Of a stretch of DNA of 40,264 bases, positions 1-40,264 are shown in pieces. The stretch is from Chloroflexi bacterium HGW-Chloroflexi-8 (GTDB lineage: Bacteria; Chloroflexota; Anaerolineae; Anaerolineales; Anaerolineaceae): assembly GCA_002841995.1 (NCBI GenBank), contig PHBS01000012.1, positions 1 through 40,264 on the forward strand, in the 5' to 3' direction. The position numbers and the translations under genes are program-made. Positions within the stretch are counted from its first letter, which is position 1; each line of letters begins with the position of its first letter. The notes under the pieces were generated by a model. It did not search any database. It was not told the origin of the DNA and worked only from the letters and a program-made list of their open reading frames with translations.

Positions 1-2166
1 TGTCCTAATCTTCTTGAAGAATTCTTTGTGTGTCACACCAAACCGTTGTTCTTCGTCAATAATGACCAACCCAATGTCTTTGAACCCGACATCTTTTGAA
101 AGTAGTCTGTGTGTTCCGATAACGATGTCAATTTCCCCTAGCATGAGTTTAATCAGAATTGTTTCCTGTTCTTTTTGGGTTCGGAATCTTGAAAGCATTT
201 CAACATCAACAGGGTAAGGAGATAAACGGGTTCGAAAAGTTTCATAATGCTGCTGTGCTAAAACCGTTGTTGGAACGAGTACAGCAACCTGTTTCCCATC
301 CATAACCGCTTTGAACGCAGCCCTTAATGCAACTTCAGTTTTGCCATAACCAACGTCACCACACAATAATCGATCCATTGGTCGAATTGATTCCATATCT
401 TTTTTCACATCATTAATCGCTTTAAGTTGATCATCGGTTTCAACATAAGGAAAACTCGCTTCGAGTTCTTGCTGCCAAACAGCATCAGCACTGAATTTCA
501 TCCCTTTTGCTACAGTCCTTCGGGCATAAAGATCTAACAATTCCTGAGCGATTTCTTGAACAGCTGCACGGACTTTTGCTTTTGCAAGCGACCATTCTTG
601 AGTTCCTAAACGTGTTGATTTTGGTTCGGTTCCATCCGGTCCAATATATCGACTCAAGCGATCAGCTTGATGAACTGGCACAAATAATTGATCATTGTTC
701 CCGTATTCAACACACAAAAACTCTCTTTCAATACCCTCAAGGACACGAGAGACTAACCCTACAAATCGACCAATTCCAAAATCGACGTGTACCACCCAAT
801 CCCCAGTTTTTAAATCAACAAATTCCGATTCAGGTGTACTAACTTGTGTTCTTGATCTTTTTCGTGGTTGCGGGCGGTCCCATCCAAAAATTTCACTATC
901 TGAAAACACATGGGTTTTATTTTCAAAACTGGTAATCGTAAAACCTTCAGAGACACTTCCTTCTATGAATTCAGGTTGATTATTTATATTAAGGTTTGGA
1001 TACCACAATTCAGAAATTCTTTTTATTTGTCGCGATATAACCCAACACTTTTCGCCATTTGCACATCTTTCTGATAAATAATCAATAAACGACTTAATTC
1101 TTCCACCAAACCTCGGTCCTGGTGAAAAAGCCTGCGAAACTTCTGAGAAAACATCAGGAGATGAATATCCAAAGTCAATCCATTTATAACTACTTAAAAG
1201 ATCCTCAATCTCGGACCAGGATTGGTAAGGCAATGGATAATCTTCTGATAAAACACCTTCCCGAATGGATTCATTCCGGAAGCGGACCGCCTGTTCTTCA
1301 ATTTCATTTGCAATAGATTTTAGAAGTAAAAAATCATCCATCAAAATGACTGATTTTTTTGGTAGGTAATCAAGAATACTTGCCGGAAACGAATACACCA
1401 AAGGCAAAGAGAATTCTGTCAAATCAATGGTACTTATCCCTGCCGCTTCTGCTTTTGAGGATAATACCTCACTTGCAGGGGTAATTGTTAATGAATTTAA
1501 TCTTTTGATTGTCCTTTGCGTTGCGGGATCGAATTCTCGAATGGATTCAATCTCATCACCAAAAAAATCTATACGAACAGGATTTGAATCAGACACCGAC
1601 CAGATATCCAATAATCCCCCGCGTCTGGAAAATTGCCCTGGTTCGACTACGATGTCCCTGGCTTCATAACCAAAGCTCACCCATTCACGGACAAGTACCT
1701 CAGGTTGAATTTCTATTTGTGGTTTTAAAAATCGAATCGATTTTAGGTAATCTCGTCTTGGAATTGTCCTTGTCATTAGACCACGCACTGTCGTTATGAT
1801 GATGGGTGCTTTGGATGAGTGATCTACTCCTGGCAAGTGATATTGAGATAAACGAGTCAAGGCTTGTAATCTGTCCTTCCTTGCTAAGGATCCCCAGGAA
1901 GCTTTTTCATAGAACATAGGTGTTGGTTCAGGAAATAGTTGTATTTGATCATGATCAATCCAAAAAGAAAGCTCATCAGCAAGACTGATCGCTTGATCCA
2001 TTCTTTCAACCACATAGACAATCGGCCAATTCAAGGATCGGCTGAACGCAGAAGTCATAGGTAATCGTACAGATCTAGACAATCCGACCGAAGATTGAGT
2101 TTTTCCTGATTGAAGATCAGAAATCAGGTTCTGATAAGCATCGAGTTTTTGAATTGCTTCCAACAT
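1..2166 (-). CDS. mfd: Transcription-repair coupling factor Mfd (N-terminal and central part; 3' end runs off the window)
   Basis: Open minus frame from ATG at 2166 (MLEAIQKLDAYQNLISDLQ...) to base 1 with no stop; contains ...FSRRGGLLDIWSVSDSNPVRIDFFGDEIESIREFDPATQRT... and ...VIIDEEQRFGVTHKEFFKKIRT, typical of Mfd. Confidence 0.95.
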   Translation of the reverse strand, partial: MLEAIQKLDAYQNLISDLQSGKTQSSVGLSRSVRLPMTSAFSRSLNWPIVYVVERMDQAISLADELSFWIDHDQIQLFPEPTPMFYEKASWGSLARKDRLQALTRLSQYHLPGVDHSSKAPIIITTVRGLMTRTIPRRDYLKSIRFLKPQIEIQPEVLVREWVSFGYEARDIVVEPGQFSRRGGLLDIWSVSDSNPVRIDFFGDEIESIREFDPATQRTIKRLNSLTITPASEVLSSKAEAAGISTIDLTEFSLPLVYSFPASILDYLPKKSVILMDDFLLLKSIANEIEEQAVRFRNESIREGVLSEDYPLPYQSWSEIEDLLSSYKWIDFGYSSPDVFSEVSQAFSPGPRFGGRIKSFIDYLSERCANGEKCWVISRQIKRISELWYPNLNINNQPEFIEGSVSEGFTITSFENKTHVFSDSEIFGWDRPQPRKRSRTQVSTPESEFVDLKTGDWVVHVDFGIGRFVGLVSRVLEGIEREFLCVEYGNNDQLFVPVHQADRLSRYIGPDGTEPKSTRLGTQEWSLAKAKVRAAVQEIAQELLDLYARRTVAKGMKFSADAVWQQELEASFPYVETDDQLKAINDVKKDMESIRPMDRLLCGDVGYGKTEVALRAAFKAVMDGKQVAVLVPTTVLAQQHYETFRTRLSPYPVDVEMLSRFRTQKEQETILIKLMLGEIDIVIGTHRLLSKDVGFKDIGLVIIDEEQRFGVTHKEFFKKIRT

Positions 2167-2171
2167 TGAGG

Positions 2172-2819
2172 TTAGTCCTCTTTTACAGCATTGCCATTAA
2201 ACTGATTCATTGCTATCTCTAATCCCGAATCCAAAAATACCCGAACAGATTGAAAAACAGTATTGAGTATGAAAGGTATTTCCTCTTTTTCAGATTTAAT
2301 AAAATCCTTCAAAACGTATTCTGCTGCATCCATTCGCCCAGGAGGGCGACCAACACCAATTCGCAATCTTGCAAATTCTTTCGTGCCTAATCTTTCAATA
2401 ATTGAACCCAATCCCTTTTGTCCACCCGCCCCACCCGAGGGTCGGAGACGGATGACTCCAAATGGCAGGTCAATATCATCATGAATAACAAGTAATTGAT
2501 TCAGCGGAATCTTATGAAACTTCACCAAACCGGAAATTGATACTCCAGATAAGTTCATATATGTTTGTGGTTTGGAAAAGATCAATTTAAATTGCTTGTA
2601 TCGTCCTTCAACTACAATGGATTTAGATTTGACTTTTTTGCCTGTGAATTGAAACTGATTTATGATGTAGTCGACTGCCATAAATCCAACATTGTGCCGG
2701 TTTCCAACGTACTGTTTTCCCGGATTCCCAAGTCCAACAATTAAGATCGTCTTTTCCAGATTTGGATTATTTTCAATAGGATTGCGTTTCGCAAACAAGT
2801 CAAAAATATTCTTATCCAT
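2172..2819 (-). CDS. pth: Peptidyl-tRNA hydrolase with ~20 aa N-terminal extension
   Basis: ILIVGLGNPGKQYVGNRHNVGFMAVD, KPQTYMNLSG, HDDIDLPFGVIRLRPSGGAGGQKGLGSI motifs. Confidence 0.96.
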   Translation of the reverse strand: MDKNIFDLFAKRNPIENNPNLEKTILIVGLGNPGKQYVGNRHNVGFMAVDYIINQFQFTGKKVKSKSIVVEGRYKQFKLIFSKPQTYMNLSGVSISGLVKFHKIPLNQLLVIHDDIDLPFGVIRLRPSGGAGGQKGLGSIIERLGTKEFARLRIGVGRPPGRMDAAEYVLKDFIKSEKEEIPFILNTVFQSVRVFLDSGLEIAMNQFNGNAVKED

Positions 2820-2828
2820 ATTTTCTAT

Positions 2829-3464
2829 TCAACCAATCTTTCTTTCACGCAAAATTAACCACAATCCTATAACGATCAATATCAAGACCCCAATAACCGA
2901 ACCCTGGAAAGCAGAATTGGAAATATCTCCAATTTCAACAGTTAATTCATTTTTGGGTAATGGCGTCGCATATTCTAATATTTCTTTTGTAGATGTCATT
3001 ACCTGCGAAGGTTGTTTTGTACTTAGGAGTGAAGAAGGGGATACATTTGTTGCAACAATTGTCTCCACAGGTGAATAATTCCGAATTCTCAAATCTTCAA
3101 TGATTGCTTCAATATGATGTCCGTCCAAATAAAATGCTTGTATCCTTAACTGGTAATCTCCATCCACAATCGAAGAAGTGTCCCATGTCAACAAGAAATC
3201 ATCAACTTTTAGTTCAGAGATTTGTGAAATCAAAAACCATTCACTAGGAACATCTTTTTGATAACGAAAACTTATTTCAGCATATTGAAAGCCAATTCCC
3301 GTTGCAGTGCCAATAATATCAATATTTCCTTGAAGTACATCTCCTTTTTGTGGTGATAAGATACGCACCAAATCGAGCTGAGTTTTCAAAGAAAACCAGC
3401 CAGTAAGGAAATTGATAACAAAAGAGACCAATAAAAGTAAACGCATAACAAATAAGTTTAACAT
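2829..3464 (-). CDS. Uncharacterised membrane-anchored protein with Ig-like extracellular region
   Basis: N-terminal hydrophobic segment, beta-rich middle (ILSPQKGDVLQGNIDIIGTATG...SSIVDGDYQLRIQAFYLDG), C-terminal TM plus basic tail (LILIVIGLWLILRERKIG). Start could be the internal Met at residue 7. Confidence 0.7.
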   Translation of the reverse strand: MLNLFVMRLLLLVSFVINFLTGWFSLKTQLDLVRILSPQKGDVLQGNIDIIGTATGIGFQYAEISFRYQKDVPSEWFLISQISELKVDDFLLTWDTSSIVDGDYQLRIQAFYLDGHHIEAIIEDLRIRNYSPVETIVATNVSPSSLLSTKQPSQVMTSTKEILEYATPLPKNELTVEIGDISNSAFQGSVIGVLILIVIGLWLILRERKIG

Positions 3465-3793
3465 TAAGAATCAAAACCTGCAAACAGCCTTGGCTTTGTC
3501 TTGATGACTACTGATTTATAGAAATTTATAGCTCCACAAAAAGAATCGGTTGTTTGATTAATTTCGAATAAATATCTGATTACCATAAATATCGTAAAGG
3601 CAAGAAGAATATAATATTATTCTGAATTGATCCTCTCAATCTGTTCTGGTATTTAAGAAAATTCCACTGGATAGATCAAACCGAACTTGAACATTGAATG
3701 CCTTGCGTTCGTATTAACCCCATAAAAAATATACATAATCAGCATTTGTTACAAATAGTTCGAAATTCTCAGGCATTCGTGTATAATTAAATT

Positions 3794-4249
3794 ATGGAAC
3801 AAAGTAACTCTCCAATAAAAGTCCCACCAGAAAAAGAAAAAACAACCTTTGATTCTGGAAATCAGGGTAATAAACGAAATTTGGTATTATTAATCCTAGC
3901 AATCATTGTCCTCTTAGGATTAATAGTTTTCTCCGTCGTTCTCCTATTTCGAGCCGATTTGGAGACGACCAGCCGAATAAGGGATATTTTTATCATTTTC
4001 ATGGCTTTACAGTCACTTGTGATGGGAATCGCCATCATTATCCTAATTATCCAATTAGCAACTCTGATCAATGTTTTCAAAAACGAAATCAAACCAATAT
4101 TGGAAACGACCAATGAAACATTGAGAAATTTACGTGGAACGACTTCATTTATCAGTAATAATCTAGTGGAACCAGTAATTAAAATGAACGAGTATTCTGC
4201 TGGGTTTAAGAAATTTATGGATATACTGATCCCAAGAAGAAAAAAATAG
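3794..4249 (+). CDS. Small membrane protein (two TM helices, DUF948-like C-terminal region)
   Basis: 151 aa ORF; NLVLLILAIIVLLGLIVFSVVLLF and IFIIFMALQSLVMGIAIIILIIQLATLINVFKNEIKPILETTNETLRNL; paired with a YtxH-like gene. Confidence 0.75.
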   Translation: MEQSNSPIKVPPEKEKTTFDSGNQGNKRNLVLLILAIIVLLGLIVFSVVLLFRADLETTSRIRDIFIIFMALQSLVMGIAIIILIIQLATLINVFKNEIKPILETTNETLRNLRGTTSFISNNLVEPVIKMNEYSAGFKKFMDILIPRRKK

Positions 4250-4297
4250 AAAATAAAGCTGATTAATAACCATCTAAGATACGAAAGGAGATAATAG

Positions 4298-4663
4298 ATG
4301 TCAAACAAAGACGAATTTGGTGCATTCTTGATAGGTTTTGTTGTGGGAGGTCTCACTGGTGCTGTAATTTCATTATTAATGGCCCCACAATCTGGAGAAG
4401 AAACCAGAACTGTAATTAAAGAAAGAGCTATTGAACTTCGAGACAAAGCATCCGAAACTGCTGAAGAAGTCTATAACAAAGCAGAAGTTTCAGCAAATGA
4501 TGCAGTCAAAAAGGCTGAAGCATTGCTAGCAGAAGCAAAAGCAAAAGCTTTGGAAGCAAAAGAAAAAGGTCAGGAAATATACCAGGAACAAAAATCACGT
4601 ATTTCAAAGAAAATTACAGCAGAAACATCCAATGATAATGGTCCAGAATTAGAAGTTGGATAA
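4298..4663 (+). CDS. YtxH domain-containing protein
   Basis: MSNKDEFGAFLIGFVVGGLTGAVISLLMAPQSGEETR.. glycine-rich TM followed by Ala/Lys/Glu coiled-coil; SD AGGAG upstream. Confidence 0.85.
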   Translation: MSNKDEFGAFLIGFVVGGLTGAVISLLMAPQSGEETRTVIKERAIELRDKASETAEEVYNKAEVSANDAVKKAEALLAEAKAKALEAKEKGQEIYQEQKSRISKKITAETSNDNGPELEVG

Positions 4664-4677
4664 GTCCAGAAATAACA

Positions 4678-4713
4678 AAAAAACCGGTTGTAAACACTTT
4701 CAACCGGTTTTTT
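4678..4713. terminator. Bidirectional rho-independent terminator between convergent YtxH-like gene and nnr
   Basis: AAAAAACCGGTTG-(10 nt)-CAACCGGTTTTTT perfect inverted repeat with T-tracts in both directions. Confidence 0.9.
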
Positions 4714-4720
4714 CTATCAT

Positions 4721-6334
4721 TCATCCTAGCCTTGCTAAAACATGTGAAATAGCATTGAGAACATCAGTAGCCATAACCGCTGCAGGATGACCAACTTTTT
4801 CGGATGCATCAATTCCAGCTTGAGCATGTATCCAGACACCGGCAACTGCAGCATCATAAGACTCTATACCTTGTGCAATCATTCCGGTAATGATTCCTGC
4901 TAAAACATCACCAGTACCGGCCCTTGCAAGAGCGGGATTCGCTACTGGGATGACACACAATCTGCCATCCGGGGAAGCAACTACAGTCAAAGCCCCCTTT
5001 AATACAACTATTTGACCCCATAATTTCGCATATTTTTGGACCGTATCTAATCGTTTATTTTGAATTTCCTGAATTGGCAAATCGGTCAGAATTGACATTT
5101 CTCCTGGATGTGGAGTTAATACCGTATTTTGCGGTAAACATTTTTCCCAATTCTTAATTTTTACCAGAAGTTTTAATCCATCCGCATCGATTACGATCGG
5201 AGGCAGAATACTGGAAACAGATTGATCTTCTTCTGCATCCATCATCACAAACCCGATCCCGACCTTATTTCTTTCGCTCTGCATTTTTCCGGTGATCATT
5301 TTCTCAAGAAATTCTTTGGTTGTGTCTTCAATTCCCCATCCAGGACCCATTAATATTGCGGTTACGTGATCCAAATTTTGCTGAACAATTTTTGCCGAAT
5401 CTGATTTAATCACGCCCATTTCATGAGGTAACAACAACCAGGTTGCTTCCGGAAATTGCCCAGCCAATGCGGCGTAAATTGGTCCGGGAATCGCCATTTT
5501 CACCAATCCTGTCCCCACCCGGTAGGCAGCCTGACCGGCTAAATGAGCCGCCCCGGTATAATTAATGGAACCAGCAATAATCAATGCTGTGCCAAATGTA
5601 CCTTTATGCGCCTGTAAAGGACGTTTAGGAAGCAATTTCCTGACATTTTCTGCAGAAGCGACTTCTCGCTTTATGAGTTTTTCAGATTCAAGATCAATTG
5701 GTAGTTCTAAATCTACAACTTCTAGAATTCCGACAAATTGATATGCTGGGAATGATAACAAGCCAACTTTTACTGCCTGTAAACAGACAGTGATATCTGC
5801 CATAACACATTCATCTGAGACTTCCCCATTATCACAATCGATCCCTGAAGGGCAGTCTACTGCAATTACTTTATAATTGCCTGCAAAATTCTTAATAAAA
5901 TTCATAATTTCGGAATATTCTGCCCGCAGAGGGGTTTTAAAGCCTGTTCCCAACATGCCATCAATTAAAATATCACTGGTTTTTAACCATTCCTGCAAAA
6001 CTGTTTTTTCTTTATCCTCAGAAGCAAGTTTTATTTCTACACCTTTACCTAGAAGGTTTTCCAGTAATTCATCTTTCTTGCGTGCCTGTACTAAATATGC
6101 ACGTACTTCACAACCAGATTCAATCAGGTCAGATAAAGCAATTAAAGCATCACTCCCATTATTTCCGGAACCCACTATTGCAGTAACACATTTACCAAAT
6201 AATGGTTCAAAATAACGAAAAATAACTTTTGAGATTCCTAAACCAGCTCGTTCCATCATCATCGCGTAAGTAACACCTTTGGAATTTGCCTCTTCTTCAA
6301 TCATTTTCATTTCATCAATCGTGACCAGTTTCAT
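4721..6334 (-). CDS. nnr: Bifunctional NAD(P)HX epimerase / ADP-dependent NAD(P)HX dehydratase
   Basis: YjeF_N region (AIVGSGNNGSDALIALSDL, DIPSG-like VDCPSGIDCDNG) and carbohydrate-kinase-like region (VLTPHPGEMSILTD, ARAGTGDVLAGIITGMIAQG). Confidence 0.95.
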   Translation of the reverse strand: MKLVTIDEMKMIEEEANSKGVTYAMMMERAGLGISKVIFRYFEPLFGKCVTAIVGSGNNGSDALIALSDLIESGCEVRAYLVQARKKDELLENLLGKGVEIKLASEDKEKTVLQEWLKTSDILIDGMLGTGFKTPLRAEYSEIMNFIKNFAGNYKVIAVDCPSGIDCDNGEVSDECVMADITVCLQAVKVGLLSFPAYQFVGILEVVDLELPIDLESEKLIKREVASAENVRKLLPKRPLQAHKGTFGTALIIAGSINYTGAAHLAGQAAYRVGTGLVKMAIPGPIYAALAGQFPEATWLLLPHEMGVIKSDSAKIVQQNLDHVTAILMGPGWGIEDTTKEFLEKMITGKMQSERNKVGIGFVMMDAEEDQSVSSILPPIVIDADGLKLLVKIKNWEKCLPQNTVLTPHPGEMSILTDLPIQEIQNKRLDTVQKYAKLWGQIVVLKGALTVVASPDGRLCVIPVANPALARAGTGDVLAGIITGMIAQGIESYDAAVAGVWIHAQAGIDASEKVGHPAAVMATDVLNAISHVLARLG

Positions 6335-6356
6335 TTGTCCTCCAATGGTTATTTAA

Positions 6357-6362
6357 ATTATA
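6357..6362 (-). promoter_or_regulatory. Candidate -10 box of nnr
   Basis: Minus strand TATAAT 23 nt upstream of the nnr ATG, followed by SD GGAGG; -35 not evident. Confidence 0.45.
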
Positions 6363-6395
6363 CAACGGACAGCATAGCTAAAAACTAACCTACGG

Positions 6396-6401
6396 TATAA
6401 T
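6396..6401 (+). promoter_or_regulatory. Candidate -10 box placed for a leaderless transcript
   Basis: TATAAT ending 6 nt before ATG at 6408; no SD. Confidence 0.45.
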
Positions 6402-6407
6402 TTGACC

Positions 6408-7961
6408 ATGCGAAAAATCCTCTACTTAGCTGTATTTATATCCGGAATGGTCAGTCTGGCAGCGGAAATGGCTGCATCGAGATTATTAGGAAACTATTTC
6501 GGAACCAGTAACCTGGTATGGGCTTCGATCATTGGATTGATCCTAATTTACCTGACATTTGGATACTTTTTGGGTGGAAAGTGGGCCGATCGTTCACCAC
6601 ATATGAGCACTTTTCTTTCGATATTAGCCTGGGCAGCTTTATCGCTGGCAATTGTTCCCATAGCCTCACGCCCAATTTTAAAATTATCATCTCAAGCATT
6701 TGATCAACTGTGGATGGGCGACCTGATAGGTTCATTTGTTGTAGTAATGATTCTTTTTATCATACCCATCACCCTTCTGGGAACTGCATCACCTTTTGCG
6801 ATTCGAATCGCGATACAAAATGCGAATCAGGCTGGAGAAATCTCTGGCAGAATCTATGCTATTTCAACACTTGGTTCTTTTTTTGGAACATTTCTGCCGA
6901 GTATCATTCTGATACCATTGATAGGTACATATTTGACTTTCCTGGTGATAAGTTCTGTTTTATTGGTTTTTTCTTTAATAGCCCTGGGATTAACAGTTGG
7001 TTGGAAACTCACTTTAAAATATTGCTGGATGCTTGTGATTGTTATCGGGCTGGCGATTTTTGGAACACGTGGGACGGATAAGATTGCTAATGGAATGGTC
7101 CTGGAAACTGAATCGGCTTACAACTATATCCAGGTACTTGAACAAAATGGATACTATCTCTTGAGATTAAATGAAGGTCAGGGGATTCATTCTGTTTTTC
7201 ATCCTGATCAAAATAATTATTATGGTCCCTGGGAACAGGTTTTGGTAGCCCCATTTTTTAATCAACCCCCAATTCAAGTTGATGATATCAACTCAATGGC
7301 AATTGTCGGATTAGCAGCTGGAACCTCTGCACGTCAGGCTGCCATTGTATATCCAAATATTGCAATTGATGGGTTTGAAATTGATCCAAAAATCGTTGAT
7401 GTTGCAAAAGAATATTTCGGAATGAATTTGCCGCAATTATCTGTAATTGAGCAAGATGGAAGGTGGGGGCTTGCGTCAAGCAATAAGAAATATGACATTA
7501 TCAGTATAGATGCATACCGCCCGCCATATATTCCCTGGCATCTGACGACCCGTGAGTTTTTTCAACAAGTTTATGATCACATGGAAAAAAACGGTGTTAT
7601 GGTCATTAATGTAGGTCGTGGAATCGATGACCGACGTTTGATTGACTCACTCGGGTCAACGATACTTTCAGTCTTTCCAACTGTCCATGTCATGGACCTG
7701 CCAAATTCTTTTAATTCAATCCTTTTTGCAACGGTCCAACCAACAGATAAATCGAATTTAGCTTTGAATTTTAAATCACTGCAGAACCAGCCTGGAATGA
7801 ATCCTTTATTGATGGATACGATGTCGATAACTTTGCAAAATTTGGCAGAAAATCCACAACCTGCCCAAGTATTTACGGACGATTTAGCACCAATTGAGTG
7901 GCTTACCAATTCATTAATTGTTGACTTTTTCTTGAAAGGGGAGGTTGAAAATCTGCAATGA
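6408..7961 (+). CDS. Fused multi-TM / spermidine synthase-like (aminopropyltransferase fold) protein
   Basis: N-terminal MRKILYLAVFISGMVSLAAEMAASRLLGNYFGTSNLVWASIIGLILIYLTFGYFLGGKWADR TM region, C-terminal SAM-type domain VGLAAGTSARQAAIVYPNIAIDGFEIDPKIVDVAKEYFG..DIISIDAYRPPYIPWHLTTREFFQQV. Start set to ATG 6408 rather than the TTG at 6402. Confidence 0.88.
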   Translation: MRKILYLAVFISGMVSLAAEMAASRLLGNYFGTSNLVWASIIGLILIYLTFGYFLGGKWADRSPHMSTFLSILAWAALSLAIVPIASRPILKLSSQAFDQLWMGDLIGSFVVVMILFIIPITLLGTASPFAIRIAIQNANQAGEISGRIYAISTLGSFFGTFLPSIILIPLIGTYLTFLVISSVLLVFSLIALGLTVGWKLTLKYCWMLVIVIGLAIFGTRGTDKIANGMVLETESAYNYIQVLEQNGYYLLRLNEGQGIHSVFHPDQNNYYGPWEQVLVAPFFNQPPIQVDDINSMAIVGLAAGTSARQAAIVYPNIAIDGFEIDPKIVDVAKEYFGMNLPQLSVIEQDGRWGLASSNKKYDIISIDAYRPPYIPWHLTTREFFQQVYDHMEKNGVMVINVGRGIDDRRLIDSLGSTILSVFPTVHVMDLPNSFNSILFATVQPTDKSNLALNFKSLQNQPGMNPLLMDTMSITLQNLAENPQPAQVFTDDLAPIEWLTNSLIVDFFLKGEVENLQ

Positions 7962-8623
7962 GAACTATTTACAAAATCGCTTCATGGCTTATAACGATTA
8001 CTTTGCCATTCTTCTTAATAATGTTTTCTATACGAGTATTATTTACACCACTCTTTTTGTCTTTTGAGTACAATTTTCCTGGTTTTCCGAAAGACAGTTA
8101 CGGCTTTTCTACAGAAGAAAGGATGCATTGGGGAAGTGAATCCATGTCTTACCTTTTTGACAGAAACAATTCCAGCAGCCTCACCAATTTAAAATTTGAA
8201 GATGGAACAAATATTTACAATGACCGGGAAATTAGCCATATGGTGGATGTTAAAATTTTATTGTTACAATCTTTAAATATTTTTTATTTAATCCTGGTCA
8301 TTTATTTAGTATTATTTGTTTTCTTTTTTAAGAAAGGTTCTCTAAAATTTTTTCTGCAAGGCATCATAAATGGTGGATGGTTCACTATTGGATTAATTGG
8401 GTTGATCATTGCCGGTATAGCGATCAGTTTTGATCAACTTTTTACTTTGTTTCACAAACTGTTTTTTACTGGAGATACATGGTTATTCAATTATTCCGAT
8501 ACGCTCATCCGGCTATTTCCAATGCGTTTATGGCAGGATGCATTTATTATGATGGGAGCGATTACACTTATAATTGCGATAATTTGTGTTATATACGGGA
8601 AAAAACTTAAATCTAGCCTTTAG
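7958..8623 (+). CDS. TIGR01906/DUF1461-like integral membrane protein
   Basis: 221 aa, four TMs, [21 protein letters not shown] and [14 protein letters not shown] motifs; ATGA overlap with preceding CDS. Confidence 0.75.
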
Positions 8624-8661
8624 CTGGAATTACAAATAACTCAAGAATAAAGGATTTAAAA

Positions 8662-9408
8662 ATGTACAAACTTGTTTTACTACGCCACGGGGAATCAGAA
8701 TGGAATAAATCTAACTTGTTTACCGGTTGGACAGATGTTGATTTAACTGAAAAAGGACGTGCAGAAGCGAAATCAGCTGGAGAATTACTAAAACAGGGTG
8801 GATATACTTTTGATATTGCCTACACATCTGTACTAAAACGTGCGATAAGAACCTTGTGGATAGTCCTGGATGAAATGGATTTGATGTGGGTGCCTGTGAT
8901 CAGGGATTGGCGATTGAATGAACGACATTATGGCGCTCTACAGGGACTTAATAAAGCCGAAACTGCTGCAAAATATGGAGACGAACAGGTAAAAATTTGG
9001 CGAAGAAGTTATGATACCCAACCTCCCGCCCTGGATATAAATGATAAGAGGTTTCCGGGACATGATCCTCGCTATGCAAATCTAAGCGCTGATGAATTGC
9101 CTAAGACTGAGTGTTTAAAAGATACAGTAGCTCGTTTCTTACCTGCTTGGATCGATGTGATTGCTCCAAAGATAAAAAATGGTGAAAAAGTAATTATCAC
9201 AGCTCACGGCAATAGTCTTCGGGCATTGATAAAGTATCTGGATAATGTATCTGAAGACGATATCATCGCCATGAATGTCCCCACAGGTGTTCCATTGGTC
9301 TATGAATTGGATTCCAATTTAAAACCAATCACCCATTACTATTTGGGGGATCAAGATGCAATTCAAAAAGCAATGGATGCAGTAGCAAACCAAGGGAAAG
9401 CAAAATAA
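8662..9408 (+). CDS. gpmA: 2,3-bisphosphoglycerate-dependent phosphoglycerate mutase
   Basis: [69 protein letters not shown]. Confidence 0.97.
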
Positions 9409-9581
9409 TAATTTAAAAATAAAAGGAATCTGACTCCTTCAATATCGCGGTCTATAAAAACCCGGAACTTATAAAATAGAACCTGATCCTTGCTGTGGAT
9501 TTTATTGCTTTGCAAAACATCAATAAAAAAATAGTTTCAAAGCAGGTATAAAAAATAAAGTTTTTTTGATATCATCGAAGC

Positions 9582-10016
9582 ATGAAATTTCTACCAAATT
9601 TTTCACGAGCAAGAATTTTTTCAACTATTTTGATCAGTCTGGTTTGCGTGGTAAACATCCAGGCTGGTTTAGATTTCTACTTTCGGCCAGAGTTGTACAC
9701 ATCTGGATATGAATTAATCGGTATGCCAGGACAAATCGCAATTTCTGGATTTGGAATTCTCTTTATTATGTGGAATATTCCTTATATTTATGCTTTATGG
9801 AACCCAATAAAGAATAAGGCATTTCTGGTCCAGGCAATTTGGATGCAATTCATAGGTTGCTTTGGCGAAACAACCTTGTTATTTCGGTTACCTGAAAATT
9901 CATATTTGCAATTAAGATCTTCGATTTTAAGATTTGTTATTTTTGATTCAATTGGATTATTGTTGCTGATATTGTCATTTTTGATTATTCGCAATAGAAA
10001 AAATTTTCAGAAATAG
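9582..10016 (+). CDS. Hypothetical four-TM membrane protein
   Basis: 144 aa ORF with four hydrophobic segments; ends just before a strong terminator. Confidence 0.65.
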   Translation: MKFLPNFSRARIFSTILISLVCVVNIQAGLDFYFRPELYTSGYELIGMPGQIAISGFGILFIMWNIPYIYALWNPIKNKAFLVQAIWMQFIGCFGETTLLFRLPENSYLQLRSSILRFVIFDSIGLLLLILSFLIIRNRKNFQK

Positions 10017-10035
10017 AACCTATGAATCATTAAAT

Positions 10036-10069
10036 AAAAAAAGCGCAGAACTAAATCTGCGCTTTTTTT
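10036..10069. terminator. Bidirectional rho-independent terminator
   Basis: AAAAAAAGCGCAGA-actaaa-type loop-TCTGCGCTTTTTTT between convergent genes. Confidence 0.92.
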
Positions 10070-10076
10070 AACAATT

Positions 10077-11189
10077 CTAACGAACAGCTGGTGGATTTTC
10101 GCGATCAAGTGATGGATCAAAGATGTGGAAATTATCCATATTAAAGGCTAATTTTACTTCATCACCAATCGTAAACCGTGAACGAGGATCAACCCGGGCG
10201 ACATAATCGTGTTTGCCACTAACTAAATATAGAAAGATTTCGTTACCCATTAATTCGGTCACATCGACTTTTGCAGGAACTTCTGCTGCAGAGATGTTTT
10301 GGGGAACAAATATCGGGTTGTGAATATCCTCTGGTCGAATACCAAAGATTACATCTTTGTCAACCAAATGAGAATAAACAGCTGTTTTCACTTGTGGGAT
10401 CTTGACATTGAAGGCATCAGCATCCACAATCAAGTCACTTCCATCTTTCCGAATTTTTGCAGAGAAGAAATTCATGGCTGGTGAACCAATAAACCCAGCA
10501 ACAAACAAATTTGCAGGCGAATCGTACAATACCTGTGGAGTATCTAATTGTTGCAAGAGACCTTTATTCATAACAGCAATTCTACTTGCCATTGTCATCG
10601 CTTCTGTTTGATCATGGGTTACATAAATAAAAGTTGTTTGTAAGCGATTGTGAAGTTTACTGATCTCAGCACGAGTCTGGACCCTTAGTTTCGCATCCAG
10701 GTTAGATAGAGGTTCGTCAAACAAAAAGACTTTAGGTTCACGAACGATTGCACGACCAACTGCAACACGTTGACGTTGACCACCAGATAATTCTCGTGGT
10801 TTTCTTTTCAGAAGTGCTTCAATGCCTAATATTCCAGCTGCTTCTTCAACACGACGTTTGATTTCTTCTTTTGGTGTTTTCCTTAACTTCAAACCAAAAG
10901 CCATATTATCGTAAACCGTCATGTGAGGATACAAAGCATAGGATTGAAAAACCATAGCAATATCTCTATCTTTTGGAGGTACATCATTCACAACATTATT
11001 GCCAATTAATACCTCGCCATCCGATACCTCTTCAAGACCTGCTAAACAACGTAATGCGGTCGTTTTGCCACAGCCAGAGGGACCAACCAATACAAGAAAC
11101 TCTTTATCCATAATTTCGATATTCAAGTCATTTAATGCGGTGAAATCACCAAATCGTTTCCAAACATGTTTGTAAGTTACACTTGCCAT
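10077..11189 (-). CDS. ABC transporter ATP-binding protein, MalK/UgpC/MsmX type (CUT1 sugar ATPase with C-terminal OB/MOP domain)
   Basis: [113 protein letters not shown]-like FGIRPEDIH. Confidence 0.95.
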
Positions 11190-11227
11190 TGAATCACTTC
11201 TCCTTTCAGAACGTATATAGTGACTAA

Positions 11228-11256
11228 ATTATAGTACGAAACAAAATTCACTTCAA
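11228..11256 (-). promoter_or_regulatory. Sigma70-type promoter of the MalK-like ATPase
   Basis: Minus strand TTGAAG-N17-TATAAT, then SD AAGGAG before ATG at 11189. Confidence 0.65.
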
Positions 11257-11330
11257 TCAAAAATTGCAATCAATTTTCTGAGATTTTCGTGTGACTCTTC
11301 ACGTATTACTAAATTTTTTTCTTTCTATTG

Positions 11331-11359
11331 TTGATTTTATTTTAATTTGAAAATATAAT
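11331..11359 (+). promoter_or_regulatory. Sigma70-type promoter of the YcaQ-like gene
   Basis: TTGATT-N17-TATAAT, 33 nt upstream of ATG 11393. Confidence 0.6.
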
Positions 11360-11392
11360 AGAACAAATTTACGACATTCAAGGGAAGTCTTA

Positions 11393-12613
11393 ATGGAAAT
11401 AACCAGAGAACAAATAAAATTAATGCAGCTTCAATCTCAAGGTCTATTGTCTCCTATTTCAAAACCTGCTCAAAAAGCTGATGTCATCCAGACTATCCGG
11501 AAAATAGAGATGTTACAAATTGATACAATCCATGTAGTTGCAAGAAGTCCATATTTTGTTCTGTGGTCTCGACTTGGAAATTACCCACCAAACTGGTTGG
11601 ATGAACTCCAATCTGAGGGTTTGTTATTTGAATATTGGTCACATGCTGCCTGCTTTATTCCCATAGAACAATTTCCTTTTTTTCGCTCAAAAATGACAAT
11701 TGCCCATTCAGGATGGAGAAACTCTGACACTTGGAGAAATAATAACAAAGACATTATTGAATTTGTATTATTAAGAATTAGAGAAAAAGGTCCAACCCGG
11801 TCTGCTGATTTTGAGCGCAAAGGGTCAAAAAAAAATGGTTGGTGGGATTGGAAAGAAGAAAAAATCGCTCTGGAGTATTTATGGACTCATGGAGAACTCA
11901 TGATTCCCTACCGTATCAAATTTCAGCGGTATTACGATTTAACGGAAAGGGTCTATCCAGAATATAACCAAACTGGAAAATCTATTGAAGAAGCGATTCA
12001 AAATCAAGTAGAACGCAGCGTTCGCGTTCTGGGTGCATCCCGAATGAAATGGATTTCAGATTATTATCGTTTGTCAAAAGTGGCAACTGAACGAATTGTT
12101 AATGAGCTTGTTAGAGCAAAAAAAGTTACGACTATTAATTCGAAAGAATGGAATGAAGACATTTTTGTTCATCATTCCAATTCAGAATTAATGGATAATG
12201 CCCTATCAAACCGATTAAAGCCAAAATTGACTACTTTACTTTCCCCATTCGATCCACTTATTTGGGACCGCAAACGAACAATGGATTTATTTGATTTTGA
12301 TTATTCTATAGAATGCTATTTACCATCCAATAAAAGAAAGTTCGGATACTTTTGCTTGCCAATTCTTTTCAATGGCAACATTGTTGGACGTGTCGATGCA
12401 AAAGCAAACCGCCAAAACAAAACATTTGAAATAAAATCACTTCATTTTGAAAACGCTTTTGTAGTAAATACTCAATTCAAAATTGAATTTTGTAAAATGT
12501 TGTTATCCTGTTCAGGTTGGCACCATACACCAACTGTAGTATTTTCCGAAAACGTCCCAGTGGAGCTCAAACAAACTTTGGAACCGCTACTAACTCAGGG
12601 AATGAGTAATTAA
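11393..12613 (+). CDS. YcaQ/AlkX-type winged-helix DNA glycosylase (HTH_42 family)
   Basis: EMLQIDTIHVVARSPYFVLWSRLGNY (QxD motif), EYWSHAACFIP, LLSPFDPLIWDRKRTMDLFDFDYSIECYLPSNKRKFGYFCLPILFNGNIVGRVDAKANR. Confidence 0.88.
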   Translation: MEITREQIKLMQLQSQGLLSPISKPAQKADVIQTIRKIEMLQIDTIHVVARSPYFVLWSRLGNYPPNWLDELQSEGLLFEYWSHAACFIPIEQFPFFRSKMTIAHSGWRNSDTWRNNNKDIIEFVLLRIREKGPTRSADFERKGSKKNGWWDWKEEKIALEYLWTHGELMIPYRIKFQRYYDLTERVYPEYNQTGKSIEEAIQNQVERSVRVLGASRMKWISDYYRLSKVATERIVNELVRAKKVTTINSKEWNEDIFVHHSNSELMDNALSNRLKPKLTTLLSPFDPLIWDRKRTMDLFDFDYSIECYLPSNKRKFGYFCLPILFNGNIVGRVDAKANRQNKTFEIKSLHFENAFVVNTQFKIEFCKMLLSCSGWHHTPTVVFSENVPVELKQTLEPLLTQGMSN

Positions 12614-13257
12614 TTTTTGTTTTCAATTCTCGGCAAATATAATGATGAAATTGGTTGTTGCTTTAAAACCTGATTTACAACAATTTGTTCATCTCGAAAA
12701 CGCGAAATTAATTGGTCATCCTGCCACCAAAGAAAAAAGGGTTCAAGATAATTTGGCCAAATGGAAAGATCTCGAAAATCTTTTTGTAACCAATAACCAA
12801 CCATGGTGACCAGGGTTGTATCATGCGAGACAAAAAGATTTAATCCATTTTTATGGTATCCATTCGGTACTAAATATGCAGCAATCTCTTGTATTCGATT
12901 TGGCCATTTACTAGTTGTAAAATGCTCATCAAATGAATCATATTCTCCATTTTCATTTGGATGTGCCAGAATATCAACAGGAAAAACCTCCACCGAATCC
13001 GTTAAAGCTGAAGCTATTATTCTTCCAGTATCAATACACCGAAGAATTGGACTGGTTTCAATCCTTTTAATGGTGAAATCCTGATTGAGCCAGTCTCCCA
13101 ATTCACATGCTAATTCTTTACCTTCATTCGTCAAACCTGCGGTCCAGATTTCAGCTTCACTCGTTATAGGATAACGAATCGAATGACGAATCAAAACAGA
13201 GACAGGACAATCCTGAGGAATTTCTTTATACGCTCGAATAATATAATCTGGTAACAT
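12610..13257 (-). CDS. Histidine phosphatase family protein
   Basis: SVLIRHSIRYPI (RHxxR), ETSPILRCIDTGRII, LFVSHDTTLVTMVGYW. Confidence 0.82.
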   Translation of the reverse strand: MLPDYIIRAYKEIPQDCPVSVLIRHSIRYPITSEAEIWTAGLTNEGKELACELGDWLNQDFTIKRIETSPILRCIDTGRIIASALTDSVEVFPVDILAHPNENGEYDSFDEHFTTSKWPNRIQEIAAYLVPNGYHKNGLNLFVSHDTTLVTMVGYWLQKDFRDLSIWPNYLEPFFLWWQDDQLISRFRDEQIVVNQVLKQQPISSLYLPRIENKN

Positions 13258-13356
13258 TTATTTAAACCTAACAAAATTTTTCAATGTAAATTTTGGTTCT
13301 CAGACCAATTTTTTCTGAATTGTAATTGTACCAAAGAAATATTAAAGGAATTTAAG

Positions 13357-14478
13357 ATGCCGAATGCTATCAATCGATCGCCAATCATTCAAAACCGCGT
13401 TAATGAATATTTGTTGATTACATTAATGAGTTTTGCGGGTTCTGTCAGTTTGACACGTTTGTTTCTTGAAATTATGGGATATCCACAAATTGGACGCGGC
13501 GAACTACATTTTGCCCATGTTCTTTGGGGAGGATTATTTTTATTTCTTGCAACTCTTTTACCGATCATTTTTTCTAACCGATGGGCTTTAGATTTTAGTG
13601 CATTATTTTCTGGTATTGGAATCGGATTATTTATTGACGAAGTTGGTAAATTCATCACCCAAAACAATGACTACTTTTATCCTTCTGCTGCTCCCATTAT
13701 CTATGCCTTTTTTTTGCTGACTGTTCTACTATATTTAGAGATTCGCCGGCCACAAAAAAAAACATCCCGCCAGACACTTTATGAATGTTTTCAGGAAATT
13801 GAAGAATTACTTGATAATGATCTTTCTCTTAAAGAACAAAGAAATCTAAATCAAAAATTGGAATTTGTCATAAATAATGATGAAAACCCACAACAAATTT
13901 TATTAGCCACTTCACTAAAAGATTATTTATCCAATCGCGAAATACTCCTCGTACCCCATAAACCGTCTTTTTTTGAAAAATGGACGTTTCGATTTAGACA
14001 ATTTGAAGCAAAATGGATGACAAAAAAGAGGTTGCGCCTATCCATTTCGTTCTTGCTTTTGGTATGGGGATTGTATACCGTACTTGAACCATTCTTTATA
14101 ATTAAATCTATCAACCAAATAGAAAATATAACTGCAATGTTAGAAAAGCTAGTCGACCAAAATATTATTAAAAATGCAAGTGGATTGACGTGGTATCAAG
14201 CTCAAATTGGTCTGGAAGGAGTTTTGGGCTTTTTGGGTATTTTTTCTGGTCTTTTGTTGCTTTTTAAACTTGATCAGGCAGGAATACGAATAGGTATCGC
14301 CACATTATTAGTCATGATTTCATTTGCCAACTTATTATTATTTTACTTTGACCAATTTTCGACAATTACGAATGCCTTTGGTCAGTTTATTATTTTGGTA
14401 TTACTTATCCGATATCGCATAAGATTTATAACAAAACAAGTAAATACACCAACGCTACCAAGTGGACAAGTTACATGA
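13357..14478 (+). CDS. Uncharacterised multi-TM membrane protein with soluble middle region
   Basis: 373 aa ORF with about 4 N-terminal and 3-4 C-terminal TM segments; SD AAAGGA. Confidence 0.7.
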   Translation: MPNAINRSPIIQNRVNEYLLITLMSFAGSVSLTRLFLEIMGYPQIGRGELHFAHVLWGGLFLFLATLLPIIFSNRWALDFSALFSGIGIGLFIDEVGKFITQNNDYFYPSAAPIIYAFFLLTVLLYLEIRRPQKKTSRQTLYECFQEIEELLDNDLSLKEQRNLNQKLEFVINNDENPQQILLATSLKDYLSNREILLVPHKPSFFEKWTFRFRQFEAKWMTKKRLRLSISFLLLVWGLYTVLEPFFIIKSINQIENITAMLEKLVDQNIIKNASGLTWYQAQIGLEGVLGFLGIFSGLLLLFKLDQAGIRIGIATLLVMISFANLLLFYFDQFSTITNAFGQFIILVLLIRYRIRFITKQVNTPTLPSGQVT

Positions 14479-14839
14479 TCAATAAGTAAATCCTATTGGT
14501 GGGCCACATTATATTAGGTTTATAATACGTATAAAATATTCGACACATGAAAATTATCATACTGACGTTCCAATCATAATTTCACAATCCTGGTCACAAG
14601 AATAGGAATAAATTATTCTGTTGGATTGGAAGAGTCCCACCAAACGAATATTGTTGGATTCTTTCTTGATCGGTAAAATAATACAGTCAATTTGTAAAAT
14701 AGGTCAAATCTGTTAATAATTATGAATTAGGTTTGATCATCCTGACCATTTATTGTGAAGGATTTGTTAAGAAATTCAAATTCCTTTCTTTTAGAATGAT
14801 CCCATTCCGTGAGAATAAAAACTCGGATGGAGGAAAACA

Positions 14840-16651
14840 TTGTCGATTTCAGAATCCGTTCTCGAATACAATCTTCGAAATGTAGTCACCAAAAACCGAA
14901 TGAAAGGTCTATGGAGACTTATGACTGGTTACCACTGGCATTATTTTTTTGCAGTTGTAAGCCTGGGAATATCAGCCACAGCAAAAACAACTACTTATTT
15001 ATTGATTAAATATTTTGTAGATGATTATTTAATAAAAAAAGATCCGATTGTAAGCTTACCTTTAATTGCAGCTGGCTTTATTTTCCTCGCAGGAATCGAA
15101 GGGGGTTTTGCATTTCTGAGTGGAAAGCTCGCCGCACAAACTTCAGAAGGCACAACCCGGCGATTACGAAATTATTTATTTGATCAAATTCAGCATTTAT
15201 CCTTTTCTTATCACGACAAAGTGCAAACAGGAGAGCTGATTCAACGTTGCACGTCCGATGTAGATGCGATGCGCCGGTTTTTTGCAGACCAGGCAATCGG
15301 AATTGGAAGAGTGTTTATCCTCTTTTTCGTTAATTTCGGTATGTTATTGACAATCAATGTAAAACTTGCTTTGATTTCGATTATCGTGGTTCCATTTGTT
15401 CTTGCAACATCCATCTGGTTTTTCAAAAGAATTTCGAAAGCCTATGAAGCGTATCAGGAACAGGATGCTGTAGTTACAACAACACTCCAGGAAAACCTTT
15501 CTGGAGTACGTGTTGTTAAAGCTTTTGCGCGCCAGGAATATGAAATGGGGAAATTCGAAAAGCAAAATTGGGATAAATACCTTAGGGGAAAAAAACTCAA
15601 TTTAATGCATTCACTTTTTTGGCCAGTGACAGATATTATTTGTGGCGTTCAACTACTAACCGGATTATTAATGGGAGCTCTTTTCGCAATTAATGGCACC
15701 ATAAGCGTAGGCTCATATCTTGCTTATGCAGGAATGGTTGGATGGATCATCTGGCCAATGCGTAATCTTGGACGATTAATTGTGCAATTATCTACTGGAA
15801 TGGTTTCATTTGGCAGAGTAAAAGATATTATCAAACAACACCGTGAAAACCTTGACGAAGGTGAATTTAAAATCCCAACAAGAATTAATGGAGAAATCCA
15901 CTTTGAAAATGTAGGGTTTAAATATAGTGAAGGTGATGTAGTTCTAGAAGATATAAACTTTCATGTCAATCCTGGTCAAGTGATTGCTTTGCTTGGCTCA
16001 ACTGGTTCAGGAAAAACCTCGCTCGTTAATCTTCTCCCTCGGTTTTATGAATATACGAGTGGCAAGATTTTGATTGATAACATTGAATTGAAAGATTTTC
16101 CAAAGCGTTATCTCCGAAGTCAGATCGGTATCGTAGAACAGGAACCTTTCTTATTTTCTCGGTCAATTCGCGAAAACATAATCTATGGTGTGGACAGTGA
16201 AGTCGATCAAAAGGAAATTGAGGCAGCAGCCAAAGCTGCTGCAATACATGATGTTATTCTAAATTTTCCAGAAGGATACAAGACTCTTGTTGGCGAAAAA
16301 GGTGTCACTTTATCCGGAGGTCAAAAACAGCGAGTGGCAATCGCTCGAACATTATTAAAAAATCCAAAAATTCTAATCCTGGATGATTCGACTTCTTCTG
16401 TAGATACAGAAACAGAAGCTGAAATCCGTACTGCTTTGAAAAAATTGATGGAAAACAGGACAACCTTTATCATTGCACATCGGATTCAAAGCATTTTGAA
16501 TGCTGATCTGATTTTAGTTTTAGACAAGGGCAAGATTGTTCAACACGGAAATCATGAGCAATTAATGGAACAAACTGGCATTTATAGGGATATTTATAAT
16601 ATCCAAACACGCATCGAACAAGAACTAGAAAAGGAAATTTCACATGTCTGA
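14840..16651 (+). CDS. ABC exporter half-transporter, TMD-NBD (subunit with degenerate Walker B Glu to Asp), TTG start
   Basis: SD GGAGG then TTG; Walker A LLGSTGSGKTSLVNLL, signature LSGGQKQRVAIARTLL, Walker B ILILDDSTSSVDTETE, H-loop TTFIIAHR. Confidence 0.93.
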   Translation: MSISESVLEYNLRNVVTKNRMKGLWRLMTGYHWHYFFAVVSLGISATAKTTTYLLIKYFVDDYLIKKDPIVSLPLIAAGFIFLAGIEGGFAFLSGKLAAQTSEGTTRRLRNYLFDQIQHLSFSYHDKVQTGELIQRCTSDVDAMRRFFADQAIGIGRVFILFFVNFGMLLTINVKLALISIIVVPFVLATSIWFFKRISKAYEAYQEQDAVVTTTLQENLSGVRVVKAFARQEYEMGKFEKQNWDKYLRGKKLNLMHSLFWPVTDIICGVQLLTGLLMGALFAINGTISVGSYLAYAGMVGWIIWPMRNLGRLIVQLSTGMVSFGRVKDIIKQHRENLDEGEFKIPTRINGEIHFENVGFKYSEGDVVLEDINFHVNPGQVIALLGSTGSGKTSLVNLLPRFYEYTSGKILIDNIELKDFPKRYLRSQIGIVEQEPFLFSRSIRENIIYGVDSEVDQKEIEAAAKAAAIHDVILNFPEGYKTLVGEKGVTLSGGQKQRVAIARTLLKNPKILILDDSTSSVDTETEAEIRTALKKLMENRTTFIIAHRIQSILNADLILVLDKGKIVQHGNHEQLMEQTGIYRDIYNIQTRIEQELEKEISHV

Positions 16652-18482
16652 TGAATATTACGAAGAGGAAGATTTTCAGACAAAGTTTACCGGTAAAACA
16701 TTTACAAGAATCCTGGGGTTAACCAAACCACATTGGAAATGGGTTGCAGGATTTTTGGTGTCCATTGCAGTCGTTTCAATTCTGGATTCATATTTCACTT
16801 TCTTGAGCAAAAGAATAATAGACGAAGGTATCGTTCCAAAAAATGCCGAAGCATTAACAAGCATTCTAATTGTTTATGGTCTTTTGTTACTCGTCCAGGC
16901 TGTGTTTGCGTTTTGTTTTATTTATCTTGCGAGTGTTTTAGGAGAACGAATTCGGTACGACTTGCGAAAATCACTATTTAACCATTTACAAAAGCTTTCG
17001 CTTTCATATTACAGTCGTACGCCCGTTGGTTGGATTATGTCCAGGGTAACTTCAGATACAGATAGAGTTTCAGATTTGGTCACTTGGGGACTTTTGGATG
17101 TAACCTGGGGCATCATGAATATTCTCACTGCAATGGTATTTATGTTAATCATCAGTTGGAAATTAGCCTTAATCGTATTTATAACACTGCCAATTCTGTT
17201 TATTGTCGCGACCCAATTTCGAAAAAGAATCCTTACCCAATTCAGAATGGTAAGAAAGCTTAATTCCAAGATTACCGGCTCTTACAATGAAAATATCACA
17301 GGAGTGAGAGTAATCAAAGCATTAGGAAGAGAAAGGGAGAATCTGACTGAATTCGGTGGCTTGACACGGGATATGTACAAAGCCGGTTATCGGGCTGCCT
17401 GGTTGAGCGCGCTTTTTCTTCCAACAGTTCAAATTATTTCTGCTATTGCACTGGGAGTTGTTGTTTGGCGAGGTGGATTACAGGCGAATTATGGTCTGAT
17501 TACGATCGGTGGCATTCAAGCCTTCATCTCCTATGTCACTTTCATGCTCTGGCCAATTCAGGATATTGCTAGAGTTTTTGCAGAAATGCAACATTCTATG
17601 GCATCCGCTGAACGAATTTTCTCATTGACCGATTCAATACCGGAAGTAAAAGATAGGGAAGCAGCTTATGATCCAGGAACCATTTTTGGTGACATTGAAT
17701 TTGACCATGTCCATTTTTCGTATGAAGATAATATTCCAGTAATTGATGATCTGAATCTGGTAGTTCAAAAAGGTGAAACAATTGCTCTGGTTGGACCGAC
17801 AGGTGGTGGAAAATCTACAATTGTGAACCTCTTATGTCGGTTTTATGAACCCAAAAAAGGACAGATTCGAATAAATGGTGAAGACTATACAAAATTTTCA
17901 TTGCATTCAATACAATCCAGAATTGGGATCGTTTTACAGACCCCCCATTTATTTTCAGGAAGCATACGGGAAAATTTGCGATATGGACGTTTGGAAGCAA
18001 CGGACTCTGAAATTGAGGAAGCATCAAAAATTGCCGGTGCGCACGAATTTATAATCAAAATGGAGAAAGGTTATGATGACCAGGTTGGAGAAGGCGGAAA
18101 TTTGCTTTCAGTTGGTCAAAAACAACTCATAAGTCTCGCAAGAGCCGTATTGGCTAAACCTGAGATCTTTATCATGGATGAAGCAACCAGTTCTGTTGAT
18201 ACTTTGACTGAATCCCTCATTCAAAAAGGCATGGATACCTTGATGAAGCGGACAACTAGCTTTGTAATAGCGCATCGGTTATCAACAATCAAACGGGCTA
18301 ATCGTATTTTGGTCATTGAAGATGGAAAAATTTCAGAGATGGGAACCCACTCAGAATTGTTGAAAAAGGGTGGAAAATATTACCATCTATATACGAAACA
18401 ATTCCGGGATCAAATGGCAAAAGAGTATGATCCATTTTCCGATAATATTGGAGTACAAACACTCCCACTCGCTGCAGATTAA
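16644..18482 (+). CDS. ABC exporter half-transporter, TMD-NBD (subunit with LSVGQ signature, canonical Walker B)
   Basis: Overlaps previous CDS by 8 nt; Walker A LVGPTGGGKSTIVNLL, signature LLSVGQKQLISLARAVL, Walker B IFIMDEATSSVDTLTE. Confidence 0.93.
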   Translation: MSDEYYEEEDFQTKFTGKTFTRILGLTKPHWKWVAGFLVSIAVVSILDSYFTFLSKRIIDEGIVPKNAEALTSILIVYGLLLLVQAVFAFCFIYLASVLGERIRYDLRKSLFNHLQKLSLSYYSRTPVGWIMSRVTSDTDRVSDLVTWGLLDVTWGIMNILTAMVFMLIISWKLALIVFITLPILFIVATQFRKRILTQFRMVRKLNSKITGSYNENITGVRVIKALGRERENLTEFGGLTRDMYKAGYRAAWLSALFLPTVQIISAIALGVVVWRGGLQANYGLITIGGIQAFISYVTFMLWPIQDIARVFAEMQHSMASAERIFSLTDSIPEVKDREAAYDPGTIFGDIEFDHVHFSYEDNIPVIDDLNLVVQKGETIALVGPTGGGKSTIVNLLCRFYEPKKGQIRINGEDYTKFSLHSIQSRIGIVLQTPHLFSGSIRENLRYGRLEATDSEIEEASKIAGAHEFIIKMEKGYDDQVGEGGNLLSVGQKQLISLARAVLAKPEIFIMDEATSSVDTLTESLIQKGMDTLMKRTTSFVIAHRLSTIKRANRILVIEDGKISEMGTHSELLKKGGKYYHLYTKQFRDQMAKEYDPFSDNIGVQTLPLAAD

Positions 18483-18488
18483 TGGCAA

Positions 18489-18522
18489 AACATCCCCTTT
18501 CATAATACTAAAAGGGGATGTT
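18489..18522. terminator. Stem-loop terminator between ABC exporter and minus-strand tRNA
   Basis: AACATCCCCTTT-(10 nt)-AAAGGGGATGTT; on the minus strand it is followed by TTTT, so it best fits termination of the tRNA transcript. Confidence 0.65.
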
Positions 18523-18547
18523 ATTGAGGTCCGAACGAGACCAATTG

Positions 18548-18619
18548 TGGCGAGGGTGGGACTTGAACCCACAACCGACGGCTTATGAGTCCGCTGCTCC
18601 GCCATTGAGCTACCTCGCC
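18548..18619 (-). tRNA. tRNA with CAU anticodon (Met elongator or Ile2), CCA not encoded
   Basis: Minus strand GGCGAGG TA GCTC..GAGC A GCGGA CTCATAA GCCGT CGGTT GTGGG TTCAAGT CCCAC CCTCGCC A: acceptor, D and T stems pair fully. Confidence 0.93.
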
Positions 18620-18790
18620 ATGCGACGCCTAGTTTACTATAAAGCCCGTACTCTGTCAATTGAAAAAAAACAAAAAACTTACTAAAAAAAATTCATATAA
18701 CAACCATAATCAGTTTCATTTAATCAGCTCATGATTTATCCAAAAATCAACCTGGCAATTTAGTAAATATGTTTAATCCTCTAACTCTAC

Positions 18791-19489
18791 TTAAAAACCT
18801 AACCCACGTTCTTTCAAAGAAACAAATTTTCCTCTCCCAATCACAATGTGATCCAGAACTTCAACATCCATTAATTTACCTGCCTGGACTGCAGCTCTGG
18901 TTAAAGTTATATCCTCAGGGCTTGGAGAAGGATCGCCGCTTGGATGGTTGTGAATTAAAATGATGGCGGCAACGTTTCTTCGGATTGCTTCTTTAAATAA
19001 CTCCCCCACTCGTACAGACGATGAATTTAAGGAACCAATATACAAAGTCACCATCTTTTCCATGCGGTTTCTGGTATCCATCAACAGGATTCGTAGTTGC
19101 TCTTGATCTAATGCTGCCATTTCATACTGTACAAAATCAGCTACATCCTTAGGGCTATGAAAAGATGGCCGGTTATCTTCTGAGCTTTTCCGTTGTGCCA
19201 ACCTATTCCCAATTTCAATCGCGGCTTTCAGTTGAGCAGCTTTTGCACCACCAAGACCATGCTGTTGGCATACTTCTTCATAAGTTGCTCGCTGAAGACC
19301 AAAAAGACCTCCAAAATCAGTTAACAATCTTTCGCCTACACGAACTGCATTTTCCCCTTTAACGCCTACTCTTAATAAAATTGCTAACAATTCAGAATCA
19401 CTTAATGCCTCAGGACCAAATAATGCGAGTCTTTCTCTTGGACGTTCGGTCGATTCCAAATCCTGAATTCTATATGTTCGGTCTGCCAT
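18791..19489 (-). CDS. radC: RadC/UPF0758 family JAB-domain protein
   Basis: RERLALFGPEALSDSELLAILLRVGVKGENAV, IILIHNHPSGDPSPSPEDITLT, LDHIVIGRGKFVSLKERGLGF. Confidence 0.95.
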   Translation of the reverse strand: MADRTYRIQDLESTERPRERLALFGPEALSDSELLAILLRVGVKGENAVRVGERLLTDFGGLFGLQRATYEEVCQQHGLGGAKAAQLKAAIEIGNRLAQRKSSEDNRPSFHSPKDVADFVQYEMAALDQEQLRILLMDTRNRMEKMVTLYIGSLNSSSVRVGELFKEAIRRNVAAIILIHNHPSGDPSPSPEDITLTRAAVQAGKLMDVEVLDHIVIGRGKFVSLKERGLGF

Positions 19490-19600
19490 GATGATTTCCC
19501 CTTCTATAATGCTGTATTGTGTGGGATATTTTTTTCTACATAAATTTACTAAAAATTACTTTTTTTTTCAAGCATCAACATCCATGAATTTCCCTCTCCA

Positions 19601-19609
19601 TGCTATAAT
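19601..19609 (+). promoter_or_regulatory. Extended -10 promoter element (TGCTATAAT)
   Basis: TGC+TATAAT ending 17 nt before ATG 19627. Confidence 0.55.
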
Positions 19610-19626
19610 TTCAAAATGGAGCTTTT

Positions 19627-20175
19627 ATGAACTTTGATCCTACCTTGGTAAATAATATTGTTTTGATTGGTACTGCATTCGCTGGTGCATTTTTAGCAAC
19701 TTTGTGGCTCAGCCTGATCATATGGACTTTCAGGGATATACGCAGGCGATCCAGAGATCCTTTTGCCCGGATTTTAGTTGTATTAATTGTAGCTGTTTTA
19801 TTTTTACCTGGATTGTTGATTTATGCCATATTAAGACCTGCAAAAACACTCGAAGAAGAGTATCAACAAACCTTAGAAGAAGAAGCTTTACTTCAAACGA
19901 TTGAGGATATCCCTTTATGTCCTGGATGTACTCGTAAAGTTCAACCTTTATGGATAATTTGCCCAAGCTGTCAGACAAAACTTAAAAAAAGGTGTTCGCA
20001 TTGTAATGAACTTTTAGAACTTTCCTGGAATATTTGCCCATTTTGTACTACCGAAGTTCCAGGAATGCCTGTTGAGAAAGATGAAAATGAATTTGGATCT
20101 TCGATTCCATCCTTTCATGAAAATCTGGAAACAACTGAAAATACAATGGAAAACGAAGAGGAAAACATTACGTGA
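19627..20175 (+). CDS. TM protein with double zinc ribbon
   Basis: Two N-terminal TMs, then CPGC..CPSC..CSHC..CPFC (four CxxC pairs). Confidence 0.8.
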   Translation: MNFDPTLVNNIVLIGTAFAGAFLATLWLSLIIWTFRDIRRRSRDPFARILVVLIVAVLFLPGLLIYAILRPAKTLEEEYQQTLEEEALLQTIEDIPLCPGCTRKVQPLWIICPSCQTKLKKRCSHCNELLELSWNICPFCTTEVPGMPVEKDENEFGSSIPSFHENLETTENTMENEEENIT

Positions 20176-21032
20176 TTCAAGCATTATCACCCATAGAACC
20201 CATCGACTATCTGGTCATTGGACACATTACGCAAGATATAACACCATTTGGGTTCAAAGCAGGAGGAACAGCCTCCTACGCTGCATTAACAGCACACGCT
20301 TTTGGATTAAGAGTTGGTATTTTTACTTCATTCGCTGAAGGTGCAATCTTGCCAAATTTGGATGGAATTCAAGTAGTCAATCAAATCAGTGATAAATCAT
20401 CCGTTTTTGAAAATATTTATACCGAACATGGCCGACACCAGATCATACATTCTGTTGCTGAAACACTACATCCAAGAAATCTGCCAGAATCATGGCACAA
20501 TACACCATTGGTTCACTTTGGACCAATCGCCAGAGAAATCGATAACGATTTTTTGAGAATCTTTCAGGATTCATTTGTTGGAATAACGCCACAAGGGTGG
20601 TACCGTGATTGGGATTCCCAAGGAAATATACATTTTACAAATTGGCCTGAAAGCAATTTTTTTCTGGAGAAAGCGAACGCGGCAGTATTAAGCATAGAAG
20701 ACTTAAAAGAAAATGAAGATATTATCGCCTCCCTTGTTTATGCAGTTCGGGTACTTGGAGTGACTGAAGGAGCTAAAGGAGCTCGAATATATTGGAATGG
20801 AGATGTTAGAAATTTTCGCCCACCAGAGACAACAGAAATCGACAGTACAGGTGCGGGTGATATTTTTGCAACTTCATTTTTCATACGGTTAAGGCAAACT
20901 CAAGATCCATGGGAAGCAGCACGATTTGCCACTCTGATTGCATCGAGATCCGTTACTCGAAATACTCTTGATGGTGTCCCTACGCCGGAAGAAGTGCAAA
21001 AAGATTTAATCGATATTGTGAACAGAAGTTAG
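20172..21032 (+). CDS. PfkB-family carbohydrate kinase-like protein (GTG start, 4-nt overlap)
   Basis: DYLVIGHITQDITPFGFKAGGTASYAALTAHAFGLRVGIFTSF; DSTGAGDIFATSFFIRLRQT. Confidence 0.85.
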   Translation: MIQALSPIEPIDYLVIGHITQDITPFGFKAGGTASYAALTAHAFGLRVGIFTSFAEGAILPNLDGIQVVNQISDKSSVFENIYTEHGRHQIIHSVAETLHPRNLPESWHNTPLVHFGPIAREIDNDFLRIFQDSFVGITPQGWYRDWDSQGNIHFTNWPESNFFLEKANAAVLSIEDLKENEDIIASLVYAVRVLGVTEGAKGARIYWNGDVRNFRPPETTEIDSTGAGDIFATSFFIRLRQTQDPWEAARFATLIASRSVTRNTLDGVPTPEEVQKDLIDIVNRS

Positions 21033-21038
21033 GATTTA

Positions 21039-21830
21039 ATGGCACATATTTTAACTCTGGTAAATCAAAAAGGTGGTGTTGGCAAAACTACCACAGCAAT
21101 AAACCTCGGTGCATATCTTGGCCATTACGGACAACGTGTCCTTCTTATTGATTTAGATCCACAGGCAAATGCTACTTCTTCATTAGGTATTGATAAACAT
21201 ACGATAAAGAATGGCACATACGAAGTTCTTATCAATAACCAACCAATTGCATCTCATGTTCTTCATAACCCAAAATTAAAAATATCTTTACTCCCCTCCT
21301 CACCTGCACTTGCGGGTGCAGATGTTGAATTAATTAATATGACAAATAGGGAAACAAGATTGCGGGATGCAATAGGTCCAGTAATTGAGAAATATGACTA
21401 TATCTTGATTGATTGTCCACCATCATTATCCATTCTAACAATCAATGGATTATTAGCAGCTAAATCGGGAATCATCATTCCAGTACAATGTGAATATCTT
21501 GCGCTAGAAGGCTTAGGTCAATTAACTGAGACCATTCAACGGGTAAAATCTGGTTTGTTCCGGGAATTAAAAGTAATGGGTGTTGTCTTAACAATGTATG
21601 ATGGAAGGACAAGACTTGCAATTGATGTAGTTAACGAAGTCCGCAAATATTTTCAAAACCAGGTTTTTCAAACAATAATCCCAAGAAGTGTACGCCTGGC
21701 TGAAGCACCTTCATATGGATTTCCAATCTCCATATATGCTCCAGAATCCACAGCTGCCAAAGCATATGCATCTCTCGCAAAAGAAGTCCTGGAAAAAGAC
21801 GGGGTTGTAATTCCGGTCAACGAAGAATGA
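21039..21830 (+). CDS. parA: ParA/Soj family ATPase
   Basis: ILTLVNQKGGVGKTTTAINLGAYLGHYGQRVLLIDLDPQANATSSLGID; DYILIDCPPSLSILTINGLLAA. Confidence 0.96.
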   Translation: MAHILTLVNQKGGVGKTTTAINLGAYLGHYGQRVLLIDLDPQANATSSLGIDKHTIKNGTYEVLINNQPIASHVLHNPKLKISLLPSSPALAGADVELINMTNRETRLRDAIGPVIEKYDYILIDCPPSLSILTINGLLAAKSGIIIPVQCEYLALEGLGQLTETIQRVKSGLFRELKVMGVVLTMYDGRTRLAIDVVNEVRKYFQNQVFQTIIPRSVRLAEAPSYGFPISIYAPESTAAKAYASLAKEVLEKDGVVIPVNEE

Positions 21831-21840
21831 GGAGTCGATT

Positions 21841-22704
21841 ATGGTAAAAAGAACTGGTTTAGGAAAAGGATTAGAGGCTCTGATTCCGGTAAATATTAGT
21901 GGAATTCAATCGATTTCATTGTCCAGCGTTCTTGAGATCCCTGTAAACGAAATTTTACCCAACCCACACCAACCTCGTACCGAGATGAATCCGGATGAAT
22001 TACAAGATTTAGCTGAATCAATTCGTGAACATGGAATCATCCAACCATTGATTATTTCACCAGGAAATAAAGAGAATGAATATTTTTTAATTGCTGGGGA
22101 ACGACGGCTACGTGCGGCAAAGATCGTCGGACTCAAGCAGGTCCCAGCAATCTTACGAAATGTTTCTGACCAGGGACAATTGGAATTGGCCTTAATTGAA
22201 AATGTACAGCGAACTGACTTGTCTCCTTTGGAAACAGCAGAAGCATATCGTCAATTGTCTGATGATTTTAACCTATCTCATGAAGAGATTGCCAAAAGAG
22301 TTGGAAAATCCAGGGTAACAATTACCAATTCCATTCGTTTATTAAAGCTTCCAGATTCCGTACGCAACGCCTTAGCTTCCGGTATCATTTCTGAAGGTCA
22401 TGCCAGAGCATTATTAGCGCTAACATCACCCCAAGCCCAATTAGCTGTTTTAGAAACCATTCTAAAATTTGATTATTCCGTACGACAAACTGAGGAATTA
22501 GTTAGAAAATATGGGGGTGAACGCAGTAAAAAATCAGAAAAAGCCCCTATCGAACCAGAAATCTCTGCATTGGAAGAGCGCATCCGTAACCAAATTGGAA
22601 TGCGCGTAAATCTTGATCATCATGGTAACAAGGGCAAAATAATCATCCATTATTATTCGAACGAAGAATTAAATCAATTTATCGATCGTTTTTTCATGGA
22701 ATAA
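21841..22704 (+). CDS. parB: ParB/Spo0J family partition protein
   Basis: GLGKGLEALIP, ILPNPHQPRTEMNPDELQDLAESIREHGIIQPLI, ERRLRAAKIVGLKQVPAI, ALIENVQRTDLSPLETAEAY. Confidence 0.97.
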   Translation: MVKRTGLGKGLEALIPVNISGIQSISLSSVLEIPVNEILPNPHQPRTEMNPDELQDLAESIREHGIIQPLIISPGNKENEYFLIAGERRLRAAKIVGLKQVPAILRNVSDQGQLELALIENVQRTDLSPLETAEAYRQLSDDFNLSHEEIAKRVGKSRVTITNSIRLLKLPDSVRNALASGIISEGHARALLALTSPQAQLAVLETILKFDYSVRQTEELVRKYGGERSKKSEKAPIEPEISALEERIRNQIGMRVNLDHHGNKGKIIIHYYSNEELNQFIDRFFME

Positions 22705-22705
22705 A

Positions 22706-24292
22706 ATGAATTCAATTCTTTATAATGCAAGAATTTATACAATGGATCAAGAAAACCCTTTTGTAGAAGCTATTGCCATACGAAATAGCAAAATAATTGC
22801 TATTGGATCTAATGAGGAAATTTTAAATCTTGCGAACGACCAGTTCCAAAAGATTAATATAGATGGTAAGACTATTCTCCCAGGATTCTCGGATTCCCAT
22901 ATTCATCTTAATTACTATTCAAAAAGTCTGACTCAGGTAGATTGCGAAACCATATCGAAAGCAGATTGTTTAGAAAGAATTAGAGCGAGAGTCAACCAAA
23001 CTGAACCTGGCAAATGGATCATCGGTCATGGTTGGAATCAAAATAATTGGCCTGAAGGTTACGGAACAATTGATGATTTGGACCAAATATCAACTGAACA
23101 CCCTATATACCTCACCGCCAAATCTTTACATGCAAGTTGGGCAAATTCAAAAGCATTAGAATTGGCTGGAATCGACCTTAATCATGAGAATCCACCTAAT
23201 GGGATTATTGGAAAAAATAATGAAGGAAATTTAAACGGCCTTCTTTTTGAATCGGCAACACAGCTGATTGAAAAAATAATAACTGCTCACTCCGTTAATC
23301 AAATTGCTCAAAATTTGGAAATTGCACAAAAAGAATTATTGAAATATGGAATTACCAGCGTCCATGATTTTGATGGTGCAGATTGCTTTTCTGCTCTTCA
23401 GAAGTTGGAAAGAGAAGCTCGTTTAAAGATTAGAGTTTTAAAATCGATCCAACTTGATAATCTTGAAGCAGCAGTTAACATCGGAATGGCAACAGGTTTT
23501 GGGTCAGATTATCTGAGAATTGGCTCAGTAAAACTTTTTGCAGATGGAGCTTTGGGACCTCAAACTGCTGCAATGATCAGTCCGTATGAAAACAGTTCAA
23601 CAAACAAAGGTGTCTTATCGCTGTCAAGTGATCAGATTTTCGATTATGGAAAATTGGCAAGTCAATCTGGAATTTCGCTGGCGATACATGCGATTGGTGA
23701 TATGGCAAATATGATGGTTCTTCAAGGCTTTGAAAGATTAAGATCTTACGAACAAGAAATGAAACTACCGCACTTAAATCACCGGATTGAACATGTTCAA
23801 ATTTTAACCAAAGAAATAGTTGGCAAATTATCGGATTTGGATTTGACAGCTTCAGTGCAACCTATCCATTTAATTTCGGATATGGAAGCCGCTGAAAAAT
23901 ACTGGGGCAGTCGTTCCATGTATGCATACCCATTCCATTCTCTTTTGATAAGTGGAACAAATATGGTATTTGGCTCAGATAGTCCAGTTGAATCCCCGAA
24001 TCCTTTTCTTGGCATATATGCTGCAACTACTCGACGTAGACTGGATGGTGCTCCCGGGGAAAACGGATGGTTCCCGGAACAAAAAATAAGCCTTTTACAA
24101 GCAATTAACGCATACACAAGAGCACCAGCCTATTTAGCGGGATGGAAGTCCTACAAAGGCCGGATTTCCCCAAATGAACAAGCTGATTTAATAGTTCTTC
24201 CTGAAGATATTTTTAATATTTCTCCTGATAAAATTAAAAACCTCCTCCCTCAAGCCACGATGGTAGCAGGTCAATGGGTGTGGCAAAAATAA
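22706..24292 (+). CDS. Amidohydrolase (YtcJ-like metal-dependent hydrolase)
   Basis: GKTILPGFSDSHIHLNYYSKSL, GSVKLFADGALGPQTAAM, HRIEHVQIL, FGSDSPVESPNPFLGIYAA. Confidence 0.92.
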   Translation: MNSILYNARIYTMDQENPFVEAIAIRNSKIIAIGSNEEILNLANDQFQKINIDGKTILPGFSDSHIHLNYYSKSLTQVDCETISKADCLERIRARVNQTEPGKWIIGHGWNQNNWPEGYGTIDDLDQISTEHPIYLTAKSLHASWANSKALELAGIDLNHENPPNGIIGKNNEGNLNGLLFESATQLIEKIITAHSVNQIAQNLEIAQKELLKYGITSVHDFDGADCFSALQKLEREARLKIRVLKSIQLDNLEAAVNIGMATGFGSDYLRIGSVKLFADGALGPQTAAMISPYENSSTNKGVLSLSSDQIFDYGKLASQSGISLAIHAIGDMANMMVLQGFERLRSYEQEMKLPHLNHRIEHVQILTKEIVGKLSDLDLTASVQPIHLISDMEAAEKYWGSRSMYAYPFHSLLISGTNMVFGSDSPVESPNPFLGIYAATTRRRLDGAPGENGWFPEQKISLLQAINAYTRAPAYLAGWKSYKGRISPNEQADLIVLPEDIFNISPDKIKNLLPQATMVAGQWVWQK

Positions 24293-24295
24293 AAA

Positions 24296-25315
24296 ATGGT
24301 TAATCCTTCTTTACAATTGACACCAGAAATATTAGTCCCGCGAATCGGTGACATCCTTGTCGATCGTGGAATGATAAGTCAGGAAAGTTTAAATAACGCC
24401 GTATTACTGCAAAAAGAGTTCGAAAAAGAGGGTAAATCACAACTTTTAGGACAAATTCTAGTTAATTTGCAATTAATTGACCAAATTACTTTGGATCAAA
24501 TCATCACTGAACAAATCATAAATTTAAAATCCGCTTTGGAAGATAGCAATCATAATCTCGAAAATCGAGTATTCGAAAGAACCAAGGAACTTGAAGCCGC
24601 ATTTGAAGAGATTAATAAATTAAGTAAAATCAAATCAAACTTAATTTCAAATATTTCTCACGAATTAAGAACCCCTATCACACACATCAAAGGATATTTA
24701 GACTTATTTGCTTCAGGTGACTTTGGACGTTTTACCGATGAACAAGCCAAGGTTATTCAGATTTTAATTGGGGCTACTGACAGGCTGGAAAAATTAATAG
24801 ATGAATTGATAATGTTTACGGTTGGTGAAAATGAAGACATCAATTTATCTTTCATTGAATTTAATATTCTTGATACTGTAAAACATACTATCAATAAATT
24901 TAAATTAAAAAATCCGGGACGTAAAATTAATTTGATTTCACCTTTGATGGATGAAATGGTTTTAGTTCGAGCTGATAAAAGAAAAATCGAATGGGTTATC
25001 GACCACCTTCTTGAAAATGCAAGCAAATTTTCAGCACCTGAATCTCCAATTTCTTTGTCTTTAGAGATTAAACAGGACTCAGTAATTTTCTCGATTCAAG
25101 ACCAGGGTATTGGAATAAGTGAAAATAAAATAACGGAAATATTCGAATCCTTTCACCAGCTTGATGGCTCCTCAACACGAAAATATGGGGGTATCGGATT
25201 AGGTTTGGCGTTAGCCCAAAAAATCCTTCTCGCGCATTCCAGTAAAATCAATGTCCACTCAGAAATTGGAGTCGGCAGCAAATTTGATTTTTCTCTCAAA
25301 AGATTGATAAAATAA
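24296..25315 (+). CDS. Soluble sensor histidine kinase with N-terminal MshEN/T2SSE_N-like tandem motif
   Basis: N-term RIGDILVDRGMISQESLNNAVLLQ ... LLGQILVNLQLIDQITLDQIITEQ; HisKA SNISHELRTPITHIKGYL; HATPase QDQGIGISENKITEIFESFHQLD..GGIGLGLALAQKIL. Confidence 0.9.
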   Translation: MVNPSLQLTPEILVPRIGDILVDRGMISQESLNNAVLLQKEFEKEGKSQLLGQILVNLQLIDQITLDQIITEQIINLKSALEDSNHNLENRVFERTKELEAAFEEINKLSKIKSNLISNISHELRTPITHIKGYLDLFASGDFGRFTDEQAKVIQILIGATDRLEKLIDELIMFTVGENEDINLSFIEFNILDTVKHTINKFKLKNPGRKINLISPLMDEMVLVRADKRKIEWVIDHLLENASKFSAPESPISLSLEIKQDSVIFSIQDQGIGISENKITEIFESFHQLDGSSTRKYGGIGLGLALAQKILLAHSSKINVHSEIGVGSKFDFSLKRLIK

Positions 25316-25318
25316 GAT

Positions 25319-26509
25319 ATGACTGAATCGCTTCAACCTATCGAACCCCAGACTCTTTATTCTCTAAGCCAAATTTGTTGGACAGCATCGAATTGGAAAT
25401 CAGCTCTAGATGAAATTGTGACTAAAATCCGTCCCTTTTTTATCTTTGACAATATTGCTGTTTATTTATCAGATAAATCCGAGTCTAATCTGGAAGTATC
25501 GTATGCGAAAGCGACCGGGAGGGGGAAATCCAAAGAAGCTGATGTAGCCTGGGGAGAGAGTATTTCTTTAGAAGCAATTCGGCAAAGTAAGACTATCCTT
25601 CAAATCCCGGAAGATTCAGAAATTGAGCGGTTCAACCGGCCATTCCTTTTAGGGATTCCTTTACAATCCAGAAACTCAAAATTTGGAGTAGTGGTCTTTA
25701 TCAGGTTTGGTAGCCCGGAATTTTCACAAGAACAAATTAATTTTGCTGAATTTATGGTTCATCAAATCTCTTCCATGATTTTGAGACAAGAACATGAAAA
25801 AATGATTGAAAAATTGGAAGATCATATCAAAACGTTACAAATCCAGGAAGATTTTATATCTACACTTTCACATGAGCTTAAAAACCCTATAGGTTTTATA
25901 AAAGGGTACACAACAACGTTGTTAAGAAAAGATACTTCCTGGGATCGTGAGACTCAGTTCGAATTTTTGAATATTATTGACCAAGAAACCGACCGGTTAA
26001 AGGATTTAATCGATAATTTATTGGATTCATCAAAACTACAATCCGGTAAAGCAAATCTGAATTTTCAAGTCCTTCGTTTGGATGCTTTATTAAATGATGT
26101 AATTTCTCATTCACGAATGGTTCATCCAGATTTGGAAATCTATCTGGACATTCGACAGGAACTACCCAACTTACAAGGTGATCCCCGCAGACTTAAACAG
26201 GTATTTGATAATTTAATTTCAAATTCTTATAAATACGCTCCTGGTACAGTCATTAAGATACGGGTTTACAAAGAACAATCAGGTATTTCAATAGATTTTC
26301 GAGACTTTGGTCCTGGGATCCCCACTGCCGAATTGGAAAAGGTTTTCGATCGATTTTATCGAATTGAAAAATCAGTCAGTGAAATACATGGCTCAGGATT
26401 GGGACTCTTTATTTGCAAAAAAATTATTGAGGCTCATCAAGGACAAATTAGCGCTACATCAATTTTAGGAAAAGGGACAACTATTCATATTTTCTTACCG
26501 ATCACGTAA
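25319..26509 (+). CDS. GAF domain sensor histidine kinase (no TM)
   Basis: GAF-like N-terminus; STLSHELKNPIGFIKGYTTTLL; DFGPGIPTAELEKVFDRFYRIEKSVSEIHGSGLGLFICKKIIEAH. Confidence 0.92.
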   Translation: MTESLQPIEPQTLYSLSQICWTASNWKSALDEIVTKIRPFFIFDNIAVYLSDKSESNLEVSYAKATGRGKSKEADVAWGESISLEAIRQSKTILQIPEDSEIERFNRPFLLGIPLQSRNSKFGVVVFIRFGSPEFSQEQINFAEFMVHQISSMILRQEHEKMIEKLEDHIKTLQIQEDFISTLSHELKNPIGFIKGYTTTLLRKDTSWDRETQFEFLNIIDQETDRLKDLIDNLLDSSKLQSGKANLNFQVLRLDALLNDVISHSRMVHPDLEIYLDIRQELPNLQGDPRRLKQVFDNLISNSYKYAPGTVIKIRVYKEQSGISIDFRDFGPGIPTAELEKVFDRFYRIEKSVSEIHGSGLGLFICKKIIEAHQGQISATSILGKGTTIHIFLPIT

Positions 26510-26541
26510 CAACGTATATGAATAAAAGATTGGAGAAACGA

Positions 26542-27246
26542 ATGTCAAGAAATTTAAGAATCCTGATTGTAGATGATGAACAACTTTATCGTCATCTCGT
26601 AAAAGTGAATCTTGAATCTGAGGGTTATGAAGTCATCACAGCAACTAATGGGGAAGAGTGCTTAGAAATCGTATCCAATAAACATCCGGATTTGGTCATA
26701 CTTGATGTAATGATGCCCAAATTGGATGGTTTTTCTGCCCTTGATAGAATTCGTCAATTTAGTCAGGTCCCGATTATTATGTTAACTGGGAAAAATGAAG
26801 AACAGGATCGAGTAAGAGGATTAAATTCAGGAGCTGATGATTATGTGTCCAAGCCATTTTCAGCAACAGAACTGATTGCGCGTGTAAAAGCAGTCTTGCG
26901 ACGTTCTGCAAATGAAGATCAAGGTATTTCAAACCGGTATTTTACGCATGATGATCTAAAAATTGATTTGGCTCGTGCAGAAGTATGGCGTGAAGATACA
27001 CCGATATATCTATCAGCAACAGAATATAAGTTATTGATTCAATTTGCACACAATGTGGGAAAAGTCATGGCTGCAGAAGAACTATTAAGTGCAATTTGGG
27101 GACCTCAATATCGCGATGACAAAGAAATCCTTTGGGTGAGTATTGCCCGATTGAGACAAAAACTCGAAAAAGACCCTCATACTCCCAAACATATTGTCAC
27201 TAGATCGGGTTTGGGTTATTTAATGCCGCCTAACGAACCCAATTAA
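26542..27246 (+). CDS. OmpR/PhoB-family response regulator
   Basis: ILIVDDEQLYRHLVKVNLESEGYEV, DLVILDVMMPKLDG, PIIMLTGKN, SGADDYVSKPFS, winged-helix LSATEYKLLIQF..WVSIARLRQKLEKDPHTPKHIVTRSGLGYLM. SD GGAG supports 26542 as start. Confidence 0.95.
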   Translation: MSRNLRILIVDDEQLYRHLVKVNLESEGYEVITATNGEECLEIVSNKHPDLVILDVMMPKLDGFSALDRIRQFSQVPIIMLTGKNEEQDRVRGLNSGADDYVSKPFSATELIARVKAVLRRSANEDQGISNRYFTHDDLKIDLARAEVWREDTPIYLSATEYKLLIQFAHNVGKVMAAEELLSAIWGPQYRDDKEILWVSIARLRQKLEKDPHTPKHIVTRSGLGYLMPPNEPN

Positions 27247-27273
27247 TTGACTGACCTTAGGAGAGAGGTATAA

Positions 27274-27570
27274 ATGGTTACTCAATACGACGAAAAAGGT
27301 AAGATTTTTACTTCGATAATCACCAAAAAACCTGCTGAAGTTATAATTTATACACTTCTCCACAAAATAACAGGCGTTGTTCATTATCGACCCGATAACC
27401 GATTAATTGATGAGCTTAATTCGACTAATCATTTTTTAGCCGTAACGAATGGAAAAGTATATGATCAAAACAACAACTTGTTATATCATTCAGATTTCAT
27501 AACGATAAATACAAGCCAAATAATTTGGGTAATTCCTTTTGATGAGTTAAAACAGGATCAGGTTGAATGA
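27274..27570 (+). CDS. Small uncharacterised protein (98 aa, predicted beta-rich)
   Basis: SD AGGAGAGG; KGKIFTSIITKKPAEVIIYTLLHKITGVVHYRPDNRLIDELNSTNHFLAVTNGKVYD...; 4-nt ATGA overlap with the following CpaF gene. Confidence 0.8.
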   Translation: MVTQYDEKGKIFTSIITKKPAEVIIYTLLHKITGVVHYRPDNRLIDELNSTNHFLAVTNGKVYDQNNNLLYHSDFITINTSQIIWVIPFDELKQDQVE

Positions 27571-28886
27571 CAAACTCCAATTCAGTTTCAATTCAATCTC
27601 CAGAGATTGTAAAATTAAAACAACATCTTGGAATGATCATCTATCGAGAATTAGAAGAGAAAAAACCTCCCTTAAAGGATAGAGAAGATTTTGTTAAAAA
27701 GATACTGGCTCAAGCATACGATTCATTAAGTATCAATTTAGCTCCTACTTTAAAAGAACAACTTTTTAGAGATATTTTAGATGAAATCTTAGGTTTTGGA
27801 CCGCTTCAACCACTCCTTGAAGACCCATCAATTAGTGAAGTGATGGTAAATGGTCCAAACAGTGTGTACATAGAACAAAAAGGAAAGCTCAAGAAAACAA
27901 ACGTTCGATTCGATAATGATGAAGCAGTCATGCATTTGATCGAAAAAATTATCTTACCATTGGGTAGAAGAATTGATTCGGATACTCCAACAGTTGATGC
28001 CCGGTTACCTGATGGTTCGCGCGTAAATGCGATTATTCCTCCTGTCGCAGTTGATGGACCTTCAATCACAATTCGAAAATTCGAAAAAGGCCGTCTTTCG
28101 ATCGATCAACTCATTGAATACAATTCTATTACCAGGAATATGGCTAACCTGGTTCAAGCTTGTGTTATTTCAAGACTAAATATCATTATTTCCGGTGGAA
28201 CTGGATCGGGTAAAACGACATTATTAAATGTACTTTCGAGTTTTATTCCTGAAGATGAAAGAATAGTGACAATTGAAGACGCAGCAGAATTACGTTTACA
28301 ACAGGATCATATTGTCCGTCTCGAGACAAAATCTCCTGATCTTGAAGGTAAACATGCAGTAACCATTCGTGATCTCGTCAGAAATTCATTGCGCATGAGA
28401 CCTGATCGAATTGTTGTTGGTGAGGTTCGAGGAGGAGAAGCTCTTGATATGTTACAAGCCATGAATACGGGCCATGATGGTTCACTAACCACATTACATG
28501 CTAACTCACCTCGTGATGCCCTTTCAAGACTGGAAACAATGAGTCTTATGGCTGGTATGGAACTCCCTTTAAAAGTAATTAGGGAGCAAATCGCTAGTGC
28601 AATTGATTTGATAATCCAACAATCAAGAATGAAAGATGGAAGTCGAAAAGTCACCTCAGTGACTGAGGTCTCGGGTATGGAAGGTGACACAATCGTCATG
28701 ACAGAGATATTTAAATTTGAATACACAGGTATATCACCAGAAGGTGAAGTCTTGGGGAGTCTGTTGCCAACAGGAATTCGCCCATTTTTTACCCAGCGAT
28801 TAGAACAAAATGGATTCAAATTAGGTCCAGAGGTGTTTGGTGCTAATCTTGCTCAAATGTTATCAGGATCACGTACGAGAAGATAA
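27567..28886 (+). CDS. CpaF/TadA-family secretion ATPase
   Basis: [106 protein letters not shown]. Confidence 0.95.
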
Positions 28887-28897
28887 TAATTTATAAA

Positions 28898-28906
28898 TGC
28901 TATAAT
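28898..28906 (+). promoter_or_regulatory. Extended -10 promoter element (TGCTATAAT)
   Basis: TGC+TATAAT 43 nt upstream of ATG 28949; separates the tandem-HTH gene set from the CpaF operon. Confidence 0.55.
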
Positions 28907-28948
28907 CTTATTTGAAATTCAATTCCAGGTTAATGGGAGATGCCACAT

Positions 28949-29629
28949 ATGAAAGATCAAAATCTCTATATTCAAATCAGGTCAAAAAAACTTGGCCTAT
29001 TAATTTATGATGCGCGATTAGCCTCCGGAAAGACTCTTGAAGATTGCGTGAATATGACCGGGATTCCCATGGAACGATTATCAGATATTGAAGCTGGAAA
29101 GGTATCACCAACACTCCCCGAACTTGAAATCATTTCTTTTCTTTATAAGATTCCTCTTGAACATTTTTGGGGTGATGAAGTTCTCAGTGAAATAGATTTA
29201 GAAGCACAAACAAAAAAATATAAGCAATTAATGTCAATTCGCCATAGAGTAATTGCAGCAAATATTAAGGGTTTTCTGGATGACAAAGGATTATTAGAAG
29301 AAGATTTTGCCAAATTAGTTGGTTTAGATATCAATGTTTTTCAGGAGTACCTGCTAAGTGAAAAAGAAATCCCGATTCCAGTTCTGGAAATAATTGCAAA
29401 GGGATTGGATCATAGAATTGAAGACTTCTTTGATACCCAGGGAATCGTAGGAAATTGGCGCACTGAATTAATAGAAACCCAAAGAATAAAAGCTATTCCG
29501 GAAGAACTGAGAGAGTTCATTTCCAAACCAATTAATGTCCCTTATATTGAACTTGCCATTCGATTAAGCGAATTGGACGTAAATAAATTACGATCCGTTG
29601 CAGAGGGTCTCCTTGAGATAACTTTGTAA
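28949..29629 (+). CDS. XRE-family transcriptional regulator with two tandem HTH-like units
   Basis: GKTLEDCVNMTGIPMERLSDIEAGKVSPTLPELEIISFLYKIPLEHFW and second unit DDKGLLEEDFAKLVGLDINVFQEYLLSEKEIPIPVLEIIAKGLDHRIEDFF. Upstream ATG 28940 also possible. Confidence 0.82.
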   Translation: MKDQNLYIQIRSKKLGLLIYDARLASGKTLEDCVNMTGIPMERLSDIEAGKVSPTLPELEIISFLYKIPLEHFWGDEVLSEIDLEAQTKKYKQLMSIRHRVIAANIKGFLDDKGLLEEDFAKLVGLDINVFQEYLLSEKEIPIPVLEIIAKGLDHRIEDFFDTQGIVGNWRTELIETQRIKAIPEELREFISKPINVPYIELAIRLSELDVNKLRSVAEGLLEITL

Positions 29630-29633
29630 AAAA

Positions 29634-30164
29634 ATGGAAAATTCGAGTCTCAAATTAAAAGCGGAATCAAATTACAACGAAAAAAAATATTCTGAAGCTG
29701 CCCAAAATTATCTTGAGTTGGCTAATCAGTCTTCCCAGGAAGGTAATGAGATTCAAGCAGCAGAATTTAAGAACAATGCCAGTGTCGCTTTCTTATTGGC
29801 AGGGAACTGTCAGGCTGCTTATGAATCTTCATTCCAAACAGATTTGGTTTTCTTAAAAGCTGGAAACCAGAAATTTGCAGGTATGTCGCTTGGTAATCAA
29901 GCTGCGGCACTTGAGGAATTAGGGAAAAATAAAGAAGCACTAGAATTGTTCGAAAAAGGTGCTCAATTTTTAAAAGAAGCTGGAGAAAATGATCTTCGGG
30001 CGTATATTCTTAAACGGATATCCGCAATCAAATTAAAACAGGGACACCATTTAGAGGCATTAGCAACCATGGATAATGCCCTCGATAACGTAAATTCTCT
30101 TTCCAAAAAAGAAAGATTTCTGAAAAGACTTTCTAACTTTGTTTTTAAACTCATTCGAGGTTAG
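29634..30164 (+). CDS. TPR-repeat protein
   Basis: Helical repeats: EKKYSEAAQNYLELANQSSQEGN, AGNCQAAYESSFQTDLVFLKAGN, GKNKEALELFEKGAQFLKEAGE, GHHLEALATMDNAL. Confidence 0.72.
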   Translation: MENSSLKLKAESNYNEKKYSEAAQNYLELANQSSQEGNEIQAAEFKNNASVAFLLAGNCQAAYESSFQTDLVFLKAGNQKFAGMSLGNQAAALEELGKNKEALELFEKGAQFLKEAGENDLRAYILKRISAIKLKQGHHLEALATMDNALDNVNSLSKKERFLKRLSNFVFKLIRG

Positions 30165-30167
30165 ATC

Positions 30168-31031
30168 TTGTGCTCCAATATGCATAATGGAATCGAAATC
30201 CGCCAGGCAAGTTTTGAAGATTACGTTCCACTGGCGAACTTTTTATCTTTTGAATATTTCGTTCACCGACATTTAGATTGGCGTACATCGTTGGATTGGC
30301 TTGGAAAAGAACCATTCCTTATTGCTGAATACAATCAGGAAATTATTGCCTGTTTTGCAGCGCCTAATGATGTGGCTTCAACGACTTGGGTCCGAGTATT
30401 TGCTTGTGCGAACTCATTCCCAAAAGATGAGATCTGGGATCTTTTCTTTGAAAAAGCTTTGGATATATTTGATTCCAAAATAAAAACGGTAGGTGCGCTC
30501 GGAATTTTGAATTGGTTTGTCCATATGATTGCAAAAACGAGATTCAAGCTTACTCAAGAAATTATCGTGTTGGAAAGAAGTGATTCAAGTTCTGTTGACG
30601 ATAAAATTGGGAATGAATATTTTATTCGAAAATTGGATCCTGACGATTTGCCATATGTCGTAGAACTTGATGAGTTAAGCTTTCCCCCATTATGGCAGAT
30701 GCCAATGGAGACTATGCGCCTGGCTTATCTTCAATCCGGATATTCAACTGTAATTGAAAAGGATCAACAAATTATCGGATATCAAATCACGACAGATGCT
30801 TTATCTTCAGCCCACCTGGCTCGAATCGCTGTTCGTCCTGATCTCCAGAAACGAGGTCTGGCAGGATTTTTACTCACAGATGTGATTAATTATTATCAAA
30901 AAATAGGGATTTCACGATTAACAGTCAACACTCAGAATGACAATTTTGCATCACAAATGTTATATAAAAAATTTGGATTTGAAAGATTAAATGAGCACTA
31001 TCCTGTTTACACATTCCAAATATATGAATAA
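30168..31031 (+). CDS. GNAT-family N-acetyltransferase (probable tandem GNAT; C-terminal half RimI-like), TTG start likely
   Basis: C-terminal ...AHLARIAVRPDLQKRGLAGFLLTDVINYYQKIGISRLTVNTQNDNFASQMLYKKFGFERL; SD GAGG upstream of TTG. Confidence 0.83.
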   Translation: MCSNMHNGIEIRQASFEDYVPLANFLSFEYFVHRHLDWRTSLDWLGKEPFLIAEYNQEIIACFAAPNDVASTTWVRVFACANSFPKDEIWDLFFEKALDIFDSKIKTVGALGILNWFVHMIAKTRFKLTQEIIVLERSDSSSVDDKIGNEYFIRKLDPDDLPYVVELDELSFPPLWQMPMETMRLAYLQSGYSTVIEKDQQIIGYQITTDALSSAHLARIAVRPDLQKRGLAGFLLTDVINYYQKIGISRLTVNTQNDNFASQMLYKKFGFERLNEHYPVYTFQIYE

Positions 31032-31151
31032 TCCAAGAATATACTTTGCTGATGTTTTATAAAAATAACGACTGGTCTCTACCTTACAAATTCGATTGAC
31101 ATCAATATATGACTATGAGAAAATTCAGAAAAATTTGGAGGTTCTTTTTCA

Positions 31152-31832
31152 ATGGGAAAAAGGCAGGAAATTAAGAACAAAAGGCAACAAAAAGTAAAAA
31201 AACAACAAATCACTGTATTAATCATTGTTATTGGATTAGCACTTCTTATTTCAGGTTTTGTGATTTATCAATCGATTAAACCAGTTGGAGATATTAAAGC
31301 TGTCGAACCTCGAAATCATCCTCAGGCAGATGGTCTTGCCTTGGGAGATCCTACCGCGAAGATTGTTGTTGAAGAATTCTCAGACTTTCAATGTGTTGCA
31401 TGTTTTCGATTTTGGCAAAATAGCGAAACAGAATTCATTGAAAAATATGTTTCCACAGGAGATGTCTATTTCAAATACTCCCCATTTAGTTTCATCGGAG
31501 AGGAGTCATTTCAAGCTTCGGAGGCAGCATTTTGCGCCAATGACCAGGGAAAATTTTGGGAATATCACGACATGCTTTTTGGTAATTGGACCGGAGAAAA
31601 TATTGGCAATTTCAACAATAGTCGGCTGATTGCGTTTGCTAAATCGATAGGACTTAATGAAGGTGACTTTAAATCATGTCTTAATAGTAATAAATATGAT
31701 TCTGAAGTCAAACAAAGAAACGTTTTTGGAAATCAAAATAATGTAAGCGCAACACCAAGTTTTATTGTCAATGGACAACTAGTCTATTCAGACACATTGT
31801 TCTCTACGATTGATGGGTTATTAGCAAAATAA
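31152..31832 (+). CDS. DsbA/BdbD-like membrane-anchored thiol-disulfide oxidoreductase
   Basis: N-terminal basic coil + TM; VEEFSDFQCVACFRFW (CxxC), GVSATPSF-like NVSATPSFIVNGQLV. Confidence 0.9.
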   Translation: MGKRQEIKNKRQQKVKKQQITVLIIVIGLALLISGFVIYQSIKPVGDIKAVEPRNHPQADGLALGDPTAKIVVEEFSDFQCVACFRFWQNSETEFIEKYVSTGDVYFKYSPFSFIGEESFQASEAAFCANDQGKFWEYHDMLFGNWTGENIGNFNNSRLIAFAKSIGLNEGDFKSCLNSNKYDSEVKQRNVFGNQNNVSATPSFIVNGQLVYSDTLFSTIDGLLAK

Positions 31833-31850
31833 ATCGGTTATTGTATTATT

Positions 31851-31884
31851 AATGACACGAAATCGGATTTGATTTCGTGTCATT
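31851..31884. terminator. Bidirectional stem-loop terminator
   Basis: AATGACACGAAATC-ggattt-GATTTCGTGTCATT, 14-bp perfect inverted repeat between convergent genes. Confidence 0.8.
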
Positions 31885-31890
31885 ATTTTA

Positions 31891-32598
31891 TTAATAAATT
31901 CCCAAATATTTGAATAAAAGCACAATAAAAGGGACAATTAAAAAACCTGGCAGAAAATTTGCGACCCTGATTTTCCGAATTTCTAGCAGGCTACTGACTG
32001 CCAATCCCACAAGCATTATCCCGCCTAAGGCATTTACTTCGCTTAACATCACATCCGACATAAGAAATTGTATTTGGGCGGCTAATAATGTAATAATACC
32101 CTGGTAAAGAATTACAATCACGCTAGAAAATAGAACGCCGACGCCCAGGCTGGATGCAAAAGCGATAGCGCTAATTCCATCAATTACAGCCTTGATGGCT
32201 AATGTATTAAAATCGCCAGTCAATCCATCCTGAATTGAACCCAAAATCGCCATGGGTCCAATACAATAAAGGAGTGATGTTGTCAAGAAGCCTTTGATAA
32301 ATCGATTACTATCTTCATTATTATTCTTATTAAATTTCTTTTCGAACCAAATAGCTAAAAGGCCAAGTGCTTCCTCAATTTTTAACCATTCACCCAATAA
32401 AATTCCTAAAATTAAACTCACCAAAACTACCATCGCGTTATTGGTCTGCGTAAATAATCGAATACCATAAAGCATGGTAAATAAACCTAGCGCATTCATA
32501 ATCGTTAGACGAATTTTTTCTGAAAACCGATTGCCTAATAATAGGCCAATTAAACCACCTGTAATGATTGCAAAAAAGTTTAAAATGGTTCCTGTCAT
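31891..32598 (-). CDS. DUF554 domain-containing membrane protein
   Basis: TGTILNFFAIITGGLIGLLLGNRFSEKIRLTIMNALGLFTMLYGIR, GPMAILGSIQDGLTGDFNTLAIKAVIDGISAIAFASSLGVGVLFS. Confidence 0.93.
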   Translation of the reverse strand: MTGTILNFFAIITGGLIGLLLGNRFSEKIRLTIMNALGLFTMLYGIRLFTQTNNAMVVLVSLILGILLGEWLKIEEALGLLAIWFEKKFNKNNNEDSNRFIKGFLTTSLLYCIGPMAILGSIQDGLTGDFNTLAIKAVIDGISAIAFASSLGVGVLFSSVIVILYQGIITLLAAQIQFLMSDVMLSEVNALGGIMLVGLAVSSLLEIRKIRVANFLPGFLIVPFIVLLFKYLGIY

Positions 32599-32605
32599 AA
32601 TATTT

Positions 32606-33145
32606 TTATTTCACCAAAGTCTGGTTTCCATTTCCATAAAGGTTATTTTCATATAACTCTAAAATAAAACATAAAGAAGAAAGACGATTCAAAAATTGTA
32701 ATAAATATTCATTTTTAAGATCGGTCTTTTCTTGAAGTTCAGCTAACCGCCGTTCAGATCTCCGGACAATTGTCCTCACAAAATCAAAATATGCTCCGTG
32801 AGGGGAATCTCCAGGCACAATAAATTCTTTTGGTATCACAACTCTTTCACTAAAAAGACTTATCTTTTGTTCTATCCAAAGAACCGAATTCTCATCAATG
32901 AAATTAAATTTCTTTATTTTTTGGTTTGAAGCAACTTCTGTCATTAACTGATAGAGCTTCTTTTGTATATCCAGAACCAGTTCCTTAATTTCAACTGACA
33001 GGGTTTGACTTCTAATAATCCCAAAAACGGCATTTGCCTCATCCAAACACCCGTTCACTTCAATAATGAGATTAGCTTTGGAAACTCGTTTATCTCCCAG
33101 GAGACCAGTTTTTCCATCATCCCCTTTTCGCGTATAAAAACCCAT
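32606..33145 (-). CDS. PduO-type cob(I)alamin adenosyltransferase
   Basis: FYTRKGDDGKTGLLGDKRVSKANLIIEVNGCLDEANAVFGIIRS..FIVPGDSPHGAYFDFVRTIVRRSERRLAEL..LLQFLNRLSSLCFILELYEN. Confidence 0.93.
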   Translation of the reverse strand: MGFYTRKGDDGKTGLLGDKRVSKANLIIEVNGCLDEANAVFGIIRSQTLSVEIKELVLDIQKKLYQLMTEVASNQKIKKFNFIDENSVLWIEQKISLFSERVVIPKEFIVPGDSPHGAYFDFVRTIVRRSERRLAELQEKTDLKNEYLLQFLNRLSSLCFILELYENNLYGNGNQTLVK

Positions 33146-33151
33146 CTCTAT

Positions 33152-33742
33152 TTATCCTGCTGTATTTAATTTACAAAAAAGATACCAATTTTTATTTGGA
33201 TCAAAAGCCGATATGATCTCTGGGTCCCAAACAAATTCACCTTCAATGGTGTTCATTTTCAATAATTGATCAAGACTAATTAGTTGTGTTTCGAATTGTT
33301 GTTGAATTTGCATGGTGCTTTCTAATAAAAGGCAATCGATCATAAATCGAATTTGCAACTGACTTTTGAACTCAGCTTTTGAAATAGAAGACTTACGAAC
33401 CTTTCCAATGATATCTTCCCATTGACGGAGACGAAAAGGTATTTCAGCATTCACTTTCCTCTGCCAATTACTTTTCCAATCTGTTTTTAATTTTTGAATT
33501 CCCAAATAATCTGACTCAACAGAATTACGAATCTCAAAATTTTGCTTTTGATAGAATTCAATGAAAAACAATGCGATTAATAATCGCCCTGCACTTAATC
33601 TTGGTTTCATCCCCCCTGAAAATTCATGTTCACGATCAAAATTTAATGGCCAGAATAATTCAGAAGAGAAAACAAATCCTTCCCATTCCGGGATAGAGGA
33701 CCTGATAATTGCCCATTCATTCCTCCAATTCCACATATTCAT
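33152..33742 (-). CDS. Uncharacterised protein translationally coupled to the SBP gene
   Basis: ATGA overlap with the SBP stop and SD GGAGG inside its last codons; MNMWNWRNEWAIIRSSIPEWEGFVFSSELFWPLNFDREHEFSGGMKPRLSAGRLLIALFFIEFYQ. Confidence 0.7.
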   Translation of the reverse strand: MNMWNWRNEWAIIRSSIPEWEGFVFSSELFWPLNFDREHEFSGGMKPRLSAGRLLIALFFIEFYQKQNFEIRNSVESDYLGIQKLKTDWKSNWQRKVNAEIPFRLRQWEDIIGKVRKSSISKAEFKSQLQIRFMIDCLLLESTMQIQQQFETQLISLDQLLKMNTIEGEFVWDPEIISAFDPNKNWYLFCKLNTAG

Positions 33743-35439
33743 TCCTCCGGTGTTGCTGTTCCACCTATGGATTGATTTTGTACTTGAGGACCTGCTATGA
33801 ACCAATCTGAGACTGTCATAAAACGATCACTTGAGCTAAAAAGTGGGCCGATCTGAATTCCGTTGATTTGAGAGGACACTGCAAACGTATAGACTGGATA
33901 AAAGAGCGGTAATGCAGGCAAATCCTCAGCAAAAACCACCTGGAAATTTCGATAAAGAGATGCCCTTTCAATCAGATTGGTTGTAACACGAGCTTGTTCT
34001 AAATAATCGCTTGCAACTGTGCTATCCCATTGAGAATAATTCTGACCACCCGTAGCCTGAACTTGATCCCAAAATGGATATGGATCAGGGTCGGGTGTAT
34101 TTGCAAGATTTTGATCGATTAAAACTGCCTGGAAATCTCTTGGCTCGAGGTGATTCTTGATTAATTCTTCGTAAGGGACTGCTCGAATATCCACAATAGC
34201 ACCCAGGTTTTCCCAATCCACCTGAATCATCTCGGCAATTTTGCGGTGTTCTTCAGTATCTGGATACAAAAGTTCAAATCTTAGTTCGACCTTGTCTTTG
34301 GCTCGAACCCCACCCTCTTCACCACTGAGAATATACCCATTTTCTTTCAACATTTCGATTGCATTTTCAGAGTGAAAAGCGATGGATTCCAACCCTTCAT
34401 AGTACGCCCATGTTCCAGGAAGAATTGGCCCGTCTGCAATAATAGCCTGACCATTCAAAACGCGATCAATAATTCTTTGTCGATTCAATCCAGTTAATAA
34501 CGCTTTACGAATAACGGGGTCTTTGAAAAAAGGTACCTGTTCATTATTTAGATTTAGAAGAATCATCGATAATTCTGGTTTTCGGGCAGAATAAATTGAA
34601 AGTTGAGAATCATTTAACACTTCTGATAATGTTGTGTTTTCAACCGAGCTGATTCCTTGAACTTGACCATCTTTATAAGCTAAAAAAGCATCTTCAGAAG
34701 TTGTATAGTATCGAAATACTAATTGATCTATAAATGGTTTTTCGCCATAATAATCTTCATTAGAATTGAGTACAACCCCAAGTATTTGGTCGCCTTCAAC
34801 AACCAAGCTTCCAAATTTGTATGGTCCGCTACCTATCGGCTGTAAATTAAAGCTGGAATTCAAGATTTCATCGAAACTTAAATTCCCGAGTAAGTGGGAA
34901 GGAAGAATTCTAAAAGACAAATAATCCAAAAATGGTGCAAAGGGTTCGGGAAGAGAGAATTGCATTTTTGTTTCAGAAAGAGTTTTAACGTCAATTTCGT
35001 TCCAAAAATTACGGATATCTTCCGGAACAACGCCTATTCCTTCCCGTAAAAGGTTAATTGTAAAAAGTATGTCATCGCTTATAACCGGAGAGCCATCGTG
35101 CCACTGTGCATCTGAACGAAGTGTAAAGTTGTAGACCGTCCCATCTTTTGAAATTCCCCACGATTCAGCCAAATCTCCTTGCGGAATGCCACGTTCTTTG
35201 AACGTGACAAGACTACTATATAAAAGTCTATCTAGATCTTGATCTGGAGGATTATAAAAATCCAGAACGGGATTTAATCTTTGGAATTCCCCAACCAGTG
35301 CTTCAACATAAACCCCACCAGATTGTGGTTCAACTGTTGCTAAAGGCGTTTCTCTCTCGGGTTGTTCACTTATCAAGAGAATTCCAACAACAAGTCCTGT
35401 CAAAAAAATTATCAGTAATTGCCAGCGTAGTTTTTTCAT
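33739..35439 (-). CDS. Family 5 (oligopeptide-type) extracellular solute-binding protein
   Basis: AESWGISKDGTVYNFTLRSDAQWHDGSPVISDDILFTINLL, IGSGPYKFGSL, FFKDPVIRKALLTGLNRQRIIDRVLNGQA; N-terminal TM without an obvious lipobox Cys. Confidence 0.92.
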   Translation of the reverse strand: MKKLRWQLLIIFLTGLVVGILLISEQPERETPLATVEPQSGGVYVEALVGEFQRLNPVLDFYNPPDQDLDRLLYSSLVTFKERGIPQGDLAESWGISKDGTVYNFTLRSDAQWHDGSPVISDDILFTINLLREGIGVVPEDIRNFWNEIDVKTLSETKMQFSLPEPFAPFLDYLSFRILPSHLLGNLSFDEILNSSFNLQPIGSGPYKFGSLVVEGDQILGVVLNSNEDYYGEKPFIDQLVFRYYTTSEDAFLAYKDGQVQGISSVENTTLSEVLNDSQLSIYSARKPELSMILLNLNNEQVPFFKDPVIRKALLTGLNRQRIIDRVLNGQAIIADGPILPGTWAYYEGLESIAFHSENAIEMLKENGYILSGEEGGVRAKDKVELRFELLYPDTEEHRKIAEMIQVDWENLGAIVDIRAVPYEELIKNHLEPRDFQAVLIDQNLANTPDPDPYPFWDQVQATGGQNYSQWDSTVASDYLEQARVTTNLIERASLYRNFQVVFAEDLPALPLFYPVYTFAVSSQINGIQIGPLFSSSDRFMTVSDWFIAGPQVQNQSIGGTATPEE

Positions 35440-35454
35440 AAGCTTTAATGTATC

Positions 35455-35493
35455 AAAACAGGGCGACCATCACTTAAGTTCCGAATCGCCCTG
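35455..35493 (-). terminator. Stem-loop terminator downstream of secG
   Basis: Minus strand CAGGGCGA-(19 nt)-TCGCCCTG then TTTT; lies between secG and the SBP gene. Confidence 0.55.
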
Positions 35494-35532
35494 GATGGTC
35501 AAATTTTATAAATAGGAAATAAAGGAATGTCC

Positions 35533-35757
35533 TTAATTACGAATTATAACCGCAACTAAAGTTAAGACAAAAAATAATATACTCAGTCCAATTGTGATAT
35601 AAAAAATCGTCTTCTCGATACCACGACGCGCAGTAAAAACACTGCTTGAATCGGTTCCAGTAAAACCGCCTAATCCGACACCTTTGTTTTGAAGAATTAC
35701 ACTGACGATGAGTGCAATCGAAGTTATAATCAAAGCAATGTCTACATATGTAATCAT
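35533..35757 (-). CDS. secG: Preprotein translocase subunit SecG
   Basis: IALIVSVILQNKGVGLGGFTGTDSSSVFTARRGIEKTIFYITIGLSILFFVLTLV. Confidence 0.95.
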   Translation of the reverse strand: MITYVDIALIITSIALIVSVILQNKGVGLGGFTGTDSSSVFTARRGIEKTIFYITIGLSILFFVLTLVAVIIRN

Positions 35758-35810
35758 GCCTGTCCTCCAGATTTAATACCAATTCGGAATAATTTCGTAA
35801 AGCAGGTCAC

Positions 35811-35840
35811 ATTATAACGGTCAAAAGGGAAAATCGTCAA
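35811..35840 (-). promoter_or_regulatory. Sigma70-type promoter of secG
   Basis: Minus strand TTGACG-N18-TATAAT, then SD GGAGG before the secG ATG. Confidence 0.72.
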
Positions 35841-35848
35841 CTATTGCG

Positions 35849-36922
35849 ATGAATGAATTAATTACGAATATACATATTCATAGCACTTATTCGGATGGAA
35901 GTGGCACTTTTAAATCAATTGCCAATGCGGGATTAGATGCAGGTATCGATGTTGTCATCGTCACTGACCATAACGTTCTCGTCAAAAATGCTGAATCCTA
36001 TTATCGAAAAGGCGATCAAAGGTTGTTGTTGCTAATTGGAGAAGAAATCCATGATCGCAATCGACAGCCTCAAAAAAATCATTTACTTGTCATTGGCCAT
36101 GGTACCGAATTAAGTTCATATGCTTACGATCCACAATTATTAATTAATAAAGCAAAACTGGCTGGAGGATTGACTTTTATTGCACATCCATTTGAGCATG
36201 ATTTAAAAATAATTGGGGAACCTGATATTTCATGGGTGGATTGGAGTATTAGTGGGTTTCATGGAATCGAAATATGGAATCATTTAAGTGAGCTAAAATC
36301 TGTATCACCAAATTGGCTTAAGTTATTATTTCATGTATTCTTTCCGCAATTTTATCCACATCAGCCAAACTCAAACACAATCCAAAAGTGGGATTCGTTA
36401 ACCCGTCCCAATCGCAAAATTGTCGGGATCGGTGGTTCTGATTCCCATGCTTTGAAAATGAAAAAAGGGGGATATTTAAAAACAATATTCCCATACAAGT
36501 ATGATTTTCGATGTGTAAATACACATATCCTTGTTCCAAATGAATTGTGTGGAAACATCAATTCGGATAAACAAATGATATTAAATGCCTTTTATCAAGG
36601 TAATGTATTCATCGGTTATGATTACCCCGCCCTGACAAAGGGGTTCCGTTTTTCTGCCCAGGGGTCTCATTCAAATGCCCAAATGGGAGATGAGATTGAA
36701 CTTGAATCCAGTGTGACATTTCAAATAAGAATACCCCAAAGAGTAGAATGTCGATTAATTTGTAATGGAAGAATCATTAAGCAGTGGATGAACCAGGAAT
36801 TATGCACTTTCGTGGCTAACGAACCGGGCGTTTATCGTGTTGAATGCTATATTCAATATCTCGGAAAAAAACGTGGATGGATCTTCAGCAATCCAATTTA
36901 TGTACAAAAACCAAATGGATAA
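35849..36922 (+). CDS. PHP domain (CehA/McbA-like) metal-dependent phosphoesterase-like protein
   Basis: NIHIHSTYSDGSGTFKSIANAGLDAGIDVVIVTDHNVL, GLTFIAHPFEHD, GIGGSDSHALK, C-terminal beta domain. Confidence 0.87.
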   Translation: MNELITNIHIHSTYSDGSGTFKSIANAGLDAGIDVVIVTDHNVLVKNAESYYRKGDQRLLLLIGEEIHDRNRQPQKNHLLVIGHGTELSSYAYDPQLLINKAKLAGGLTFIAHPFEHDLKIIGEPDISWVDWSISGFHGIEIWNHLSELKSVSPNWLKLLFHVFFPQFYPHQPNSNTIQKWDSLTRPNRKIVGIGGSDSHALKMKKGGYLKTIFPYKYDFRCVNTHILVPNELCGNINSDKQMILNAFYQGNVFIGYDYPALTKGFRFSAQGSHSNAQMGDEIELESSVTFQIRIPQRVECRLICNGRIIKQWMNQELCTFVANEPGVYRVECYIQYLGKKRGWIFSNPIYVQKPNG

Positions 36923-37424
36923 AAAAAGCATGGTTTTTAATAATGTAACTAGAATGTTGACATCCAAAAAAATACCCTTTGAATTATATGAACTACCAAA
37001 AGAAAAACTTGGTTCTCTCAAAACGGCAGAATTACTTGAAGTTTCAATAGAAAAAGTATGTAAAACAATCGTTGTAAAAAGAAACAAACCAGGTAAACAT
37101 ATTTTGGCCGTTTTACCTGGAAACCGAATTGTAAATTTAAAATTAATTGCGGATTTCATTGGTGAAAAGAAAGTTGTTCTACCTACTGAAAGTGAAGCGG
37201 AGACAATTACAGGATTACAGGCAGGTGGAATTTCACCCCTGGCATTAATCAATAAGGGTTTCCAGGTTTTGATTGATGAATCTGTAAAAAAATTTGAAGA
37301 AATTCACATTTCTGCGGGCCAACGGGGATTAAACCTTAAAATAAAAACTGAAAATTTAATCCAACTCACAAATGCAAAAATAGCTCCAATCAGCGATATA
37401 CAAAAAGATATTTTCGATCTTTAG
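36915..37424 (+). CDS. YbaK/EbsC-type aminoacyl-tRNA deacylase
   Basis: MVFNNVTRMLTSKKIPFELYELP, VSIEKVCKTIVVKRNKPGKHILAVLPGNRIVNLKL, EAETITGLQAGGISPLALINKGFQVLIDES, HISAGQRGLNLKI. Start set to ATG 36915. Confidence 0.9.
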   Translation: MDKKSMVFNNVTRMLTSKKIPFELYELPKEKLGSLKTAELLEVSIEKVCKTIVVKRNKPGKHILAVLPGNRIVNLKLIADFIGEKKVVLPTESEAETITGLQAGGISPLALINKGFQVLIDESVKKFEEIHISAGQRGLNLKIKTENLIQLTNAKIAPISDIQKDIFDL

Positions 37425-38872
37425 CCTTTAACAACTGTGATTGGTTTTACTTTAGCAACCTTTTTCGCGATATTTGCACCTACTACCACTTTTATGACTT
37501 CATCCACGTTTTTGTAGGCAGAAGGTGCCTCTTCTGCCAGACCAGATAACGATCCTGCCTGAATTTGAATTCCCTGATTTTCCAATTCCTGGATGAGATG
37601 ATCTCCCCGGAAACTCTTCTTCGCTTTTTGCCTACTCATTAATCGGCCAGCACCATGACAACAAGAGCCGAATGATTTTTCCATACTGGCGTGATTAGCC
37701 ATTAAAACCCACGAGGATGTACCCATGCTCCCAGGCACCAAAACTGGCTGCCCAAAATCTCGATAGACATCAGGCAATTCTGGTTCACCCGGTCCAAATG
37801 CACGTGTTGCGCCTTTTCGATGAACACAAACCTTTATTTTTTTTCCATCTACCAAATGAGTTTCAAATTTTCCAATATTATGTGCTATGTCATACACTTG
37901 AAAAAGATGCCAATTCTTGGTTACTGGAGCAAAAACTTGTTCAAAAGCTCGCTCTACCATATATGCCAACACTTGACGATTACAAAAAGCATAATTAGCT
38001 GCTGCACGCATGGCTGCCAGATAATTTTTTCCCTCATTTGATTCAATAGGCGCACAAACCAATTCTCTGTCTGGTATTTGAATGCCATATTTTATGACAG
38101 CTCTTTGGAATAATTGAACATAATCTGTGCATACTTGGTGGCCTAACCCTCTGGAACCACAATGGATCATGACCACAAGATTTTCTTTTTGAAGTCCTAA
38201 TATATTAGCCAGAATTGAATCAAAGATCTCTGCCACAAAATCAACTTCTATAAAATGGTTTCCAGATCCAAGAGTTCCTAATTGTGGAATCCCACGTTGC
38301 AGAGCTCTTGGACTTATTTTTTCAAAATCAGCATCAGGTAAGCAGCCTTTATCTTCTGTTTTTAGTAAATCGTCTTTACTCCCAAATCCATTATTAACTG
38401 CCCAGCCAGAGCCTTCTCTACAGACTTTCTTTATTTCGTTCTCATTGAGATTTATTCCACTAGAACTACCAAGTCCACTTGGGCAAAATTGGTTGATAGC
38501 AATAGCCAACTTCTTTAATAGGGGTTTGGCCATTTCAATTGGAATTTGTGTCGAAAGCAAACGAACACCACAATTAATATCATAACCAATGCCACCCGGA
38601 GAAACCACACCATCACTTATTGATGATGCAGCAACACCACCAATTGGGAAACCATACCCCTGATGCATATCCGGCATGACGACTATTGATCCTTGCAAAC
38701 CAGGCAGTGTGGAAGAATTGATTGCTTGTTCAACTGATAAATCCGAAAAAGATCGCTCTAATAAACTTTGAGAACTAAATATTTTTACAGGTACTTTCAT
38801 ATCTTTTCGAAATTCTTTTGATAACACCCATTCATATTCATTTACTTTATTAAAATCGCTAAGCTTAATCAT
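37421..38872 (-). CDS. rtcB: RtcB RNA-splicing ligase
   Basis: VVMPDMHQGYGFPIGGVAA, GGIGYDINCGVRLLST, GSGNHFIEVDFV, IHCGSRGLGHQV, DIAHNIGKFE, RKGATRAFGPGEPELP, GSCCHGAGRLMSRQKAKK. Confidence 0.97.
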   Translation of the reverse strand: MIKLSDFNKVNEYEWVLSKEFRKDMKVPVKIFSSQSLLERSFSDLSVEQAINSSTLPGLQGSIVVMPDMHQGYGFPIGGVAASSISDGVVSPGGIGYDINCGVRLLSTQIPIEMAKPLLKKLAIAINQFCPSGLGSSSGINLNENEIKKVCREGSGWAVNNGFGSKDDLLKTEDKGCLPDADFEKISPRALQRGIPQLGTLGSGNHFIEVDFVAEIFDSILANILGLQKENLVVMIHCGSRGLGHQVCTDYVQLFQRAVIKYGIQIPDRELVCAPIESNEGKNYLAAMRAAANYAFCNRQVLAYMVERAFEQVFAPVTKNWHLFQVYDIAHNIGKFETHLVDGKKIKVCVHRKGATRAFGPGEPELPDVYRDFGQPVLVPGSMGTSSWVLMANHASMEKSFGSCCHGAGRLMSRQKAKKSFRGDHLIQELENQGIQIQAGSLSGLAEEAPSAYKNVDEVIKVVVGANIAKKVAKVKPITVVKG

Positions 38873-38888
38873 TTTAAAATCCCGAAAT

Positions 38889-39305
38889 TTAAAGATCAAA
38901 GGTTAGTTGAACAATAAAATTTGTTTTATTTTGTTTTATTTCAATATTGTGATATGTAACTGCTTTTATTTCGCGTTCAATATCCGAAATCGGAAAAGAA
39001 TTCATTTCGCAAATCAAATTGTTTTCAAATATCAGAAGTTTCTTAATAACGAGCAATAATCTCTTTTCATATATATAGAATAAGCATTCTGATAGAAATG
39101 CCACTAGTAATTCTTCGCGATCCTCTGCAGAAAATCTTAATTCAACTGAGTTAAAATTGCCGGCTAAATTTGACGAAATTCCGATTAGCTGATACATTCC
39201 TTCTAATGCATTTGAGAAAAGTACTTCGATAGATCCTGCCCACACATCCAATTTTGCATCTGCTGTATGATGAATTTCTCTATATCCAGGCTTTTTGTCT
39301 ATCAT
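38889..39305 (-). CDS. Archease
   Basis: GYREIHHTADAKLDVWAGSIEVLFSNALEGMYQLIG..DREELLVAFLSECLFYIYEKRLL..IEREIKAVTYHNIEI; SD AGGAG before ATG at 39305. Confidence 0.93.
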   Translation of the reverse strand: MIDKKPGYREIHHTADAKLDVWAGSIEVLFSNALEGMYQLIGISSNLAGNFNSVELRFSAEDREELLVAFLSECLFYIYEKRLLLVIKKLLIFENNLICEMNSFPISDIEREIKAVTYHNIEIKQNKTNFIVQLTFDL

Positions 39306-39329
39306 TGTTGCGCTCCTAATTATTGTATT

Positions 39330-39339
39330 TATAATTATA
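39330..39339. promoter_or_regulatory. Palindromic TATAATTATA: candidate overlapping divergent -10 boxes (archease and fhaA-like)
   Basis: TATAAT reads on both strands within this 10-mer between two divergent starts. Confidence 0.45.
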
Positions 39340-39343
39340 AGAT

Positions 39344-40117
39344 ATGAAACGTATCCTCGAGTTCCTTGAAAAGAAAATCCAGACAATCGTTGAAAGTTCT
39401 GTACATCTTCTCCCAGGTCGAAAAAATGATTCGTTAACCTTTTCTGTAATTTCTCAAATTCAGGAAAATCTATCTACAGCCATAAATAATGGAAACCCCT
39501 TACCAAATGTTTATTCAATCAGAGTAAGCACCGATGATTTTAATAGGTTGAACCAGGAAAGTGATTGGATTAGTCAATTAAAAAATTCATTGCTTACAAC
39601 TTCTCAGGAAAACAATCAACAATTCTCTGGCCCACTTTCAATTGAATTAATGCCGGATGAACAAATAAAAAATCAAAATTTTGAAATTTCTTCCTATGTT
39701 GTACCCTCTATAATCGAACAAACATCTGCATATAAGACACCATTACTAGAAAATCCATTTAATGAAACATTATTAAACAAAGCCTTTTTGATACTTCCAA
39801 ATCAAAAAATATATCCTCTTGAGCGAGGAATGATACAAATTGGGAGGAGAAAAGACAATAATCTGGTAATTGATCACCCAGCTATTAGTCGTGAACATGC
39901 ACAAATTCGATATATTCATGGTAAGTATGTCGTTTTTGATCTAAACTCTACTAGTGGTACGTACGTAAATGACATTAAAGTAAATCAGATGTCTCTATAT
40001 CCAGGAGATGTTATTAATCTTGCCGGGTATACAATTATCTATGGTGAAGAAGGAACAGGACCCATAAACAATCACGGAAAAACATCCGAATTACCAAGGA
40101 CAGTGGATCCATCATGA
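39344..40117 (+). CDS. FhaA-like protein (DUF3662 N-terminus + FHA domain)
   Basis: LEFLEKKIQTIVESSVHLL.. N-terminus; FHA core IQIGRRKDNNLVIDHPAISREHAQIRYIHGKYVVFDLNSTSGTYVNDIKVN. Confidence 0.9.
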   Translation: MKRILEFLEKKIQTIVESSVHLLPGRKNDSLTFSVISQIQENLSTAINNGNPLPNVYSIRVSTDDFNRLNQESDWISQLKNSLLTTSQENNQQFSGPLSIELMPDEQIKNQNFEISSYVVPSIIEQTSAYKTPLLENPFNETLLNKAFLILPNQKIYPLERGMIQIGRRKDNNLVIDHPAISREHAQIRYIHGKYVVFDLNSTSGTYVNDIKVNQMSLYPGDVINLAGYTIIYGEEGTGPINNHGKTSELPRTVDPS

Positions 40118-40264
40118 CCGGTATTTTAGTTTTCATACTTAGAATTATCCTATCACTTTGTTTGTATGCATTCATTACAATTGTTTTTATAACAATTTGG
40201 AGACAATTAAAAGCTCAATTAAAAATCTTATCACCTGAACTGAGCAATAATCTTCGCCTCATTC
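40114..40264 (+). CDS. N-terminus of a membrane protein, possibly a second (FhaB-like) FHA protein; truncated by window
   Basis: ATGA overlap with fhaA-like CDS; MTGILVFILRIILSLCLYAFITIVFITIWRQLKAQLK; open to window end. Confidence 0.6.
   Translation, partial: MTGILVFILRIILSLCLYAFITIVFITIWRQLKAQLKILSPELSNNLRLI

Follow-up and report, generated by a model that had tools for sequence, protein, structure and literature searches.

A histidine kinase encoded by Chloroflexi bacterium HGW-Chloroflexi-8 carries, in front of a canonical catalytic core, a predicted MshEN_N domain, or GSPII N-subdomain, a module studied so far in pilus and secretion ATPases. We consider it probable that the protein is a cytosolic, dimeric kinase/phosphatase whose MshEN_N domain binds c-di-GMP and thereby gates its activity. 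The gene lies in a stretch of 40,264 nucleotides (contig PHBS01000012.1), hereafter the window, and its parts are as follows.

24296..25315, + strand: MshEN_N-HisKA-HATPase histidine kinase, 339 aa, ATG start (ORF call, domain search, full-length AlphaFold model)
24317..24340, + strand: N-terminal cap LTPEILVP, residues 8-15 (ortholog conservation, AlphaFold)
24341..24412, + strand: MshEN motif I, RIGDILVDRGMISQESLNNAVLLQ, residues 16-39 (PDB sequence and profile search, conservation, pattern scan)
24413..24442, + strand: spacer of 10 residues with a conserved G46 (ortholog alignment)
24443..24514, + strand: MshEN motif II, LLGQILVNLQLIDQITLDQIITEQ, residues 50-73 (profile search, conservation, Foldseek, pattern scan)
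24482..24712, + strand: single predicted helix, residues 63-139 (full-length AlphaFold, DSSP H63-139; heptad register)
24632..24820, + strand: HisKA (DHp), residues 113-175 (domain match, E 2.6e-14)
24974..25300, + strand: HATPase_c, residues 227-335 (domain match, E 4.3e-22)

The catalytic part is that of a HisKA-type kinase, with HisKA and HATPase_c domains that contain the H, N, G1 and G2 boxes. The phospho-acceptor H122 lies in the SHELRTP box, and S121-P127 are invariant in 48 sequences, as are N241, D269/G271/G273 and G299/G301/G303 of HATPase_c. The threonine of HELRT is expected for phosphatase activity in HisKA kinases. The sequence-only reading had described two 24-residue MshEN-like units followed by a coiled coil and a HisKA/HATPase core, without a transmembrane segment. 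The motif scan and the domain matches agree with this layout, and by eye the kinase has no hydrophobic stretch of membrane-helix length.

The motif scan used the pattern (R/K/L)LGxx(LVI)(LVI)xxG(LVI)(LVI)xxxxLxxxLxxQ, which has 11 fixed positions and relaxes the MshEN pattern by accepting R/K/L at position 1 and L/I/V at positions 2 and 21. Both units score 10 of the 11 positions. The highest score of any other 24-mer in the six frames of the 40-kb window is 8, and 2000 shuffled versions of the kinase protein never gave 10. A single-sequence search of the PDB returned ten chains at E<=10, every one of them an MshEN domain, including PilF of Thermus (6e-7), MshE of Vibrio cholerae (0.019) and PilB (0.56). 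With a family profile built from 25 orthologous N-termini, the E-values of these three proteins were 3.4e-14, 1.9e-7 and 5.5e-7, respectively; the first 14 chains were all MshEN proteins, and stathmin coiled coils came next at E>=0.098.

The Pfam MshEN model (PF05157, threshold 23.1 bits) matched neither the kinase nor anything else in the whole genome. This model describes the C-terminal alpha/beta subdomain, MshEN_C, which is entirely absent from the kinase; in two MshEN-glycosyltransferases of the same class (L128 and L132), it matches residues 103-188 and 97-183, and the tandem motif precedes the match. The Pfam check that had been proposed for the homology was therefore negative but uninformative, because PF05157 covers the other subdomain. 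The isolated MshEN_N of V. cholerae still binds c-di-GMP, at 350 nM, as quoted in PMC11731258. As a side observation, Pfam annotation misses proteins that have only the c-di-GMP-binding half of MshEN.

An AlphaFold2 model of the N-terminal domain, computed with 81 sequences (mean pLDDT 81), is all helical, with helices at residues 10-13, 17-23, 29-44, 51-57 and 63-114. The top Foldseek match in the PDB is c-di-GMP-bound MshE (5htl; probability 1.00, rmsd 1.3 A over 61 columns), followed by PilF GSPII-B with c-di-GMP (probability 0.96), and the remaining matches are at 0.13 or below. The Foldseek E-values of these two, 0.055 and 0.26, are modest because the domain is short (~58 residues). The superposition suggested in the sequence-only reading thus gives a predicted four-helix bundle whose paired MshEN half-sites match those of 5htl. 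The proposed MshEN homology is supported by the predicted fold, by the PDB sequence and profile searches and by the conservation of the contact residues.

In the full-length AlphaFold model, one helix extends from residue 63 to residue 139, spanning the coiled coil and ending beyond H122. It would thus comprise MshEN helix 4, the dimer coiled coil and the first DHp helix. Conservation reveals an unbroken heptad a/d stripe from D67 to L116 (67, 71, 74, 78, 81, 85, 88, 92, 95, 99, 102, 106, 109, 113 and 116), with a best period of 3.55 (permutation p <1/2000). Because this stripe runs unbroken from D67, the start of the dimer coiled coil appears to lie within the fourth MshEN helix. The ligand-contact positions L66, I70 and Q73 thus seem to lie beside the dimer face of the helix that bears H122.

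Orthologs with the whole N-terminal domain are found in 70 of the 147 genomes of the same family, in which three further weak matches fall mostly within the coiled coil, and also in sister families of the order. The genome collection yielded 169 confirmed ortholog stretches; among the best 80 of the 169, all named ones belong to Chloroflexota, mostly Anaerolineae, including Ornatilinea, Leptolinea, Longilinea and Anaerolinea. The ligand-contact residues were taken from the 5HTL paper (PMC5013675) and correspond to R16, I17, G18, L32, V36 and Q39 in motif I, and to L50, L51, G52, L66, I70 and Q73 in motif II. Conservation within residues 16-73 is higher at the 14 contact and leucine-cluster positions (3.41 bits) than at the remaining 44 (2.07 bits; Mann-Whitney p 6e-6). 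All 81 sequences have R16, G18, L32 and G52; Q39 occurs in 79/81 and Q73 in 77/81. The conservation of R16, Q39 and Q73 argues for a ligand, because no function of these residues within the helix core is apparent. In place of Leu, V36 is specific to the window kinase, and V or I at position 70 is found family-wide. P10, E11, L13, V14, D67 and T71 show little or no variation and yet lie outside the MshEN consensus; another ligand or partner is therefore possible.

Motif II had been described as having lost the R and the G. Both are indeed absent. The missing Arg does not reflect a recent decay of the window copy but is a fixed feature of the family, since unit 2 begins with Leu in 72/81 orthologs and with Arg in 2/81; the G position in question (Q59 in the window kinase) is Gly in 29/81. 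The description also understated the case: PilF GSPII-B, whose two motifs start with Lys and Leu, respectively, binds c-di-GMP at 6 nM, and the extended binding consensus derived from it, (R/K/L)LG..., includes Leu (PMC11731258). The spacer of 10 residues (71/81 orthologs; 11 residues in 8/81) differs from the 5-residue spacer of MshE. Five residues are probably not a defining trait of MshEN, because PilF GSPII-C and the PilB of 5tsg have spacers of ~7, counted from the profile alignments. To our knowledge, no tested c-di-GMP binder has a spacer of 10.

The segment just before motif I is also conserved, with P10, E11, L13 and V14 of the cap invariant among the orthologs and P15 present in 78/81. 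In the AlphaFold model the cap forms a short helix, then breaks directly before motif I. In apo PilF GSPII-B, an extra turn of helix 1 obstructs the site; the L166G substitution, just before motif I, shortens this helix and improves the Kd to 3 nM. In the non-binder PilF GSPII-A, an N-cap locks the blocking helix turn (PMC12002112). The kinase family has a Pro, P15, at the place of PilF L166, and both models break the helix there, from which we infer that the pocket may be held open by P15.

The host genome contains at least 19 GGDEF matches and one PilZ match; no other MshEN-type protein or motif was found in it. In the family, the kinase is present in 70 of 103 GGDEF-positive genomes and in none of 44 GGDEF-negative ones (Fisher p 1e-16). 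This co-occurrence is consistent with a c-di-GMP ligand but is no independent proof of it, because the GGDEF-free genomes cluster in a few genera.

Other readings of the N-terminal domain were considered. The bundle might bind no nucleotide and serve as a docking or dimerisation module, much as the GspE/XpsE N-domain attaches to a membrane partner, with the kinase being set by a protein partner. XpsE is indeed a case in which c-di-GMP binding was lost and the fold kept (PMC5013675), and the family-specific invariant residues outside the contacts, like the long spacer of 10 residues, would fit such a role. However, the residues that contact only the ligand, Q39, Q73 and R16, are retained in 77-81 of 81 orthologs, whereas known non-binders have altered sites: XpsE differs at G11, R38, G40, L54, L58 and Q61 (PMC5013675), and PilF GSPII-A has a motif I without Gln and a motif II that scores only 7/11. 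We regard a purely structural role as unlikely, if still the most credible of the alternatives. That the domain binds cGAMP or another related cyclic dinucleotide instead of c-di-GMP appears improbable. MshE binds cGAMP weakly, at 0.33 mM (PMC5013675), and there are additional invariant residues near the site (D67, T71 and the cap, residues 8-15) that might accommodate a different ligand. Against this, the two glycines that in MshE read the guanine edge through their backbone, here G18 and G52, are both invariant, and all 70 kinase-bearing genomes of the family encode GGDEF proteins, with the kinase missing wherever GGDEF is, although these absences cluster by genus.

A coincidental resemblance to MshEN, the N-terminus being a DUF4388/PATAN-type domain or a plain coiled coil, is very hard to sustain. 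All 25 N-termini weakly match Pfam DUF4388, with a best E-value of 1.3e-5, but the window kinase (E 0.008) is below the cut-off, at 16.6 bits vs 25 required, and its match is confined to unit 2, where it spans 28 of the 122 profile positions. The DUF4388 reading leaves unit 1 and the tandem order unexplained, the model is all helical, and the profile matches in the PDB are MshEN domains; the PDB profile search and Foldseek largely refute this identity.

A further alternative concerns the target of the kinase rather than its sensor, namely that the sensor binds c-di-GMP but the kinase acts mainly in connection with a nearby T2SSE ATPase, in pilus regulation. The genes relevant to this question all lie in the same co-directional run.

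21039-21830, + strand: ParA (upstream of the kinase)
21841-22704, + strand: ParB (upstream of the kinase)
22706-24292, + strand: amidohydrolase, named by eye from the sequence (upstream of the kinase)
25319..26509, + strand: GAF-HisKA-HATPase histidine kinase, adjacent partner (domain search; 66/70 loci)
26518..27246, + strand: OmpR-type response regulator, adjacent partner (66/70 loci)
27274..27570, + strand: DUF6812 protein, travels with the ATPase gene (gene-order comparison)
27567..28886, + strand: CpaF-like T2SSE ATPase without MshEN, apparently an orphan (in 53/67 loci only)

The conserved order is zinc ribbon - PfkB - ParA - ParB - amidohydrolase upstream of the kinase, and GAF kinase - OmpR-type regulator - DUF6812 - T2SSE - HTH - TPR - GNAT downstream of it. 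Counting only loci with enough contig, the HTH gene is present in 59/64, ParB in 55/64 and the amidohydrolase in 43/67. As had been noted from the sequence, the T2SSE ATPase is encoded four genes downstream and is devoid of MshEN. A link between it and the kinase could be argued from its presence in the same run in 53/67 loci and from MshEN being typical of pilus motors. Nevertheless, the T2SSE gene is missing in 14/67 loci, most of which retain the GAF kinase, the regulator and the HTH gene. The genome has a separate CpaF-like ATPase gene that adjoins two T2SSF genes in what looks like an ordinary Tad locus, and for this reason the window ATPase looks like an orphan. Gene order thus gives no support to the ATPase as the main partner, the link hinted at in the sequence-only reading is weak, and we hold a pilus-related main role to be rather doubtful. 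Both this kinase and the GAF kinase likely have the OmpR-type regulator as their output.

The neighbourhood has other features of its own. The DUF6812 and T2SSE genes (27274-28886) behave as one unit, being nearly always present or absent together. The ParA-ParB pair (21039-22704), with full ParB domains, accompanies the signalling genes throughout the group, yet a consensus search of the window around the ParAB genes turned up no canonical parS with up to 3 mismatches. A promoter and terminator scan gave a number of candidates not clearly above that of shuffles. There is a strong terminator-like hairpin at 31850-31885, with 16 pairs and a T tail, after a DsbA-like gene (31152-31832).

Returning to the c-di-GMP-gated kinase, we infer its ligand, stoichiometry, coupling and target as follows. 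The four-helix bundle of MshEN_N would bind one c-di-GMP per protomer, with motifs I and II holding one guanine each and Q39 and Q73 holding the ribose-phosphate. Because helix 4, which bears contacts, runs unbroken to H122 in the model, binding might shift or rotate the continuous helix made of helix 4, the coiled coil and the DHp helix. Such a shift would change the kinase/phosphatase balance towards the OmpR-type regulator two genes downstream, on which the GAF kinase would also act. We lean, with less assurance, towards extending this view to the Anaerolineae kinases across the order, which would be c-di-GMP-gated enzymes with an MshEN_N without C-subdomain, a proline-opened pocket and a single helix from the contacts to the His.

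The closest known systems include MshEN ATPases and other histidine kinases. The kinase shares with MshE of V. cholerae (PDB 5HTL) the tandem 24-residue motifs, the four-helix bundle, the broken helix 1 before motif I and all guanine and phosphate contact positions. It differs by its spacer (10 residues vs 5), the lack of MshEN_C and a motif II that starts with Leu rather than Arg, and its output is a histidine kinase instead of an ATPase. With PilF GSPII-B of Thermus thermophilus (PDB 8PFA and others), it has in common the Leu at position 1 of motif II and the two Gln; helix 1 must break for binding in PilF, and the kinase family has a Pro there. In contrast, PilF GSPII-B has a C-subdomain, a Lys at position 1 of motif I and a shorter spacer. 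In MshEN-CheA fusions, which Wang et al. 2016 list and which were observed here as well, MshEN likewise directly precedes the kinase dimerisation helix, but CheA possesses Hpt and further chemotaxis-kinase parts, and one of the fusions observed here, L164, lacks the Gln of unit 2. CckA, ShkA, RavS, SgmT and PdtaS are histidine kinases set by c-di-GMP, as proposed here; CckA, ShkA and RavS bind it via catalytic, PAS or pseudo-receiver domains, whereas the putative binding domain of the present kinase is MshEN.

Reported MshEN fusions comprise REC, HD-GYP, CheA, CheX, cyclase and Ser/Thr kinase, and canonical HisKA is not named in the main text of that report (PMC5013675). We found no description of an MshEN-HisKA kinase in the openly accessible literature searched, and neither the c-di-GMP receptor reviews nor the kinase-sensing reviews consulted mention an MshEN-type kinase. 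Thus, the MshEN domain, its CheA fusion and canonical kinases that respond to c-di-GMP through other binding sites are already known, and the MshEN_N-HisKA combination, as deduced from sequence, appears undescribed in that literature. If the proposal is correct, a short soluble kinase with its sensor one helix away from the active His would make a simple system in which to measure the switching of a two-component kinase by a second messenger. It would also give Anaerolineae a testable c-di-GMP receptor, in a host with far more GGDEF than PilZ matches.

Related architectures were observed in other genomes. Four CheA ORFs of the same family, L164 (1454-3601, - strand), L165, L166 and L167, have an MshEN pair directly before the P3 helix, and the second Gln of L164 is replaced by Leu. 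Small proteins of other Chloroflexota (L168:439-1068, L169:485-1231 and L172:390-1166, all on the - strand) have one or two MshEN pairs and no kinase; they have an apparent TPR-like N-terminal half and a similar spacer of ~10 residues, exactly 10 in L168 and L169. In a more distant family of the order, a kinase (L171:339-1523, - strand) has a zinc-ribbon-like segment in front, and its unit 2 has RVG. The window contains a separate double-zinc-ribbon gene (19627-20175) in the gene run of the kinase.
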